From positions 62,001 through 126,000 of the forward strand of contig JAFXAK010000017.1 of NCBI GenBank assembly GCA_017517135.1: a DNA stretch of 64,000 nt, in the 5' to 3' direction. How positions within the stretch are numbered: position 1 is the first letter of the stretch; every line of letters starts with the position of its first letter. The translations under genes and the position numbers were made by a program. The notes under the pieces are model-generated. The model saw only the letters and a list, made by a program, of their open reading frames with translations, was not told where the DNA came from and searched no databases. Source of the DNA: Clostridia bacterium (GTDB lineage: Bacteria > Bacillota > Clostridia > Oscillospirales > Acutalibacteraceae). Shown here one piece after another: positions 1 to 64,000 of the stretch.

Positions 1-1
1 G

Positions 2-355
2 CTTTTCTCACATATTTATGTTATGCTCCTTATAGTTATAAGCTTTGTTATCTTCAATGCAAGCGATATGTCACAGGCATTCGCAGATATTGCAGGTATG
101 TTCGGTGCAGGCTCACTTCCCTTCTACTCCGACGAATGGCTGTACTATCTCAGAAGCTTTGCCGTTATTATTGTAATTGCAATAATCGGCTCAACCGAAT
201 TACCCGTCAAGGCTATGGCTGCTCTTAAAAAGAACAGCAAAATCGAAAAATGCATAAATGTTATTGAGCCTGTTGCACTCGTTGTATTACTCGTACTGAT
301 AACAGCATACCTCGTTGACGGCTCATTCAATCCGTTCTTATATTTCCGATTCTGA
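2..355 (+). CDS. MBOAT-family O-acyltransferase, C-terminal fragment
   Basis: The reading frame is open from the left edge and ends at TGA 353-355, so only the last ~117 residues are visible. They hold at least three hydrophobic membrane segments and the ending FNPFLYFRF, which resembles the C-terminus of AlgI/PatA/DltB-like membrane-bound O-acyltransferases. Such proteins pass acyl groups, usually acetyl, across the membrane to an extracytoplasmic partner that acetylates a polysaccharide or peptidoglycan. The next gene, 15 bases downstream, encodes a DHHW/AlgX-like SGNH protein, the usual partner, and this supports the call more than the fragment itself. The catalytic His region lies outside the window. 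The internal ATG at 23 is not the real start. Confidence 0.72.
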   Translation, partial: LFSHIYVMLLIVISFVIFNASDMSQAFADIAGMFGAGSLPFYSDEWLYYLRSFAVIIVIAIIGSTELPVKAMAALKKNSKIEKCINVIEPVALVVLLVLITAYLVDGSFNPFLYFRF

Positions 356-370
356 CAGGAGGCTGAAAAA

Positions 371-1477
371 ATGAAAAACAACATTAAAAATATTATTGTC
401 AGTGCAGTATTGGCTGTTTTCCTTTTCGGCTTATCCGTTTTCACCTGGGTAAAGGCACCCGACGATTATTCGGAATCCGAAAGAAGAGCACTCGCATCCT
501 TCCCCGAGCTTTCGGTTGAAACAATCCTTTCGGGTAAGTTTATGACCTCTTTTGAGGACTACACTCTCGACCAGTTCCCTCTTCGTGACCTTTTCAGAAG
601 AATAAAGGCTCTCACGGAGTTCAACATCTTCAATAAAAAGGATAATAACGACCTCTATATTGCAGACGGTTATGTTTCAAAGCTTGAATATCCCTTAAGT
701 GAGGATATGCTCACAAACTCTGCGGACAAATTCTCATATCTCTATGAAACCTATATGGCAGATAAAGGTATGAATGTATATTTCTCCGTAGTTCCCGATA
801 AAAACTACTTTTTAGCAGAGGAAAACGGCTATCTCTCAATGGACTACGAGGCCCTCGTTTCATTTATGAAAGAAAAGACATCGTATATGGAATATATCGA
901 CATTTTTGATTTACTTTCCGTTGAAGATTACTACCGCACAGACACTCATTGGAAGCAGGAAAGCATTGTTGATGTAGCACAGCGTCTTGCTCAAAAAATG
1001 GGCGTTGAAATTTCGGGCGAATACACAGAAAATACCGTTGACAGTCCTTTCTACGGTGTTTATTACGGACAGTCCGCTCTCCCCTTAGAGCCTGATACCC
1101 TTAAATATCTCACAAACGATACTCTCCTTAACTGCATTGTAACAAGCTACAACACAGGCATTGCGGTAGAAAAGGATATGTATGATATGGAAGCGGCAAC
1201 AGGCAGGGACCCTTACGAAATGTTCCTTTGCGGCTCGGATGCTCTGCTTACAATAGAAAATCCCGAAGCCGCAACAGACAAGGAGCTTATTATTTTCCGC
1301 GATTCCTTCGGAAGCTCTCTTACTCCTTTGCTGTGCGAGGGCTATGCAAAAATCTATGTTGTTGATATCCGTTATATACAGAGTGCAATGCTCGGAAATT
1401 TCATAGATTTCAACAATCAGGATGTACTTTTCATCTACAGCACACTGCTTCTTAACAGCTCAGCTGCTTTTAAATAA
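371..1477 (+). CDS. DHHW/AlgX-like SGNH-type O-acetyltransferase protein
   Basis: A 368-residue protein with one N-terminal membrane anchor (about residues 7-27) and an extracytoplasmic body. DTHW at 191-194 is the conserved motif that names the DHHW family and recalls AlgJ/AlgX. RDSFGSS at 310-316 is the likely SGNH block I with Ser312 as nucleophile. The RBS AGGAGG lies just upstream of ATG 371. Family knowledge: these proteins take an acetyl group delivered by an MBOAT protein and place it on exopolysaccharide or wall polymer outside the membrane. The preceding gene is the end of an MBOAT protein, so the two form an O-acetylation pair. The polymer modified cannot be told from the sequence. 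A strong terminator follows. Confidence 0.82.
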   Translation: MKNNIKNIIVSAVLAVFLFGLSVFTWVKAPDDYSESERRALASFPELSVETILSGKFMTSFEDYTLDQFPLRDLFRRIKALTEFNIFNKKDNNDLYIADGYVSKLEYPLSEDMLTNSADKFSYLYETYMADKGMNVYFSVVPDKNYFLAEENGYLSMDYEALVSFMKEKTSYMEYIDIFDLLSVEDYYRTDTHWKQESIVDVAQRLAQKMGVEISGEYTENTVDSPFYGVYYGQSALPLEPDTLKYLTNDTLLNCIVTSYNTGIAVEKDMYDMEAATGRDPYEMFLCGSDALLTIENPEAATDKELIIFRDSFGSSLTPLLCEGYAKIYVVDIRYIQSAMLGNFIDFNNQDVLFIYSTLLLNSSAAFK

Positions 1478-1485
1478 AAATTGAT

Positions 1486-1523
1486 AATCAGAGCTTGTTT
1501 TTTACAGGCTCTGATTTTTTTAT
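1486..1523 (+). terminator. Rho-independent terminator after the O-acetylation pair
   Basis: The inverted repeat AATCAGAGC (1486-1494) and GCTCTGATT (1508-1516) is followed by a T run. Confidence 0.85.
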
Positions 1524-1580
1524 TGCTTTAATATCGGCAGTATGTTATTATTTTATCAGTTCGTTAATGGTGGTGTATAT

Positions 1581-2033
1581 ATGACGAAAATTATGTTTGT
1601 TTGCTTAGGAAACATCTGCCGTTCTCCTATGGCGGAATTTGTTTTCAAAAAAATGCTTGCCGATAAAGGGCTCCAAACAGAGTTTTTTGTCTGCTCCTCG
1701 GCAACAAGCACCGAAGAAATAGGAAATCCCGTATATCCTCCCGCAAGAAGAGAGCTCAAAAAACACTCAATCTCCTGCGAGGAAAAAAAGGCTGTACAGC
1801 TGAAAAAGAGCGATTACGATAAATACGATTTCTTTATCTGTATGGATGACAGCAATGTAAGAAACACTCTGCGTATTTTCGGTGACGATAAAAAACACAA
1901 GGTCACAAAGCTGCTTCAATGGGCAGGCAGCGAAAAAAGCGTTGCGGACCCGTGGTATACGGGGAATTTTGAGGTGACATATAATGACATTGTCACGGGA
2001 TGTACGGCAATAATCGAAAAACTTATGAAATAA
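1581..2033 (+). CDS. Low-molecular-weight protein-tyrosine phosphatase
   Basis: The protein is 150 residues when started at ATG 1581. An upstream in-frame ATG at 1542 would add 13 poorly matching residues, while MTKIMFVCLGNICRSP is the normal family N-terminus. The P-loop CX5R is CLGNICRS, with Cys8 and Arg14. The general-acid loop is DPWYTG near residue 119. It should hydrolyse phosphotyrosine through a phospho-cysteine intermediate in the cytoplasm. In Firmicutes these enzymes often act on capsule kinases or on arginine phosphate (YwlE/McsB). No kinase partner is next to it, so the substrate is unknown. It ends 12 bases before the fucosidase gene and is probably co-transcribed with it. Confidence 0.9.
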   Translation: MTKIMFVCLGNICRSPMAEFVFKKMLADKGLQTEFFVCSSATSTEEIGNPVYPPARRELKKHSISCEEKKAVQLKKSDYDKYDFFICMDDSNVRNTLRIFGDDKKHKVTKLLQWAGSEKSVADPWYTGNFEVTYNDIVTGCTAIIEKLMK

Positions 2034-2045
2034 AGAGGTTAAGGT

Positions 2046-3389
2046 ATGAAAAGATTTCTTTCACAGGCTTCAAAAGTAAAGCCCGACGAAAAACAGCTGT
2101 CAATGCTCAGGGAAACTCCCTTTTACGCTTTTGTGCATTTCTCCCCCAACACCTACACAAATCTTGAATGGGGCACGGGAAAAGAGGATCCCGCAATTTT
2201 CAATCCCACCGAGCTTGACTGCGAGCAATGGGCAAAGGCTATAAAGGATGCGGGTATGAGCGGTATGGTGCTGACAGCAAAGCACCACGACGGCTTTTGC
2301 TTATGGCAGACAAAATATACAGAGCATTCAATGAAAAACAGTCCCTATAAAAACGGCAAGGGCGATATTGTAAAGGAAGCGTCTGATGCCTGCAGAAAGT
2401 ACGGTCTGAAATTCGGATTTTATCTTTCGCCGTGGGACAGAAATTCGCAGTATTACGGTACAGACAAATACAACACCTACTATAAAAATCAGTTAACCGA
2501 GCTGCTGACAAACTACGGTGAAATTTTCTATGTATGGTTTGACGGTGCCTGCGGGGAAGGTCCCAACGGCAAAAAGCAGGTGTACGATTTTGACGGCTAC
2601 TTAGAGCTTATTCATAAATTACAGCCCGGTGCTTGCGTTTTCAACGACAAAGGCCCTATCCGTTGGTGCGGAAACGAAGCGGGAAAAGCTCCTTACGAGC
2701 AATGGGCGGTAGTCCCTGTTGAGCTGTGTCCTTTCTCGGGAGAGCCTCAGACAGACGAGGGACCTTTAGAGGGCGACCTTTCATATATGTATAATTCCGA
2801 TATAAATATAGGCTCTCTTTCAAATATTTTATACTCAAAGGGACTTGTTTTTGCTCCCGCAGAGGTTGATATGTCAATAAGACCGGGCTGGTTCTATCAC
2901 GAAAACGAAGAGCCTCATTCTCTTGACAGACTTTTTACCTCGTACCTCAATTCCGTGGGCAACAACTCAACCTTTAATCTGAATATTCCCCCCAAGCCGG
3001 ACGGTAAATTTGACGAGAGAGACATAAAGCGACTCGGTGAATTAGGTCAGAAAATCCGTGAGAGCTTCGGTGTAAATAAGGCAGAAGATGCCGAAATCGT
3101 TGAAATTCTTACAGAAAATCCCACTCAGCCGAAATACCGTGTAAAGCTTAAAGAAAAGCAGAAAATCTCCTTCGTTGAGCTTGCTGAAAGAATAAGCGAA
3201 GGACAGCGTATACAGCATTTCAGAATAAAGGCTTTCATTGACGGCGGATGGGATCCCCAGGCTCAGGGCACAACGGTAGGCAGCAGAAAAATCGTTGCGG
3301 TTGACGATAATTGCGAAACAGACGAGCTGCTCATTGAGATTTTAAGTGCAAGAGGCAAGGTCGATATGGAATGGATTAAGGTCTATTGA
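2046..3389 (+). CDS. Alpha-L-fucosidase, GH29
   Basis: A 447-residue protein. The family signature is clear: HFSPNTY near 31-37, KHHDGF at 79-84 and YVWFDG at 162-167, with Asp166 the expected nucleophile of this retaining enzyme. It would release terminal alpha-L-fucose from glycans. There is no signal peptide, so it probably acts in the cytoplasm on imported oligosaccharides. The RBS-like AAAGAGG precedes ATG 2046. The C-terminal ~100 residues look like the beta-sandwich of the family. No fucose catabolic genes or transporter lie beside it; its only partner is the phosphatase 12 bases upstream. The GH29 subfamily (A or B) cannot be decided here. Confidence 0.93.
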   Translation: MKRFLSQASKVKPDEKQLSMLRETPFYAFVHFSPNTYTNLEWGTGKEDPAIFNPTELDCEQWAKAIKDAGMSGMVLTAKHHDGFCLWQTKYTEHSMKNSPYKNGKGDIVKEASDACRKYGLKFGFYLSPWDRNSQYYGTDKYNTYYKNQLTELLTNYGEIFYVWFDGACGEGPNGKKQVYDFDGYLELIHKLQPGACVFNDKGPIRWCGNEAGKAPYEQWAVVPVELCPFSGEPQTDEGPLEGDLSYMYNSDINIGSLSNILYSKGLVFAPAEVDMSIRPGWFYHENEEPHSLDRLFTSYLNSVGNNSTFNLNIPPKPDGKFDERDIKRLGELGQKIRESFGVNKAEDAEIVEILTENPTQPKYRVKLKEKQKISFVELAERISEGQRIQHFRIKAFIDGGWDPQAQGTTVGSRKIVAVDDNCETDELLIEILSARGKVDMEWIKVY

Positions 3390-3407
3390 TAATACTTCAG
3401 AAAAAAC

Positions 3408-3452
3408 AAAGCATCTTGACGGAGGGACTTTCCGAAAAGATGCTTTTATTTT
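3408..3452 (+). terminator. Terminator after the fucosidase gene
   Basis: The arms AAAGCATCTT (3408-3417) and AAGATGCTTT (3437-3446) are followed by TATTTTTTAT. Confidence 0.85.
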
Positions 3453-3686
3453 TTATATATTTTACCAAAAAGAACACAAAAGGAGTTCGGTCTGATTTTA
3501 TGGCAACAAAGGTTTTTCTTGTATCTTACTTTCCGTCAATATACATAATCTGTTATTTTTCTCATTTCCCTGAAGACAAACCTTTATTGCGGATTAAGGA
3601 GGATAAAGACAATAAAAAAACAAAAATTGCAATAAAATAATTTTTTTTACCAAGTATTAAATTGTTTTTATTTGTTTAATTTAATA

Positions 3687-3711
3687 AACCATCGGACTCA
3701 CTCTCTCTTTT
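3687..3711 (+). repeat. Direct repeat, copy 1
   Basis: A 25-base element beginning AACCATCGGACTCACT and ending in a pyrimidine tract (CTCTCTTTT). It is identical to the copy at 3804-3828. Similarity continues a few bases on both sides (TTAATRA before, GTTT and GAAAA after). Confidence 0.85.
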
Positions 3712-3803
3712 TGTTTTGAAAATCTCTTTTACGGCTAAAAACCTTTTTTTCTTTACTCAGCCGCAGGGATTTTCATTCTCTTTTCTTTGGAAATCTGTTA
3801 ATG

Positions 3804-3828
3804 AACCATCGGACTCACTCTCTCTTTT
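3804..3828 (+). repeat. Direct repeat, copy 2
   Basis: Second copy of the 25-base element, 117 bases after the first, in the same orientation and with no mismatch in the core. Confidence 0.85.
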
Positions 3829-4047
3829 GGTTTCAGAAAACTTATTTGTTCTCTGTGGCTTTATAATAGCATACATAGCACATATTGTCAATATTTTTCA
3901 CTAAACTTTGAAAATTATGTGAATTTTGCACAAAAATCTGTTTGTGTATATTTTTTCTGATTTGCAGCAAAAACACCCGTTTTGTGCATTATGACAAAAT
4001 TGTCGTAAACATTCAGAAAACTGCCGCTTATAATAATCAAAAATATA

Positions 4048-4076
4048 TTGACATAACAACAGCATTCAGCTATAAT
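4048..4076 (+). promoter_or_regulatory. Sigma-A promoter of the zinc-uptake operon
   Basis: Consensus -35 TTGACA (4048-4053), a 17-base spacer and consensus -10 TATAAT (4071-4076). The palindromic operator starts two bases after the -10. Confidence 0.88.
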
Positions 4077-4077
4077 A

Positions 4078-4098
4078 ATTTGCGAATGATTCGCAAAT
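4078..4098 (+). promoter_or_regulatory. Zur/Fur-type operator, perfect 9-3-9 palindrome
   Basis: ATTTGCGAA, spacer TGA, then TTCGCAAAT: both arms pair without a mismatch. It covers the expected transcription start just before the Fur-family gene and the zinc ABC transporter genes. Position and symmetry fit an operator bound by that regulator. The exact Zur consensus of this lineage is not known to me. Confidence 0.8.
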
Positions 4099-4111
4099 CG
4101 GAGGCGATAGT

Positions 4112-4504
4112 ATGGCGTATATGACCGAGCAGAGAAAGCTCCTTTATGAGTTTTTTCAGTCTCATCCGCACGATAAATTCTGTGTCAAGGATATATATGC
4201 TGCCCTTTCTCAATATGATATAAGCCGCAGCGCGATTTACAGGAATCTCTCCGCTATGAAAAAGGACGGACTTGTCCGCTGCGATATAAGCGAGGGCAGC
4301 CGTGATGTTTTCTATCAGTTTGTAAACAGCACCCATTGCTCAAATGCAATACATCTTTCCTGTGTTGAATGCGGCAAAACCTTTCATATGAAAACTTCAT
4401 ATGCAAGTCAGCTGCAGAATGAATTGGCACAGCAAGAGGGCTTCAGCATAAACAAGTCGAAAACAGTTTTATACGGAACCTGCAAGAACTGTAAAAACGG
4501 ATAA
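4112..4504 (+). CDS. Fur-family metalloregulator, probably Zur
   Basis: A 130-residue regulator. The N-terminal winged helix (about 10-60) contains SRSAIYRNLSAMKKDGLV. The C-terminal half carries the structural zinc cysteines CVEC (84-87) and CKNC (124-127) and histidines such as HCSNAIH near 75-81. The RBS GGAGGCG precedes ATG 4112; a second ATG three codons on is possible. It heads an operon with ZnuA-, ZnuC- and ZnuB-like genes and has a palindromic operator on its own promoter. The natural reading is a zinc-sensing repressor that closes the operon when zinc is plentiful. Specificity for zinc rather than manganese is inferred from the neighbours. Confidence 0.85.
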   Translation: MAYMTEQRKLLYEFFQSHPHDKFCVKDIYAALSQYDISRSAIYRNLSAMKKDGLVRCDISEGSRDVFYQFVNSTHCSNAIHLSCVECGKTFHMKTSYASQLQNELAQQEGFSINKSKTVLYGTCKNCKNG

Positions 4505-4514
4505 GGAGAAAATT

Positions 4515-5498
4515 ATGAAAAAGATAACAGCACTTATAATAGTATTAACAATGATAATCACCTGCTTTTGTGCGTGTTCGGACACACCCGCACAAGGCAC
4601 GGACAAATTGAATATAGTTGCAACAACCTTTCCGCAGTATGACTGGGTAAGACAGATTCTCGGTGAGAAGCTCCGGGATGTTGAGCTTACCCTGCTTCTT
4701 GATGACGGCGTGGATTTACACAGCTATCAGCCCACGGTTACAGACCTGGTAACGGTATCCGGCTGCGATATGTTCATATATGTGGGCGGTGAATCGGATT
4801 CATGGGTTGAGGATGCTCTTAAAAATGCAACAAATGAGAATATGACGGTGATAAATCTTATTGAGCTTCTCGGTGAAGAGGTACTCGAGGAAGAAACCGT
4901 TGAGGGTATGCAGAGCGAAGAACACGACCACGAAGAGGGTGAAGAGCACTCCCATGAGGGCGAAAAAGATGAACACATCTGGCTTTCTCTTAAAAATGCC
5001 GTAGCAATATGCGGGCATATCGCTGAAAAGCTCAGCGAAATTGATGCAGAGAATAAAGACATATATAAAGCAAATGCAGACAGCTATATTGAAAAACTCA
5101 ACACTCTAAATAAAGAATATACAGAAGCTGTAACCACAAGTGCATACAACACAATAGTTGTTGCAGACAGATTCCCCTTCAGATATCTTGTTGACGAATA
5201 CAACCTGAATTACTATGCTGCTTTCTCAGGCTGTTCAACAGAAACCCAGGCAAGCTTTGAAACAGTAATTTTCCTGTCGGACAAGCTCGAAGAAAACAAG
5301 CTCGGTGCAGTTATTGTGACAGAAAGCTCAGACGGTTCTGTTGCCAATACTGTTATTTCAAACACAGCCGACAAAAATCAGAAGGTACTCGCCCTCAACT
5401 CAATGCAGTCCGTAACTGCAAGGGATGTTGAAAATAATGTAACATACCTCGGCATTATGCAGGAAAATCTCTCGGTACTTAAAGAGGCACTCAACTAA
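4515..5498 (+). CDS. znuA: Zinc ABC transporter substrate-binding lipoprotein (ZnuA-like)
   Basis: A 327-residue protein of the cluster 9 (TroA/ZnuA) family. The N-terminus is a lipoprotein signal with candidate lipid-anchored Cys near 21. A His/Asp/Glu-rich stretch at about 135-154 (EEHDHEEGEEHSHEG) is the flexible metal-capture loop typical of zinc-specific members and argues for zinc over manganese. VDLHSYQPT near 66-74 supplies the first His ligand. It would bind extracellular zinc and hand it to the ZnuB/ZnuC permease. It follows the Fur-family regulator by 10 bases and precedes the ATPase by 11, so all four genes form one transcription unit. Confidence 0.9.
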   Translation: MKKITALIIVLTMIITCFCACSDTPAQGTDKLNIVATTFPQYDWVRQILGEKLRDVELTLLLDDGVDLHSYQPTVTDLVTVSGCDMFIYVGGESDSWVEDALKNATNENMTVINLIELLGEEVLEEETVEGMQSEEHDHEEGEEHSHEGEKDEHIWLSLKNAVAICGHIAEKLSEIDAENKDIYKANADSYIEKLNTLNKEYTEAVTTSAYNTIVVADRFPFRYLVDEYNLNYYAAFSGCSTETQASFETVIFLSDKLEENKLGAVIVTESSDGSVANTVISNTADKNQKVLALNSMQSVTARDVENNVTYLGIMQENLSVLKEALN

Positions 5499-5509
5499 AG
5501 GAGCAAAAT

Positions 5510-6223
5510 ATGGCTTTATTAACCTGTAAAAATCTCACACTCGGCTATGACAGTACGGTTGTTGCCGCAAATATAAATTTCCAAGTAAATCAGGGCGATT
5601 ATCTTTGCATAATCGGCGAAAACGGCTCAGGCAAAAGCACGCTGATGAAAACAATTCTTCATCTCAAAGCCCCCCTGTCGGGACAGATTATCACGGGTGA
5701 CGGTCTCAAACAGTCCGAAATCGGTTATCTTCCCCAGCAGACCACCGTACAAAAGGACTTCCCCGCTTCCGTAAACGAAATAGTACTTTCGGGGTGCTTA
5801 AACAAATGCGCTCTTCGTCCGTTCTATAACAAGGCAGAGAAAGCCCTTGCAATAGAAAGTATGGAGAAAATGGGCATCACACACTTATCCAAGCGTTGCT
5901 ACAGAGAATTATCGGGCGGTCAGCAGCAAAGAGTTTTGCTTGCAAGAGCACTTTGTGCAACTCAGAAAATGCTCGTTCTCGACGAGCCCGTTGCAGGACT
6001 TGATCCCAAGGTCACAATGGAAATGTATGAGCAGATAAATAAGCTCAACCGCGAATACGGGATAACCGTAATTATGGTTTCACACGACATTTCAGCGGCC
6101 CTCAGATATGCAACTCATATTCTTCACATAAGCCATGAGCCGCTTTTCTTCGGCACAAAGGAAGATTATCTCAAAAGTGCGGCAGGACTTGCTTTCACAA
6201 AGGGAGGTAATGAAGATGCTTGA
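5510..6223 (+). CDS. znuC: Zinc ABC transporter ATP-binding protein (ZnuC-like)
   Basis: A 237-residue ABC ATPase. Walker A is GENGSGKST (36-44), the Q-loop lies in YLPQQ near 73-77, the signature is LSGGQQQR (134-141), Walker B is LVLDEP (155-160), and the H-loop is MVSHD near 190. It energises metal import by the adjacent permease. The gene ends inside the permease start region: stop TGA 6221-6223 overlaps the ZnuB start at 6216, which suggests translational coupling. Confidence 0.92.
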   Translation: MALLTCKNLTLGYDSTVVAANINFQVNQGDYLCIIGENGSGKSTLMKTILHLKAPLSGQIITGDGLKQSEIGYLPQQTTVQKDFPASVNEIVLSGCLNKCALRPFYNKAEKALAIESMEKMGITHLSKRCYRELSGGQQQRVLLARALCATQKMLVLDEPVAGLDPKVTMEMYEQINKLNREYGITVIMVSHDISAALRYATHILHISHEPLFFGTKEDYLKSAAGLAFTKGGNEDA

Positions 6224-7049
6224 TAAACTTATATCTTATTTTCAGTATCCCTTTGTGCAGTATGCGCTTATAGTAGGTGTGCTGATTGCTCTGTGCTCCT
6301 CTCTTTTAGGTGTAACACTTGTATTGAAGCGTTTTTCGTTTATAGGTGACGGTCTTTCACATGTAGCCTTCGGTATTATGTGCGTTGCCGGTATATTAAA
6401 CCTTACAAACGATATGCTGCTTGTTTTACCCGGAACTGTTTTATGTGCCGTTGTACTCATAAGCGGCTCCGAAAAAATACGGCTCAAAGGTGACGCGGCA
6501 GTAGCGATGCTTTCTGTAAGCTCTCTGGCAATAGGCTATCTTATAATGAATCTGTTTTCGTCCTCGAGCAACCTTTCGGGAGATGTGTGCAGTACGCTCT
6601 TCGGCTCAACATCAATTCTCACACTCTCAAAAACAGATGTTTTACTGTGCGTTGTTCTCTCCGTGCTTGTTGTTGCACTCTTCGTTTTGTTCTACAACAA
6701 GATTTTCGCTGTAACCTTTGACGAAAACTTCGCTCTCGCAACGGGTGTCAAGGCAAAGGCATACAATATGCTTATTGCAGTTATAACTGCTGTTATCATT
6801 GTTCTTGCAATGAATCTTGTAGGCTCACTTCTCATTTCCGCACTTATCGTATTCCCCGCATTGTGTGCTATGAGACTTTTCAAGAGCTTCAGACAGGTTA
6901 TTATATGTGCGGCAGTAGTTTCCGTTGTGTGTGCTACCTCGGGCATACTCATTTCCGTACTTATGGGCACTCCTGTAGGCTCAACTATAATTGCCGCAAA
7001 CATTGTTGTTTTCGTTCTCTTCTCAATTATCGGCAAAATAAAAAGATAA
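6216..7049 (+). CDS. znuB: Zinc ABC transporter permease (ZnuB-like)
   Basis: A polytopic membrane protein of 277 residues with about eight hydrophobic helices, of the ABC-3 family. The frame is open upstream to 6135, but AGGGAGGT (6201-6208) is well spaced for ATG 6216 (MLDKLISY), giving the normal family length. An ATG at 6210 is too close to that site. It forms the membrane channel for zinc with the ATPase that overlaps its start by 8 bases. GDGLSHVAFG near 45-54 is the conserved ABC-3 permease segment. Confidence 0.9.
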   Translation: MLDKLISYFQYPFVQYALIVGVLIALCSSLLGVTLVLKRFSFIGDGLSHVAFGIMCVAGILNLTNDMLLVLPGTVLCAVVLISGSEKIRLKGDAAVAMLSVSSLAIGYLIMNLFSSSSNLSGDVCSTLFGSTSILTLSKTDVLLCVVLSVLVVALFVLFYNKIFAVTFDENFALATGVKAKAYNMLIAVITAVIIVLAMNLVGSLLISALIVFPALCAMRLFKSFRQVIICAAVVSVVCATSGILISVLMGTPVGSTIIAANIVVFVLFSIIGKIKR

Positions 7050-7065
7050 AAAAACATAAAAAATT

Positions 7066-7108
7066 AAGGGTTATATCACTTGTCACAGTTGATATAACCC
7101 TTGTTTTT
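7066..7108. terminator. Bidirectional terminator between znuB and the DUF436 gene
   Basis: The 13-base arms AAGGGTTATATCA (7066-7078) and TGATATAACCCTT (7090-7102) are perfect. A T-rich run follows on the plus strand, and an A-rich stretch lies at 7041-7065 for the minus strand. Confidence 0.88.
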
Positions 7109-7118
7109 ATTCGTATTT

Positions 7119-7664
7119 TTACAGCATTTTTTCGTCATAAACAGCTCTCGCACCGCCAATGAACTTAGGACGGGTACGGGCTCCAAGCACTAAAGCTTCG
7201 CCGATTCTGTTGTTTTCAAGTCTTAACGGCACTGCAACCTTTTTAAGGTGCATACCTATCATAGTAAAACCGATGTCTATACCGGCATCCGCTTTGATTT
7301 CCTCAACTGCAACGGGATTGCAGAAATGAGCATAAGCCTGAGTAGCCATTGAGCCGCCTGCTTTCGGCTGAGGTACAACATTTACCTCTTCGGCAAAGGG
7401 TACGGCTTGTTTTTCAATAATAATTGCACGGTTGAGATGCTCACAGCATTGCACGGCAAGAAAAACACCCTTTTCCTTTGCCGTATCATAAAGTCCCTCA
7501 AATACAATTTTTGCCGTCTCGGGGCTTGAATTACTGCCGATAGCAGAGCCGATGATTTCACTCGTTGAACAACCCACAACAACGATATCACCCGTTTTCA
7601 GCCTTGCTTTACCGTAAAGTTCTTCAATCACAGCTTTTGCCTGTAAATAAAGTTGGTTTTCCAT
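7119..7664 (-). CDS. DUF436/UPF0340 family protein (YwlG-like)
   Basis: 181 residues from the ATG whose first base is 7664 (MENQLYLQ), preceded on the minus strand by AGGAGAAAA; an ATG ten codons upstream lies in a hairpin region. The protein matches my memory of the TIGR01440/UPF0340 family (B. subtilis YwlG): VVVGCSTSEIIGSAIG near residues 27-42 and VQCCEHLNRA near 72-81. Its function is not established. The conserved CCEH could suggest metal or cofactor binding, but that is a guess. It follows cysS behind a short hairpin, so transcription is probably partly shared. Confidence 0.8.
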   Translation of the reverse strand: MENQLYLQAKAVIEELYGKARLKTGDIVVVGCSTSEIIGSAIGSNSSPETAKIVFEGLYDTAKEKGVFLAVQCCEHLNRAIIIEKQAVPFAEEVNVVPQPKAGGSMATQAYAHFCNPVAVEEIKADAGIDIGFTMIGMHLKKVAVPLRLENNRIGEALVLGARTRPKFIGGARAVYDEKML

Positions 7665-7682
7665 ATATTTTTCTCCTAAAAT

Positions 7683-7707
7683 AAGGGACTGCATTTCACA
7701 GTCCCTT
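7683..7707 (-). terminator. Hairpin terminator or attenuator between cysS and the DUF436 gene
   Basis: AAGGGACTG (7683-7691) pairs perfectly with CAGTCCCTT (7699-7707). On the minus strand a short ATTTTAG tract follows, and the RBS of the DUF436 gene comes immediately after. This suggests partial termination. Confidence 0.7.
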
Positions 7708-7720
7708 GTTTCAATTTATC

Positions 7721-9121
7721 TCAGCTTCTGTGCCACTTAACGCCCTGGGGGGTGTCTTCGAGGACTATTCCCATTTCGGTGAGCTTGTTTCTGATTTCGT
7801 CTGCTCTTGCCCAGTTCTTTTCTTTTCTGGCATTTGTTCTCTCTTCGATAAGTGCTTCAATTTCGGCATCGTCACCGTTTTCTTCGTCTGCCTTTTCGTT
7901 GTATACAATACCGAGAACACCTGTGAGCTCGTCAAATACCTTGATAGCCGCCTCAACTGCTTCCTTTTCGGGAGCAGAGGTGAGTACGCTCTTGTTAATG
8001 TATCTTACGAGGTCGAAAAGTACGCCTATAGCGTCTGCTGTGTTGAGGTCGTCCTCCATTGCTTCGCAGAACTTCTCAACAAAAGACTGAAGCTCCTTGT
8101 TAAGCTCTGTTATATCTGCACCTGCTACAGCATTCTTGAGTGCGAAATCAAGTGAATCGCGGCAGGTGTGAAGTCTTGTAAGTGAAGCCTTGCACTGAGA
8201 AAGAGAGTCATATGAATAGTTTATGGGGCTTCTGTACTGACAGGATATCATAAGAAGTCTGATAGGCTCATAGCCGAACTGCTTTGCAACATCTCTTACC
8301 GTGAAGAAGTTGCCCTTTGACTTTGACATTTTTTCATTGTCAACAGTAATAAAGCCGTTGTGCATCCAGTAATTTGCAAAGGGCTTGCCGTTGCAGCATT
8401 CGCTCTGTGCAATTTCGTTTTCGTGGTGGGGGAAAACAAGGTCCTGTCCGCCGCAATGAATATCTATTGTTTCACCGAGATATCTTCTTGACATAGCGGA
8501 GCATTCAATATGCCAACCCGGTCTGCCCTGTCCCCAGGGTGACTCCCAATAGGGCTCACCGGGCTTTGAGCCCTTCCAGAGAGCAAAGTCCATAGGCTCC
8601 TTCTTTACCTCACCGATGTTGATTCTTGCGCCTGACATAAGGTCATCAAGGGGCTGATGTGACAGCTTTCCGTATTCATTGAACTTGAGGGGGCTGAAAT
8701 ATACATCGCTTCCTGCCTGATAAGCATAGCCCTTTTCAACAAGATTTTCAATTATGGAAATAATCTCGTCAATATTCTCTGTAGCCTTGGGATGAACGGA
8801 TGCTTCTCTTACATTAAGTCCTGCGGCATCTGTTTTGTATTCCTTAATATACTTTTCGGAAATTTCGGAAAAGCTTACGCCCTCGTCATTTGCACGGTTG
8901 ATGATTTTATCGTCAATATCCGTAAAGTTCTGAACGAAAATTACCTTGTTACCCTTGTATTCAAGATAACGGCGCAAAACATCGAAAACGCAGATGGGGC
9001 GCGCATTACCGATGTGGATATAGTTATAAACCGTGGGACCGCAGGCATAAATTCTTACCTCGCCCTCTTTGATTGTTTTAAGCTCTTCTTTTTGTCTTGT
9101 AAGCGTATTATAAACCTTCAT
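7721..9121 (-). CDS. cysS: Cysteinyl-tRNA synthetase
   Basis: A 466-residue class I aminoacyl-tRNA synthetase that charges tRNA-Cys. The HIGH-type motif is HIGNA (36-40) and KMSKS is at 264-268. Zinc ligands include Cys27 (YACGPT), Cys207 (HIECSAM) and His232 (FPHHENE). The length is normal. The start lies inside the 3' end of cysE with a 14-base overlap, so the two are translationally coupled. The cysE-cysS pairing is common in Firmicutes and links cysteine synthesis with its use in translation. Confidence 0.96.
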
Positions 9122-9767
9122 AGCTTTCTCCTTTTATTGCTTTAAGCTCTTTTTCAAGGCTTTCTATTTTTTTATATAATTTATCAAATTCCTGTGCAAC
9201 GGGATCGGGGATATGTATCTGGTCGAGATTATCAACCCTTTTACCGTCCCGCTTGACTACCCTTGCAGGTGTGCCGACTGCCGTACAGTTTTCGGGAATT
9301 TCATTAAGTACAACGCTTCCTGCCGCAATATTTGTATTATTGCCTATCTTAAAGGGGCCTAATACCTTTGCACCTGCACCTATAAGCACTCCCGAACCTA
9401 CGGTGGGGTGTCGCTTTCCTACATCCTTACCCGTACCTCCAAGTGTTACACCCTGATAAATAGTGACATCATCACCGATTTCGGCTGTTTCTCCGATAAC
9501 AACTCCCGTACCGTGGTCAATAAAAAAGCGTCTGCCTATCTTAGCTCCGGGATGTATCTCAATATTAGTTTTCTTTACACTGTGCTGCGATATACATCGT
9601 GCAATAAAGTGCATATTATGCTGATAAAACCAATGTGCCTTACGGTGAGAACGGACTGCCCTGAGTCCGGGATATAAAAACAAAATTTCTAAAAATGAAG
9701 TGGCAGCAGGATCTCGTTCTCTGACACAGTTTACATCTTCTTTTAATTGCTTAAAAAATTTAATCAA
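9108..9767 (-). CDS. cysE: Serine O-acetyltransferase
   Basis: A 219-residue left-handed beta-helix acetyltransferase, the first step of cysteine synthesis (serine plus acetyl-CoA gives O-acetylserine). Hexapeptide repeats run from about residue 70 to 165 and include GVVIGETAEIGDDVTIYQG and GGTGKDVGKRHPTVG, the family signatures. HPGAKIG and DHGTGVVIGE hold the catalytic Asp/His region. It is of the short Firmicute type. It has its own well-formed promoter and overlaps cysS. No cysK is in the window. Confidence 0.94.
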   Translation of the reverse strand: MIKFFKQLKEDVNCVRERDPAATSFLEILFLYPGLRAVRSHRKAHWFYQHNMHFIARCISQHSVKKTNIEIHPGAKIGRRFFIDHGTGVVIGETAEIGDDVTIYQGVTLGGTGKDVGKRHPTVGSGVLIGAGAKVLGPFKIGNNTNIAAGSVVLNEIPENCTAVGTPARVVKRDGKRVDNLDQIHIPDPVAQEFDKLYKKIESLEKELKAIKGESYEGL

Positions 9768-9802
9768 AACCCCTCACCGCCCATTTATTTATCAGATATT
9801 AT

Positions 9803-9831
9803 ATTATACGGGTAAACGGCAGTTTTTTCAA
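9803..9831 (-). promoter_or_regulatory. Promoter of cysE-cysS
   Basis: Read on the minus strand: -35 TTGAAA (9831-9826), 17-base spacer, -10 TATAAT (9808-9803), about 35 bases upstream of cysE. The leader is too short for a T-box. Confidence 0.75.
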
Positions 9832-9846
9832 TAGTTTTTAAACAAA

Positions 9847-9879
9847 AAAGGAACTGAATTTTTGTTTATCAGTTCCTTT
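9847..9879 (-). terminator. Terminator of the heat-shock operon
   Basis: On the minus strand AAAGGAACTGA pairs with TCAGTTCCTTT and is followed by TTTGTTT. It lies just after dnaJ. Confidence 0.85.
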
Positions 9880-9887
9880 TTATTTGT

Positions 9888-11057
9888 TTATTTCTTTTTC
9901 TTACCGAATATACTGCCCTTGGAGTTGCCGTCGCCGAGATTTCCTTTGTTGTTCGGATTAAGCTCTGCTTCAAACTGTCTTAAAAGGTCCTTCTGCTTTT
10001 CGGAAAGCTTTTTGGGGACTTCTACATTTACCTTTACAAGCTGGTCGCCTCTGCCTCTGCCGTTGAGGTTGGGAATACCTCTGTCCTTGAGCTTGAATAC
10101 ATCACCCGGCTGAGTTCCTGCGGGAATGCTGTATTTAACATTTCCGTCAAGAGTGGGAACTATAAGCTCACTGCCGAGCGCTGCCTGAGCAAAGCTTATG
10201 CTTGTCTGATACCATACATTATAGCCGTCTCGTTCAAAATATTTATGAGCCATAACATTGATACCCACACGAAGATCTCCTGCGGGGCCGCCGTTTACAC
10301 CCTTGTTACCCTGAGAACGGACATTTATAGCCTGTCTGTCATCAATACCGGCAGGTATATTGACCTCTACCTTCTGCGGTCTGCGTACTCGTCCCGTACC
10401 GCGGCATTTCTGACAGGGGTTGGGGATAATTGTACCCTTACCCGAGCATCTCGGACAGGGCTTTTGCACCTGCATAACACCGAGCATTGTTCTCTGCTGA
10501 GTTGTCACCTGACCGCGTCCGCCGCAATCGGGACAGGTCTGAGCCGAGGAGCCTGCAGCAGCACCCGAGCCTGAGCAAGCGTCGCAAACCTCAATACGGT
10601 TTACCTCAACCGTCTTCTTACAGCCCTTTGCCGCTTCTTCAAATGTAATTGTTATATTGCTCTGTATGTCACCGCCGCGCTGCGGAGCATTGGGATTTAC
10701 TCTCTGTGAACCGCCGAAGCCGCCGCCGAAAAAGCTGGAGAAAATATCTCCGAAGCCGTCAAATCCCATACCGTCAAAGCCGCCGCCGAAGCCACCGAAG
10801 CCGCCGCCTGCACCGGCACCGTAATTGGGATCAACACCCGCATGACCGAAGCGGTCATACTTTGCCTTTTTATCGGCATCGGAAAGCACCTCGTATGCTT
10901 CGTTGCACTCCTTGAATTTTGCTTCTGCTTCCTTATCTCCGGGGTGAAGGTCGGGATGGTACTGCTTTGCCATCTTACGGTAGGCCTTTTTTATCTCATC
11001 GTCACTCGCACCCTTGGAAACTCCGAGCACCTCATAATAATCTCGTTTATCTGCCAT
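9888..11057 (-). CDS. dnaJ: Chaperone DnaJ (Hsp40)
   Basis: A 389-residue type I J-protein. The J-domain (1-70) contains HPD in [10 protein letters not shown] Gly/Phe-rich linker ([12 protein letters not shown]) follows, then four zinc-finger repeats [24 protein letters not shown] and CQKCRGTG, then the substrate-binding C-terminal domains. It stimulates the DnaK ATPase and delivers unfolded clients. Last gene of hrcA-grpE-dnaK-dnaJ. An intercistronic hairpin in front of it suggests lower expression than dnaK. Confidence 0.97.
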
Positions 11058-11083
11058 AAAATTTTATCCTTTTCAACGAGCAA

Positions 11084-11111
11084 AAGGAATAGCGACTTAT
11101 CACTATTCCTT
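11084..11111 (-). terminator. Intercistronic hairpin between dnaK and dnaJ
   Basis: AAGGAATAG (11084-11092) pairs perfectly with CTATTCCTT (11103-11111). The U-tract on the minus strand is interrupted (TTTTGCTCGTT), so it is probably an attenuator or RNA-stability element rather than a full stop. Confidence 0.6.
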
Positions 11112-11127
11112 AACTGCTTAAATTTAA

Positions 11128-12996
11128 TTAGTTTCCGTCAACATCGGTGTAGGAAGCATCATAATAGCCGCCCTGAGCAGAGTTGTCTGTCTGAGAATTA
11201 AAGCCTGCGTCACCGTTGAAGCCGGCACCGGGATTAAAGCCTTCAGCTGTACCCTGAGCGCCTGCTGCCTGCTGATACATCTTTTCGGAAACCTCATAGA
11301 AAATCTTTGTAAGCTCCTCCTGACGGGACTTGATGAGATTTATATCCTCACCCTTGAGAGCATCCTTGAGAACCTCAACAGCAGATGAAATCTTGCTCTT
11401 GTCATCATCGGAAAGCTTATCGCCGCTGTCTGCAAGAAGCTTCTCAGACTGATATACCATCTGGTCTGCATTGTTTCTTGTGTCGAGGTCTTCCTTACGG
11501 CGCTTATCCTCTTCAGCAAACTGCTCTGCTTCTCTTACTGCCTTTTCAACATCTTCCTTGCTCATATTTGAGGAAGCTGTGATAGAGATAGCCTGCTCCT
11601 TGCCTGTGCCGAGATCCTTTGCGGATACATGAACAATACCGTTTGCATCTATATCAAAGGTAACCTCAATCTGAGGTACGCCTCTTCTTGCGGGCATAAT
11701 GCCGTCAAGCATAAACATACCGAGAGTTTTGTTATCCTTTGCAAATTCTCTTTCACCCTGAAGAACATGAACCTGAACCGATGACTGATTGTCTGCAGCT
11801 GTGGAGAAAATCTGGCTCTTCTTTGTGGGGATAGTTGTGTTTCTTTCAATAATCTTTGTGCAAACACCGCCGAGTGTTTCGATTCCGAGGGACAGGGGTG
11901 TTACATCGAGAAGAAGAAGTCCCTCTACCTCGCCGCCGAGAACACCGCCCTGAATAGCTGCACCTACTGCAACACATTCGTCGGGATTGATGCCCTTGAA
12001 GGGCTCTTTGCCTGTGAATGCCTTGATAGCTTCCTGAACAGCGGGGATTCTTGAAGAACCGCCGACCATAAGAACCTTGTCAATTTCGGAGATTTTAAGA
12101 CCTGAATCTTGAATAGCCTGACGGACGGGGCCCATTGTTGCTTCAACAAGGTCTGCTGTGAGCTCGTTGAACTTTGCTCTTGTGAGAGTTGTTTCAAGAT
12201 GCTTGGGACCTGTGGAGTCTGCTGTGATATAGGGAAGAGAGATTGTTGAGGTTGTTACGCCTGAAAGCTCAATCTTTGCCTTTTCTGCAGCCTCTTTGAG
12301 TCTCTGCATAGCCATCTTGTCTCCGCGAAGGTCAATACCCTGATCCTTCTTGAAGAAATCAACAAGCCAATCAATAACCCTCTGGTCGAAATCGTCACCG
12401 CCGAGACGGTTGTTACCTGCTGTTGCAAGAACCTCCTGAACACCGTCACCCATTTCGATGATAGATACATCGAAGGTACCGCCGCCGAGGTCATATACCA
12501 TAATCTTCTGTTCGTTTTCCTTATCAATACCGTAAGCTAAAGCTGCTGCTGTGGGCTCGTTGATAATTCTCTTTACTTCAAGACCTGCAATTTTACCTGC
12601 ATCCTTGGTTGCCTGACGCTGTGCGTCTGTGAAATATGCGGGAACTGTGATAACAGCCTCATATACCTTGCCGCCGAGATAGCTTTCTGCATCAGCCTTG
12701 AGCTTTGAAAGAATCATTGCGGAGATTTCCTGAGGTGTGAAAGCCTTATCGTCAATTCTTACACGGTAGTCTGTGCCCATCTGTCTTTTGATAGAAGCTA
12801 CTGTGCGGTCGGGGTTTGTGATAGCCTGTCTCTTTGCTACCTGACCTACCATTCTCTCTCCTGTTTTGCCGAAGCCTACAACTGAGGGAGTTGTTCTTGC
12901 ACCTTCTGCATTTGCAATAACTACGGGCTCGCCGCCTTCGATAACTGCAACGCAGGAGTTTGTTGTACCTAAATCAATACCTATTACCTTTGACAT
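11128..12996 (-). CDS. dnaK: Chaperone DnaK (Hsp70)
   Basis: 622 residues from the ATG whose first base is 12996 ([14 protein letters not shown]). A GGAGG lies at 13004-13009 on the minus strand; an ATG five codons upstream overlaps that site and is rejected. Hsp70 hallmarks: [27 protein letters not shown], the [12 protein letters not shown] motif, the [11 protein letters not shown] linker and a substrate-binding domain with [12 protein letters not shown]. The Gly/Ala/Asn/Asp-rich tail ends in VDGN. It holds and refolds client proteins with GrpE and DnaJ from the same operon. Confidence 0.97.
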
Positions 12997-13042
12997 AATT
13001 TTTTCCTCCAAAATAATTTATTAAGAAAATTGTTACCCTAAA

Positions 13043-13570
13043 TCAGTTTGCAACCTTTACTGTTGCGTGGCGGACAACTCTGTCCCCCATTTTATAGCCC
13101 TTCATAAACACATCGGCTATAACATTTTCTTCGAGAGTATCATCTTCAATATGCATAACACCGTTGTGAATATTGGGATCGAATTCATCGCCCACCTTGC
13201 CGAAGGCTTCAACCGAGAAAGAAGAAAGCACATCAAGAAGCTGCTTTACAGTCATCTCCACACCCTTTTTGTAATTTTCAAGGTCTGTGTTTTCAGCTGC
13301 TGCAGCACGCTCAAAGTTATCTATAACGGGAAGAAGCTTTCCGATTACATCTGCCTTTGAGTCTGAGAAAATTGCTTCCTTTTCCTTTTGAGAACGCTTG
13401 CGGAAATTATCATACTCGGCAAGTGTGCGAAGAAGCTTGTCGTTGAGCTCAGAATTGAGCTTTTTAAGCTCCTCAAGCTCCTTTGATGCTTCATTTACCT
13501 GTTCTTCACAGGTGGGCGCATCATTGACAATTTCTTCGGCTTCGTTTGTATTTTTCTTTTCTTTAGCCAT
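13043..13570 (-). CDS. grpE: Nucleotide exchange factor GrpE
   Basis: A 175-residue protein: acidic N-terminus, long coiled coil (about 20-75, including DKLLRTLAEYDNFRKRSQKE) and C-terminal beta domain ending in VRHATVKVAN. It releases ADP from DnaK. It lies 13 bases after hrcA and 46 bases before dnaK, in the canonical order. Confidence 0.95.
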   Translation of the reverse strand: MAKEKKNTNEAEEIVNDAPTCEEQVNEASKELEELKKLNSELNDKLLRTLAEYDNFRKRSQKEKEAIFSDSKADVIGKLLPVIDNFERAAAAENTDLENYKKGVEMTVKQLLDVLSSFSVEAFGKVGDEFDPNIHNGVMHIEDDTLEENVIADVFMKGYKMGDRVVRHATVKVAN

Positions 13571-13583
13571 TTCACTTATCCTT

Positions 13584-14618
13584 TCATATGTCCATAGATT
13601 CTGCCAGCAGTTTTCCTGCGGCTTCGCTTATATACCTGACAAGCGGAATTATTTTTGAATAGTCCATTTTTGACGGGCCTATAACTCCTATAACTCCGAG
13701 TGTGTTGTTCTTTACCGTGTATGGTGCAGTAACAATTGCGGCATTGCGCATAAACGACTGTTCATTTTCATTGCCGATTTTTATTCTGACAGACTTTGAA
13801 GAATCCCCTAAAAGCTGTGCGGACAATTCATCCGAATTTCTTAAAAATTCTATTATCTGAGGCGCATCATTTCTGAGTGAGACGGCAGAAAGAATATTTG
13901 TCTGCCCCTTAACAATCACATCACTCGCTGCAGCTTCATTTGCCGCATCATAGAATGCGATAAGCCACGGGGTTATATCCAGAGCCATTTCTCCGAGAGA
14001 AGCAACAGCCGTCTGAATTTTAGCTTCGGTTATTTCACTTGCCTCAAGCCCCACAAAATTTGCCGCCGTAACATTATAAAAAAGCTCCATAAGCTCATAG
14101 CTTATTTCACTGTCCGTCAGAGCAAGACGGCTTCTGAGCACTCCCGCTGAGGTCGCAACCACTATCATAGCCTTGTGTGCACTTACGGGCACTACCTGTG
14201 TGCTTTTGATAACTGCTCCCGCAGAATGAGGAGTTGTGGCAACTGCGGCACAACCCGTTATCTGAGACAGGACATCAAGTGCCTGTGAGAGAATTCTTAC
14301 CGAATCACCCTCTGTCTGGTCAATACTGCTTAAAATTCTGAACATATCCGCATTTGACGGGGCAAAGCTTAATAACAGATTATCTATATAGTATCTGTAG
14401 CCCTTATCGGAGGGAATTCTGCCCGCCGAGGTGTGCGGCTGTTCAAGAAAGCCGTTGTCTGACAGAAATGCCATTTCATTTCTTATTGTTGCAGACGAAA
14501 GGGGGGTTGCAAAGGAAGAGGCTAAAAGCTTGGAGCCTACAGGCTCACCTGTTGCAATGAAATGCTCAATAACAGCGGAAAGGATTTTTTCCTTTCTTTC
14601 GGAAAGCTCCAATTTCAC
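13584..14618 (-). CDS. hrcA: Heat-inducible transcription repressor HrcA
   Basis: A 344-residue repressor. The N-terminal winged helix has LSERKEKILSAVIEHFI and SSATIRNEMAFLSDNGFLEQ, the DNA-reading part, followed by PHTSAGRIPSDKGYR, a family signature; GAF-like and insertion domains follow. It binds the CIRCE operator found 25 bases upstream of its start, so it represses its own operon. GroEL usually helps HrcA fold; no groEL is in the window. Confidence 0.96.
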   Translation of the reverse strand: MKLELSERKEKILSAVIEHFIATGEPVGSKLLASSFATPLSSATIRNEMAFLSDNGFLEQPHTSAGRIPSDKGYRYYIDNLLLSFAPSNADMFRILSSIDQTEGDSVRILSQALDVLSQITGCAAVATTPHSAGAVIKSTQVVPVSAHKAMIVVATSAGVLRSRLALTDSEISYELMELFYNVTAANFVGLEASEITEAKIQTAVASLGEMALDITPWLIAFYDAANEAAASDVIVKGQTNILSAVSLRNDAPQIIEFLRNSDELSAQLLGDSSKSVRIKIGNENEQSFMRNAAIVTAPYTVKNNTLGVIGVIGPSKMDYSKIIPLVRYISEAAGKLLAESMDI

Positions 14619-14642
14619 CCCTCCTGACTTTCATTTTTTGTG

Positions 14643-14669
14643 TTAGCACTCTCATATGTCGAGTGCTAA
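14643..14669 (-). promoter_or_regulatory. CIRCE operator
   Basis: TTAGCACTC-N9-GAGTGCTAA with no mismatch to the textbook consensus, located right after the -10 of the hrcA operon promoter. Confidence 0.97.
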
Positions 14670-14676
14670 CACCTAT

Positions 14677-14705
14677 AATATATTACGAAATGAGCCTTTT
14701 GTCAA
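14677..14705 (-). promoter_or_regulatory. Promoter of hrcA-grpE-dnaK-dnaJ
   Basis: Minus strand: -35 TTGACA (14705-14700), 17-base spacer, -10 TATATT (14682-14677). CIRCE begins 7 bases further on, so bound HrcA would block initiation. Confidence 0.85.
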
Positions 14706-14800
14706 TAGTTTTTTGCAATCAGAGCAAAAAAATTCAAAAAATTTTAGCAAACTCACTCAAAGATTGCTAAACATTTTTTTCAAGCGTGTAAATTTTTGTC

Positions 14801-14829
14801 TTGTACTTAATTGACATCTATGTTATACT
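14801..14829 (+). promoter_or_regulatory. Promoter of the PASTA pseudokinase gene
   Basis: -35 TTGTAC (14801-14806), 17 bases, -10 TATACT (14824-14829). A second TTGACA at 14811-14816 lacks a well-placed -10. Confidence 0.55.
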
Positions 14830-14873
14830 GTATTTTGTATAAGTATATTTATGCTTACTGGAGTTGATATAAA

Positions 14874-16700
14874 ATGGAAGACCTTTCAAGGCTTTGCTTA
14901 TCATGCATGGGAATAAAGGACGAAAACGGTATTTGTCCCCGATGCAAAACAGATATTCCTCCTCAGCAGGAGGCCCCCTATCTCCCCTTGCAGGTTATAC
15001 TCAATGAACGCTATTATATAGGAAAAGCAATAAAGAAAAACGGTGAGGGAATAACATATCTTGCCTTTGACCTTAAAACAAACCGTACTGCTTGCGTACG
15101 CGAATTTTTTCCCGACTCTATCGCACAAAGAGATTTTGACGGCGTGACGGTTTTGCCCTCAGGCGGCAGCGAATACACCTTCAATGACTATCTTTCCGAT
15201 TTCAACGAATTATGGTCAAAGCTTATCCGCCTCAAGGGACTTACCGCTATGATAAGTGCATATGACCTTTTCGGTGCAAACGGCACCGCTTATGCGGTTT
15301 ATTCCGATTCCGAAAGCCTTAATCTGAGAGACTATCTGCTGCAGACACCCACGGGTTATATCCCCTGGGAGCAGGCAAGAATTCTCTTTATGCCCGTGCT
15401 TTCAACACTCGGAACACTTCATACCTCGGGAATAATACACAGAGGTATTTCTCCGTCATCATTTATTTTCACGGAAGACGGCAAGCTCAAGCTTACTGAT
15501 TTCAGCATTGCGGCAATCCGTTCAACATATGCAGACCTTGAGCCTGAAATACGCGACGGCTTTGCTCCCATAGAGCTGTATACGGAATCCTTCCCCACAG
15601 GCGCATGGACAGATGTTTATTCTTTCACGGCCGTGCTTTACAGAACGCTTGTCGGCACTATGCCAATAACCGCACCCGTCAGAGCACAGAACGACCAGAT
15701 GATGATCCCCGCAAAATTTGCAGAACAGCTCCCCCCCTATGTTATAAATGCCTTAATAAACGGTATGCAGATTGAGCCCGAAGACAGAACAAGAAACATA
15801 GAACAGCTCAGAAGCAATCTTTCAGCTTCTCCCAGAGCTGTGAGTGCATCTGCTCCGGTTTACAGTAAGCCTCCCGTAAACCGTCCGCAGCAGGTCCGTA
15901 CTCCTGCAGCACAGCCGTCCGCACAAAGCTCTGCTGTTCAGCAACCCGCAGCTCAGCCCGCACCGAGCCCGAACAATTCCCGTTACGAAAATTATACGGA
16001 AAGAGCCCAGGCGGCAAACGAGCTTGTAAAACAGGCAGAACAGAAGAACAGAAAAAACAAGCTTCTCACAACAGTACTCTGTCTTGTGCTTGTTTTACTC
16101 ATAGTGGGTATAGGTCTTATCGTGAGTGCAATTTTCTCTATGCAGCAGCCCTCCGCCCCGACTCAGGAAACCACAACAGCACAGGCAACGGTCATAAGAA
16201 CGGTGCCGAGCTTTGTCGGTCAGAGATATACAGACATTACTGCTCAGCAGATGTACACATTAAGCTTCCACCTTGTAAAAGTAGAACAGCCCAGCTCCAC
16301 GGTTGAGGCAGGTGTTGTAATTTCACAGAGCGTTGCTCCGCAAACCTCTGTCAAGGAAGGCTCCGACATAATTCTCTATGTAAGCACAGGTCCCGAGGAA
16401 ATTACCGTACCTGATGTAACGGGAATGACCTATGAAGCTGCCGTACAGATTCTTGCAGCAAAAGGACTTTTATGCTCCAAGGCAACAAAATACAATGACG
16501 GCACACACACTCCCGATACGGTTGCAGAAACATTCCCGCTTGTAGGCACACCGATAAAAGCAGGTGATTCGATTTCAATTATCCTCTGGAGCAACCCCAC
16601 TCCCGCAACCGAAGCTCCCGCAGAAACAACTCAGCCGGAAGAAACCACCGCTCCTCTCACACAGCCGACTGATACTTACAATCAGGAGCCTTTAGGATAA
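14874..16700 (+). CDS. Membrane PASTA protein with zinc ribbon and degenerate Ser/Thr kinase domain
   Basis: A 608-residue protein. Domains in order: zinc ribbon with Cys8, 11, 21 and 24; a kinase-fold domain (about 45-315); a Pro/Gln/Ala-rich linker; one membrane helix (about 395-420); two PASTA domains outside (about 437-575); and a Thr/Pro-rich tail. The kinase fold is related to bacterial kinases with ITYLAYD, VAIKEYFP and HRDISPDN motifs, but each key position is changed. The Lys position is Arg76 (ACVREFF), HRD is HRG (189-191), the catalytic-loop Asn is Ser196, DFG is DFS (209-211), and the Gly-loop is poor. It is probably a pseudokinase that senses muropeptides or beta-lactams through PASTA and signals by binding. 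It is monocistronic, with a terminator behind. Confidence 0.85.
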   Translation: MEDLSRLCLSCMGIKDENGICPRCKTDIPPQQEAPYLPLQVILNERYYIGKAIKKNGEGITYLAFDLKTNRTACVREFFPDSIAQRDFDGVTVLPSGGSEYTFNDYLSDFNELWSKLIRLKGLTAMISAYDLFGANGTAYAVYSDSESLNLRDYLLQTPTGYIPWEQARILFMPVLSTLGTLHTSGIIHRGISPSSFIFTEDGKLKLTDFSIAAIRSTYADLEPEIRDGFAPIELYTESFPTGAWTDVYSFTAVLYRTLVGTMPITAPVRAQNDQMMIPAKFAEQLPPYVINALINGMQIEPEDRTRNIEQLRSNLSASPRAVSASAPVYSKPPVNRPQQVRTPAAQPSAQSSAVQQPAAQPAPSPNNSRYENYTERAQAANELVKQAEQKNRKNKLLTTVLCLVLVLLIVGIGLIVSAIFSMQQPSAPTQETTTAQATVIRTVPSFVGQRYTDITAQQMYTLSFHLVKVEQPSSTVEAGVVISQSVAPQTSVKEGSDIILYVSTGPEEITVPDVTGMTYEAAVQILAAKGLLCSKATKYNDGTHTPDTVAETFPLVGTPIKAGDSISIILWSNPTPATEAPAETTQPEETTAPLTQPTDTYNQEPLG

Positions 16701-16715
16701 AAAAGTATACAATAC

Positions 16716-16760
16716 AAAAAACGACCTCCCGAAGCATTATGCTGCGAAAGGTCGTTTTTC
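16716..16760. terminator. Terminator shared by converging genes
   Basis: AAAAACGACCT (about 16716-16727) pairs with AGGTCGTTTTT (16749-16759). It is symmetrical and can serve both the plus-strand PASTA gene and the minus-strand amidohydrolase operon. Confidence 0.85.
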
Positions 16761-16796
16761 AATATAAACTTTATACAGTCGGCGAACAAGCGTCAA

Positions 16797-17618
16797 TCAT
16801 TCCCAATCCATACCCAGAGCGTCAGCAAGGTTTTTGCCTAAGATACCGATTTTTGCTTCCTCCGGGATATCGAGATTTATAATTCGGTCTATTGCGGGAC
16901 GCAGCTGCTCGGTTTTCTTATAAGGGAAATCGAGACCAAATATACTTGATTTATTACCCGTCTGAGCAACAACCGTTATTAATTCTTCATCTGAAAGGCT
17001 CCACGCATCGGGAATACCCGTCTCGGAATAAGCAATTGATGTCCAACCCGCGTATACGGGTGTACCGCGTCTTGCGTTATTGCACATAACTGCAAGTGCA
17101 TCCTTAAAAAAGTGATAGCCGCCTATATGCTCCATACTGAACTTAAGCTCGGGGTAATCCCAAGCAAGCTCATCAAACAAAAGCGGGTGATAATCGGAAA
17201 GCCTGTGCCAATGAAGTCCCGTATGAAAGGAGAGAAAAAGTCCGTCCTTCTGAGCCTGCTCATAAACAATGCGGGGCTTCTCACCAAGAATATGTACCTC
17301 CTGATAAGCAGGATGCAGCTTTATACCCTTAAAGCCGTATGCTGTAATTCTCTGTACCTGCTCTTTTATATCGTCACGGTCAAAATTTATTGTGCCGAAG
17401 CCGATAAGCGAGCTGTCATTTTTTATCTGTTCATAAAGCCAGGAGTTTTCATCTCCCGGAAGTCCTGACCTTGCATACTGATTTTCAAAGCAGGTAAAGC
17501 ATACTGCCTTTTCTATACCGCACTCTGACATAACCTGCTTCAGCACGGAAATCTGTGCTTCATCCTTTGCCCCCTCGGGGAAGACATGGGCGTGATTTGC
17601 CCATATTCGATAAGACAT
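16797..17618 (-). CDS. Amidohydrolase-family TIM-barrel metal hydrolase
   Basis: A 273-residue protein of the amidohydrolase-related (PF04909) type. Candidate metal and catalytic residues sit in NHAHVFPEG (8-16), KLHPAYQ near 100, FHTGLHWH near 131-138, MEHIGGYHF and GLDFPYK near the end. Relatives are hydrolases or decarboxylases of small carbonyl compounds; the substrate cannot be named. It has no signal peptide. It is the last gene of the minus-strand run xth, plsC, GH2-like, amidohydrolase. Confidence 0.75.
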   Translation of the reverse strand: MSYRIWANHAHVFPEGAKDEAQISVLKQVMSECGIEKAVCFTCFENQYARSGLPGDENSWLYEQIKNDSSLIGFGTINFDRDDIKEQVQRITAYGFKGIKLHPAYQEVHILGEKPRIVYEQAQKDGLFLSFHTGLHWHRLSDYHPLLFDELAWDYPELKFSMEHIGGYHFFKDALAVMCNNARRGTPVYAGWTSIAYSETGIPDAWSLSDEELITVVAQTGNKSSIFGLDFPYKKTEQLRPAIDRIINLDIPEEAKIGILGKNLADALGMDWE

Positions 17619-17650
17619 ACAAAAACCTCCTGACCTTTATTTTTTTACAT

Positions 17651-19414
17651 TTATATTTTCCTTATCTTTGACTTTGAACGGAAAATTTCCATAGTGTCTT
17701 TCTGATTGCCTGCTGTAACCTCAATTTTATTTGAGCGTCTTTTAAGCTTTATACCTTTAAATATATAAACACCGTCGGAAATCTTTTCACATGTGTATTT
17801 CTTTTTCTTCTTTGAATTGACTGAGATACTCAAAGGCTTAGTGTTTGAATAACACTTGACATCAACAAATTTTTCTGCAACAAACTCCACATCCGAAGAG
17901 CATATATGCACAAATTCATCTGCCGAAAAATGTGCCTTATAAAACCAGAGTGCATCCTTTTTTATTTTTCTGTCCGAGGTCACAAAGCCTGTCCTGCTGC
18001 CTGCCGTCTCACCGTCTGCAACAGGTCCTGCAAAATACCCCAAAACCGCACTGTCTCTGCAAAAAACATTCCACAGCCTCTCGTGCCACAAGGAAAAATA
18101 TTCCTGAGAGCAGTCATTTCTTTCGGGCTGCAAAGAATGACGGTCATATATACATTCCGGAGAGGAAGCAAAAACAGCAAAACGGAATTCGGGATGTACA
18201 GCTTTCCATTCAAGAAAACGGTTTTCTATATCCGAAAAAGAGGTGGTGGAATTTCTGCCCGACACTTCAAATGCAAGAATATCGGGAATAGCATCCTTTA
18301 TACTCTCCTCACCGAACAGCTGTGTTTCAGCTGCGGTAAAAATACAAAGAGAATTATCCTTGACGGTTTTCACAAACTGCTTTGCAAAATCCGTGTCAAC
18401 ATCTATAGGATAGCTTATAAAGCTGAGTGAGGGATGATGTGCATTGCGGACAATAAACTCTTTAAGACTTACAAGATCATCCTTTGTGCCCGTACAGGGA
18501 AACGAAAACCATACAAGCACACCCTTTGCATCACAGATATCAAAAATATCGGTATCGAAAAACTTTGATCTTATATGAAGCGTATTCGCATCAAGGAAAT
18601 TGAATATCTCACGGTCCTTTTCAAAAAAGCGTTCGCTGCTGAAGGTGACGGCATTGAGAAAGCGCTTCATTGTATTTACCCTGAAAAAGCCGTCCTTATC
18701 AATTTCAAAGCTTCTGACGGCAAAGGGGATGTTTATTTCGTCAAGCAATACCGTATCTCTGAGAATAACGGCATTGAGAGTATACATATATGACTCGTGC
18801 TGACCGCTCCAAAATTCAGGATACTGTATTGTAATGACACATCTGTCTTCGGTTGGCTTTGCCGTTTTTGATATTATTTCCTCTCCGTTTTTCCCGAGAA
18901 CGGTAAAACGCACAACATCATAGTTGTTCGGTGCGGAAACAAAATAATTTATATGCATATCAGCACTGCCGTCGGGAGAAGTAAAGCTTCTGATATGTAT
19001 ACCGTCGCCCAGGGAATTATCAAGTGAGAAATGCGACTTATCAACACTTATCAGCTGAGCCTTACCCATAAAAAATTCCCCGTTTTCGCATACCGGTTCA
19101 ATTTTTATTTCAATTGTGTGCTCCCCTGCAGTATTAAAGTACATACCGAGATTACATCTGAAAACATCGATTGTTGCAGGATGTGACAAAACCTCGTCAC
19201 CGTCTGCAAAAATACGGCATTTACCCGTAAGTCTTGCAATTTCAAGCCAGATTTCGCTCTGAAGAAAAGTATCTTCTATATTGATATTTTTTGAAAAAAT
19301 TATCTCCTTGCCCAACTGCTTTTCATTGAATCGGAAAGGCAGAGAGGCTTCAAAAAATGTGACCGTATCGGTGGTATAAGTCCAGTTTTCCGATATATCT
19401 GTTATCTTTCTCAT
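17651..19414 (-). CDS. GH2-like protein lacking the expected catalytic residues
   Basis: A 587-residue protein. The N-terminal ~130 residues resemble the jelly-roll domain of GH2 beta-glucuronidases/galactosidases (ISENWTYTTD start, AGEHTIEIKIEP), then an Ig-like domain, then a TIM-barrel-like part: FFRVNTMKRFLNAVTFSS, DICDAKGVLVWFSFP and RNAHHPSLSFIS align by eye with GH2 landmarks. In active GH2 enzymes the HPS segment runs into an Asn-Glu pair; here it reads ISYPIDVDTD, so the acid/base Glu seems absent. No signal peptide. It may be non-catalytic or use another mechanism. It lies 12 bases from plsC, so it is probably co-transcribed. Confidence 0.6.
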   Translation of the reverse strand: MRKITDISENWTYTTDTVTFFEASLPFRFNEKQLGKEIIFSKNINIEDTFLQSEIWLEIARLTGKCRIFADGDEVLSHPATIDVFRCNLGMYFNTAGEHTIEIKIEPVCENGEFFMGKAQLISVDKSHFSLDNSLGDGIHIRSFTSPDGSADMHINYFVSAPNNYDVVRFTVLGKNGEEIISKTAKPTEDRCVITIQYPEFWSGQHESYMYTLNAVILRDTVLLDEINIPFAVRSFEIDKDGFFRVNTMKRFLNAVTFSSERFFEKDREIFNFLDANTLHIRSKFFDTDIFDICDAKGVLVWFSFPCTGTKDDLVSLKEFIVRNAHHPSLSFISYPIDVDTDFAKQFVKTVKDNSLCIFTAAETQLFGEESIKDAIPDILAFEVSGRNSTTSFSDIENRFLEWKAVHPEFRFAVFASSPECIYDRHSLQPERNDCSQEYFSLWHERLWNVFCRDSAVLGYFAGPVADGETAGSRTGFVTSDRKIKKDALWFYKAHFSADEFVHICSSDVEFVAEKFVDVKCYSNTKPLSISVNSKKKKKYTCEKISDGVYIFKGIKLKRRSNKIEVTAGNQKDTMEIFRSKSKIRKI

Positions 19415-19426
19415 AAACCGTATTCC

Positions 19427-20143
19427 TTAATATAAGTTATTTTCATAAAGCTGTCTGAGCTCATTTTTAAGCTCTGCAAGAGTTGTGTGCTTTGTGTCAC
19501 TCACCGTTAAAATCTGAGGCAAAATTTTAACCTCTATTTCACAGGGGGTTATTTTCATATTTTTTTCCCAAGCCTGTCTTGTGCCGTTTATTACAACGGG
19601 GATTATGGGGGCTGATGTCAGCTTGCTTATTCTGAAAACACCCGTTTTTATATCATTTATTTTTCCCGTTTTGCTGCGTGTTCCCTCAGGGAATATGAGC
19701 AGCGGCTCGCCTCTTTTTAACACATCCGCACATTTGTTTACAATATCAACGGCTGTACGATTTTTATTTCTTGAAACAAACACCGCTCCGAGCAGCTTAA
19801 ACCACAGCCCCGCAACAGGCACTATACTCAGCGTTTTCTTAGCCGCAAAGCCGTAAGGTCTGTCAAGAGCCAATAAGGTCACAACGGCATCAAAGCTGCC
19901 CTGATGATTCGGGGCAAGTATAAAAAAGTTATCTTCAGGCAGATTTTTTGTGCCGTGAATACGCACTTTTATTCCGCCTACAGCCAATGCTCTGAGACAC
20001 GCAAAGCGGCTCACCTCAAAGCAGAACTGCCGTGCTTGTTTTTTACCCTTAAAGACAGAAATAAGCAATGCCGCAAGCATACAGGGCAAAAGAAAAATAA
20101 GATAAATCAAAAGCTGTGAAAACCACAGAAGACTACGAAGCAT
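19427..20143 (-). CDS. plsC: 1-acyl-sn-glycerol-3-phosphate acyltransferase
   Basis: A 238-residue membrane-associated acyltransferase: an N-terminal hydrophobic segment (about 5-28), catalytic HX4D as NHQGSFD near residue 79, and the substrate motif FPEGTRS near 153. It converts lysophosphatidic acid to phosphatidic acid in membrane lipid synthesis. It lies 26 bases downstream of xth. Confidence 0.92.
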   Translation of the reverse strand: MLRSLLWFSQLLIYLIFLLPCMLAALLISVFKGKKQARQFCFEVSRFACLRALAVGGIKVRIHGTKNLPEDNFFILAPNHQGSFDAVVTLLALDRPYGFAAKKTLSIVPVAGLWFKLLGAVFVSRNKNRTAVDIVNKCADVLKRGEPLLIFPEGTRSKTGKINDIKTGVFRISKLTSAPIIPVVINGTRQAWEKNMKITPCEIEVKILPQILTVSDTKHTTLAELKNELRQLYENNLY

Positions 20144-20169
20144 CTTTCTCTCTTTCCGCTTAAACTTCC

Positions 20170-20928
20170 TTAAATATCAACAAGCAGCTCCACGGGACAA
20201 TGATCAGAGCCGTAAATTTCGGGATGAATCGAGGCTCCCGCAAGCTTAGAATTAAGAGCTTCAGAGCAAACAAAATAGTCTATTCTCCATCCCGCATTAT
20301 TCGCTCTTGCGTTCGCACGGTATGACCACCACGAATACGCCCCCGTAAGCTCGGGATAAAAATAACGGAAGGTATCCGTAAAGCCGTTTCGGAGCACTGC
20401 TGAAAACTTTTCTCTCTCTTCATCCGTAAAGCCGGCCTTACCGCGGTTGGGCTTAGGATTTTTAAGGTCAATTTCCTTATGTGCAACATTAAGGTCACCG
20501 CAGAAGATAACGGGCTTTGTCTTCTCAAGGCTCTTTATGAAGCCGAGAAATTCGTCCTCCCAGACCTGCCTGTAGGCAAGACGGGATAAATCGTCCTTTG
20601 CATTCGGAGTGTAGACGGTGACAAGCCAGAACTTCTCATATTCGAGAGCGATAACTCTGCCCTCTTTGTCGTGTTCTTCTTTACCTATTCCGTATTTTAC
20701 GCTCAAAGGCTCATACTTTGTGAAAATTGCCGTTCCCGAATACCCCTTCTTTTCGGCATAATTCCAGAAAGACAGGTACCCGGGGAAAGAAATGTCAATC
20801 TGCCCCTGTTGAAGCTTTATTTCCTGCAAGCAGAAAAAATCAGCATTCAGAGAAACAAAAATATCATCAAAGCCTTTATTTCTTACGGCACGAAGTCCGT
20901 TGACATTCCAGGATATCATTTTAAGCAT
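20170..20928 (-). CDS. xth: Exodeoxyribonuclease III / AP endonuclease
   Basis: A 252-residue protein of the exonuclease-endonuclease-phosphatase fold. MISWNVNGLRAV at the N-terminus holds the metal-site Asn, LQEIKLQ the metal Glu, GDLNVAHKEIDL the catalytic Asp/Asn pair, and YGSDHCPVEL near the end the catalytic His. It cuts at abasic sites and degrades 3' ends in base-excision repair. First gene of the minus-strand cluster; no clear promoter was seen. Confidence 0.95.
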   Translation of the reverse strand: MLKMISWNVNGLRAVRNKGFDDIFVSLNADFFCLQEIKLQQGQIDISFPGYLSFWNYAEKKGYSGTAIFTKYEPLSVKYGIGKEEHDKEGRVIALEYEKFWLVTVYTPNAKDDLSRLAYRQVWEDEFLGFIKSLEKTKPVIFCGDLNVAHKEIDLKNPKPNRGKAGFTDEEREKFSAVLRNGFTDTFRYFYPELTGAYSWWSYRANARANNAGWRIDYFVCSEALNSKLAGASIHPEIYGSDHCPVELLVDI

Positions 20929-21035
20929 TTATTTTAACCTACCCTTATTTTTAACATAAACTTACCTTAGTATTCTAACATAGCAGAAAAGAAATATCAA
21001 CTTTTTGCAAAAAAAGACTTGTAAAATCTTTTATG

Positions 21036-21064
21036 TTGCAAAAAACACAAAAAAGTGATATAAT
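21036..21064 (+). promoter_or_regulatory. Promoter of the M23/LysM gene
   Basis: -35 TTGCAA (21036-21041), 17 bases, -10 TATAAT (21059-21064). It rules out the in-frame upstream ATG at 21033 as the start. Confidence 0.75.
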
Positions 21065-21101
21065 GTGTTTATCTATTGACTTTTACAAAGGAGGCAGGCA
21101 G

Positions 21102-22823
21102 GTGTTTTTTGATTTTTTAAAGCCGTTGTTTGAATTGTTTTATAATGAAACATCCATTCTGGGCGAAGTATTTATCAAAGCTTCAAAAAAAGCAGGCACT
21201 CTGCTGCTGCGTTTTGTGGGCAAGCCCTTGCTTTTCCTTCTGGGTACATTTTTAGCATTGGGAAAGCACATTATCAGATGGTTCATCAAAAGTCTTCACT
21301 CACAGTTGGGTGACACCACAAAAATGCACAAAGCCTTTACGGGTATAAAAAAAGCCTTTCTCAGTCAGCCTCTTTCGGCTTTTCCTGTTGCATTTCATTA
21401 TCTGAAAAAGGGACTGAGCAAATACAGACAGTTCCTCAAGCATATATGCTACTGGCTTATCCCCGTTGCGGCGGCTGTTGTAATGGTGGTCTCCGTCGGC
21501 AACATTGCCGATGTGTGCATAGCGTTAAGAATTGATATCGACGGTGAAACTCTGGGCTTTGTTTCAAACGAAAGCGAATATCTCGAAGCCCGTGATATCG
21601 CAAAAGAGCGTCTGGGGCTCGGAAGCGACAACACAACCAACAGCGTTGATATGCTCCCCTCTGTTACTTACACATTGTCTTTGATAAAGATAAATCAGTA
21701 CACAAACACCGAAACTCTCTGCGACAGACTTATACAGAAATCATCAAGCAATATAATTCACGCTTGCGGAGTGTATGTTGCGGGAGAGTTCCTGTGTGCG
21801 GTAAAAAATGAAGCAGATGCAAAACGGGTTTTCAATGCCCTTCTCGAAGAGGTGGAGGCAACAGAGCCGGACGGAATAGTGTCCTTTGTTCAGGATATTG
21901 ACTATATTGAAGGTCTTTACCCCGACTCAACAGATGTTGTGTGGGACAGTGCAAGGCTTCTTGAATATGTAAAATCAAAGGAGTCTGCAGCAGTTTACCA
22001 CACCGTTGAATCGGGAGATTCCTTTGCAAGTATTGCAAACAGATATAACATAAGTCTCTCAGAGCTTTATTCAATGAACCCCGAATACAAAAAGAACTCG
22101 GTGCTCAGAGTGGGCAATGTCCTTACGGTAGCTCTGCCATCAGGCTTTTTTACCGTTCAGGTAACAAAAACAAAGGTTTATAATGAAGAAATCGAATACG
22201 ACACCATTGAAATACAGTCCGATGCATTATACGCGGGAACCTCGAGAATAGTGGTAAACGGTGTAAACGGATTGTCACAGGTAACAAGCCTTATTTCGTA
22301 TGTTGACGGTAAACAGATAAGCATAGAAGAGGTTGCAAGACTTACCGTAAAAGAGCCCGTTGCCCAGCGTATACAGGTAGGCACAAAGCCGCTTGACTCC
22401 GACTATCCCGGAATCACCTCTCACGGCGGAATACTTCTCTGGCCCACGGTCAATGCATTCAACATAAACTCAGACTACGGCTACCGTTGGGGCAAGCTTC
22501 ACTCTGCTCTTGACATAGGCTCAAAAACAGAATCAAGTATGGGCAAGCTTATTGTTGCGGCGGCAGAGGGAACGGTTGTTATTGCAGGCGTTCATTCAAG
22601 CTACGGCTACTATGTAAAGATAGACCACGGCAACGGTATGCAGACGCTCTATGCACACTGTAAGGCAGGTTCGCTTATGGTCAAGGCAGGCGACAAGGTA
22701 ACGGCAGGTCAGCCTATTGCAAGAATAGGTATGACAGGCTTCGCAACAGGTCCGCACCTGCATTTTGAGGTAATAATCAACGGCAGAAAGGTCAACCCGA
22801 AGCCTTATCTCGGCATAGGCTAA
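21102..22823 (+). CDS. M23 endopeptidase with membrane anchor, LysM and G5 domains
   Basis: 573 residues from GTG 21102, chosen because AAAGGAGG (21087-21094) is well spaced for it and the longer frame overlaps the promoter. Order: N-terminal region with amphipathic stretches, one membrane helix (about 115-137), an extracytoplasmic region, LysM (about 298-345, VESGDSFASIANRYNISLSE), G5 (about 349-425), and peptidase M23 (about 455-573) with zinc ligands in HSALDIG and HLHFE. It should bind peptidoglycan and cut its cross-bridges. The metal site looks complete, so it is probably active. The next small membrane-protein gene, 15 bases on, may be a partner or regulator. Confidence 0.88.
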   Translation: MFFDFLKPLFELFYNETSILGEVFIKASKKAGTLLLRFVGKPLLFLLGTFLALGKHIIRWFIKSLHSQLGDTTKMHKAFTGIKKAFLSQPLSAFPVAFHYLKKGLSKYRQFLKHICYWLIPVAAAVVMVVSVGNIADVCIALRIDIDGETLGFVSNESEYLEARDIAKERLGLGSDNTTNSVDMLPSVTYTLSLIKINQYTNTETLCDRLIQKSSSNIIHACGVYVAGEFLCAVKNEADAKRVFNALLEEVEATEPDGIVSFVQDIDYIEGLYPDSTDVVWDSARLLEYVKSKESAAVYHTVESGDSFASIANRYNISLSELYSMNPEYKKNSVLRVGNVLTVALPSGFFTVQVTKTKVYNEEIEYDTIEIQSDALYAGTSRIVVNGVNGLSQVTSLISYVDGKQISIEEVARLTVKEPVAQRIQVGTKPLDSDYPGITSHGGILLWPTVNAFNINSDYGYRWGKLHSALDIGSKTESSMGKLIVAAAEGTVVIAGVHSSYGYYVKIDHGNGMQTLYAHCKAGSLMVKAGDKVTAGQPIARIGMTGFATGPHLHFEVIINGRKVNPKPYLGIG

Positions 22824-22838
22824 GAAAGGAGAGAAAAT

Positions 22839-23543
22839 ATGAACGAAAATCAATCCTCAGTAAAAAAGCAAAAAAGCTCACACACCCGCTTTATAGCAGG
22901 ACTTCTTGTGCTCATTTTTGCCCTGACAGGCTTTATCGGTGTTCTTGTTCAGGGAATAGGCTATATTTCATCTGTAAGTGACAGAAAACAGCAAGAAAAC
23001 AATAATGCATACAACTCCTTTCTTATCCCCGTTGTTGCGGTTGATCCCTCCCCCTTTGACGATATTGCAACCGCTTCAAAGGCTCAGCTTGTTGAAATAG
23101 CGATATGGGCAATCATTTCATCGGACCTCAACCCCGACGAATACGACTATTCCTCAGGTAAGCTTGCAATTCCCGTAGAAAAGGTAAATGAGGCTTACTA
23201 TAAATACTTCGGCTCGCAGACAGAGATAAAGCATCAGACAGTTGAGGGCTACGGCTATGAATTCAGCTATGATGCGGCAGACTCGGTTTACTATATCCCT
23301 CTTACAAGCATTATCCCCGTATATACCCCCGTTGTTACGGGCAGCGAAAAAAAGGGCGAAGCTACCGTTATCACGGTAGGGCTTATAAACAGCAGCGTGT
23401 GGATGCAGGATAACAACACAGGCAATCTCACAGCCGCACAGCCCGAAAAATATATAAAAATCACACTCAGAACAACAGGCGGCGAAAGCTTTATTAGTGC
23501 CGTTCAGTCAAGCGCAGCTCCCGAAACGGCACAGGCTGATTAA
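22839..23543 (+). CDS. Hypothetical membrane-anchored protein
   Basis: A 234-residue protein not recognised by family. It has a short cytoplasmic N-terminus rich in Lys/Gln/Ser, one membrane helix (about 18-42, FIAGLLVLIFALTGFIGV) and an extracytoplasmic domain of about 190 residues with many Tyr/Asp/Pro and an Ala/Glu-rich end. RBS GAAAGGAGAG precedes ATG 22839. It follows the M23 endopeptidase gene by 15 bases and precedes a terminator, so the two are an operon. A role in controlling or scaffolding that hydrolase is inference from position only. Confidence 0.7.
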   Translation: MNENQSSVKKQKSSHTRFIAGLLVLIFALTGFIGVLVQGIGYISSVSDRKQQENNNAYNSFLIPVVAVDPSPFDDIATASKAQLVEIAIWAIISSDLNPDEYDYSSGKLAIPVEKVNEAYYKYFGSQTEIKHQTVEGYGYEFSYDAADSVYYIPLTSIIPVYTPVVTGSEKKGEATVITVGLINSSVWMQDNNTGNLTAAQPEKYIKITLRTTGGESFISAVQSSAAPETAQAD

Positions 23544-23565
23544 CTTTTTTGCTGTATATTTTAAG

Positions 23566-23602
23566 ACCATCTTCCAACAATATGTCGGGAGATGGTTTTT
23601 TT
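23566..23602 (+). terminator. Terminator after the M23 operon
   Basis: ACCATCTTCC (23566-23575) pairs with GGGAGATGGT (23587-23596), followed by seven T. It overlaps the first codons of the next open frame. Confidence 0.8.
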
Positions 23603-24473
23603 GTATCACAAAGATTTATTCAGAATAAAAATACACGCCAGAGAGCTTATAAGAGGAAAAAGTATACATTCCTTTCTGCTGTTTTTCAGCCCGCTTTTAA
23701 CATTTCTGTGCGGCATTTTCTGTCTTACCGTGTCGCTTATGTGCTTTTTTTACGGCAACAAAGCGTGCTTAGGCTCCTTGCGGGTATTCCCGTATATACA
23801 GGGACTGTCTTTTGCTGTCCCCCTGTTTTTCCTTTTTGCCGCCTGTGTTCTTTTCCTTTTTACCGGAGCACTCCTTGCGGTAAGAAAAGCCTTCTTTTTT
23901 CATCTTGCGGACAAAACCTCACTTTCACCCGTCAGCAATATTTCCGTGCGTTTTGCATTCAGATATCTGAAAAAAAGTATTATTCTTTTTTTTATAAAGC
24001 TTTTATGGTTTGTTTGCTTCTTTTCACCGTTTGCCGTATGCTGTGCTCTTATTTTTTTCCGTCTTTCCTCTCAGGGACTTTCAAAAAGTATTTTTATTAT
24101 TCTGTCAGTTCTTGCCGCTATTTTTCTTATAACGGGAGCATTGTTTTTTTCCGTAAGCCTGTGCCGTTTTTCTCTCACGGATTATATTCTCTGCACAAAC
24201 CCGAAAATCTCCGCCCTTGAAGCGATAAGAGCAAGTGTTTTGCTGAGTGCAGGAAAAACCGCTTATATTCTGCGTTCAAAATTTTTGTGTTTACCGTGGA
24301 GAATTGCAGGGATGTCTTTTCTTATCTTCCCCTTTGCATATGCCTACAGCACTATGATAAATGCACTTGTGTGCGAAAAATGCTACGGTGAAAACAAATA
24401 CAAAAAATCAGCACAAAGCAATGCCGTCACATTTATTATCGACAATAAAACAAAAATGCATAAAATAAATTAA
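23592..24473 (+). CDS. Hypothetical polytopic membrane protein
   Basis: A 293-residue, Phe/Leu-rich protein with about six hydrophobic helices; family not recognised. The general look (alternating membrane segments, ICTNPKISALEAIRAS near 213) recalls DUF975-like integral membrane proteins, but I would not assign it. The first ATG (23592) lies inside the terminator stem of the previous operon and no good RBS is seen; TTG 23601 is an alternative. The frame is long and its codon use is like its neighbours, so a real gene is likely though the start is uncertain. Confidence 0.6.
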   Translation: MVFLYHKDLFRIKIHARELIRGKSIHSFLLFFSPLLTFLCGIFCLTVSLMCFFYGNKACLGSLRVFPYIQGLSFAVPLFFLFAACVLFLFTGALLAVRKAFFFHLADKTSLSPVSNISVRFAFRYLKKSIILFFIKLLWFVCFFSPFAVCCALIFFRLSSQGLSKSIFIILSVLAAIFLITGALFFSVSLCRFSLTDYILCTNPKISALEAIRASVLLSAGKTAYILRSKFLCLPWRIAGMSFLIFPFAYAYSTMINALVCEKCYGENKYKKSAQSNAVTFIIDNKTKMHKIN

Positions 24474-24520
24474 TTTTATTGATATTTTTATATAGGATAT
24501 GTATAATAGAGGTGTATTTT

Positions 24521-26086
24521 ATGATTACTGCAGACAATATGTATAAGGCGTTACTTCGCTCGGTTGATTCGCTGAGCAAAAACGAGGAGCTTATAAACAA
24601 GGCAAATGTTTTTCCCGTCCCCGACGGAGACACGGGCACAAATATGCTCCTGACACTCAGAAATGCCGTTGAAAAAACTCCCCGTGCTTCATCATTTTCG
24701 TCATTCTCAAAGGATTTTTCCTATAATATACTCCGTAGTGCAAGGGGCAATTCGGGAGTTATTCTTTCCGTTGCCGCGAGTGCATTTTTTGAAGCCGCAC
24801 ATAAAAACGATTCTGTTTTCACATTGGATGAAATTGCACATGGTCTTGCCAATGCAAAAACGGCAGCATATGAGACGGTAAGCAAGCCGGAAGAAGGGAC
24901 AATTCTCACATTATTGAGTGCAATAAGCGATTATGCAAAAAAATACTGTACTCTTGCGAAAAATGACGGTGAATTTCTGGGCGGCTTGTTAAGTGATGCC
25001 AAAAACACGCTGAACACATATTGCTGTGAAAGCACGGCACAGAGGAAAACCTCTCTGCCCGATTCGGGAGCATTGGGACTTTATTTCATTCTCGAGGGAA
25101 TGATAGCTGAGAGTGAAAATGTTTTTCTTACAGAACAGAAAAGCGGACAAACAAAAAAAATCGGTGACGATTTTGAAGAAAAGCCGTACTGCACACAGTT
25201 TATCATAGACAAAAACGAAAATGCAGATGCCGCACTTATTGAAGACTTCACTTTCTTTGTAAAGGAAACGGGCGAGAGTGCCTTGGTTGCAAACTCACCG
25301 AGCTTCATAAAGGTACACACCCATACCGACTGCCCCGGTGAAATACTGACACGGGCACTTAAAATAGGCACACTCAGCGAAATTGAAATTGACAATATGC
25401 TTCTTCAGAGCAAAAAAGCCTCTTCATCCGCACACAGTATTGCTGCAATATACTCGGGACAGGGCGTAAAAGAGCTTTTTGAAAGCCTCGGTGTCAGTTC
25501 ATTTATAAGCTCCGGGGAATCCTACAATCCCGAAACAGCCGAAATACTGTCCGTACTCGATAAAGCCGCCGAAAAGAATATAATCCTCCTGACAAACCAC
25601 AAAAATTCTCTGCTTGCCGCAAAGCAGGCTTCAAGGCTGTCGGACAAAAAGGTGAGCATTGTTCCCGCTCACTGCACGGGCGAACAGCTTGCGGCTTTGT
25701 CCGTATTCAATGAAACGGATTCTCTGCAGAACAATGTGCTGGCTCTCACAAAGGCTGTAAGCTCAGCTAAAACACTTGATATAAGCATAGCATCAAAGGA
25801 TGCCGTTATAGACAAAAACAGAATAAAACAAGGTCAGTATATTGCCTTTTCGGGGAAAACGCTGATAGTAAACGAAGCTTCCCTGTCACTTGCGGCAATA
25901 AAGGCGGCAAAGTATATTCTCGGCAAATCACGCCGTTCGCTGACCGTTTTATACAACGATACAATCTCTTATGAAGAAGCCTTATCATTAAAAAAGAAAA
26001 TAGAAAGCGCCATTGTCGGAAAGCTTCAGATCACCCTGTTGTACGGCGGTCAGAAAATATACTGTCTTTCCTTGCTGGCAGATTAG
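24521..26086 (+). CDS. fakA: Fatty acid kinase subunit FakA (YloV-like)
   Basis: 521 residues from ATG 24521 (MITADNMYKALLRS), with AGAGGTG just before it. The N-terminal DhaL/DAK2-type domain has FPVPDGDTGTNM (31-42), whose Asp residues bind Mg-ATP, and ARGNSGVILS; a middle and a C-terminal FakA domain follow (KVHTHTDCPGE, YSGQGVKELFESLG). FakA phosphorylates fatty acids carried by a FakB/DegV protein, feeding phospholipid synthesis; no fakB is nearby. recG begins 4 bases after its stop, as in many Firmicutes. Confidence 0.9.
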   Translation: MITADNMYKALLRSVDSLSKNEELINKANVFPVPDGDTGTNMLLTLRNAVEKTPRASSFSSFSKDFSYNILRSARGNSGVILSVAASAFFEAAHKNDSVFTLDEIAHGLANAKTAAYETVSKPEEGTILTLLSAISDYAKKYCTLAKNDGEFLGGLLSDAKNTLNTYCCESTAQRKTSLPDSGALGLYFILEGMIAESENVFLTEQKSGQTKKIGDDFEEKPYCTQFIIDKNENADAALIEDFTFFVKETGESALVANSPSFIKVHTHTDCPGEILTRALKIGTLSEIEIDNMLLQSKKASSSAHSIAAIYSGQGVKELFESLGVSSFISSGESYNPETAEILSVLDKAAEKNIILLTNHKNSLLAAKQASRLSDKKVSIVPAHCTGEQLAALSVFNETDSLQNNVLALTKAVSSAKTLDISIASKDAVIDKNRIKQGQYIAFSGKTLIVNEASLSLAAIKAAKYILGKSRRSLTVLYNDTISYEEALSLKKKIESAIVGKLQITLLYGGQKIYCLSLLAD

Positions 26087-26090
26087 ATAT

Positions 26091-28148
26091 ATGAATATTT
26101 CATCGGAAACAAACATCCGTTATCTCAAGGGTATCGGTGAAAAAAAAGCAGAGCTTTTCAATAAATTAGGTGTATACACCGTCGGAGATCTGCTCACCTT
26201 TTTCCCCAGAGCCTACGAAAGCTGGATAAGTGAAAAAAGCATACATTCAGCCCCTCTCAACACAAAGGTGTGCATAAAGGCTGTGCTGTCAAGTCAGCTC
26301 GTGTCCTCAAGAGGACGCGGCGGCTTGCTTTTGTGCAGAGGTCTTGCAACAGACGGCCCCGGAATTATGTCCCTGCTGTTTTTCAATAATAAATATATCT
26401 CTCAATCCCTCAAAGAGGGCGAGGAATATCTCTTTTACGGAGTGCTCAAGCTCAACGATTACGGCACTCCCGAAATGATATCCCCAAAGGTTGTAAAAGC
26501 CGAGGGCAATGAATATATGCACCCCGTTTATCCGCAGACGGGCTCTCTCAATTCCACGCAGATACGCAATGCCGTAAAAACGGCTCTCGACTCCTTAGGG
26601 GCAAGTCTCCCCGACTTATTACCCGCAGAGCTTATAAAAAAATACCGTCTTGAGGGCTTTTATGATGCTCTGATGAAAATACATTTCCCGAAAAACGAGG
26701 AGGATATATTAAAAGCAAGGCGAAGGCTGATTTTTGAAGAGCTTTTGTCCCTGCAGTTAGGTATTCTCAGCACAAGAACAGATGCTTCGTCTGCTTCGGG
26801 CAAGAGAATAAAAACAGATTACACAAAGCAGTTTTTGTCAGGTCTCCCCTTTTCGCTTACCTCGGCACAGTCAAGGTCAATAAGCGAATGTGTTGCCGAT
26901 ATGCAAAGAGCAGAGCCTATGAGACGGCTTATACAGGGTGATGTAGGCTCGGGCAAGACAGCCGTTGCGGCGGCACTTATGTACAACTGTGCAAGAAACG
27001 GCTTTCAGAGTGTGCTTATGGCTCCCACCGAGGTGCTTGCAAATCAGCACTTAAAAACCTTCAGACGCTTTTTTGACAATACCGGCATCTCCGTAGACAT
27101 TCTGACAGGCTCAATGGGTGCAAAGGCAAAAAGAGAAGCTAAAGCAAGACTTAAAAACGGTGAAACGGATATTCTCATAGGCACGCACGCAGTTATAACA
27201 GACGATGTTGAATACTCCTCTCTCGGACTTGTTGTTACCGACGAGCAGCACCGTTTCGGTGTATGTCAGCGAGCAAGACTCAGAGAAAAGGGCGAAAATC
27301 CCCATGTGCTTGTTATGAGCGCAACCCCTATCCCGAGAACGCTGTCACTTATCATATACGGTGACCTCGATATATCAATTCTTGACGAAAAGCCCGCGGG
27401 CAGACGCTGTGTAAAAACCTATGCGGTTGACACGGGATACCGTGAAAGAATATATAATTTCATAAAAAAACAGGCGGATATGGGCAGACAGGCATATATA
27501 GTGTGTCCGCTTGCAACAGAAAGCGAAGACGGGGACGAAAATCCCTTTGAAGAAAAAAGCAGACTTTCGGCTGAGGAATACATAAAACAGCTCTCAACCG
27601 ATGTTTTCGCAGGCTACACAACGGGGCTTTTACACGGCAAAATGAAGCCAAAGGAAAAGGATGCCGTAATGAAAAGCTTTTCAGACGGAGAAATACAGAT
27701 TCTTTTCTGCACCGTAGTGGTTGAAGTCGGCATAGATGTGCCGAATGCAACTGTTATGGTTATAGAAAATGCGGAATGCTTCGGTCTTTCACAGCTTCAT
27801 CAGTTGAGAGGCAGAACGGGCAGAGGCAGCGAGCAGTCTTACTGTATTCTGATAAGCGACTCAAAAAGCGAGCACGCAGCTCAGAGGCTCAGAATTATGT
27901 GTGCAACGAATGACGGCTTTAAGATAGCAGATGAGGATCTCAAAATGCGGGGACCGGGTGACTTCTTCGGCAACCGTCAGAGCGGCTTGCCGAATCTGAA
28001 ATTGGCAGACCTTATGAGCGATACAAAAATTCTTTATGCCGCAAGAACGGAAGCTCTCGAAATCATAAAAAATGATCCGCAGTTTTCACTCAGCGAGAAC
28101 AAAATGCTCAAGGTACAGTTTTCAAAGCTGTTTACTGATATATCCTAA
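26091..28148 (+). CDS. recG: ATP-dependent DNA helicase RecG
   Basis: 685 residues from ATG 26091 (MNISSETNIRYLKGIGEKKA); a longer in-frame start at 26013 lies inside fakA and is rejected. It has an N-terminal wedge domain with OB fold, then an SF2 helicase: Walker A GDVGSGKTA near 284, motif II DEQHRFG near 384, motif III MSATPIPRT, and motif VI QLRGRTGRG. It regresses stalled replication forks and branch-migrates Holliday junctions. It is translated 4 bases after fakA. Confidence 0.95.
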   Translation: MNISSETNIRYLKGIGEKKAELFNKLGVYTVGDLLTFFPRAYESWISEKSIHSAPLNTKVCIKAVLSSQLVSSRGRGGLLLCRGLATDGPGIMSLLFFNNKYISQSLKEGEEYLFYGVLKLNDYGTPEMISPKVVKAEGNEYMHPVYPQTGSLNSTQIRNAVKTALDSLGASLPDLLPAELIKKYRLEGFYDALMKIHFPKNEEDILKARRRLIFEELLSLQLGILSTRTDASSASGKRIKTDYTKQFLSGLPFSLTSAQSRSISECVADMQRAEPMRRLIQGDVGSGKTAVAAALMYNCARNGFQSVLMAPTEVLANQHLKTFRRFFDNTGISVDILTGSMGAKAKREAKARLKNGETDILIGTHAVITDDVEYSSLGLVVTDEQHRFGVCQRARLREKGENPHVLVMSATPIPRTLSLIIYGDLDISILDEKPAGRRCVKTYAVDTGYRERIYNFIKKQADMGRQAYIVCPLATESEDGDENPFEEKSRLSAEEYIKQLSTDVFAGYTTGLLHGKMKPKEKDAVMKSFSDGEIQILFCTVVVEVGIDVPNATVMVIENAECFGLSQLHQLRGRTGRGSEQSYCILISDSKSEHAAQRLRIMCATNDGFKIADEDLKMRGPGDFFGNRQSGLPNLKLADLMSDTKILYAARTEALEIIKNDPQFSLSENKMLKVQFSKLFTDIS

Positions 28149-28160
28149 GGAGGAAAAGAT

Positions 28161-30368
28161 ATGGACTTTATCAAAAATGCGAATTGGATAAAAGCAGGCC
28201 GATTCAGAAAAGAAGCCGCTCTTACCTTTTCAAAAAGCTTCAGACTTGAAAAAGAAATTGAAAAAGCCACATTGCAGATAAGTGCACTCGGTGTGTATTA
28301 CTGCAATGTAAATTCACAGAGAATCACCGAGGACAGATTAACTCCCGGCTGGACGGATTACTACAAGAGAATACAGTTCCAGACCTACGACATCACCGAT
28401 TTTCTCAAGGAAAACAACAAAATCAGAGTAATTGCAGGTCAGGGCTGGCGTTTTCATAAGTGGTATGACGAAAAAAACAAGGAAATCAAGTCCAACGAGC
28501 CTGCAATAATAGCAGCTGTTGAAGTTGTTTTCAAGGACGGCACAACACAGTATATCTATTCCGACAACACCTGGAAGGTAACGGAAAACGAAATCCGATA
28601 CAACAATATATACAACGGTGAAACCATAGATTTTACTTTTGTTCCCAAGGCTCCCGCCGCCGTAAAGGTAATAAACTACTCAAAAGACCTTCTCATTCCT
28701 CAACAGGGCGAAAAAATACGCGATATGGAAATTTTCAGAGGTGCGCGTGTTATAACCACTCCCAAGGGTGAAACAGTAATTGATTTTTCTCAGGAAATCA
28801 CGGGCTGTATCCGTTTTACCGCAAAGGGCGAAAAGGGAAAGACTATTAAAATCAAGCACTTTGAAATGCTTGATAAGGACGGCAATGTATACACGGAAAA
28901 CTACCGAAGCGCAAAGGCTGAGCTTAATATCGTCTGTGACGGTGAGGAGCATATTGTCCGCCCCGAGCTTACCTTCTACGGCTTCAGATATATACAGGTT
29001 GAGAGTATGGAAATTTCCGATCCCGCTGAATTTGAAGCTATTGTAATACACTCCGAAATGGAAAGAACGGGCACATTTGAATGTTCGGATAAAACAATAA
29101 ATCAGCTTTTCCACAATATAATCTGGGGACAAAAGGGTAATTTCCTTGATGTGCCCACCGACTGTCCGCAGAGAGACGAGCGTTTCGGCTGGACGGGGGA
29201 CGCACAGGTATTCTGCAAGGTTGCAAGCTACAACTTCAATGTGCTTGAATTTTTCAGAAAATGGCTCGGAGATGTACGCTCTCAGCAACGGGACACAGGC
29301 TCAATTCCGAGCTTCGTGCCCACAAAATACGACGATACGGGCGGATCTGCTGCGTGGGCTGATGTTGCAACAATTGCACCCTGGCAGATGTATATCACAT
29401 ACGGTGACAAAACAATCCTCGAAGAAAACATCTCTATGATGAAGCGCTGGGTTGACTATATGGTACACTCGGCAAAGCACAAGGATGTTGAGCATTTCAA
29501 GGACAAGAATAAAAATCCCTATCTTCACAACGACCAATGGCATTTCGGTGACTGGCTGGCTCTTGACCTGCCCGACAAGGAGGCTTGCGGCGGTGCAACA
29601 AATCACGACCTTATAGGTCAGGCATTCTTCTGCTATTCCACCTCTCTTTACATAAAGGCGTGTGCGGTTTTAGGTATTGAATGTGAAGAATATAAGGTGC
29701 TTTATGAGAATATTTTAAGAGCCTTCAAGGAAGAATATATAAAGGAAGACGGCACTCTCACAAGCGACACACAGACCGCTTATGTATTGGCACTCCACTT
29801 CAATCTCACCGATAAACGGGATGTTGCGGCAAGTCGGCTTTCAAGACTTGTGCGCGAGGCGGGACATCTCACAACAGGCTTTGTAGGAACACCTTATCTT
29901 ATGCATGTGCTTTCGGATATCGGTGAAACCGAGCTTGCATATGACCTTCTTTTCAGGAAAGAATTCCCCTCCTGGTGCTATCCTATCACTATGGGTGCTA
30001 CAACTATGTGGGAGCGCTGGAACGGACAAAAGCCCGACGGTACCTTTGCAACGGCAGAGATGAATTCCTTTAACCACTATGCATACGGTGCTGTGGGTGA
30101 CTGGCTTTATGAAAATGCCGCAGGTATTAAAATAAAGGACGGCTCTTGTGCATTCAGAGAAATTGTTTTCGCTCCCGAGACCGACAGCCGACTTGATTAT
30201 CTCAAAGCCGCAATCAACACCGCAGACGGAAAAGTGGCTTCCTCCTGGGTAAGAACAGCCGACAAAACAGAATATTGCTTCACGGTTCCTCAGAACAGCA
30301 AGGCAGAAGCGGTTATAAACGGAGAAAAATATACACTCACAACGGGAATTAACAAGATTGTTGTATAA
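28161..30368 (+). CDS. Alpha-L-rhamnosidase, GH78
   Basis: A 735-residue protein. Beta-sandwich N-terminal domains (the Bac_rhamnosid_N type, with TPGWTDYYKRIQFQTYDIT) are followed by the (alpha/alpha)6 catalytic barrel. Conserved DVPTDCPQRDERFGWTGDAQ near 328-347 carries the catalytic acid region; WHFGDWLALD and GATTMWERWNG are further GH78 landmarks. An inverting enzyme releasing alpha-L-rhamnose from pectin (RG-I/II) or flavonoid glycosides. There is no signal peptide, so it is probably cytoplasmic. RBS AAGGAGG precedes ATG 28161, 12 bases after recG. Confidence 0.94.
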   Translation: MDFIKNANWIKAGRFRKEAALTFSKSFRLEKEIEKATLQISALGVYYCNVNSQRITEDRLTPGWTDYYKRIQFQTYDITDFLKENNKIRVIAGQGWRFHKWYDEKNKEIKSNEPAIIAAVEVVFKDGTTQYIYSDNTWKVTENEIRYNNIYNGETIDFTFVPKAPAAVKVINYSKDLLIPQQGEKIRDMEIFRGARVITTPKGETVIDFSQEITGCIRFTAKGEKGKTIKIKHFEMLDKDGNVYTENYRSAKAELNIVCDGEEHIVRPELTFYGFRYIQVESMEISDPAEFEAIVIHSEMERTGTFECSDKTINQLFHNIIWGQKGNFLDVPTDCPQRDERFGWTGDAQVFCKVASYNFNVLEFFRKWLGDVRSQQRDTGSIPSFVPTKYDDTGGSAAWADVATIAPWQMYITYGDKTILEENISMMKRWVDYMVHSAKHKDVEHFKDKNKNPYLHNDQWHFGDWLALDLPDKEACGGATNHDLIGQAFFCYSTSLYIKACAVLGIECEEYKVLYENILRAFKEEYIKEDGTLTSDTQTAYVLALHFNLTDKRDVAASRLSRLVREAGHLTTGFVGTPYLMHVLSDIGETELAYDLLFRKEFPSWCYPITMGATTMWERWNGQKPDGTFATAEMNSFNHYAYGAVGDWLYENAAGIKIKDGSCAFREIVFAPETDSRLDYLKAAINTADGKVASSWVRTADKTEYCFTVPQNSKAEAVINGEKYTLTTGINKIVV

Positions 30369-30444
30369 ATTTTGTTTATTTTAATAAAATTTAACGATTT
30401 CAAAAAGTTTTTTCAAAATAACTCTTTTCTTTCTTAGATATAAG

Positions 30445-30453
30445 TGATATAAT
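30445..30453 (+). promoter_or_regulatory. Extended -10 promoter of murA
   Basis: TGATATAAT: a consensus -10 (30448-30453) with an upstream TG. No good -35 lies 17 bases before it. A leader of about 110 bases follows. Confidence 0.55.
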
Positions 30454-30465
30454 ACTCGAGTGTGT

Positions 30466-30511
30466 TCCCCGTACCTTGGGGTTGTTATGCCCTTTTGAGA
30501 GAGTATAACAA
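30466..30511 (+). promoter_or_regulatory. Structured leader upstream of murA
   Basis: Two successive hairpins can form: CCCC with GGGG around GTACCTT near 30467-30481, and TTGTTAT (30482-30488) with ATAACAA (30505-30511). No known riboswitch was recognised. It could be regulatory or simply leader structure. Confidence 0.35.
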
Positions 30512-30572
30512 AGCTTAATGTATTATATTTTCATTGTTTCAGGTATATAAAAAATTTAAGGAAGTGCCATAG

Positions 30573-31865
30573 TTGGAAAAATTCGTTATTCGCGGAGGAT
30601 CTGAGCTTCACGGCGAAATCGAAATCAGCGGCGCAAAAAATGCGGCAGTTGCTATTCTGCCTGCAACCATTCTTGCTAAAGATATTTTTACCATTGAAAA
30701 TGTTCCCGATATAAAAGACATAAATTCAATGCTTCAGATTCTTGAGGAAATGGGTGCAGCTGTCAGATATCTCGATAGATCCACTATTCAGATAGACACA
30801 AGAAATATTTTCTCTCAGACCGTACCTTATGAGCTTACCAAAAATCTTCGTGCATCCTACTATCTTCTCGGTGCACTGTTAGGTATGTATAACCACGCAA
30901 GAGTGGCTATGCCCGGCGGCTGTAATTTCGGCGGTGTTCGTCCCATAGATTTGCATCTCAAGGGCTTTGCTTCTCTCGGTGCAGTTATCTCAACAGACGG
31001 CGGAATTGTTGAAGCAAAGGCATCAAAGCTTCTCGGCGGTTCAATATACTTTGACAAGGTTTCGGTAGGTGCCACAATAAATGTGCTTCTTGCCGCAGTC
31101 AAAGCAAGAGGCATCACAATTATTGAAAATGCCGCAAGAGAGCCTCACATTGTTGACCTTGCCAATTTCCTCAACCTTATGGGTGCAAACATAAAGGGTG
31201 CGGGAACGGATGTTATAAAGGTTGAGGGTGTAAGTGAGCTTCACGGCTGTGATTATTCAATAATCCCCGACCAGATTGAAGCCGGCACATATATGGTTGC
31301 AGCAGCTGCAACAGGCGGTGATGTTGTTATTAAAAACATCATCCCCAAGCACCTTGAACCCATTACCGTAAAGCTTCGCGAATGCGGTGCAACGGTAGAA
31401 GAGTTTGATGACTCTGTAAGAGTTTTCTCTCACGGCAGACTTCAGGGCTGTAACATCAAAACAAAGCCTCATCCCGGCTTCCCCACAGATATGCAGCCTC
31501 AGTTCACGGCTCTGCTTGCACTTTGCGAGGGAATGAGCATAGTAACAGACAGCGTGTGGGACAACCGCTTCAGATATGTTGACCAGCTCACAAGAATGGG
31601 CGCACAGATTCAGATAGAGGGCAAAGCCGCTATCGTTCAGGGTGTTGCATCCCTCAAGGGTGCCCCCGTAAAGGCAGATGACCTCAGAGCAGGGGCAGCA
31701 ATGATAATTGCAGGTCTTTGCGCAAAGGGTGTGACCGAGATTGAAGACATTGTTCATATTGACAGAGGATATGAGGATGTTGTAAAGAAGCTCACCGCAG
31801 TTGGTGCAGACATCGCAAGAGTGGACTTCCCCGAAAATATGAATATCAGAACAAAAAGAGCATAA
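30573..31865 (+). CDS. murA: UDP-N-acetylglucosamine 1-carboxyvinyltransferase
   Basis: A 430-residue EPSP-synthase-fold enzyme, the first committed step of peptidoglycan synthesis (enolpyruvyl transfer from PEP to UDP-GlcNAc). The start is TTG 30573, preceded by AAGGAAG; the N-terminus EKFVIRGGSELHGEIEISGAKNA is typical with Lys-Asn at the active site. Catalytic Cys117 lies in PGGCNFGG, so it is the fosfomycin-sensitive type. PHPGFPTDMQPQ and DRGYED are also conserved. A second MurA paralogue, usual in Firmicutes, is not in the window. Confidence 0.96.
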   Translation: MEKFVIRGGSELHGEIEISGAKNAAVAILPATILAKDIFTIENVPDIKDINSMLQILEEMGAAVRYLDRSTIQIDTRNIFSQTVPYELTKNLRASYYLLGALLGMYNHARVAMPGGCNFGGVRPIDLHLKGFASLGAVISTDGGIVEAKASKLLGGSIYFDKVSVGATINVLLAAVKARGITIIENAAREPHIVDLANFLNLMGANIKGAGTDVIKVEGVSELHGCDYSIIPDQIEAGTYMVAAAATGGDVVIKNIIPKHLEPITVKLRECGATVEEFDDSVRVFSHGRLQGCNIKTKPHPGFPTDMQPQFTALLALCEGMSIVTDSVWDNRFRYVDQLTRMGAQIQIEGKAAIVQGVASLKGAPVKADDLRAGAAMIIAGLCAKGVTEIEDIVHIDRGYEDVVKKLTAVGADIARVDFPENMNIRTKRA

Positions 31866-31870
31866 ATTAC

Positions 31871-31908
31871 AGGACAGTATCTTTGTTGAGATGCTGTCCT
31901 TTTTTTTG
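31871..31908 (+). terminator. Terminator after murA
   Basis: AGGACAGTATCT (31871-31882) pairs with AGATGCTGTCCT (31889-31900), then eight T. Confidence 0.9.
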
Positions 31909-31923
31909 TTCATATTCCGTTAA

Positions 31924-31952
31924 TTGACAATAAAAAATTGCGGTGCTATAAT
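31924..31952 (+). promoter_or_regulatory. Promoter of the SGNH esterase gene
   Basis: Consensus TTGACA (31924-31929), 17-base spacer and TATAAT (31947-31952). The longer in-frame start at 31938 lies inside it. Confidence 0.9.
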
Positions 31953-31979
31953 GAAAAAAAATGCTTGGAGGAATATAAA

Positions 31980-32834
31980 ATGAAAAAGCTTATTTCCGTT
32001 TTTCTCAGCGTATTAATCCTTTTCGGTTGTCTTTGTGTTCCGTCTCTTGCTACTGACAGCAAGCTGTTCTATGTTGCATTGGGGGACTCCATTGCATACG
32101 GCTCAGGTCTTTCAAATCCAACAGATGCCTGTTACGGTAAAATTATTGCAGACACCAACGGTTTTGACTTTGTAAATCACGCCATCCCCGGACATACCAC
32201 AACAAACCTTATTAACCGTTTATCCGAAGAGGCTGTCATTGCCGATATCAAAAAAGCAGACATTATCAGCATTTCAATAGGCGGAAACGATTTCCTTACA
32301 AGCAATCTTATAAGCCTTATGTTTGACGCGCTTGTAAAAAACAATTACGGACAGTTTGATACAATATCAGAAAATTTCTATAAAAATCTCTGTACCATAA
32401 TCGATACAATAAATGAATACAACAGCGATGCAGTGATTCTTCTTCAGACTATTTACAATCCTCAGTCAGGTGTTATCGGCTCTGTTTATCAGCAGGGGGC
32501 AGACAGACTCAACACTTCAATTATCCGCTATGCAGAAGAAAATCCCGGAGAAATAGTAGTTGTTGATGTTGCAGCAGCTCTCGGGGATGATGCCGCAAAT
32601 TTTGCAGATGACGGTATTCATCCGAGTGCTCAGGGCAATGAGCTTATTGCTGCCGAAATTCAGAAAACCCTTTATGAGCTCGGTTTCACCGCAGGCACCG
32701 AAATCGTTATTACAGAAAACGGTAGTGATATAATTATCCCCTTTATATTCACTATGGGACTTGAAATTTTTGCAAATATTTTCCGTGTTTTAGGTGCTAT
32801 CAGAAATATGCTTACAGGAACTATAGCTGTTTAA
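31980..32834 (+). CDS. Secreted SGNH/GDSL esterase with hydrophobic C-terminal tail
   Basis: 284 residues from ATG 31980, with TGGAGGAA well placed. The signal peptide is about 1-24 (cut near PSLA). SGNH blocks: GDS with Ser37 (ALGDSIAYG), Gly and Asn in SIGGNDF near 100-105, and DDGIHPS near 210-216 with the catalytic Asp/His. An extracellular lipase, esterase or deacetylase; its substrate is unknown. After the hydrolase domain comes an amphipathic, Phe/Ile-rich tail (GLEIFANIFRVLGAIRNM) that could sit on a membrane or partner. The last codons and the stop are part of a 9-base tandem repeat. Confidence 0.85.
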   Translation: MKKLISVFLSVLILFGCLCVPSLATDSKLFYVALGDSIAYGSGLSNPTDACYGKIIADTNGFDFVNHAIPGHTTTNLINRLSEEAVIADIKKADIISISIGGNDFLTSNLISLMFDALVKNNYGQFDTISENFYKNLCTIIDTINEYNSDAVILLQTIYNPQSGVIGSVYQQGADRLNTSIIRYAEENPGEIVVVDVAAALGDDAANFADDGIHPSAQGNELIAAEIQKTLYELGFTAGTEIVITENGSDIIIPFIFTMGLEIFANIFRVLGAIRNMLTGTIAV

Positions 32835-32860
32835 GCTGTTTAAGCTGTTTAAGCTGTTTA
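32825..32860 (+). repeat. Four tandem copies of a 9-base unit
   Basis: AGCTGTTTA is repeated four times without change (32825, 32834, 32843, 32852). The stop codon TAA of the esterase uses the end of copy 1 and the start of copy 2. The unit is a multiple of three, so changes in copy number would not shift the frame. Confidence 0.92.
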
Positions 32861-32897
32861 CGGACTGCCTTGCTTTTCAGGGCAGTTCGTTTTTTAT
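32861..32897 (+). terminator. Terminator after the SGNH esterase
   Basis: CGGACTGCC (32861-32869) pairs with GGCAGTTCG (32881-32889), then a T run. Confidence 0.82.
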
Positions 32898-32957
32898 TCT
32901 TTTTTTGTTTTATGAATAAATTTTTCTGTTCTGCCGTAAAATATTCAACAATCCCTA

Positions 32958-32986
32958 TTGACAAAATTATGCAGTTATGATATCTT
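32958..32986 (+). promoter_or_regulatory. Promoter of the flavin reductase-rubredoxin gene
   Basis: -35 TTGACA (32958-32963), 17 bases, -10 TATCTT (32981-32986). The palindrome at 32992-33006 sits at the transcription start. Confidence 0.8.
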
Positions 32987-32991
32987 ATTTT

Positions 32992-33006
32992 TTAGAATTA
33001 TTCTAA
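32992..33006 (+). promoter_or_regulatory. PerR-box-like operator, perfect 7-1-7 palindrome
   Basis: TTAGAATTATTCTAA. It has the same 7-1-7 layout as the PerR box TTATAATNATTATAA, from which it differs by one symmetrical change per half-site. It covers the start of transcription of an oxygen/peroxide-type redox gene. PerR itself is not in the window. Confidence 0.65.
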
Positions 33007-33026
33007 CCATTCAGGAGGCTTCAGTT

Positions 33027-33665
33027 ATGAGCTCAATAAACAAAACCGCATTATTTACAATAAGCTACGGTCTTTTCGTTTTAAGTGCAAATGAAAACGG
33101 CAAGGACAATGCCTGCATAATAAACACCGCACAGATGGTAACCGATACTCCCGTGAGAATAACCGTTGCTGTAAACAAGCAGAACTACACCCACGATATG
33201 ATTGTGAATACAGGCAAATTCAACATTTCCGTAATTTCACAGAAGGCGCAGTTTGATTTGTTTACTCATTTCGGCTTCTCTTCGGGAAGAGATACGGATA
33301 AGTTTGCCGATTTTTCAGATATAAAAAGAAGCGAAAACGGTCTTGTTTATGTAACCAAAGGCACAAATGCTTATATAAGCGCTGAGGTTGAAACAACTCT
33401 TGATTGCGGCACTCATACACTTTTCATTGCAAAGGTAACGGAAGCGGAAAAAATATCTGATGATGAGAGCGCAACATATGACTATTATTTCAAGCACATA
33501 AAGCCCGCCCCCGTCAAAAAGGAAACCCAGGCAAAGGTATGGGTATGCAAAATCTGCGGATATGAGTATGACGAAAGCAAGGAAGCAGTCCCCTTTGAGG
33601 ACTTACCCGACGACTGGACCTGTCCGTGGTGCAAGCATCCGAAATCAGATTTTGAGCTTAAATAA
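33027..33665 (+). CDS. Flavin reductase-rubredoxin fusion (Hrb-like)
   Basis: 212 residues from ATG 33027 (MSSINKTALF), with CAGGAGG before it; a longer start overlaps the promoter. Residues 1-150 form a flavodoxin-reductase-like FMN domain (NACIINTAQMVTDTPVRITV). Residues 165-212 form a rubredoxin with iron ligands in CKICGYEYD and CPWCKHPKSDF. This two-domain type is known from acetogens and clostridia as high-molecular-weight rubredoxin, which passes electrons from NAD(P)H to flavodiiron proteins or rubrerythrin to remove O2, NO or peroxide. It is a single gene with its own promoter, operator and terminator. Confidence 0.9.
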   Translation: MSSINKTALFTISYGLFVLSANENGKDNACIINTAQMVTDTPVRITVAVNKQNYTHDMIVNTGKFNISVISQKAQFDLFTHFGFSSGRDTDKFADFSDIKRSENGLVYVTKGTNAYISAEVETTLDCGTHTLFIAKVTEAEKISDDESATYDYYFKHIKPAPVKKETQAKVWVCKICGYEYDESKEAVPFEDLPDDWTCPWCKHPKSDFELK

Positions 33666-33679
33666 CAACAAAAAAATCC

Positions 33680-33720
33680 CCGTCAGGACTGCAGATTTTC
33701 TGTGTCCTGACGGTTTTTTT
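33680..33720 (+). terminator. Terminator after the flavin reductase-rubredoxin gene
   Basis: CCGTCAGGA (33680-33688) pairs with TCCTGACGG (33705-33713), followed by seven T. Confidence 0.9.
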
Positions 33721-33778
33721 ATATATTTATTTAATTAAATCAATCTGTTAAATATCCTTGCTGTTTTATATTTGCATT

Positions 33779-34162
33779 TTATGGTATTGAAGCATCTGTA
33801 ACAATATCACTGTTATAATAATAACTTATATTTTGTTTGTGACTGTCAAAGATTGCAATAGCAAAACTAACAGCCAACATGACAAGTGCAATCACAACAG
33901 CAATAACAATCAGCTTTCTGATATTGACTGCCTTTTTTATATTCTTCGGCTCGGTGTCGGCAATATAGGCTTTTGCAATTTCCTCGGGAGTGCCGAAACG
34001 CTTGTATATATCATCAATCGAATTGACCTCGTTGTTTTCCGTGAATTCACAAATTGCCTCACGCATATCTGCAAGCACTGCCTTTTTGTTCTTTTTCAGA
34101 CAAAAAAGATGTGTTCCCACATCCGATATGTATTTTTCAATATCCTTGTTAATTTGTGTCAT
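33779..34162 (-). CDS. HAAS/DUF1700-like membrane protein next to PadR
   Basis: A 127-residue protein. The N-terminal helical domain (about 1-75) with LADMREAICEFTENNEV and KRFGTPEEIAKAYIAD looks like the HAAS signalling domain of DUF1700/DUF1129 proteins; one membrane helix (about 85-108) and a short outer tail follow. PadR repressors and HAAS proteins often sit together, and the PadR gene is 85 bases upstream on the same strand. The function is unknown; a membrane-stress or differentiation input is only inference. Confidence 0.75.
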   Translation of the reverse strand: MTQINKDIEKYISDVGTHLFCLKKNKKAVLADMREAICEFTENNEVNSIDDIYKRFGTPEEIAKAYIADTEPKNIKKAVNIRKLIVIAVVIALVMLAVSFAIAIFDSHKQNISYYYNSDIVTDASIP

Positions 34163-34191
34163 TACGGTTTTTACCTCCTGTCATATGTGTT

Positions 34192-34248
34192 CGGAACGGA
34201 TAATATCCCGGAACGGATGATATCCCGGAACGGATGATATCCGTTCCC
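34192..34248. repeat. Three tandem 17-base units forming palindromes
   Basis: Units CGGAACGGATAATATCC (34192-34208) and twice CGGAACGGATGATATCC (34209-34225, 34226-34242), then GTTCCC. The last unit with its flank forms a perfect hairpin: GGAACGGAT, GAT, ATCCGTTCC. The element lies between padR and the HAAS gene, and the padR stop codon is in its edge. Confidence 0.9.
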
Positions 34249-34595
34249 TACGGTTTTTGATGACTTTCTCTGTCAAGCACCAATGAGATTCCCAATGCAA
34301 TTTCGTCATATTCCTGTTGCATTTGTGCAAGATACTCCCTGCCCGCATCCTCAAGATGATAATATTTTCTTGTTCTTCGTTTACCTACGAGCTTTGAATA
34401 TGTTGAAAGATAACCTGCATCTACCAATTTATATAATATGAGATAAAGCGTACCCTCAAGCATTGTGAATCTGCCGCCGCTTTTTTCATCCATAAGCTGA
34501 GTTATCTGATAACCGTACAAGTCTTCCTTGCTCAGAAGATGAAGTGCAAGAAGCTCCGCACATCCTCTTTTGAAATTTTCTCGGTTCTGACTCAA
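34248..34595 (-). CDS. PadR-family transcriptional regulator
   Basis: A 115-residue winged-helix protein: LLALHLLSKEDLYGYQITQLM and FTMLEGTLYLILYKLVDAGYL are PadR landmarks, followed by KRRTRKYYHLEDAGREYL and a short dimerisation helix. It probably represses itself and the HAAS gene behind it. Its start is divergent from the large secreted-protein gene at 34877, and the space between holds four TGTAAATA motifs. Confidence 0.9.
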   Translation of the reverse strand: MSQNRENFKRGCAELLALHLLSKEDLYGYQITQLMDEKSGGRFTMLEGTLYLILYKLVDAGYLSTYSKLVGKRRTRKYYHLEDAGREYLAQMQQEYDEIALGISLVLDRESHQKP

Positions 34596-34635
34596 AAAAT
34601 ATCACCCCATAAACAAGTGTTTTTATATGGGAAAA

Positions 34636-34664
34636 ATTATAGCATATTTTGTAAAAAATGTAAA
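34636..34664 (-). promoter_or_regulatory. Promoter of padR
   Basis: Minus strand: -35 TTTACA (34664-34659), 17 bases, -10 TATAAT (34641-34636). The -35 is part of a TGTAAATA motif. Just downstream (34611-34631) lies an inverted repeat, CCCATA with TATGGG, that could be an operator. Confidence 0.65.
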
Positions 34665-34780
34665 TAAATTTAAATTTGTTTAACCTTACACCCCCATATT
34701 ACCACAAATATTATTCATTGTAAATACATTTAGTGTAAATATAATATTGACAGAATATTACAAATGTGTTATTGTAAATA
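34659..34780 (+). promoter_or_regulatory. Four TGTAAATA motifs in the divergent padR intergenic region
   Basis: Exact copies start at 34659, 34719, 34734 and 34773, all in one orientation. The first overlaps the padR -35 and the last overlaps the -10 of the plus-strand promoter. This is what shared regulator sites would look like, though the region is AT-rich. Confidence 0.4.
34747..34775 (+). promoter_or_regulatory. Promoter of the large secreted protein
   Basis: -35 TTGACA (34747-34752), 17 bases, -10 TATTGT (34770-34775), with a leader of about 95 bases before the gene. Confidence 0.55.
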
Positions 34781-34876
34781 TATCAATTTGGGCGAATGTG
34801 AGGTGGATATATCGTGATTTATTGAAATTTTTATGTTTTTACACACCCAAATTTAATTTTGAAAGGAAATGAAAAG

Positions 34877-36754
34877 ATGAAAACAAAGAAATTATTATCC
34901 CTTTTATTGGCTCTTGTTATGACATTATCAGTCGTATCCGCTTTTTCGGTGGTTGCGTTTGCTGATACGATTACATTGACTGTTGATAATATAGCTGTTT
35001 GGCCGACCTTTGAAGGCGAAATGTTTTACGGTCAAAAATTGAATGAAGGCAATCTGCAAATCGTTGGCGGTGTGGTTACTCTTGACGGCACGGCAGACGG
35101 AACAGTTGTCGCAGGTCATTTTGAATTTACCGATCCTGAATATTGTCCTACGCAGATAACAGGGAATTATGCTTCGATAACTTTTATTCCTGATGATACA
35201 ACTTCTTATGTCGGTTTTTCTGTCAGTGAAAATGAGAATGCCGTATACGCAATCAGCAAAGCAACTCCGGTTTTGCAGGATCCAGAGAATGATCCGATTG
35301 TAGCTACTCCGGTGGTTGCAGGAAAGAGAGTAATGACCTCCACACTTTCCGGTGGTGCTCTCGTAAATCCATATACAAAAGAGGTTATTGCCGGAACTAA
35401 ATGGGCGTGGGCAGCAAGCTCCCGAACAAAAGTTGTAAATGAAAGTGCCTATTACCAAGCAGGAACCTCACTCGGCACAGCGAAAGACTATTATAACACC
35501 ATTACTATGTATGTTTATGTCAGAATTGAAGGCGATACCGCAGAAGAAAAAATGCTTACAACGGTTGTTGAAGAACCTACAATTACAACAACAAAATTTA
35601 CGGTCGGTGATGCTTGGTCATCCGTTTCCTTTACCGGCGGTAAAGTAGTTGACTTAAACGGAATTGAAGTTGAAGGTGAATTTGCAATTGCAAACACAGG
35701 TACGATGCAAACTGCCGGCAATGTAAATTGTCAATTTGTGTTTACTCCTTCGAATGATTACTATTCCACAGTATCATTTGCTATCCCGATTGTTGTAGAT
35801 GCATGTCCGATTTCTTTCGGTCCCGATCATAAAGGCACAAGTATTGACGACCCCTATATTTTTGAGGTCGCTCCGTTTGCTGACATGGGAGAGGTAAGGG
35901 ATATTCTGAAATCTTATCACCTCAATTGGCCCGGTACAGGCAGCGTGCAGATTGAAGACTACAACGGCAAAGCGGAACACGGCAGAATTTATGAATATCA
36001 GGTTCATAATCATAACAACAGCAACTACACCGGCAACATTGCCTATGTAAAGCTCGTATTTGCCACAACCGAAATCACCCCCTCCATTGTGAGAGCCGGT
36101 TCCAACAAATTCAAAGTGGACTGTGCAGGTCACTCCGTGCCCGGAACATTCACCGTTTACTGCAACGGCGAGGAAATTGCCACGGTCAGCAGACAAGATG
36201 GGTATGTGTTTGACTGTGAGGTTTACACCGACGAAGGCGGCACCTTCAACATTGTTGCCAAGTACAACCCCACCGAAAATGACTACTTTGTATGCAATGA
36301 TGCCGAAGTTACATACATCGTTCCTGCCATGCACTCCGTCACCAATGCCAGAAGTTCCGATAACAGCATCTATGGCATCAGCATGAAGGTGCTCGGCTCC
36401 TCAAGCTTCACTGCCCGTGCCGGTCAGACGGTCGAGCTTCGTGCAACCCTGGACAGCTTTGTATGCTGGACTTTCAAGGATGCCGACGGCAACGAGGTCA
36501 CCCTTGACGGAGTTGACCTTAACGCAAAACAGAACACCTTCATCATGCCCGATTACGACCTGTTTGTAAGCTACAAAATTCAGGAAGACATTGACCGCGA
36601 AGAAGCAATCGCCAACTGCGACCACTTCTGCCACTCCGATAACGAGATTGTGCAGATATTCTGGAACATAATCCGCTTCTTTATGCGTCTGTTCGGCACC
36701 GAGCAGTATTGCGAATGCGGTGCAGCTCACTACAGCTCCCCCATTTTCGGCTGA
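34877..36754 (+). CDS. Large secreted protein with Ig-like domains and a Cys/His C-terminal module
   Basis: 625 residues from ATG 34877 (GAAAGGA at 34861-34867). The signal peptide is about 1-29, ending SVVAFA. The body is beta-rich, Thr/Val-rich and built like repeated Ig/MBG-type domains with no catalytic motif recognised. A segment near 490-570 (TARAGQTVELRATLDS, CWTFKDADGNEV, FIMPDYDLFVSY) is a bacterial repeat domain common in clostridial surface proteins. The end has CDHFCH, an amphipathic helix (IFWNIIRFFMRLFG), then YCECGAAHY, which looks like a small Cys/His metal-binding or anchoring module. No LPXTG or SLH domain. Probably a surface or adhesive protein. Confidence 0.72.
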   Translation: MKTKKLLSLLLALVMTLSVVSAFSVVAFADTITLTVDNIAVWPTFEGEMFYGQKLNEGNLQIVGGVVTLDGTADGTVVAGHFEFTDPEYCPTQITGNYASITFIPDDTTSYVGFSVSENENAVYAISKATPVLQDPENDPIVATPVVAGKRVMTSTLSGGALVNPYTKEVIAGTKWAWAASSRTKVVNESAYYQAGTSLGTAKDYYNTITMYVYVRIEGDTAEEKMLTTVVEEPTITTTKFTVGDAWSSVSFTGGKVVDLNGIEVEGEFAIANTGTMQTAGNVNCQFVFTPSNDYYSTVSFAIPIVVDACPISFGPDHKGTSIDDPYIFEVAPFADMGEVRDILKSYHLNWPGTGSVQIEDYNGKAEHGRIYEYQVHNHNNSNYTGNIAYVKLVFATTEITPSIVRAGSNKFKVDCAGHSVPGTFTVYCNGEEIATVSRQDGYVFDCEVYTDEGGTFNIVAKYNPTENDYFVCNDAEVTYIVPAMHSVTNARSSDNSIYGISMKVLGSSSFTARAGQTVELRATLDSFVCWTFKDADGNEVTLDGVDLNAKQNTFIMPDYDLFVSYKIQEDIDREEAIANCDHFCHSDNEIVQIFWNIIRFFMRLFGTEQYCECGAAHYSSPIFG

Positions 36755-36804
36755 TAAACTAAAAACATAAAACACTCCAAATATGATTTAATCCCCTCAC
36801 ACAC

Positions 36805-36847
36805 AAATCCCCGAATACTGACCGTTCGGGGATTTGGTGTTTTTTTG
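36805..36847 (+). terminator. Terminator after the secreted protein gene
   Basis: AAATCCCCGAA (36805-36815) pairs with TTCGGGGATTT (36825-36835), followed by GGTGTTTTTTT. Confidence 0.85.
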
Positions 36848-36987
36848 ATTAAATTTTACTTTTCTTTATGCACTAAAATGCAAAAACTTTTCTTGCAGAG
36901 TTTTTAATTTATATCTGACCCAAATCTGTGTGCAAATTAAAATAATACTTCTCTATGTTGCCGAATACGCAAATTCTCAGCAAAGCT

Positions 36988-37002
36988 ATTGAATAATTCA
37001 AT
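36988..37002 (+). promoter_or_regulatory. 7-1-7 palindrome over the GH43 -35 region
   Basis: ATTGAAT, A, ATTCAAT: a perfect inverted repeat overlapping the -35 hexamer, a candidate operator for a sugar regulator. The AT-rich sequence makes chance possible. Confidence 0.4.
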
Positions 37003-37017
37003 TTTGTGTTGTAATAT
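36989..37017 (+). promoter_or_regulatory. Promoter of the GH43 gene
   Basis: -35 TTGAAT (36989-36994), 17 bases, -10 TAATAT (37012-37017). Confidence 0.55.
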
Positions 37018-37048
37018 TTTATATATCATTATATATCGGAGAAAAAAT

Positions 37049-38002
37049 ATGAACACTTATCCAAACCCCTTTATCCCCGAAAGAGCTGATCCTTATATTG
37101 TAAAGGCTGCAGACGGTTTTTATTATTTTACGGCTTCATATCCTGCCTTTATGAGTGCCGAAAACGGATATGACAGAATTATATTAAGAAAAAGCGAAAC
37201 CGTCTCAGGGCTTAAAAATGCCGAAGAGTACACCATCTGGAAGGCACACGAAAGCGGTGTTATGTCACGGCATATATGGGCACCGGAAATGCATCTTATT
37301 AACGGGATATGGTACATCTTCTTTGCTGCAGCTGAAAAAGAGGATGTGTGGAAAATCCGTCCATTTGTGCTGAAATGCAAGGGCAGCAATCCCATTGAGG
37401 ATGAGTGGGAAGAGCTCGGGCAGATGCAAGCAACAAAAGAAGATAATTTGTCATTTACAAACTTTTCGCTTGATATGACCTATTTTGAGCACAACGGGAA
37501 GCATTTTGTTATCTGGGCACAGATACTCGAAAGCTCCTCTCTGCTGATGGCTGAAATCAATCCCGAAAATCCTAATCAGCTTATATCCTTACCCATACTT
37601 TTAACTAAACCCGAATATGATTGGGAAAAGGTGCGTTTCAGTGTAAATGAGGGGGCATGTGTACTGAAAAAAGACAATAAGATTTATGTATTCTTTTCCG
37701 CCTCGGGCACGGGTGCGGAATACTGCATAGGCTTACTTTGGGCAGACACAGATGAAGACCTTATGAACACAGAATGCTGGACAAAAAGAACAACTCCCGT
37801 ACTGTCTACAGCAGACCTTGAAAATGAAGCAGGCCCGGGGCACAACTGCTTTGTAACAGACGAAAACGGCAGAGTGCTTTTAGTCTATCACGCAAGACCT
37901 ATAGAGCATTTCAACAAAAAATGCGGCTCCTACTGCGAGGAACCGCTGTATGATCCTTGCAGACACGCAAGAATTAAATTTATTGAGGAACTGAATTTTT
38001 AA
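37049..38002 (+). CDS. Glycoside hydrolase family 43 protein
   Basis: 317 residues from ATG 37049 (MNTYPNPFIPERADPYIVK), with CGGAGAA before it; a longer start at 36989 overlaps the promoter. The five-bladed propeller family is shown by the catalytic-base segment RADPYIV (Asp14), IWAPEMHLI near 76-84, SLDMTYFEHNG, and NEGACVLKKDNKIYVFFSASGTG with the likely acid Glu. Expected activity is beta-xylosidase or alpha-L-arabinofuranosidase on xylan or arabinan fragments, without a signal peptide. It is a single gene; xylA and a GH3 enzyme lie about 18 kb away. Confidence 0.88.
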   Translation: MNTYPNPFIPERADPYIVKAADGFYYFTASYPAFMSAENGYDRIILRKSETVSGLKNAEEYTIWKAHESGVMSRHIWAPEMHLINGIWYIFFAAAEKEDVWKIRPFVLKCKGSNPIEDEWEELGQMQATKEDNLSFTNFSLDMTYFEHNGKHFVIWAQILESSSLLMAEINPENPNQLISLPILLTKPEYDWEKVRFSVNEGACVLKKDNKIYVFFSASGTGAEYCIGLLWADTDEDLMNTECWTKRTTPVLSTADLENEAGPGHNCFVTDENGRVLLVYHARPIEHFNKKCGSYCEEPLYDPCRHARIKFIEELNF

Positions 38003-38008
38003 CAATAA

Positions 38009-38761
38009 TTATTCGGCTGTATTTTCCGAATAACCCATAATTTCAAGAGGATCGGTAAGCTCATCATTCACTCTTATTTCAAGGTGAATATGCTCACCGT
38101 CCTTTGCTTCCACGGGAACAGTGCCCGCAACACCTATAACATCACCCGCTGCCACAGAAGCTCCCTCGTAAACTATCCCCTCATCGGCAAGTCCCGAAAC
38201 GCTTGAAACAACCGAGCCTGAGTGCTGTATTTTCACGGTATTTCCCCAGTTATCGTCCTTTTCAACGCTTATAACAACACCGTCGGCAATACTCACAACA
38301 CTTTCCCCTGCCGAAGCCTTGAAATCAACTCCGTTATGAGTTCTGTAGTCTGCCATTGTGGAGGAATATACGGGAATACCCATACTGTAATCCGCAGATA
38401 TTCCGTTGCTCAAGGGCAATACATACGAAACGGGTGCTTCATCAGACATTGTTTCGTTTTCTCCCGAATCCTCAAAAACCGCCTCGGTAGGAATTTCGTC
38501 AGGCTCAATAACCTCGGTTGTTATTTCCTCTATGAGAGGACTTGTCTCCTCGGGCTGATTTGTCTGCGGCTCATTGATGTTTATATATGTCGTTTTCTCG
38601 CTCGTTGTCTCATCAATAACCGTTGACGGCTGACGCATACTGTCCGTTACAGCGTAGCCGACTACTCCCGCCGCCAATACACATACACCCAATGCTATGA
38701 AACTGAGTCTGCCCGAAAGTATTTTTTTTCTGCTTCTTTTATTTTCGTCATTCAACATCAT
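38009..38761 (-). CDS. M23 family membrane protein, SpoIIQ-like
   Basis: 250 residues: a short basic N-terminus, one membrane helix (about 20-40), a Thr/Glu-rich linker, and a C-terminal M23 domain (about 130-245) with HNGVDFKA and EHIHLEI, so the metal-binding His/Asp pattern looks intact. Size and layout match SpoIIQ of spore formers, the forespore half of the channel with SpoIIIAH; clostridial SpoIIQ keeps the metal site, unlike B. subtilis. No other sporulation gene is adjacent, so a general LytM-type hydrolase remains possible. Divergent from lexA. Confidence 0.7.
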   Translation of the reverse strand: MMLNDENKRSRKKILSGRLSFIALGVCVLAAGVVGYAVTDSMRQPSTVIDETTSEKTTYININEPQTNQPEETSPLIEEITTEVIEPDEIPTEAVFEDSGENETMSDEAPVSYVLPLSNGISADYSMGIPVYSSTMADYRTHNGVDFKASAGESVVSIADGVVISVEKDDNWGNTVKIQHSGSVVSSVSGLADEGIVYEGASVAAGDVIGVAGTVPVEAKDGEHIHLEIRVNDELTDPLEIMGYSENTAE

Positions 38762-38862
38762 TTGCTTTGCTCCATTCTGCCAATCGGCTTAAATTTTTTC
38801 TGCCGTTATAAATTTTGCCCGCAGAAAACAAAAATATTCTCAAAAAAAATCAAAAATAAGCT

Positions 38863-38895
38863 AAACAAATGTTTGCTTTTTCAGAACATTTGTGC
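38863..38895 (+). promoter_or_regulatory. Two SOS-box-like LexA sites
   Basis: AAACAAATGTTTG (38863-38875) and GAACATTTGTGC (38884-38895) resemble the Gram-positive SOS box GAAC-N4-GTTC. One overlaps the -35 and the other abuts the -10 of lexA, as expected for autoregulation. Confidence 0.65.
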
Positions 38896-38901
38896 TATAA
38901 T
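38873..38901 (+). promoter_or_regulatory. Promoter of lexA
   Basis: -35 TTGCTT (38873-38878), 17 bases, -10 TATAAT (38896-38901). Confidence 0.75.
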
Positions 38902-38934
38902 GCTCTCGGAATACTATTTTCAGGGAGGCAGCAT

Positions 38935-39519
38935 ATGAAAGAACTCACCCCGACACAGAAAAAAATATATGAATTTCTTGCAGAAAGAGCACAGAAAAAC
39001 ATCCCTCCGTCAGTAAGAGAAATCGGTCAGGCGGTAGGACTTAAATCCACATCGTCCGTTCAGTCAAACCTTGATGCACTCGAGGCAGCAGGCTATATCG
39101 AACGCGATCCTATGCTCAAAAGAACAATAAGAGTTAAAAATGAAGCAGATGATGTTATTCAGGTTCCCCTTATCGGTACCGTAACCGCGGGTATGCCCAT
39201 TCTTGCCGTTGAATCAATTGAGGGCTATGTCCCCTTTTCTGCCCGTTCGGATAAACCCCTGTTTGCCCTTAAAGTCAAGGGCGACAGTATGATAAATGCC
39301 GGTATACTCAACGGTGATATTATCATTGCAGAAAAAACACCCACCGCAGCAAACGGTGAAATTGTTGTTGCCCTCTTAGAGGACGAGGCAACGGTCAAGA
39401 GATTTTATAAGGAAGCAGACCATTTCCGTCTGCAGCCGGAAAACGACGATTATGCACCCATAATTTCAAATGAAATTATAATTTTAGGAAAGGTTATTTC
39501 TCTTATCAGATATTTTTAA
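38935..39519 (+). CDS. lexA: LexA repressor, SOS response
   Basis: 194 residues from ATG 38935, with GGGAGGC before it; a longer start overlaps the promoter. The N-terminal winged helix has TPTQKKIYEFL and PPSVREIGQAVGLKSTSSVQ. The cleavage site is Ala-Gly in VTAGMP near residue 85. The Ser of KGDSM near 119 and Lys in EATVKRF near 153 form the self-cleavage dyad. It represses DNA-damage genes until RecA filaments trigger cleavage. The GH92 gene starts 9 bases after its stop. Confidence 0.95.
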   Translation: MKELTPTQKKIYEFLAERAQKNIPPSVREIGQAVGLKSTSSVQSNLDALEAAGYIERDPMLKRTIRVKNEADDVIQVPLIGTVTAGMPILAVESIEGYVPFSARSDKPLFALKVKGDSMINAGILNGDIIIAEKTPTAANGEIVVALLEDEATVKRFYKEADHFRLQPENDDYAPIISNEIIILGKVISLIRYF

Positions 39520-39528
39520 GGTGACAAT

Positions 39529-41745
39529 ATGAACAAGTTTGAATATGTTGATCCGCTTATAGGCTCTGTGGGAGAGGTAGACGACAATGAAGCCTGTCAC
39601 GGCGGCGGAAAGGTACACCCCGGTGCTTGTGTTCCCGGCGGTCTTGTACAGCTCTCTCCCGACACCATAACAGCAGGTGACAACGGAACGGGCTACAGCT
39701 ATCTTCACAATACAATAGAGGGCTTCAGCTTCAATCATATGAGCGGTATCGGCTGGTACGGCGACCTCGGTAATCTTCAGGTTATGCCCGTTGTCGGTGA
39801 CACAGACCTCAGAAGCGGCACAAATGCAGAGGTTCCCTTCAATAAAGGTACACTCGGCTGGTGCTCTCCTTTTTCACACGAAAACGAATGTGCAAAGGCG
39901 GGCTATTATTCCGTTTTGCTCAACAGATATAATATAAAAGCAGAGGCTACCGTTTCCGAAAGAACGGGTATGCTGAAATTTACCTATCCCGAAACCGACG
40001 ATGCGAGAGTTATTTTCAATTTTTCAAGAAGAATAGGCGGTCACGCAGATTTTCAGAGCGTAGAAATTATTGACAGCACAACTTTTAAAGGGTATATAAA
40101 ATGCACCCCCGCAGGCGGAGGCTTCGGCAGAGGTCACGGCAATATAAGCTATACTCTCTGTTTCTATATGAAGCTCTCCCACGCACCCGAGGAAATTAAA
40201 TTCTTTGAAAACGAAGAATTTGTAAATATTAGCGGCAATTCCTATGAGGGTGAGGATGTGGGTATGCTTGCCCTTTTCGGTAAGCTCAGTCAGCCGCTTA
40301 CTGTAAGCGTAGGCTTGTCCTATACAGACCTTGAGGGCGCACAGAAAAACTTTGAAGCGGAAAACACAGATTTTGATAAAATGCGTCGGACTGCCGAACA
40401 AAAGTGGGAAGATGTTTTTTCCTGTGTTGATGTTGAGGGCAGCGACGAAACAGACCTTACGCTCTTTTATACCTGTCTTTACCATACCCTGCTCGATCCG
40501 AGAATTATGGCAGACACAGACGGCAGATATAAAATGGCAGACGGCAGTATTCACAAAAGCACATATACCCACCGCACAATGTTCAGCGGCTGGGATGTAT
40601 ACAGAAGCGAATTTCCGCTGCTTACCGTCATCCGTCCCGATATCGTAAATGATACCGTAAACTCCTTATTGAACATTGCTCTTCTCAAAAATTCCTCAAT
40701 GGCGAAATGGGAGCTTATGGGTATTGATGCAGGCTGTATGGTCGGTGATCCCGCATTGATTGTAACTGCAGATGCATTTGTAAAGGGAATCCGCAATTTC
40801 GACACCGAAAAGGCATATGCCGTTTCTCTCGCCTCGGCAAACTGCTCAAAAGAGCTTTTCGGAAAGGAATTTCATTCTGTCCGTCCCGAGGATTTTAAGT
40901 TTACGGATATTTACCTCAAAGATGCTTATGTCCCCTACCGTTTAAGTCTGTCACTTGAATTACTGACAGCAGACTTTGCTTTGCATAAGTTTGCACAGGC
41001 AACGGGCAACAAAAAGGATGCTCAGTATTTCCTTGACAGAGCAAACAGATATAAAGAAAATTATGACAAACATTTAGGCTTCCTTGCCCCCCGTGACGAA
41101 AACGGCGAATTTTTATTCCTTGAAGAGGGACTTTATGACACAGACGGCTGTGTTGAGAGCAATATTCTTCAACAGACCTGGTTTGTCCCCTATGATGTTG
41201 AGGGACTTTGCTGTGAGCTTTTCGGCAAGGAGAGAGCAATAAATCTCCTCGAAAAATTCTTCGATAAGGCAGACCTTTCCGCCTTATGGAATGATGACTA
41301 TAATCACTCAAATGAGCCTTGTCATAACATCACCCACTATTTCAACATCTTAGGCAAGCCCCACCGCACACAGTACTGGACAAGACGGGTACAAAAGGAA
41401 TCCTACCGCCTCGGTCCCTTCGGCTTCTGCGGTAACGAGGATGTAGGTCAGCTGTCCGCGTGGTATGTTCTCTCCGCAATGGGCTTTGCACAAATCTGCC
41501 CCGCCGAACCTGTATACCAGCTCAACACTCCCCTGTTCCAAAAGGCAAAAGTAAAGCTGTCAAAAGAATATCACGGCTGTAAAACAGCAGACACCCTCGA
41601 AATTGTCTGCGACAAAAATCCGCTCGATTTTCCATACATAAAAGAGGTTTATCTTAACGGAAATAAAATAAATTCCACCTTTGTTACATACGAAGACATA
41701 ACAAACGGCGGAAGGCTTGAGTTTATTCTCTCTGAAACACCCTGA
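39529..41745 (+). CDS. Glycoside hydrolase family 92 alpha-mannosidase
   Basis: 738 residues. GH92 landmarks: DPLIGSVGE at the N-terminus (usually DPFIGT), SYLHNTIEGFSFNHMSG, GWDVYRSEFPLL near 350 (family MWDTYRxxxP), DYNHSNEPCHN, and FGFCGNEDVGQLSAW (family GLPGNDDxGxxSAW). A calcium-dependent inverting exo-mannosidase of N-glycans or yeast mannan. There is no signal peptide, unlike most Bacteroides members, so it is probably intracellular. RBS AAGGTGA precedes ATG 39529. Directly downstream of lexA with no terminator in the 9-base gap, so co-transcription is likely. Confidence 0.92.
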   Translation: MNKFEYVDPLIGSVGEVDDNEACHGGGKVHPGACVPGGLVQLSPDTITAGDNGTGYSYLHNTIEGFSFNHMSGIGWYGDLGNLQVMPVVGDTDLRSGTNAEVPFNKGTLGWCSPFSHENECAKAGYYSVLLNRYNIKAEATVSERTGMLKFTYPETDDARVIFNFSRRIGGHADFQSVEIIDSTTFKGYIKCTPAGGGFGRGHGNISYTLCFYMKLSHAPEEIKFFENEEFVNISGNSYEGEDVGMLALFGKLSQPLTVSVGLSYTDLEGAQKNFEAENTDFDKMRRTAEQKWEDVFSCVDVEGSDETDLTLFYTCLYHTLLDPRIMADTDGRYKMADGSIHKSTYTHRTMFSGWDVYRSEFPLLTVIRPDIVNDTVNSLLNIALLKNSSMAKWELMGIDAGCMVGDPALIVTADAFVKGIRNFDTEKAYAVSLASANCSKELFGKEFHSVRPEDFKFTDIYLKDAYVPYRLSLSLELLTADFALHKFAQATGNKKDAQYFLDRANRYKENYDKHLGFLAPRDENGEFLFLEEGLYDTDGCVESNILQQTWFVPYDVEGLCCELFGKERAINLLEKFFDKADLSALWNDDYNHSNEPCHNITHYFNILGKPHRTQYWTRRVQKESYRLGPFGFCGNEDVGQLSAWYVLSAMGFAQICPAEPVYQLNTPLFQKAKVKLSKEYHGCKTADTLEIVCDKNPLDFPYIKEVYLNGNKINSTFVTYEDITNGGRLEFILSETP

Positions 41746-41756
41746 AAAAAGCCCTG

Positions 41757-41793
41757 AAAAAAGCCCCTCGGTTTCAACCGAAGGGCTTTCGTT
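41757..41793. terminator. Terminator shared by the GH92 gene and gap
   Basis: AAAGCCCCTCGGTT pairs with AACCGAAGGGCTTT with one bulge (about 41760-41789). It is usable in both directions between converging genes. Confidence 0.82.
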
Positions 41794-41809
41794 TTGCTTA
41801 TAGCTTTAA

Positions 41810-42838
41810 TTACAGTTCAGCGAAGTACTTGATAGTTCTTACCATCTGGCTTGTGTAGCTGTTTTCATTGTCATACCATGAAACAACCTGTACTTCATAA
41901 AGATCATCAGCTATTTTAGCTACCATTGTCTGAGTAGCATCGAAGAGTGAGCCGTATCTCATACCGATAACATCGGATGAAACGATTTCGTCTTCATTGT
42001 AACCGAAGGAAGCAGAAGAAGCAGCCTTCATAGCAGCGTTGATGCCTTCCTTTGTTACATCTGTGCCCTTAACAACAGCTGTGAGGATTGTTGTGGAGCC
42101 TGTTGCAACGGGAACTCTCTGAGCAGAACCGATAAGCTTGCCGTTGAGCTCGGGAATTACAAGACCGATAGCCTTAGCAGCACCTGTTGAGTTGGGAACG
42201 ATGTTAGCAGCACCAGCTCTTGCTCTTCTGAGGTCACCCTTTCTGTGAGGACCGTCAAGAATCATCTGGTCGCCTGTGTAAGCGTGGATTGTGCTCATAA
42301 TACCGCTCTGGATAGCAGCATAATCGTTAAGAGCCTTAGCCATGGGAGCAAGGCAGTTTGTTGTGCAGGAAGCAGCGGAGATGATCTGATCATCAGCTGT
42401 AAGAGTGTCTTCATTTACTGAGAAAACAATAGTCTTGAGGTCATTGCCTGCGGGAGCAGAGATAACAACCTTCTTAGCACCTGCATTGATGTGAGCCATT
42501 GACTTTTCCTTTGAGCAGTAGAAGCCTGTGCACTCAAGAACAACATCAACACCGAGTTCACCCCAGGGAAGATCAGCAGCGTTCTTTTCGCTGTAGATAG
42601 TGATTTTCTTACCGTCAACTACGATAGCGCCTTCAGCAGCTTCAACTGTGTGAAGACCTTCGCCGATTCTGCCGCAGTAGCCGCCCTGAGCTGTATCATA
42701 CTTGAGAAGCTGAGCAAGCATTTTGGGATCTGTGAGGTCGTTGATAGCAACAACTTCATAACCCTCTGCACCGAACATCTGACGGAAAGCAAGACGGCCG
42801 ATTCTGCCGAAACCGTTAATAGCAACTTTAACTGACAT
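41810..42838 (-). CDS. gap: Glyceraldehyde-3-phosphate dehydrogenase
   Basis: 342 residues. NAD-binding [16 protein letters not shown] at the N-terminus; [12 protein letters not shown] near 155-166 carries the catalytic Cys; HAYTGDQ follows with the catalytic His. A glycolytic enzyme making 1,3-bisphosphoglycerate. Strong synonymous-codon bias is visible, as expected for a highly expressed gene. It is monocistronic, with its own promoter and terminator; pgk and tpi are not beside it. Confidence 0.96.
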
Positions 42839-42900
42839 AATTATTTTCCTCCGTTTTCTTGTGCCGCTTTTACACGGCCCTTTTTAATTTACCACCCTAT

Positions 42901-42928
42901 ATTATATAGACATTTCAGAATTTTTCAA
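42901..42928 (-). promoter_or_regulatory. Promoter of gap
   Basis: Minus strand: TTGAAA (42928-42923), 16 bases, TATAAT (42906-42901). Confidence 0.7.
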
Positions 42929-43006
42929 GTCATTTGTTAAAATTTTAACCTGCTTTGAAAATGTTTGTTAATCTGCCCTAATTTTTATAAGTCTGCAAAA
43001 AGAATA

Positions 43007-43960
43007 TTACTGCATATTCACAATATTCACGGGGTTTCCCGAGACAAAGGCAGAGATATTTTCCTCGAGAATGGATAAAAGCCGGCTTCTTGTTTCCTTT
43101 GCTGCCCATGCAATATGAGGTGTTATATATATATTCTTGGCTTTTAACAGCGCATTATCCGCTTTCGGCGGCTCTACGGAAAGCACATCAACACCCGCAC
43201 CCGAAAGCTTACCCGAATTGAGAGCAGCTGCCAAAGCGGCTTCGTCAATCTCCTGTCCGCGAGATGTATTGACAAGGAATGCACCGTCTTTCATTTTAGA
43301 TATAAATTCTTCATTGACCATTTTGTCCGTTTCGCTTGTCAGAGGGCAATGCAGAGTTACTATATCGCTGTTTCTGAGAAGCTCGTCCATAGAAACAAAA
43401 TCCGCATCCGTGTATTTTTCGGGATGTGCCGTGTGAATAAGAGTTTTCATACCGAAACTCTCAGCCATAGAAGCTACCTTTCTGCCTATTCTGCCGTAGC
43501 CTATGATACCGAGAGTTTTTCCCTCAAGCTCACAAAGAGGCGATACCTGATAAGAAAAATCGGGACTTGCAGTCCAGCCTCCCGAATGTACGGACAATGT
43601 ATGTTCGCCTATACGGTTTGCATATTCTAAAATAAAGGCAAATGTCTGCTGTGCCACCGCCGATACGGAGTAAGACGGTATATTTGCAACCAATATTCCT
43701 CTCTCGTCACAGGCTACGGTATCAACAATATTATAGCCTGTTGCAAGCACTGCAATGAATTTAAGCTCGGGAAGCTCCTTTAAGGTTTCACGGCTTACAG
43801 GTGTTTTGTTTACAACAATAATCCCGGCATCCTTTGCTCTTTCGGAAATAAGTGAAACGGGAGTTCTGTCAAAAACCTCATATTCCCCGTATTTCCCTAA
43901 AAAATCCCAGCTCAAATCTCCGGGATTTGCGGCAAAGCCGTCAAGAACAGCTATCTTCAT
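43007..43960 (-). CDS. D-2-hydroxyacid dehydrogenase
   Basis: 317 residues from the ATG whose first base is 43960 (MKIAVLDGFAANPGDLSW), with GGAGAATG upstream; 13 extra residues in the open frame are not family-like. Rossmann motif GIIGYGRIGRKVA near 145-157; catalytic Arg in VNTSRGQEID, the Glu further on, and His in TPHIAWAAKETR. It resembles glycerate/hydroxypyruvate-type dehydrogenases; the exact substrate is not resolvable. Monocistronic. Confidence 0.88.
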   Translation of the reverse strand: MKIAVLDGFAANPGDLSWDFLGKYGEYEVFDRTPVSLISERAKDAGIIVVNKTPVSRETLKELPELKFIAVLATGYNIVDTVACDERGILVANIPSYSVSAVAQQTFAFILEYANRIGEHTLSVHSGGWTASPDFSYQVSPLCELEGKTLGIIGYGRIGRKVASMAESFGMKTLIHTAHPEKYTDADFVSMDELLRNSDIVTLHCPLTSETDKMVNEEFISKMKDGAFLVNTSRGQEIDEAALAAALNSGKLSGAGVDVLSVEPPKADNALLKAKNIYITPHIAWAAKETRSRLLSILEENISAFVSGNPVNIVNMQ

Positions 43961-44028
43961 ATACATTCTCCTTTTTATTTTATATACATACTTTATCACA
44001 TTTACTCCAAAAGCACAAGAAAAGAATA

Positions 44029-44057
44029 TTGACCGAACAAAAAAATCTTGGTATAAT
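44029..44057 (+). promoter_or_regulatory. Promoter of the VTT membrane protein-galK operon
   Basis: TTGACC (44029-44034), 17 bases, TATAAT (44052-44057). Confidence 0.82.
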
Positions 44058-44095
44058 AATCTAATAAGATATTTTTATTATGGTGATTTGGGCTT

Positions 44096-44854
44096 ATGAA
44101 GAAGAGCAAAGAAGAAAAAATACTGTCTGTCCTAAAGGCATTCGGTATCATATCCTTTCTCACGGCTGCGGTGCTTATCGCGGTTTTCATCGTTATACAG
44201 ATCGGGCCCATACAAGAAAAATATCAGCAGTTTCTAACAATGCTTGAGGACTTTGAATATGCCGTTGCCGCATTACAGCACAAAATGCTTATTCTTTTAG
44301 TAATTTTCCTGTTGTATCTTCTGCGCTCCCTTTCGGCATTTTTCCCTTATACCGTAATCTATTTTATATCGGCTATGGTGTTCACACCGTTTCAATCGCT
44401 GCTTATCAATATCGCGGGTATGGCATTCACAAGTGCGTTCAGATACTATACAGGCATAGAAATGGGCAAGGGCTACATAAATAATGTACTCGAAAAGCAT
44501 CCCGTTCTCAATGATGCTTTTGAGCAGGGCGGCAGATTCAATCTTCTTATGCTCATTGCAATACGCTTAGTCCCTCTCTTACCGTTCAACACTATAAGCC
44601 ACCTTTACGGCTCATACCGATACCCGTTTTTCAAGTATCTGATAATTTCCGTAGCGGCTTTGATTCCGAGGCTTGTTTCTTATTCGTTCATGGGTAAGAA
44701 TGTGTGGGATCCCCTGTCGGCATCCTTCCTTACACCGCTTATAATTCTTCTCATTTTCTCAGGCTGTTCAATCTTCTTTATGAGAGGAATACTGAAAATA
44801 TCCATTATGCTCACAAAAAATAAATCATCGGAAAGGAAAAACGAGGATGAATAA
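44096..44854 (+). CDS. TVP38/TMEM64 (VTT-domain) membrane protein
   Basis: 252 residues with about six hydrophobic segments. The VTT/SNARE-associated region lies near 70-190: FFPYTVIYFISAMVFTP, AFRYYTGIEMGKGYI, LLMLIAIRLVPLLPFNTISH. Relatives belong to the DedA superfamily, some of which scramble or flip lipid carriers such as undecaprenyl phosphate; the function here is unknown. The RBS is weak. Its stop overlaps the galK start by 8 bases, so the two are coupled, an unusual pairing. Confidence 0.83.
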   Translation: MKKSKEEKILSVLKAFGIISFLTAAVLIAVFIVIQIGPIQEKYQQFLTMLEDFEYAVAALQHKMLILLVIFLLYLLRSLSAFFPYTVIYFISAMVFTPFQSLLINIAGMAFTSAFRYYTGIEMGKGYINNVLEKHPVLNDAFEQGGRFNLLMLIAIRLVPLLPFNTISHLYGSYRYPFFKYLIISVAALIPRLVSYSFMGKNVWDPLSASFLTPLIILLIFSGCSIFFMRGILKISIMLTKNKSSERKNEDE

Positions 44855-46130
44855 TATAAATACAACAAAAAACAATATTGCAAACGGCTGTTTTGATGAT
44901 GCACTTGTGCGTGTATACGGCAATGAAAATCTTGAAAATGCAAAAAACCGTTATCTGCACTTAGCAGAGCTTTTTGAAGAAAAGTATACAGACGGAACAG
45001 ATATTCACTTTTTCTCCGCTCCCGGCAGAACTGAGGTCTGCGGAAATCACACGGACCACAACCACGGTCAGGTGCTTGCTGCCGCAATAAACCTTGATGC
45101 GGTTGCGTGTGCTGCTAAAACAAAAAACAATACAATAAGAGTAAAATCCGAAAACTACCCCGAGGATGTTGTTGACTTGTCCTCTCTCTCACCCGACACC
45201 GCAGAATTCGGCACCTCAAAGGGACTTATCCGCGGTGTTGCCGCAAGATTCAGTGAGCTCGGCTATAACATCGGCGGCTTTGATGCAGTAACCGTAAACA
45301 GCGTACTCAAGGGCTCGGGACTTTCCTCCTCTGCCGCTTTCGAGGTGCTTATCGGAACAGTTCTCAATCATCTTTATAACGACGGCAAAATAAGTGCCGT
45401 TGAAATAGCACAGATAGCACAGTATTCCGAAAACAAATTCTTCGGCAAGCCCTGCGGACTTATGGATCAGATGGCTTGCTCCGTCGGCGGCTTTGTACAG
45501 ATTGATTTCGCTGATCCCTCAAAGCCCGTTATAAATCCCGTAAGCTTTGATTTTGCAACCTGCAAGCACGCTCTTTGCATTGTTGACACAAGAGCAGACC
45601 ACGCTGACCTCACAGACGAATATGCCGCTATCCGTCAGGAAATGGAAGCTGTTGCAGGCTTCTTTGGTAAAAACAATCTGAGAGAAACAAACGAAGATGA
45701 CATCTTCAGCAACTTAAAGGAAATCCGCGAAAAGCTCGGTGAAAGACCGCTTCTCAGAGCTATGCATTTCTATGATGACAACCGCCGTGTTGCAGCCGAA
45801 GCCGAAGCACTCGCAAAGGGAGATTTTGAAGCCTTTAAGGCTCTCACAATTTCCTCGGGCCGTTCATCATATATGTACAATCAGAATGTATTTGCTGCTT
45901 CTCAGCCCTTAAGTCAGCCCGTTTCCCTTGCACTCGCTTTAAGTGAAAGAATACTTAAAGATAAAGGCGGTGCATGGAGAGTTCACGGCGGCGGCTTCGC
46001 AGGTACAATCCAGGCATTCGTGCCCGAAAACACCTTAGACGAATATAAAACAAGAATGGAAGCGCTGTTCGGTGAAAATTCCTGTTATGTTCTTGCAATA
46101 AGACCTTTCGGCGGTACTATGGTAAAATAA
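44847..46130 (+). CDS. galK: Galactokinase
   Basis: 427 residues, a GHMP kinase somewhat longer than the usual ~390 because of an N-terminal extension (about 40 residues). The signature is SAPGRTEVCGNHTDHNHGQ near 55-73, the ATP-binding loop LKGSGLSSSAAFEVLIG near 146-162, and the C-terminal motif VHGGGFAGTIQAF. It phosphorylates galactose for the Leloir pathway; galT and galE are not in the window. The GRTEVCGNHTD form (usual: GRVNLIGEHTD) is seen in a clostridial branch, so another sugar of the galacto series is possible. Confidence 0.88.
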   Translation: MNNINTTKNNIANGCFDDALVRVYGNENLENAKNRYLHLAELFEEKYTDGTDIHFFSAPGRTEVCGNHTDHNHGQVLAAAINLDAVACAAKTKNNTIRVKSENYPEDVVDLSSLSPDTAEFGTSKGLIRGVAARFSELGYNIGGFDAVTVNSVLKGSGLSSSAAFEVLIGTVLNHLYNDGKISAVEIAQIAQYSENKFFGKPCGLMDQMACSVGGFVQIDFADPSKPVINPVSFDFATCKHALCIVDTRADHADLTDEYAAIRQEMEAVAGFFGKNNLRETNEDDIFSNLKEIREKLGERPLLRAMHFYDDNRRVAAEAEALAKGDFEAFKALTISSGRSSYMYNQNVFAASQPLSQPVSLALALSERILKDKGGAWRVHGGGFAGTIQAFVPENTLDEYKTRMEALFGENSCYVLAIRPFGGTMVK

Positions 46131-46163
46131 ATACCGTTTCCCCGTACAGACAAAAAAACAACT

Positions 46164-48563
46164 ATGACTAAACTTACAAAACATCACAAAGCCTTAGAGC
46201 TTGATAAAATTTTATACTCATTGAGCGAGCACACCTCCTGTGAGGATGCCCGTGAAATGGCTTTATCCCTTGTTCCTGCAACAAAATTATACGATGCCAA
46301 AGCACTTCTTAATCAGACAAATGCCGCTTATGTGCTTTTGGCCAAATTCGGCGGACCGTCCTTCGGTGCTATAAAGAATGTAAACTCCGCATTGGCGCGT
46401 GCAGATGCGGGCGGTGTGCTTACAATGCGCGAGCTTCTCGACATAGGTGAGGTGCTTCGTGTTGTAAGAGGTATGTATGAATGGAGATTTTCACAGCCCG
46501 GTGCTGAGAGCTGTCTCGATGTATTTTTCTCCTCACTTATGCCTAACAGAAGTCTCGAGGAAAACATCAACACATCCATTTTAAGCGAGGATGAAATGAG
46601 CGACACAGCATCTCCCACGCTTGCCGATATAAGAAGAAAAATCAGAAATCAGTCTCAGGCAATAAGAGAAAAGCTTGACTCTCTTGTGCGTTCAAGCTAT
46701 TATCAGAAATTTCTGCAGGATGCAATAGTAACTCAGCGAAACGGCAGATTTGTTGTGCCCGTAAAAAACGAGCACAGAAACGAGGTTCACGGACTTGTTC
46801 ACGATACCTCAGGCTCGGGAGCTACCGTTTTCATTGAGCCTATGTCCGTTGTTGAGGCAAACAACGAAATCCGTGTGCTCAAGGGTAAGGAGCAGGAGGA
46901 AATCGAAAAAATACTCGCTCAGCTCTCTGCCGACTGCGGCGGCTTTGCCGAGACTATAAAACACAACTACGAGAGCCTTACAGAGCTTAACCTCATTTTT
47001 GCAAAGGCTTCCTTAGCCTATAAAATGAAGGCTTCTCTCCCCATTCTCAACGACAAGAGCATCACCCGTATAAACAAGGCCCGTCACCCTCTGCTCGATC
47101 CGAAAAAGGTAGTCCCCACGGATATTTCTTTGGGAGACAGCTTTGACACTCTCGTTATTACAGGCCCCAACACGGGCGGTAAAACAGTTGCAATAAAGAC
47201 CTTGGGACTTCTCACCCTTATGGCTGCCTGCGGTCTTTTAATCCCTGCGGGAGATGAAAGTCAGATTGCAGTTTATGAGAATGTTTTTGCCGATATAGGT
47301 GACGAGCAAAGCATTGAGCAGTCACTCTCCACCTTCTCGTCACATATGGTCAATATTGTTGATATACTTAACAAAAGCGACGAAAATTCACTTGTTCTCA
47401 TAGACGAATTAGGCGCGGGAACAGATCCCGTTGAGGGTGCCGCCCTTGCAATAGCAATACTTGAAAGACTGCACATAAACGGTGCTAAAATTGCGGCAAC
47501 AACACACTATGCGGAGCTTAAAGCATATGCACTCAAAACAGCAAGGGTTGAAAATGCCTGCTGTGAATTTGATGTCACAACGCTTCGCCCCACCTACCGT
47601 CTTCTCATAGGTGTCCCCGGTCGCTCAAATGCGTTTGCGATATCCGAAAGGCTCGGTATTGATTCCTCTCTGATTGAAAGAGCAAAGGAATTTGTATCAA
47701 CCGACAATGTCCGCTTTGAGGATGTTGTTGATTCCCTTGAGCATACAAGAAGACAGATGGAAAAACAGAAAAATGCAGCCGAGGAAATCCGCAGAGAATA
47801 CGAAAAAACACTTGAGGAAGCAAAAAAGAAGCTTGAAGAAGCCGAAAAAATGCGTCTGAGTGAATACGAAAAGGCACAGTCTGCCGCATTGCAGATTTCC
47901 GAAAATGCACGAAGAGAAGCCAATGCATTATTGCTCGAAGTGGATAAAATGCGCCGTGAGATGAAGGATGTCAAGGACGCGGGCGAAATGGCACGAAAAG
48001 CTAAGCAGGCAATGAAAAAGAGCTTGTCCGACCTCGACAGAGCCATAAATCCCGTAACCACATCTCTCTATGAGGATGATGACTATGTTCTCCCCCGTCC
48101 GCTTAAAACAGGCGACAAGGTTTTCCTTATCGATCTCAACAAGGAGGGAGATGTTCTCTCCGTCCCCGACAAACGCGGACAGGTTGAGGTACAGGCAGGT
48201 GCTATCAGAATGAGAGTGAAGCTTGACCGTGTCCGCCTTATAGAGAAAAAACAAGAGCAAAAGAAAACTGCTCCCGTTATGACAAGAAACCGCGGTACCG
48301 AAAGCAGACTCACAGCCGCAGCCGAAAACCGCTGTGATTTAAGAGGTATGACGGTTGACGAAGCAATTTTCACACTTGACAGCTTTATTGACTCGATGCT
48401 GATGTCGGGACTTAACGAATTCACAATAATTCACGGCAAAGGCACAGGTGCACTCAGAGCCGCAGTACAAAAACATCTCAAGGACAACAAATTCATCAAA
48501 TCCTATCGCCTCGGCCTCTACGGCGAGGGCGAAAACGGTGTAACAATAGCAACATTAAAATAA
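46164..48563 (+). CDS. mutS2: MutS2 ATPase/endonuclease
   Basis: 799 residues. MutS core and lever domains, ATPase with Walker A GPNTGGKTVA near 334-343, LIDELGAGTDP Walker B, and ATTHYAELKAYA. A long coiled coil (about 515-610) and a C-terminal Smr nuclease domain (about 715-799) with DLRGMTVDEA and IIHGKGTGALR follow. It lacks the mismatch-recognition domain of MutS1. Known roles are suppression of recombination and rescue of collided ribosomes. It starts 33 bases after galK and is followed by a terminator. Confidence 0.95.
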   Translation: MTKLTKHHKALELDKILYSLSEHTSCEDAREMALSLVPATKLYDAKALLNQTNAAYVLLAKFGGPSFGAIKNVNSALARADAGGVLTMRELLDIGEVLRVVRGMYEWRFSQPGAESCLDVFFSSLMPNRSLEENINTSILSEDEMSDTASPTLADIRRKIRNQSQAIREKLDSLVRSSYYQKFLQDAIVTQRNGRFVVPVKNEHRNEVHGLVHDTSGSGATVFIEPMSVVEANNEIRVLKGKEQEEIEKILAQLSADCGGFAETIKHNYESLTELNLIFAKASLAYKMKASLPILNDKSITRINKARHPLLDPKKVVPTDISLGDSFDTLVITGPNTGGKTVAIKTLGLLTLMAACGLLIPAGDESQIAVYENVFADIGDEQSIEQSLSTFSSHMVNIVDILNKSDENSLVLIDELGAGTDPVEGAALAIAILERLHINGAKIAATTHYAELKAYALKTARVENACCEFDVTTLRPTYRLLIGVPGRSNAFAISERLGIDSSLIERAKEFVSTDNVRFEDVVDSLEHTRRQMEKQKNAAEEIRREYEKTLEEAKKKLEEAEKMRLSEYEKAQSAALQISENARREANALLLEVDKMRREMKDVKDAGEMARKAKQAMKKSLSDLDRAINPVTTSLYEDDDYVLPRPLKTGDKVFLIDLNKEGDVLSVPDKRGQVEVQAGAIRMRVKLDRVRLIEKKQEQKKTAPVMTRNRGTESRLTAAAENRCDLRGMTVDEAIFTLDSFIDSMLMSGLNEFTIIHGKGTGALRAAVQKHLKDNKFIKSYRLGLYGEGENGVTIATLK

Positions 48564-48569
48564 ATGCAA

Positions 48570-48613
48570 GGCAGGGAAAAAGGCTCAGTCAAGCTCTTCC
48601 CTGCCCTTTATTT
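48570..48613 (+). terminator. Terminator after mutS2
   Basis: GGCAGGGAA (48570-48578) pairs with TTCCCTGCC (48597-48605), then CTTTATTTA. Confidence 0.82.
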
Positions 48614-48695
48614 ATGTAAAATCACCAAAAAAAGCTCAACTGTAAAGTATAATTACTTCACATTGTTTGTATTTGCCAAAAGGGTAAAAAAAGGC

Positions 48696-48724
48696 TTGAC
48701 ATAAGCGGTGCAGATGTGTATAAT
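48696..48724 (+). promoter_or_regulatory. Promoter of ylxM-ffh-rpsP-khpA
   Basis: Consensus TTGACA (48696-48701), 17 bases, TATAAT (48719-48724). Confidence 0.92.
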
Positions 48725-48774
48725 ATCCTCTGTAAAGAACAGAGCTTTACAGACTATTACGGAGGTCGTTAAAA

Positions 48775-49137
48775 GTGGCAAAAAATCTTGAAATCACAAT
48801 ACTTCTCGATTTTTACGGCGAGATGCTCACATCAAAGCAGCGTGAATTCCTCGATTTTTACTACAATGAGGATTTATCCCTGGCAGAAATTGCGGCCAAT
48901 GTAGGTATCACCCGTCAGGGTGTGCGTGATGCCATAAAAAGAGCGGAATGTCTGCTCTATGATATGGAACAAAGGCTCGGTTTAGTGGCTCGCTTCAAGG
49001 ATGTTCAGAACGGACTTGATGAAATTATGGATTGTGCCACAAAAATCAGTGCGGAAAACCGTAAAAACGGTCTTTCAAGAGAAATAAGCGATCTCACGGT
49101 TAAAATAAAGTCAATAGCACTCTCTTTGTCAGAGTAA
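48775..49137 (+). CDS. ylxM: YlxM/p13-like DNA-binding protein (UPF0122)
   Basis: 120 residues from GTG 48775, with ACGGAGGTCG before it. A sigma-70 region 4-like helix-turn-helix is present: LTSKQREFLDFYYNEDLSLAEI and VGITRQGVRDAIKRAE, with a C-terminal helix. It is the conserved partner of ffh; in streptococci YlxM modulates SRP GTPase activity. ffh follows at 35 bases. Confidence 0.93.
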   Translation: MAKNLEITILLDFYGEMLTSKQREFLDFYYNEDLSLAEIAANVGITRQGVRDAIKRAECLLYDMEQRLGLVARFKDVQNGLDEIMDCATKISAENRKNGLSREISDLTVKIKSIALSLSE

Positions 49138-49172
49138 TGCTGACACAGTAATCGGAAAGGAGTTGCGTTAAT

Positions 49173-50528
49173 TTGGCATTTGAAGGTCTTTCAGATAAGC
49201 TTGACTCTGCGTTTAAGAAGCTGAGAAGTAAGGGCTCTCTTAACGAGGCAGATGTCAAGGAAGCGATGCGCGAGGTCCGTCTGGCTCTCCTTGAAGCAGA
49301 TGTAAGCTACAAGGTTGCAAGAGACTTCACCGCAAGAGTTACCGAAAAAGCCATCGGTGAAAAGGTTATGGAAAGCCTTACCCCCTCACAGATGGTTATC
49401 AAGATAGTAAACGAAGAGCTCACAGCACTTATGGGCGGAACACAGGCAAGGCTCACTCAGGCTTCACATCCCCCCACGATAGTTATGATGTGCGGTCTTC
49501 AGGGTTCAGGTAAAACCACCCACAGTGCAAAAATCGCAAAAATGCTCAAGGGCAAAGGCCACAGACCTCTGCTTGTTGCCTGCGATATATACCGTCCCGC
49601 TGCTATCAAGCAGCTGCAGATAGTCGGTGAACAGGCAGGTGTTCCCGTTTTTGAAATGGGCACCACAAATCCCGTAATCATTGCAAAGGAAGCTGTTAAG
49701 CTTGCCAAGGATCAGGGATATGACTATGTTTTCCTTGATACTGCAGGCCGTCTTCACATAGACGAGCAGTTAATGCAGGAGCTTAAGAATATAAAATCAG
49801 AGGTTAAGCCTCACGAAATTCTCCTTGTTGTTGACTCAATGACAGGTCAGGATGCGGTAAATGTTGCCGATTCTTTCAATCAGGCTTTGGGTATAGACGG
49901 TCTTGTTCTCACAAAGCTTGACGGTGACACCCGAGGCGGTGCGGCACTCTCTGCAAGAGCTGTTACAGGCAAGCCCATCAAATTTGCAGGTGTCGGTGAA
50001 AAGCTCGATGACCTTGATGTTTTCCACCCCGACAGAATGGCATCCCGTATTTTAGGAATGGGCGATGTACTTTCACTCATTGAAAAGGCAGAGGTTACTC
50101 TCGACGAAAAACGCGCCGAGGAAATGGAAAGAAAGCTTCGTCAGAACCGCTTTGACCTCAACGACCTTCTCATTCAGATGGAAGAAATGCAGAAAATGGG
50201 CTCAATGAAGGATATCCTTTCAATGCTTCCCGGCATGGGCAAGAAAATCAAGGATGTTGATATTGATGAAAGACAGCTTGACAAAACAAAAGCAATAATC
50301 CTTTCAATGACACCCAAGGAAAGAGAAAAGCCCGACATCATAAACCCCTCAAGAAAAAGGCGTATTGCGGCAGGCTGCGGTATGCAGGTTGAGGATGTTA
50401 ACAGACTTTTAAGTCAGTATAAGCAGATGCAGAAGCTTTTCAAGCAGTTTAACGGCAAAAGCGGCAGCAAAAAGAAAATGCGCCGTATGATGCCCAATAT
50501 GCCCGGCGGATTTCCGGGTATGATGTAA
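49173..50528 (+). CDS. ffh: Signal recognition particle protein Ffh
   Basis: 451 residues from TTG 49173, preceded by GGAAAGGAG. N-domain, then GTPase G-domain with GLQGSGKTTHSAK (108-120), DTAGRLHIDEQL and TKLDGDTRGGAALS; then a Met-rich M-domain (about 320-451) that binds signal peptides and 4.5S RNA. It targets nascent membrane proteins to FtsY. The 4.5S RNA gene is not in the window. The C-terminus ends GGFPGMM, as usual. Confidence 0.97.
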   Translation: MAFEGLSDKLDSAFKKLRSKGSLNEADVKEAMREVRLALLEADVSYKVARDFTARVTEKAIGEKVMESLTPSQMVIKIVNEELTALMGGTQARLTQASHPPTIVMMCGLQGSGKTTHSAKIAKMLKGKGHRPLLVACDIYRPAAIKQLQIVGEQAGVPVFEMGTTNPVIIAKEAVKLAKDQGYDYVFLDTAGRLHIDEQLMQELKNIKSEVKPHEILLVVDSMTGQDAVNVADSFNQALGIDGLVLTKLDGDTRGGAALSARAVTGKPIKFAGVGEKLDDLDVFHPDRMASRILGMGDVLSLIEKAEVTLDEKRAEEMERKLRQNRFDLNDLLIQMEEMQKMGSMKDILSMLPGMGKKIKDVDIDERQLDKTKAIILSMTPKEREKPDIINPSRKRRIAAGCGMQVEDVNRLLSQYKQMQKLFKQFNGKSGSKKKMRRMMPNMPGGFPGMM

Positions 50529-50589
50529 TTCAGGTTTAGACACAAAAGTGTTTTATAAACATTAACTATTATTTTGGAGGAAAAAACAA

Positions 50590-50835
50590 ATGGCAGTAAA
50601 AATTCGTCTTCGTCGTATGGGCGCAAAGAGAGCTCCCTTCTATCGCATCGTAGTTGCTGATTCAAGATATCCCCGTGACGGCAGATTCATCGAAGAAATC
50701 GGTTACTATAATCCTATGACTGAACCCGCTGATGTTAAGGTTGATGCTGATAAGGTTAAGCAGTGGATTGCTAACGGCGCTCAGCCCACAGACACAGTTA
50801 AGTCACTTCTCAAAAAGAACGGCATTGTTGATTAA
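50590..50835 (+). CDS. rpsP: 30S ribosomal protein S16
   Basis: 81 residues, full length: [20 protein letters not shown] and [13 protein letters not shown] are the family signature. RBS TTGGAGG precedes ATG 50590. It helps 30S assembly. In its usual position after ffh. Confidence 0.97.
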
Positions 50836-50871
50836 TTTTTAATCAGCCGAACTTTCCGGTAGGAGGACAAA

Positions 50872-51105
50872 ATGAAAGATTTACTCATTGGCATTGCAAA
50901 AGGACTTGTTGACAATCCCGATGCAGTTACAGCCGAAGAAGATGCAATAAATGAAGAGGGCGTTGTTGTTTTCCATCTTCATGTTGCACAGGAAGACATC
51001 GGCAAGGTTATCGGTAAGCAGGGCAGAATTGCCAAGGCTATCCGCACAGTAATGCGTGCAGCCGCTAACCGCAAGGATATGAAAATCCAGGTCGAAATCG
51101 ACTAA
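50872..51105 (+). CDS. khpA: KhpA, small KH-domain RNA-binding protein
   Basis: 77 residues with a single KH domain: VAQEDIGKVIGKQGRIAKAIR holds the GXXG-type loop (GKQG). It pairs with KhpB (Jag) to bind RNAs in Firmicutes and affects cell size. RBS TAGGAGGA precedes ATG 50872. rimM-trmD-rplS, which usually follow, are absent; a terminator comes directly after. Confidence 0.93.
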   Translation: MKDLLIGIAKGLVDNPDAVTAEEDAINEEGVVVFHLHVAQEDIGKVIGKQGRIAKAIRTVMRAAANRKDMKIQVEID

Positions 51106-51121
51106 AATAAAACGGCTGTTT

Positions 51122-51157
51122 AACGGAGTTGCTTTATTGCAGCTCCGTTTTTCTTTA
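51122..51157 (+). terminator. Terminator after khpA
   Basis: AACGGAGTTGC (51122-51132) pairs with GCAGCTCCGTT (51139-51149), then TTTTCTTT. Confidence 0.87.
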
Positions 51158-51196
51158 TGAGAAACAGAATATTGTTTTAAGAAATAATTAAATGCA

Positions 51197-51225
51197 TTGC
51201 ATTTTTTCTTATATATTGATATATT
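51197..51225 (+). promoter_or_regulatory. Promoter of the small lipoprotein gene
   Basis: TTGCAT (51197-51202), 17 bases, TATATT (51220-51225). Confidence 0.5.
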
Positions 51226-51258
51226 AGAATTATCAAATAAGAAAGGTCAAAAACTCTA

Positions 51259-51672
51259 ATGAAAAAAATACTTATAATTGCCGTATCATTAATATTGTTC
51301 TTGTTTTCAGCATCTGCCTGCAACAATGCAGGTGACACAAAAGACTGTATCAGAACCACGGGAAGCAGCACTTTGTATACTGAAGATGACATAAATAAAA
51401 TTATGGACATTGTTGAAAATTATTTCATAGAAAAATTTGAGGGCTGTTCTCTGCTCGAGCTCAGATATGATGAAGAATATTCAGATAAATGCTGTGGTGC
51501 TTGGGCAAATCAGTATGATGCAGACAGAGCAATTGTATTCAAATCAGACTTTTATGTATCCCCCACAGGCGGTGACGGCTCTCTCAATCAGGACAGCACA
51601 TACAAAGACTGGGAATGGATATTGACACAAAACGACGGCGAAGAGTGGACACTCAGAACCTGGGGGTACTAA
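51259..51672 (+). CDS. Small hypothetical lipoprotein
   Basis: 137 residues. Lipoprotein signal with Cys near 21 (LFSASACNN). The mature part is acidic with many Asp/Trp/Tyr (CSLLELRYDEEYS, YKDWEWILTQNDGEEWTLRTWGY) and a pair of Cys (DKCCG). The C-terminal sequence looks like small exported lipoproteins that clostridia carry in several copies, but I recognise no function. It stands alone between the khpA terminator and the acyltransferase-like gene. Confidence 0.72.
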   Translation: MKKILIIAVSLILFLFSASACNNAGDTKDCIRTTGSSTLYTEDDINKIMDIVENYFIEKFEGCSLLELRYDEEYSDKCCGAWANQYDADRAIVFKSDFYVSPTGGDGSLNQDSTYKDWEWILTQNDGEEWTLRTWGY

Positions 51673-51741
51673 TATCCCCATTGCAATGCAATTAAGCAGC
51701 TAAAAAATTAAACACCTGAAATAAATCATAAATTTACACTC

Positions 51742-51770
51742 TTGAAAAATATCGTATTTTACAATATAAT
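51742..51770 (+). promoter_or_regulatory. Promoter of the E2-like acyltransferase gene
   Basis: TTGAAA (51742-51747), 17 bases, TATAAT (51765-51770). Confidence 0.75.
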
Positions 51771-51803
51771 TCAAGTAAATAAAAAGAAAAGAAGAGTTGT
51801 TTT

Positions 51804-52766
51804 ATGAGCTTCAGGGAATATATAAAAAAAGCCTCTCTTGCACCTGAAGAGGGGGACAAAATTGAATATATGTCCATCCGTGACAGACTTATAAGTAATG
51901 TTCTGGTAAATTCTCAGAGAGAAATCCCCGGCACGGCTTGTAATTACGAGGCGGATGTAACGCGGCTCTGGGAGGAATATAAGTCCCTTAAAGCAGAATG
52001 TGACTACCCTCTCACCTTCAACTCCGTTATGCTGAAAATTCTTGTTGAGGGCTTGAAGGCAGCACCGAGGCTCAATGCACATTTTGAATATAATCACCGC
52101 AAAACAAGCGGCAGACTTATAATCAAAAAGCATATTGATGTTGCTATGGCGGTGTGTCTTGAAAACGGAGAAACCTTCCAGATAAAGCTTAAACACCTTG
52201 AGGATAAATCTCTTAAGGAAATTGCACTTCAGGCAGAAAATGTCAAAGACCGTCTCGGAAAAACCAATCTGAAAAAGGTTATGTTCAATGTTGCGGGACA
52301 GAGAATGTTAGGCCTTGCCTCAAAGGGTAAAATCATAGATACATTTTCTCAGTTCATTTCGGCATATTTCGGCAAGGCAAAAATTGCAAAATTCTCAAAG
52401 CTTATAAATCCCAAATCCTACAAGAAAAAGAGCTCAGGCAAAAAATACGAGGGACTTAAGGTGGATGATTTCACAGAGGGTACGGTATGCTTTACAAACT
52501 GGGGTCCGTTATACGAAAATCTCAATGTAAACATAACCTACATTCCTCCCCTTTACCCGCAGGTATTCCTTTTCGGCACGGGTAAGGTAAACGACAAGGA
52601 ATATGTTTACAAGGACGAAAACGGTCAGCTTGCTCTCGGAACAAAAAAGGTATTGCCGATAATGCTTGTTTTTGACCACAAAATAGGCGGTGCGGCAGAC
52701 CTGATGCCGTTTATCAGAAGATTAGACGAAATCTTTGAAAATCCCGAAATGTTACACAATTGGTAA
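51804..52766 (+). CDS. Stand-alone 2-oxoacid dehydrogenase E2/CAT-fold acyltransferase-like protein
   Basis: 320 residues. It matches the CoA-dependent acyltransferase fold of E2 catalytic domains: LTFNSVMLKILVEGLKAAP, NAHFEYNHRKTSGRLI, HIDVAMAVCLENG, and the C-terminal MLVFDHKIGGAADLMPFIRR. The active-site motif HXXXDG reads HKIGGA: the His is kept but the Asp and the following Gly are replaced. There is no lipoyl or E3-binding domain and no E1/E3 gene nearby. A basic insertion near 200-220 (SYKKKSSGKKYEG) is unusual. It may acylate a small molecule or be catalytically changed. Confidence 0.75.
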   Translation: MSFREYIKKASLAPEEGDKIEYMSIRDRLISNVLVNSQREIPGTACNYEADVTRLWEEYKSLKAECDYPLTFNSVMLKILVEGLKAAPRLNAHFEYNHRKTSGRLIIKKHIDVAMAVCLENGETFQIKLKHLEDKSLKEIALQAENVKDRLGKTNLKKVMFNVAGQRMLGLASKGKIIDTFSQFISAYFGKAKIAKFSKLINPKSYKKKSSGKKYEGLKVDDFTEGTVCFTNWGPLYENLNVNITYIPPLYPQVFLFGTGKVNDKEYVYKDENGQLALGTKKVLPIMLVFDHKIGGAADLMPFIRRLDEIFENPEMLHNW

Positions 52767-52786
52767 AAACATTTTCAAGTTAAAAA

Positions 52787-52824
52787 GGCAGATGCATACG
52801 CATCTGCCTTCATCTGCCTTTTTA
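52787..52824. terminator. Terminator between converging genes
   Basis: GGCAGATGC (52787-52795) pairs with GCATCTGCC (52800-52808). A further copy of the right arm (CATCTGCC) lies just behind, followed by TTTTT. Alternative pairings are possible. Confidence 0.8.
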
Positions 52825-52844
52825 TATTAATTTTTCGGAATATA

Positions 52845-54440
52845 TCAGCCTGTAAGACCGCCGAGCTGAATTTCACCTGCGAGAAGCTTCTGGATGAATT
52901 CAACGAGGAAGCTGAAGAATTTAAAGAATGCGGTAAGCTTGGAGAGAATAGTATCTCTTTTTATAAGGTCACCGTCATCAAGTCCGGTAACGGGTGAAAG
53001 TGTGTCGGTCTCCGAATCGTACTTCATAAACTGAGGATATGCTTCATCTGAAAATACAGTCATATCATCACTTGTCATAAATGCATCTATAAGCTTATCA
53101 ACGCTTGCGGGGAAAGCACTGTGGGTAAGATTTTTGATAAACCATGTTTTTTCGGGGAAAAGACATGTGGAAGCGTCAATCATAGTATCTGCAGAGAGAT
53201 ATTTCTTGTCTGCCTCGGTCATATTTTCGATATACTTCTTTGATAATACTTCACCCAAATCGGCTGTTGTTGCACCGAAAGATGTTGCAGAAGTAAGTGC
53301 CGTACTGTCTGACTGTGCCTTTGCATCCTTTGATAAGGGCAGATTTGCCAAGTTATACTTTGAAATAACCATCAAATCCATACCGTTTTCAGAAAGCTCA
53401 AGCATTGTGTCTCTTGCGTTTACCTGAACATTCTCGTGGTAGGATCTGATTTTTTCAATCATACCCGCATACTCCTCCTGAAGCTCGGGGGTATTGTATA
53501 TGAAAGCAATGGCATCCTCAAGATACTCATCCGGAACCATATTCCAATAGCCTACAAAGCTGCCGTAGGTATCACGGACAATTCTTGCAAGAACATTATC
53601 CTTGACCTCTTCAAGTATAACCTCGATTACATCCGTACCAAAATCAAGTACATACACTTCATTTATAAAATTAACAATAAGGGCAAGTGTTTCATACAAG
53701 GAATCGTCCCCGAGAAGATCTGCAACAATATCATTATCTTTCATGCTTACGGAAACAAAATTATCGATAGCATCACCGTCAAGCACAACCTGACCTGAGA
53801 AAAGAGCACCGATAAAGTCAACACCCTCGGTTGAGGGGATGTACAGAACAACATCATTGATTTTATCAAGATTTTCTGCATTTTCAAGATAAGCCGAAAC
53901 AACATTACCGCCAAGACAACGGCCTACAAGATTTATTTTGCTGCAGCCCTTTTCATGGCATACTCTGTCAATAAACTTTTCAAGAATTTCTGCATTGTGT
54001 TCGCACGAAAGTCTCCAATCATAGTTAAAATATATACTGCCGCCTGAGAAGTGCTCATAACTCACACCATAGCCGGTTGTGAGCATATCAATGCCACACC
54101 CTGAGCCGTCAGATGCTTCACCGTTTTTATCAAGCATAAGATCAGCGAAAGCGGGAGCCATTGCATTATAAAGCTTATCGCAATATTCTGTGTAATCACC
54201 TGTCAGAACACCGAAGGCAAGATCATCAAAAATCTCATCAAGCACGGCTTCAAGACCTGTGAGCATACTCTCGTTAGGACCGTCATACCAGATATACTCT
54301 CCGTTTGCATCAACTAAAGCTCCGCCGTAGCCCCCAACATAGATTGTTAAATAATTTTCTTGTGCACCTGCTGTTAATGACGGAATCACAGCGGTGAAAA
54401 TCATTACACATGCAAGAAGGATTGACATTAATTTTTTCAT
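52845..54440 (-). CDS. Secreted alpha/beta hydrolase-like protein with Cys nucleophile
   Basis: 531 residues from the ATG whose first base is 54440 (MKKLMSILLACVMIF), with GAGGTG upstream; the longer frame to 54641 lacks an RBS and covers a terminator. The signal peptide is about 1-29. LVGRCLGGNVVSAYL near 172-186 is the nucleophile elbow, but the usual Ser is Cys175, as in dienelactone hydrolases (GYCLGG). YGVSYEHFSGGSIYFNYDWR recalls lipase/LCAT-like proteins. The C-terminus ends in an amphipathic Phe-rich tail (LTAFFKFFSFLVEFIQKL). Substrate unknown, probably an extracellular esterase. Confidence 0.72.
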   Translation of the reverse strand: MKKLMSILLACVMIFTAVIPSLTAGAQENYLTIYVGGYGGALVDANGEYIWYDGPNESMLTGLEAVLDEIFDDLAFGVLTGDYTEYCDKLYNAMAPAFADLMLDKNGEASDGSGCGIDMLTTGYGVSYEHFSGGSIYFNYDWRLSCEHNAEILEKFIDRVCHEKGCSKINLVGRCLGGNVVSAYLENAENLDKINDVVLYIPSTEGVDFIGALFSGQVVLDGDAIDNFVSVSMKDNDIVADLLGDDSLYETLALIVNFINEVYVLDFGTDVIEVILEEVKDNVLARIVRDTYGSFVGYWNMVPDEYLEDAIAFIYNTPELQEEYAGMIEKIRSYHENVQVNARDTMLELSENGMDLMVISKYNLANLPLSKDAKAQSDSTALTSATSFGATTADLGEVLSKKYIENMTEADKKYLSADTMIDASTCLFPEKTWFIKNLTHSAFPASVDKLIDAFMTSDDMTVFSDEAYPQFMKYDSETDTLSPVTGLDDGDLIKRDTILSKLTAFFKFFSFLVEFIQKLLAGEIQLGGLTG

Positions 54441-54553
54441 AAGCAAAACACCTCGGGAAATTTTTCTGTCCATATAGTACCATATTCTTTGAGTATTTGT
54501 TTGCCATATCTGTGAACAATTTGTGAACAATAGAAATCTACAAAAAAAATCAA

Positions 54554-54590
54554 CGGAGCTGTAGGTAACAATCCGAACCTGTAAGCTCCG
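54554..54590 (-). terminator. Terminator of the xylA operon
   Basis: CGGAGCT and AGCTCCG arms (54554-54560, 54584-54590), with partial pairing inside. On the minus strand a run of eight T follows. Confidence 0.78.
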
Positions 54591-54603
54591 CTGATTGAAG
54601 ATT

Positions 54604-55437
54604 TTATCTGTAATATTTTTGACTTTTTTTGAGATAATCAATAAGCATCATTGTCCAGTCGGTCTGGATAAAATCTGCTCCCTTGTCGGCAATCCAGCCC
54701 CAGCCGTAGTCCTCGCTTACGGTGAGTGCGGTGTCATCAGAATGACCGCCTGCAAGCTGTTCTTTGTAATTGTAAATTATGGAATTTATCCACACAAGCT
54801 TGTTATCTTTATGCATACGCTCAATAAACTCATCGCTTGCAACCTCCATATTTTCACTTGCAAAAACAGCCTCAACGCCAACATAGTTTATGTTCTTTTT
54901 CAAAAGACGCTCGTGCTCGGGATGAGTACCGTTAACTATAGGCATATAGGGAAGCGTGGGGCAAAGCTCTTCGAGTACGGCAAACACCTTTTTGTTTACC
55001 TTGCTTTTCACAAGCATCTGCTCACTCATAGAGTGACGGTTTATCGCCTCATAGATTTTTTCGGGATTATCCCAGAACTTATCAATATTTATATAGCATC
55101 TGCCCTTGAACTGTTCAAGAAAATCGTCGAAAGCGGCTATACTGAACTGAGTGGGAGTGTCGTCGGGGTTTACATATCTCAGCTTTTGAATATCTGAAAA
55201 GTTTTTCCTTTTAAGTGAGCCTTTGATTTTGAGGTGCTCCTTTTCCATACCGGGATGGAAAAGGAAAAGCTTCCCGTCCTTGCTGCAGCTTACATCAACC
55301 TCTATCATATCGGCACCCTGCTTGAGAGCGATTTCATATGAAGCTAAGGTGTTGCAGGGGATATTTCCGCCTGCAGCACCGCGGTGGGCCACAACAATTA
55401 TATTTTCTTTTGCTTTTTCATAGAGATTAAAATTCAT
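54604..55437 (-). CDS. Glycerophosphodiester phosphodiesterase-like protein
   Basis: 277 residues, TIM barrel of the GDPD family: VAHRGAAGGNIPCNTLASY near 16-34 and GADMIEVDVSCSKDGKLFLFHPG near 42-64. The first catalytic His (HRG) and the EVDV metal residues are present. The usual PENT is PCNT, so a metal-binding Glu is replaced by Cys. The second HD motif is HP, and the later NIEIK is NIDKF. This variant seems to be its own branch. Lacking a signal peptide, it is cytoplasmic and lies in an operon with xylA and a GH3 enzyme, so the substrate may be a sugar phosphodiester rather than a phospholipid. Confidence 0.78.
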   Translation of the reverse strand: MNFNLYEKAKENIIVVAHRGAAGGNIPCNTLASYEIALKQGADMIEVDVSCSKDGKLFLFHPGMEKEHLKIKGSLKRKNFSDIQKLRYVNPDDTPTQFSIAAFDDFLEQFKGRCYINIDKFWDNPEKIYEAINRHSMSEQMLVKSKVNKKVFAVLEELCPTLPYMPIVNGTHPEHERLLKKNINYVGVEAVFASENMEVASDEFIERMHKDNKLVWINSIIYNYKEQLAGGHSDDTALTVSEDYGWGWIADKGADFIQTDWTMMLIDYLKKSQKYYR

Positions 55438-55448
55438 ATTAACATCCC

Positions 55449-57557
55449 TTACAGCTTTATTGAGAGGACATTTGATGTGCTTAATTCATTACTTCTTTCA
55501 TCGGGCTGACGGTCGGAAACATACAAGGTGATTTCTCCGTCGGGCTCAACACGCTGTCCGTTTTCGAGAACTGCTTTTACCCAGTAGCGGTCTATACAGA
55601 GCTCAACTGTCTTCCTCTCACCCGCTCTGACTTCAACGGGAGTGATAGCACAAAGCTGGAAATTGGGGGTAACTGTTCTGCTGTCAGAATATGAAGCGTA
55701 AACCTGCACCTTGTTCTTTGAGCTTACATTCCCTTTATTTGAAACCGTAACGCTGAGCTTGATTTTTTCATCTGTCTTTTCTTTAATTTCAAGTGAAGAA
55801 AATTCAAACTGAGTATATGTAAGACCGAAGCCGTAGGGATAAACAACCTTTTCTTCCTTATTGAGGAAACGGTATGTTCTGCCTGTCATGCTGTAGTCTG
55901 TGAATTCGGGAATTTCGGCATCGCCCTTGTGGAAGGTAAGAGGAGTTTTGCCTGAGGGTGAATATTCACCTGCAAGAAGCTCGGCTACTGCAAGACCGCC
56001 CAGAGAACCGGGGTACCATGCGTGAATTACAGCCTTTACCTTTTTGCTTAAACTTTCACCGATGTCAACAGCACTGCCTGCCATTACAACAATAACAACA
56101 TTTTCGCAGATTTCGCATACCTTTTCAGCTAAGTCTGTCTGTACCTTGGGAAGATATAATTTCTTTCTGTCGCCGCCCATAAAGATGTCGTCGTCAATCT
56201 TCATATCTTCACCCTCAACAGTACGGTCATAGCCAAGACACAGAACTGCAAGGTCTGCACCCTCACAAGCGGATAGACCGCCGCTGAGATTATATACAAA
56301 GCCGTCCCAGTCGTTTTTCTTTTCGGGTGCGAAAAGATTACAGCCCTGAGCTACACGGATATTGCTGTCGGGGAATACCTTTCTCATACCGTCTGCAACT
56401 GTGACATATTCACTTGCCTTACCGTTATAGTTACCCTCTAATGCGATAATGGAGGAGGCATTGGGGCCTACAACTGCGATGTTTTTGTACTTTTCGGGAT
56501 TTACGGGCAGGAAATTATCAGTATTCTGAAGAAGTACCATGCTTTCCTTTGCTGCTTCAAGGTTGAGCTGCTTATGCTCTTCGCAGTCAAGCTTGTCAAA
56601 GTCTATATCACTGTAAGGACGCTTTTCTTCAAATTCACCTAAAAGATAACGGATAGTATAATTCTGTATTGCAGACTGAGTTAAATCTTCTTCTGTGATA
56701 AGGTCTTCTTCATATGCATCCATAAGATAACGGTATGCCTGTCCGCAGTTGAGATTACAGCCGTTTTTAAGTGCAACTGCAGCAGCTTCGGTATCTGTTT
56801 CAACGAAATGGTGATGCTGTGAAATATCTAAAACAGCACCGCAGTCAGACACAAAATATCCCTTGAAGCTCCACTGCTTGCGAAGAATATCTCCTATGAG
56901 CGTTTTACTTGCACAGCAGGGCTCTGTGTTTGTTCTGTTATATGCACCCATAACACCTGCAACGCCTGCTTCAACTAATTTCTGAAATGCAGGAAGATAT
57001 GTTTCCCACATATCCTTGTCATTTGCCTTTGCATCAAAGCCGTGACGAAGTGACTCGGGACCTGAATGTACGGCATAGTGCTTTGCACAGCCTGCGGCCT
57101 TGAGAAATTCTCCGTCACCCTGTAAGCCCTTTACAAACTGTGTGCCCATTGTCGCAGTAAGAAAGGGGTCCTCACCGAAGGTTTCCTGACCTCTGCCCCA
57201 ACGGGGATCACGGAAGATGTTTATATTGGGAGTCCAGTATGTAAGACCTTTGAAGATATCTCTGTCGCCGTACTTTACGCTTCTGTTGTACTTTGCTCTG
57301 CCCTCAGTTGAAATTGCATCCGCAACATTAAAAATAAGCTCGGGATTAAAGGATGCGGCAAGTGCTATTGCATGGGGAAAAACAGTTGCTGTGCCTGCTC
57401 TTGCAACACCGTGGGATGCCTCATTCCACCAGTTATATTCTTCAATTCCCAGTCTTTCAATTGCGGGAGAATCGAAAAGAAGCTGTGAAGCCTTTTCTTC
57501 AACTGTCATCTGAGAAACTAATTTTTCCGCTTTAAGTCTTGCTTCATTATAATTCAT
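55449..57557 (-). CDS. Glycoside hydrolase family 3, probable beta-xylosidase/glucosidase
   Basis: About 702 residues from the ATG whose first base is 57557 (MNYNEARLKAEKLV); a GTG three codons upstream (57566) overlaps the xylA stop and is an alternative. N-terminal (beta/alpha)8 barrel with EASHGVARAG, RDPRWGRGQETFGEDPFL and the nucleophile Asp in GYFVSDCGAV near 235; then an alpha/beta sandwich and a fibronectin-like C-terminal domain. EYNWWNEASHGV is seen in bacterial beta-xylosidases of this family. No signal peptide. Operon with xylA: it would free xylose from xylo-oligosaccharides for the isomerase. Confidence 0.9.
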   Translation of the reverse strand: MNYNEARLKAEKLVSQMTVEEKASQLLFDSPAIERLGIEEYNWWNEASHGVARAGTATVFPHAIALAASFNPELIFNVADAISTEGRAKYNRSVKYGDRDIFKGLTYWTPNINIFRDPRWGRGQETFGEDPFLTATMGTQFVKGLQGDGEFLKAAGCAKHYAVHSGPESLRHGFDAKANDKDMWETYLPAFQKLVEAGVAGVMGAYNRTNTEPCCASKTLIGDILRKQWSFKGYFVSDCGAVLDISQHHHFVETDTEAAAVALKNGCNLNCGQAYRYLMDAYEEDLITEEDLTQSAIQNYTIRYLLGEFEEKRPYSDIDFDKLDCEEHKQLNLEAAKESMVLLQNTDNFLPVNPEKYKNIAVVGPNASSIIALEGNYNGKASEYVTVADGMRKVFPDSNIRVAQGCNLFAPEKKNDWDGFVYNLSGGLSACEGADLAVLCLGYDRTVEGEDMKIDDDIFMGGDRKKLYLPKVQTDLAEKVCEICENVVIVVMAGSAVDIGESLSKKVKAVIHAWYPGSLGGLAVAELLAGEYSPSGKTPLTFHKGDAEIPEFTDYSMTGRTYRFLNKEEKVVYPYGFGLTYTQFEFSSLEIKEKTDEKIKLSVTVSNKGNVSSKNKVQVYASYSDSRTVTPNFQLCAITPVEVRAGERKTVELCIDRYWVKAVLENGQRVEPDGEITLYVSDRQPDERSNELSTSNVLSIKL

Positions 57558-57562
57558 ATCTG

Positions 57563-58882
57563 TCACCCTTTAAACATAATTGAATTTACAATATTTTCAA
57601 GATATTCCTGTCTGCCGCTGATGTTTGTTGTAACCTCACCCATACTAAGTGCATACTGCTCAAGCTCTGCTATTGTAGCGGCTCTGTCTGCAATTTTCTT
57701 ACCTATTCCGCTGTTGTAGCTTGAATAACGCTCGGCAATAAAGGAATCTATTGTGCCGTCCTTGATTATCTTATCGGCAATTTTAAGACCTAATGCAAAG
57801 CCGTCCATACCTGCGATATATGAATATGCAATATCCTCGGGGGTATTTGAGCCTCTGCGTGTTTTTGCATCAAAGTTAAGACCGCCGTTTGTAAAGCCGC
57901 CTGCTCTTATTACCTCAAGCATACACATTGCTGTTTCGTATATATTTGTAGGGAACTGGTCTGTATCCCAACCGAGAAGCATATCGCCCTGATTTGCATC
58001 GATTGAGCCGAAAGCCCCGTTTATACGGGCAACTGCAAGCTCGTGCTGGAAGGTGTGACCTGCCAAGGTTGCGTGGTTTGCTTCGATGTTGAGCTTGAAA
58101 TCCTTGTCAAGTCCGTATGTCTTAAGGAAAGAAATAACCGTTGCGGCATCAAAATCATACTGATGCTTTGTGGGCTCCTTGGGCTTGGGCTCTATGTAGA
58201 AATCCCCCGTAAAGCCTATAGAACGGCCGTAATCAACTGCAAGGCGCATAAGGTATGCCATATTGTCGAGCTCTTTTTTCATATCGGTGTTCAGCAGTGT
58301 TTCATAACCCTCTCTGCCGCCCCAGAATACATAGCCGTTACCGCCGAGTTTAACGGTAATTTCAAGAGCCTTTTTAATCTGAGCTGCCGCAAAAGCAAAA
58401 ACATCCGCATTAGGAGCAGTACCGGCACCGTGCATATAACGGGGATTGTTAAAGCAGTTTGCAGTACCCCAAAGAAGCTTTTTGTTGTTCTGCTTCATTA
58501 AATCAAGAAGCAGGTCTGATATAACATCAAGTCTTTCGTTTGACTCAGCAAGTGTTCTTCCCTCGGGAGCAATATCTCTGTCGTGGAAGCAGAAATAATC
58601 AATATCGAGCTTATTCATAAGCTCCATTGCAGCATATGCCTTGTTCTTTGCAAGCTCCATAGCATCTGTTGCACCGTAATTCTTTGAAATAGTGCCCACA
58701 CCGAACATATCGCTGCCCTCTGCACACATTGTGTGCCAGTAGGACATAGCAAATTTAAGATGCTCACGCATTGATTTGCCCATTATAATTTCATCGGGAT
58801 TATAATGACGGAAAGCAAGCATATTCTTACTGTCCGCACCCTCGTATTTTACAAAAGGAATACTGTCAAAAAATGTTTTCAT
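57563..58882 (-). CDS. xylA: Xylose isomerase
   Basis: 439 residues, class II length. Metal and catalytic residues lie in [12 protein letters not shown] near 99-110, [17 protein letters not shown] near 184-200, [17 protein letters not shown] near 231-247 and [17 protein letters not shown] near 268-284. It converts xylose to xylulose in the cytoplasm. First gene of xylA-GH3-GDPD; the GH3 start overlaps its stop or lies 6 bases inside. xylB (xylulokinase) and a xylose transporter are not present nearby. Confidence 0.96.
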
Positions 58883-58913
58883 AGTTTTCTTCTCCGTTTT
58901 TTTGTATTTGTTT

Positions 58914-58942
58914 TATAGTAACAGTTTTTGTTTGGATTTGCA
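58914..58942 (-). promoter_or_regulatory. Possible promoter of xylA
   Basis: Minus strand: TTGCAA (near 58942-58937), 17 bases, TACTAT (near 58919-58914). No clear XylR or CcpA (cre) palindrome was recognised. Confidence 0.4.
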
Positions 58943-58978
58943 ATTACTTTTATAAAGATTTGGCACAAAAAAAATAAA

Positions 58979-59005
58979 GTGCAGTAGTTTTTGAGGCTAC
59001 TGCAC
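58979..59005 (-). terminator. Terminator of the deoxyribosyltransferase-like gene
   Basis: GTGCAGTAG (58979-58987) pairs with CTACTGCAC (58997-59005). On the minus strand TTTATTTTTTTTG follows. Confidence 0.88.
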
Positions 59006-59011
59006 AATTTG

Positions 59012-59929
59012 TCATTTTAGCATTCCATTCATTTTTTCAGATATCTCTACTAATTTCATAAAACCCTCAGGATTTTGCATAAATCCATTCATCAACTGCA
59101 TCTGCAATGCAGTATCAGGTGATACTTGCGGTTGTGCAGGTTGCATATTTCTAATGATTGCAGCTATGGTATCTGTAGAAATTTTGCCAACATCACTTTT
59201 TACCCCGTTTAGGGTATCTAAAATTTGATATAACAACTGCATGATATCTGCATTTGTATCATCAATATTAGATTCTTCTATTGTTTCTTCATCTAATTCC
59301 GAAAAAGAAAATGATTCAATCGTTTTTATTAGCCTATTTTTAATTTCTTCAACACTATCCAAATCAGTTAAATCATATTCTAATGCACGTATTGTTGTTA
59401 TATCAAACGGCAATGACTCGCCTTTTTTCTTAAGATGAATCATCGGTTTTTTTGTTCTGCTTCTATAACCCATTTCATAAAAAACATTAGGATTATGACC
59501 GGATATATCTGCAATAACCAATTCAGACTTTTCTAAGTGATCAATTATAGTTTGAGTAATTGAATTAGCATCATTAAGTTTATCAACTCTGATAGGATTA
59601 AAATCACAAGCCTCGCAAACAGGTTCAATAATATGTCTAAAAAATTTATCAGAAGCTGAACGAATTTCTGTTCCTTCTGCACCAATTGGACAAATAACAA
59701 AACATTTTTTCATATCTTCTCTCCTTTTTTTTAATAAATATGTTCCTCGGTCAATTTTTTTGATTGAACCGTTCCTTTGTAAGGTGTTGAGCGAGCCAGC
59801 AAATTGTCCTTCTGTGTAATCTGTAATATTTTGATGTCGCAAATATAATTTTATCTCCTGTACAGTATGACTTTGCTGATCAGAAAGATATTCTTTTATT
59901 TTTTCTTGTAATCTTGAACTTGAAATCAT
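59012..59929 (-). CDS. Winged-helix protein fused to a nucleoside 2-deoxyribosyltransferase/TIR-like domain
   Basis: 305 residues from the ATG whose first base is 59929 (MISSSRLQEKIKEYL), with GGAGGTATGG upstream. Residues 1-70 look like a winged helix (TVQEIKLYLRHQ, FAGSLNTLQRNGSIKKIDRG). Residues 73-220 form a Rossmann-like domain: MKKCFVICPIGAEGTEIR, LVIADISGHNPNVFYEMGYRS and KKPMIHLKKKGESLPFDI. The NPNVFYE segment is the hallmark of deoxyribosyltransferase-like and TIR-like nucleotide enzymes found in many antiphage systems; its Glu would be catalytic. A helical tail (221-305) follows. An internal RBS and ATG at 59713 could give the second domain alone. It lies behind an RM enzyme and a Fic protein. 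Confidence 0.75.
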   Translation of the reverse strand: MISSSRLQEKIKEYLSDQQSHTVQEIKLYLRHQNITDYTEGQFAGSLNTLQRNGSIKKIDRGTYLLKKRREDMKKCFVICPIGAEGTEIRSASDKFFRHIIEPVCEACDFNPIRVDKLNDANSITQTIIDHLEKSELVIADISGHNPNVFYEMGYRSRTKKPMIHLKKKGESLPFDITTIRALEYDLTDLDSVEEIKNRLIKTIESFSFSELDEETIEESNIDDTNADIMQLLYQILDTLNGVKSDVGKISTDTIAAIIRNMQPAQPQVSPDTALQMQLMNGFMQNPEGFMKLVEISEKMNGMLK

Positions 59930-59953
59930 ATTTCCATACCTCCATTTGCTTAA

Positions 59954-59982
59954 ATTATAACAAATCATCTTGTGCTTGTCAA
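59954..59982 (-). promoter_or_regulatory. Promoter of the winged-helix/deoxyribosyltransferase-like gene
   Basis: Minus strand: consensus TTGACA (59982-59977), 17 bases, TATAAT (59959-59954). An imperfect inverted repeat (TTGTG...CACAA) spans the -35 and may be the operator of its own winged helix. Confidence 0.88.
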
Positions 59983-60049
59983 CACAAAAATGCAAGAATA
60001 CAAGAAATTTAAAAAAATCTTGCACCCACACCACGCATAAAAATATTCA

Positions 60050-60074
60050 AAGGCTCCTCGCAATGAGAAGCCTT
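60050..60074 (-). terminator. Terminator of the Fic-RM operon
   Basis: Minus strand: AAGGCTTCTC, loop, GAGGAGCCTT, then TGAATATTTTTA. One G-U pair. Confidence 0.72.
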
Positions 60075-60079
60075 ATCAA

Positions 60080-62872
60080 TTACTTAGTCAGTTTTTTATA
60101 CATCCTCATAAGCTCTGCCACACACTCTGATTCGGTGTTGAGTTTACCCCAGAAGCCGTATGCCTGCATAACTGCTTTGTCGTTTGCCTGATGTGCTTTG
60201 CGGAGCTCAACAGGCATAGTAAGCTCGTCATAAAGGTCGGCAAGTGAACAATCAGGATATAAAGCTCTTGCATCAAGTATTGCCTGTGCCGTCTGCTCTA
60301 TTTTTGCTTTCTGCTCGTCTGTCGGTGTCGGCCATGGGAAGTTGTTGTAAACTATATCTTTGGAATAGCGGTAATGTATTCTCATTTTTCCACATACTGC
60401 CCTCGTCCAAGCCATATGAACATTTGATGTTAAAACACCAAAATGATATATCTCTCCCTCAGAAATAACTTTAACTAAATTACTACTTAAAATATCCGGA
60501 TCCATAAAACCAATCGGTATATATTTTCTGGATATTGTAGTTACTTCAGGTATTACGATATACTTGTTTTTCGGAATATTTTCTGTTTGAAAACGGGTTG
60601 GTGTTTCAGCCAATTTTAGTGTAGCTGCTCGCGTACTAGAAAGACGCATTTCTTTAACGGAATTTACCCTTTCCAAACATAATGGCATATTTCGCAGTTC
60701 GTTTGGTGGGCAATCTTTCAAGAACAAACAATATCTAAAATAACCATTTATAAATTCATCAGCTCCAATCCAACGTCTAAAATATATAGCTGATTTGGGT
60801 TCTCTTTTAATAAATTCATTCTTTTCTTCCTCAGAAAACAAATAATGACCGCCATCAATAGGTTGATTGCCAATTCCTATCGTTGGTACATTACAAATAG
60901 GTTTTCCGTGGCTTTCAATAAAAATATTTTCGGCATCTAAAAGATATCCGTTAATATTTTTCACTTTTTTAGATGTGTTATTTTCATATATATATTTGTC
61001 TTTGGGATTGTTGCAATTGCTAAATCCGATAATAACACAATGAACACCAGCTTTTTCTTTAGCTTCGCTATTCCACAAAAATGTTTTGTGTGCAAAATCA
61101 AATCTAATATTCTTTTCAAACAAAGGTTTCCACAAAATTGCTACTTGATCACCTTGTGAAATTGAATTGGTAGAAACGAAAGCACTCTTTATATTTGTAT
61201 TTATTACAAAATCTACAGTTTTCTTATACCAACAAGCAACATAGTCAAGATTACCTGCATTTTTCCATTTTGAACCAAAAACAAAAAGTAAATCATCTTT
61301 CTGTTCTTTACTCATGAGACGAGCACCCACAAACGGCGGATTACCCATAATGTAATCAAGCTTATCCTTAGGTACAACCGTTTCCCAATCAATACGCAAA
61401 GCATTGCCCTCAACAATATTTGCATAAGATTTAAGCGGAAGAAAGTCAAGATTCATATGTATGATATTTTCTGTCTCTTTCATCATCTGACTTTCTGCAA
61501 TCCACAGAGCAGTTTTTGCAACCGTAACAGCGAAATCATTTATTTCTATTCCGTAAAACTGACTGATTGAAACCTTAATAGGCTCTTTTATTGCACTTCC
61601 GCCGCCTAAAATAATCTGTCCCTCAATCTGACCTTTCTGCTCTGCAATAATTGCTTCAAGTGCTTCATTTTCAAGTCGGCGAAGCGAAATGTATGTTTGA
61701 GTAAGGAAATTACCTGAACCGCAAGCGGGATCAAGGAATGTAAGTCCGGCAAGCTTATTGCGGAAGCTATCTAATCTGTCTTCTTTTGTTTTGCTGACCT
61801 TGATATCCTTTATTTCATCAAGCTCTTCTTTGAGTTTATCAAGGAACAAAGGATTTATCAGCTTATGTATATTTTCAATAGAGGTATAGTGCATACCGCC
61901 GCTTCGACGGGTTTCGGGATTCAATGTACTTTCAAAAACAGCACCGAAAATTGTGGGGCTGATAGCTGACCAGTCAAAATCTTCACTTGCTTTACGCAGA
62001 AGCAAATCACGGATATCATCGTTCAGTTGCGGAATTTCAATGTTTTCATCTGCAAAAAGTCCTCCGTTTACATACGGGAATGATGCGAGCATTTCTTCTT
62101 CATAAGGATCACGGTCTTCGGGCTTTGTGTCAAGAATTTTGAACAAAGCAATTAATGCCTTTCGCAGGTCTTTACCTGAAAAAGCTTTTATATAATTATG
62201 GAATTTATTGTGACCGCCGAAGATACCCGCATCCTCTGCATAAAGGCAGAAAACAAGGCGCACACAAAGCATATTAAGGCTTTGTAATGAACGAGGGTTA
62301 GTTTTGTCTATATACTGTTTTAATATCTCGTCATAGAGTATACCTACAAGATTACCTGCCTGAATGGAAACTTCCATTTCTCGTTTGATATTATCATCCC
62401 CTGTGTCAACAAGGAACTGCAGACGGTAATATTCATTCGGCAAATCTTCAAGCAAAATCTGTTCGGGTTCACCGTTTGGTTTTTCCATATCGTAAATAAG
62501 AAATTCATTGAAATTGCAGGTTACAATCCAACGGGGACGCTGTGAATAAGGTAAACCTATTGAATATCTTTGTGCCTGCTGAAACGGTGTAAGCAATGAG
62601 CCGTCTGACTGCTTAATCGCTTTTCTTAAATCCTTGTCACGGCTTTTCTGTTCAACGAGAACATTGGTAGCTGTAATATGTCCGTCAATAAAGCTGGTAT
62701 TATCAATTTTTACTTGTTCTTCAAAGCTTATAAAATGTGTGGGATTTTCTACACCAAGTACATTTCCCAAAAGCTCAATCCAGAACGGCTGACTTTCGCC
62801 CTTTTCATAGCCTCTGTCTTTCCAATATTCCGCAAATGCTTTTGCAGCGGTGTATTTTTGCACATCTTTCAT
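60080..62872 (-). CDS. MmeI-like type IIG/IIL restriction-modification enzyme
   Basis: 930 residues, one chain with both activities. The N-terminal PD-(D/E)XK nuclease is seen as FIDGHI (Asp63) and LVEQKS (Glu74, Lys76). A helical connector follows (LCVRLVFCLYAEDAGIFG, SFPYVNGGLF), then a gamma-class N6-adenine methyltransferase with motif I DPACGSGNFL near 378 and motif IV NPPF near 511. The target-recognition domain is near 640-830, then a C-terminal helical part. It would methylate one strand of an asymmetric site and cut about 20 bases away. The recognition site is not predictable by eye. The recognition part is AT-richer than the flanking genome, suggesting transfer. It lies 2 bases after the Fic gene. 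Confidence 0.9.
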   Translation of the reverse strand: MKDVQKYTAAKAFAEYWKDRGYEKGESQPFWIELLGNVLGVENPTHFISFEEQVKIDNTSFIDGHITATNVLVEQKSRDKDLRKAIKQSDGSLLTPFQQAQRYSIGLPYSQRPRWIVTCNFNEFLIYDMEKPNGEPEQILLEDLPNEYYRLQFLVDTGDDNIKREMEVSIQAGNLVGILYDEILKQYIDKTNPRSLQSLNMLCVRLVFCLYAEDAGIFGGHNKFHNYIKAFSGKDLRKALIALFKILDTKPEDRDPYEEEMLASFPYVNGGLFADENIEIPQLNDDIRDLLLRKASEDFDWSAISPTIFGAVFESTLNPETRRSGGMHYTSIENIHKLINPLFLDKLKEELDEIKDIKVSKTKEDRLDSFRNKLAGLTFLDPACGSGNFLTQTYISLRRLENEALEAIIAEQKGQIEGQIILGGGSAIKEPIKVSISQFYGIEINDFAVTVAKTALWIAESQMMKETENIIHMNLDFLPLKSYANIVEGNALRIDWETVVPKDKLDYIMGNPPFVGARLMSKEQKDDLLFVFGSKWKNAGNLDYVACWYKKTVDFVINTNIKSAFVSTNSISQGDQVAILWKPLFEKNIRFDFAHKTFLWNSEAKEKAGVHCVIIGFSNCNNPKDKYIYENNTSKKVKNINGYLLDAENIFIESHGKPICNVPTIGIGNQPIDGGHYLFSEEEKNEFIKREPKSAIYFRRWIGADEFINGYFRYCLFLKDCPPNELRNMPLCLERVNSVKEMRLSSTRAATLKLAETPTRFQTENIPKNKYIVIPEVTTISRKYIPIGFMDPDILSSNLVKVISEGEIYHFGVLTSNVHMAWTRAVCGKMRIHYRYSKDIVYNNFPWPTPTDEQKAKIEQTAQAILDARALYPDCSLADLYDELTMPVELRKAHQANDKAVMQAYGFWGKLNTESECVAELMRMYKKLTK

Positions 62873-62874
62873 TT

Positions 62875-63774
62875 TCAGCCCTCCAATATTCTCAGATATT
62901 CATCTAATCTCTCATTTACATATTCTGCAATAAGCTCAGTCATTACATCTGCGTTGCCGTCGCGGTAGTAAGCGTCAAAGGCTTCGTAATATCTCATTCT
63001 GTCTGTAAACTTAACATTTATCGGCGGATAACCGCCTCGGATAAGGTCAAGATTCAGGATAAGTCTTCCCGTTCTGCCGTTGCCGTCAATAAAGGGATGT
63101 ATTCCCTCAAATTCAAGATGAAAACGGGCAACACGCTCAATGATATTCATTGTTTTCTCCCGACAGGCGTTATCACAAAGCAGCTGCGTTATTTTCGGTT
63201 CAATCATAAACGGCTGTACAGGCTCTGTATACGCGCCCATAATGCGCACGGGAATACGACGGTAAACACCCTTATCATCGGGGCGGTTCATCAGCACAAG
63301 AGCATGAATATTTTTGATTACGCTTTCAGTCAAATCAAGCTCCTTTGAAGCAATATCCTGCACATACATAAAAGCATCTCTGTGTCCTACGGCTTCAAGG
63401 TGGTCTTTTATAGGCTTCTTGTCAATAGTGATACCTTCAAGTACCATTGCCGTTTCTTTCAGCGTCAGCGTGTTTCCCTCAATAGCATTGGAATTATAGG
63501 TAAATTCAACCATAAATTCTTCTTTAAGTCTTGCAACCTCACCTGCTGTCAGCGGACGAAGAGAGGAAAGTCTGTTCTTCTTATTTTCAATTTCCCTCAA
63601 TATATTGCTGCCTGCACATCTTCCGTCGGCAGGTTTTTGTGCATTTTCGGGAATCATATAGAGCTTTCCTTTTCGGACCGCTCCTTTTATTTTGCCCTCT
63701 GCACAAAGCACTCTCACACGCCTGGGAGAAATCCCCCATTTTTCCGCCGCTTGCGAAACCTTTATATATTCCAT
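62875..63774 (-). CDS. Class II Fic protein with N-terminal helix-turn-helix
   Basis: 299 residues. The N-terminal MerR-like/excisionase helix-turn-helix (about 1-45, ISPRRVRVLCAEGKIKGAV) binds DNA. The autoinhibitory helix is TYNSNAIEGN with S95XXXE99G100, class II. The Fic active site is HPFIDGNGRTGR near 225-236, complete with His, acidic residue and both Arg. It transfers AMP (or another nucleotide part) to a hydroxyl on a target protein. The target is unknown. It is 2 bases upstream of the RM gene and clearly co-transcribed. Its promoter carries two palindromes, so it may regulate the operon. Confidence 0.9.
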   Translation of the reverse strand: MEYIKVSQAAEKWGISPRRVRVLCAEGKIKGAVRKGKLYMIPENAQKPADGRCAGSNILREIENKKNRLSSLRPLTAGEVARLKEEFMVEFTYNSNAIEGNTLTLKETAMVLEGITIDKKPIKDHLEAVGHRDAFMYVQDIASKELDLTESVIKNIHALVLMNRPDDKGVYRRIPVRIMGAYTEPVQPFMIEPKITQLLCDNACREKTMNIIERVARFHLEFEGIHPFIDGNGRTGRLILNLDLIRGGYPPINVKFTDRMRYYEAFDAYYRDGNADVMTELIAEYVNERLDEYLRILEG

Positions 63775-63802
63775 ACAGACTCCTCCGTTTATCAGCTGTT
63801 AC

Positions 63803-63836
63803 GGTATATTATACCTCATTTGAGGAACAAAATCAA
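63803..63836 (-). promoter_or_regulatory. Promoter and overlapping palindromes of the Fic-RM operon
   Basis: Minus strand: TTGATT (63836-63831), 17 bases, TATAAT (63813-63808). The spacer holds the perfect palindrome CCTCATTTGAGG (63814-63825), and the -10 lies in GGTATATTATACC (63803-63815), also a perfect palindrome. Both are candidate operators. Confidence 0.75.
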
Positions 63837-63896
63837 GGCAAATTCAGCAAAATAACAGGTATATTATTCCCAAAAACACAAAAACGGGAACAAAAA

Positions 63897-63920
63897 AAGG
63901 ACTGCCGAAACAGTCCTTTC
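63897..63920 (-). terminator. Terminator of the partial gene at the right edge
   Basis: AAGGACTG (63897-63904) pairs with CAGTCCTT (63911-63918), followed on the minus strand by TTTTTG. Confidence 0.82.
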
Positions 63921-63933
63921 AGGGGAAATAAAT

Positions 63934-64000
63934 TTATCTGTTGAGAATAAGCTTTGTGAGTTCAACGGGGTCAACAATTGTGCCGTCCTTATAAACACGC
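63934..64000 (-). CDS. Unidentified gene, last 21 codons
   Basis: On the minus strand the frame entering from the right edge reads RVYKDGTIVDPVELTKLILN and one more Arg, then TAA (63936-63934). It is placed just before a good terminator, so it is a real gene end. The short piece does not identify the family. VDP with a preceding short strand occurs at the end of M23 peptidases, but this is too little to assign. Confidence 0.55.
   Translation of the reverse strand, partial: RVYKDGTIVDPVELTKLILNR

What the first reader, a model, noticed from the sequence alone, without database searches (positions are those of the whole stretch)
59012..63836. Fic + MmeI-like RM + winged-helix/deoxyribosyltransferase-like block: possible composite defence module
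Three minus-strand genes form an accessory block. A class II Fic protein with a DNA-binding N-terminus is 2 bases from a complete single-chain RM enzyme. Behind it, with its own consensus promoter, comes a winged-helix protein fused to a domain with the NPNVFYE motif of nucleoside deoxyribosyltransferase/TIR-like effectors. Type IIL enzymes, Fic proteins and such effectors are each known around defence islands. This exact combination is not one I know as a named system. A working idea: the RM enzyme gives the first barrier, the Fic protein controls or backs it up, and the nucleotide-targeting protein is an abortive second layer.
Basis: partly seen in the sequence, partly recalled or inferred. 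Interest (0 to 1): 0.72.

Follow-up and report, generated by a model that had tools for sequence, protein, structure and literature searches.

The report
Fic-led restriction operon with predicted operator
A DNA-binding Fic enzyme gene heads a two-gene operon with a one-piece restriction enzyme, and a repeated DNA site in its promoter suggests that it switches itself and varied bacterial defence genes, while the third gene beside it looks like an independent neighbour.

Summary
In detail: HTH-Fic (62875-63774, -), a complete MmeI-like restriction-modification enzyme 2 bp downstream (60080-62872), then a winged-helix + nucleoside-deoxyribosyltransferase/TIR-like gene (59012-59929) behind a 12/12 promoter and a terminator-like hairpin. 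The three-gene module is not supported: among 250 family genomes only ours has the three together. Fic+MmeI recurs in one other genus (G016). The third gene's relatives are mostly standalone, often mobile; the one fused relative found (Blautia luti) has neither Fic nor MmeI nearby. New: close HTH-Fic promoters carry ATTRTTCCGATAA in the spacer, paired at fixed distance (25 of 27); 50 ATTRTTCC copies against 0.76 in shuffles. Searched by pattern in 230 genomes, 11 of 11 sites with at most 2 mismatches precede genes with the same HTH; 6 of these were in the discovery set, the 5 new ones precede HTH-AAA-ATPase genes (one cut after the HTH). Nine of 15 classified downstream neighbours are defence genes of several kinds (MmeI-like, type I RM, Eco57I-HNH, TIR-APAZ/Argonaute, Cas9, PDC-M30A). 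Best reading: an autorepressing Fic that leads interchangeable defence operons; our own site is a degenerate copy. No function was tested.

The parts
63863..63871 (-). Distal half-site GGGAATAAT (inverted copy, 1 mismatch to CGGAATAAT), 40 nt from the promoter copy
   Evidence: a pair with such spacing and no more mismatches in 0 of 2000 shuffles
63823..63831 (-). Promoter-proximal half-site TTTGTTCCT (2 mismatches to ATTRTTCCG), inside the -35/-10 spacer
   Evidence: compare the family element
63808..63836 (-). Promoter of the Fic-MmeI operon, TTGATT-17-TATAAT (10 of 12)
62875..63774 (-). HTH_17-Fic, class II (autoinhibited) Fic protein, 299 aa
   Evidence: (PDC-S04 7.5e-37)
60080..62872 (-). 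MmeI-like (type IIL/IIG) single-chain restriction-modification enzyme, 930 aa
60050..60074 (-). Terminator-like hairpin between the Fic-MmeI operon and the third gene
59954..59982 (-). Consensus promoter of the third gene, TTGACA-17-TATAAT, without the ATTRTTCC element
59012..59929 (-). wHTH + NDT/TIR-like protein, 305 aa (neighbour, not part of the operon)
59012..59713 (-). Possible second product of the same gene: effector domain alone (233 aa), internal ATG at 59713, AGGAG at 59725-59721
   Evidence: same AGGAG-7-ATG in Blautia luti; many standalone relatives start at or near this Met
58979..59005 (-). Hairpin after the third gene, followed on the - strand by TTTATTTTTTTT
   Evidence: one search lists the stem on the + strand only

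Best explanation
Fic and MmeI-like genes form a two-gene defence operon led by an HTH-Fic protein. The HTH is predicted to bind paired ATTRTTCCGATAA sites that overlap the promoter, and so to hold down expression of itself and of the restriction enzyme behind it. The Fic half is an autoinhibited AMPylase that could act as a back-up toxin when control is lost. Close relatives of this HTH-Fic lead unrelated defence genes elsewhere, so it looks like an exchangeable control and back-up gene rather than a specific partner of MmeI. The wHTH-NDT/TIR-like gene next door is a separate transcription unit, probably a nucleotide- or NAD-cleaving effector of prophage-accessory type. Shown: gene anatomy, the G016 pairing, the conserved promoter element, its tie to the HTH, the varied partners. 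Inferred: binding, repression, AMPylation as back-up, effector activity.
For: 2-bp gap and the same pair in another genus. Element: 50 ATTRTTCC copies in 27 promoter regions against shuffle mean 0.76 and maximum 4 in 300; 24 of 27 have at least one; for 26 of 27 a promoter-like match containing TTCC is printed (in L129 in a shifted register). Paired copies (up to 2 mismatches each) in 25 of 27: 12 inverted at 38-41 nt, 13 direct at 19-21 nt. Also in Mycoplasmopsis and Leptotrichia, other phyla, at 55-57% protein identity. Pattern-first: 11 of 11 sites with at most 2 mismatches precede HTH-module genes; 6 of the 11 are Fic promoters of the discovery set, 5 are new and precede HTH-AAA-ATPase genes (one cut after the HTH); reversed-pattern control 0. 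Absent upstream of 12 MmeI and 47 viral NDT/TIR-like genes. Partners: 9 of 15 classified downstream neighbours are defence genes against 0 of 10 upstream genes at E 1e-20, p = 0.003; type I RM also. Own pair: 0 of 2000 shuffles.
Against: The shuffle count was made on largely the same regions in which the element was noticed, so it is not an independent test. The 5 new pattern sites fall into two groups of near-identical proteins. Our own element is degenerate: 3 mismatches over the two half-sites and, by my count, 4 to the search pattern, so that search found nothing in our genome. 20 of 29 close Fic loci have no recognised defence gene directly behind (2 of them with an unscanned neighbour). 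Against distant Fic genes the partner enrichment is not significant (9 of 15 against 2 of 7, p = 0.36). The 10 upstream genes scanned are 10 of 18 such loci, the longer ones, yet shorter than the downstream ones; two gave weak hits (9e-11, 6e-12). No binding, repression or phage phenotype was measured.
Confidence: 0.65

Rival explanations
1. Three-gene composite defence module: RM first, Fic as control or back-up, and the nucleotide-targeting protein as abortive second layer, acting together.
For: The three genes are adjacent, on one strand and all of defence type. A similar RM + HEPN + DOC layering was proposed before (PMC3710099, passages read). Some MmeI genes elsewhere are followed by other effector-like genes: Swt1-type HEPN, DUF4062, PHP/Schlafen.
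Against: The trio occurs together once in 250 family genomes. The third gene has its own promoter, a terminator-like hairpin in front and no shared element. In the loci checked its relatives do not accompany Fic or MmeI.
Confidence: 0.1
2. The Fic is only a toxin or addiction gene that gathers in defence islands; the promoter element autoregulates Fic alone and has no bearing on the gene behind it.
For: 20 of 29 close Fic loci have no recognised defence gene directly behind. The element is present with or without such a gene. Gaps to Cas9 and to one type I methyltransferase are 205-214 bp, room for a separate promoter.
Against: Fic lies 2 bp before both MmeI genes and the TIR-APAZ gene, overlaps the type I R gene of L098 and is within 30 bp of the type I M gene of L104, which makes co-transcription likely there.
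Confidence: 0.26
3. Chance neighbours in a variable chromosomal spot downstream of the purC-like gene.
For: In four relatives with that gene at 90-92% identity, the 11-kb regions fetched differ behind it and lack the block.
Against: The Fic-MmeI pair recurs in G016 with the same order and spacing. Chance remains the likely reading for the third gene.
Confidence: 0.13

Closest known systems
RptR, repressor of type I RM islands (PMC12255303, abstract and passages read)
   Same: A DNA-binding gene tied to RM whose repeated binding sites control the defence promoter.
   Different: RptR is a small repressor with a TAGCTA site, tied to type I RM; here the HTH is fused to a Fic enzyme, the site is ATTRTTCCGATAA, and the partners vary.
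CccR of Yersinia pseudotuberculosis (PMC9755527, abstract and passages read)
   Same: A Fic protein with an inhibitory helix and an HTH that binds an inverted pair near -35/-10 and represses itself.
   Different: HTH is C-terminal there, half-sites AGATAATCAT/ATGATAATCT, a secreted effector; here the HTH is N-terminal and the gene leads defence genes.
C proteins of type II RM systems (as described in a passage of PMC12255303)
   Same: Regulator gene directly upstream of a restriction gene.
   Different: They promote expression at low and repress at high concentration; no enzymatic domain (recalled).
RM loci with DOC/Fic and RloC-type HEPN (PMC3710099, passages read)
   Same: Fic/DOC toxin in RM neighbourhoods, read as layered defence.
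   Different: No operator in the passages read; the partner there is an ABC-HEPN protein.
SoFic anti-phage Fic (PMC12249575, passages read)
   Same: Class II Fic acting as abortive toxin.
   Different: The NCBIfam SoFic equivalog is far from met (34 of 550 bits); here an N-terminal HTH_17; PADLOC PDC-S04 fits better.
NDT/TIR-like N-glycosidases: CBASS TIR effectors, DUF4062 Swarozyc (PMC13174449, abstract and passages read), DNPH1/Rcl
   Same: Same fold class and an invariant NPN...E motif in its own family.
   Different: No cyclase beside it, no DUF4062 match; a wHTH is fused in front.

Membership tests
MmeI-like type IIL RM | N-terminal, helical spacer, methyltransferase, TRD and C-terminal MmeI domains in one chain | tested here: met
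   All five over cut-off
MmeI-like type IIL RM | Nuclease E-x-K and methyltransferase motifs intact | tested here: met
   Aligned (motif roles recalled)
MmeI-like type IIL RM | Cleavage and methylation of a specific site | not testable with these tools
   No assay or methylome
Class II Fic | HxFx(D/E)GNGRxxR active site | tested here: met
   HPFIDGNGRTGR
Class II Fic | Inhibitory (S/T)xxxE(G/N) helix N-terminal to the Fic core | tested here: met
   SNAIEGN, aligned with FICD (motif recalled)
SoFic defence protein | NCBIfam SoFic equivalog cut-off | tested here: not met
   34.3 of 550 bits
RptR-like RM-proximal repressor | DNA-binding gene beside the RM genes | tested here: met
   HTH_17 over cut-off; 2-bp gap
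RptR-like RM-proximal repressor | Conserved repeated site in the promoter | tested here: met
   Met for the subfamily; degenerate in our copy
RptR-like RM-proximal repressor | Homology to RptR and its TAGCTA site | not tested
   RptR itself was not compared; the element found is ATTRTTCCGATAA
RptR-like RM-proximal repressor | Binding and repression shown | not testable with these tools
   Needs EMSA and reporter
CBASS TIR effector | Effector domain similarity | tested here: met
   PDLC00733 1.4e-18
CBASS TIR effector | CD-NTase gene alongside | tested here: not met
   None among the block genes and the next gene downstream by Pfam; the next gene upstream reads as purC (name recalled)
Nucleoside 2-deoxyribosyltransferase | Pfam PF05014 over its cut-off | tested here: not met
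   17.8 of 28.8 bits
Nucleoside 2-deoxyribosyltransferase | Fold | tested here: met
   Foldseek best PDB hits: NDT 3.5e-5, TIR-STING 7.1e-5, DNPH1 8.6e-5; this does not separate NDT from TIR

The most novel reading that the evidence does not exclude
HTH-Fic is a portable guard: a repressor and AMPylase in one protein that keeps whatever immune operon lies behind it (type I RM, MmeI-like RM, short Argonaute with TIR, Cas9) low through paired ATTRTTCCGATAA sites. When a phage removes or inactivates it, both the immune operon and its own gene are derepressed and a toxic AMPylase is made. The same HTH and site are reused with other effectors such as AAA-ATPases.
Probability: 0.3. Interest if true: 0.75.

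Novelty: new variant of a known kind. Interest (0 to 1): 0.5.

Why it matters
Regulation of defence genes is less known than the defences themselves. A promoter element that marks one HTH module across phyla and across partners gives a directly testable regulator, and a handle for finding defence loci by regulatory sequence. It also suggests that a gene next to RM can be control and weapon at once. For the window itself it corrects a three-gene module to a two-gene operon plus a neighbour.

Tried and rejected
Three-gene module as a conserved unit: rejected. CBASS: no cyclase next to it. Precise insertion site: the purC-like gene has different neighbours in four relatives, so the edges of an insertion could not be drawn. 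More wHTH fusions: the viral scan with the two fused proteins found none, and none of the 80 viral loci kept shows the wHTH (best tblastn E 0.38); genome contigs gave only Blautia luti. So the internal start rests on two genes plus the standalone form. Viral scan with Fic found nothing. A shared CAAGAATnCAAG-like stretch upstream of the third gene in the window and Blautia was seen by eye and not pursued; chance is not excluded. MmeI target site was not predicted. Literature: 10 searches showed no paper on this element; one search listed only 20 of 117 papers holding such letters, and none of the 20 titles concerned Fic or defence.

Full report
What is there. The window is part of contig C10 of a 2.27-Mb, 42-contig genome. 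The first two are 2 bp apart. The third follows a terminator-like hairpin (60074-60050) and has a 12-of-12 consensus promoter at 59982. By Pfam, PADLOC and PDB comparison they are a class II HTH-Fic, a complete MmeI-like enzyme and a winged-helix protein fused to an NDT/TIR-like domain. G+C falls from about 43% over Fic to 29-33% over the third gene.

Is it a unit? Searches of the same 250 family genomes, ours included, found the MmeI-like enzyme in 27, a Fic match in 33 (E up to 1e-20) and the third protein in 9 (E up to 1e-5; the best other match is partial, 33-37% identical). Besides ours only G053 has a match to all three, at 32-38% identity and on three contigs. Of the 26 other genomes with MmeI, 7 also have a Fic match, and only in G016 do they share a contig. 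I fetched wider flanks of 12 other MmeI loci and 9 close Fic loci, G016 being in both counts. In G016 Fic and MmeI have the same order and 2-bp gap, at 76% and 67% identity. In the order search 18 of 394 genomes, ours included, have a close Fic at E up to 1e-60. Besides ours none shows a whole MmeI gene in the 1.5-kb flanks; one (L101) has a 125-residue fragment on the other strand.

The third gene. Matches, ours included, were found in 8 of 391 class genomes; further in 6 of 194 genomes of one other family, two of them already, 27 plasmid records, 37 phage records and 91 viral stretches, of which 80 were kept. Most match only the effector domain, and many start at or near the Met that is internal here. 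In the three mobile records opened, the gene lies opposite to most of its neighbours, as prophage-expressed accessory genes do. The one fused relative, Blautia luti (57% identical), has no Fic or MmeI within 10 kb. Both fused genes keep AGGAG-7 nt-ATG at the internal Met although the codons differ, so two products are possible; with two genes this stays a lead. A 24-sequence model (mean pLDDT 81.7, pTM 0.60) matches NDT (3.5e-5), TIR-STING (7.1e-5) and DNPH1 (8.6e-5) structures, TM-score about 0.3 by the whole query because only the effector domain aligns. Asn146-Pro147-Asn148 and Glu152 are invariant in the 24. An N-glycosidase acting on NAD or nucleotides is the likely activity, by inference.

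A conserved element in the Fic promoter. Printing 25 upstream regions of close Fic genes showed TTGATA-TTATTCCGATAATGTGG-TATAAT. In 27 regions of up to 120 bp (those 25 plus Mycoplasmopsis and Leptotrichia), ATTRTTCC occurs 50 times on both strands, against 0.76 on average and 4 at most in 300 dinucleotide shuffles; 18 regions of distant Fic genes hold 1 against 0.27. Since 25 of the 27 are where I first saw it, this measures strength and is no independent test. A second copy lies at fixed distance: inverted at 38-41 nt in 12 regions, direct at 19-21 nt in 13 (half-sites with up to 2 mismatches; I assigned the classes from the printed positions). L097 and L109 are the exceptions, and L109 lacks the promoter copy. 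Mycoplasmopsis cynos and Leptotrichia shahii, other phyla, have three direct copies, some imperfect. The element is absent from 200 bp upstream of 12 MmeI genes, from 47 viral NDT/TIR-like genes and from the third gene's promoter.

Pattern-first test. TTGNYATTRTTCCGATAANNNGGTATAAT with up to 3 mismatches was sought in 230 order genomes. It gave 28 sites, and 0 for the reversed-pattern control. Of the 11 sites with at most 2 mismatches, all 11 precede a gene that begins with the same HTH. Six are Fic genes (one broken), all from the set that gave the pattern. Five are new: four HTH-AAA-ATPase_like genes (two of them scanned; the others by likeness) and one cut by the contig end after the HTH; they form two groups of near-identical proteins. 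Of the 17 sites with 3 mismatches, 7 precede an HTH gene (3 from the discovery set; new are two distant HTH-Fic genes, one HTH-AAA and one broken remnant) and 10 do not, as chance would give. Because the domain behind the HTH changes while the site stays, the HTH is the likely reader of the site. Our own promoter is a weaker copy (4 mismatches to the pattern by my count; one search found no site in our genome), yet an inverted pair at 40 nt with 3 mismatches in all was reached by 0 of 2000 shuffles.

Partners of the HTH-Fic. Of 29 close loci, 17 have a same-strand gene within 300 bp downstream; 15 were classified, 2 (L107, L111) not. Nine are defence genes: MmeI-like (2), TIR-APAZ followed by short Argonaute, Cas9, type I R, type I M (2, one behind a Fic fragment), Eco57I-HNH, and PDC-M30A. 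Upstream, 18 loci have such a gene; the 10 longer ones were scanned and none reaches 1e-20, two giving 9e-11 and 6e-12; p = 0.003, with a bias since they are shorter. Against distant Fic genes, 2 of 7, the difference is not significant (p = 0.36). On plasmids, 8 of 60 matching records were opened; type I RM adjoins in Mycoplasmopsis and Methylobacter, and not in the other six.

How it works, and how far known. A repressor with repeated sites tied to RM is known (RptR), as is an autorepressing HTH-Fic toxin (CccR), and Fic/DOC in RM loci. A Fic enzyme that carries its own reader for a conserved site and leads several kinds of immune operon combines these; I did not see it described in the listings and passages of the 10 searches made. 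I therefore call it a new variant of a known kind. All steps past sequence (binding, repression, AMPylation, defence) are inferred.

Noticed in passing
L235, L237, L238, L250, L251: The same HTH and promoter element precede AAA-ATPase_like (PF09820) genes (L235, L238, L251 scanned; L237 and L250 by likeness), so the regulatory module is reused with another effector.
   Followed up: partly
L090 (G218), 4242-7982: HTH-Fic directly ahead of TIR-APAZ and short Argonaute genes (a SPARTA-like pair).
   Followed up: partly
L077 (G177), 6203-7189: A DUF4062 gene (family recently called a TIR-like NADase) lies 231 bp behind an MmeI-like gene; other MmeI genes are followed by Swt1-type HEPN or PHP/Schlafen proteins.
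   Followed up: no
window 60500-61250: G+C drops to about 30-32% over part of the MmeI target-recognition domain and the end of the methyltransferase domain, against about 38-40% over most of the rest, which might reflect a swapped recognition part.
   Followed up: no
L121, L122, L123: Standalone NDT/TIR-like genes in a Staphylococcus and a Streptococcus phage and a phage-like Streptococcus plasmid, set opposite to most neighbouring genes, like prophage-expressed accessory genes.
   Followed up: partly
window 59713 and L036 10208: Internal start with AGGAG 7 nt upstream kept in both wHTH fusions; possible gene within a gene, compare Rpn (PMC10327210, abstract and introduction read).
   Followed up: partly
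L105 3-1232: An HTH_17-like protein with a weak HipA_C match (0.00087), both below cut-off, upstream of a close Fic gene.
   Followed up: no
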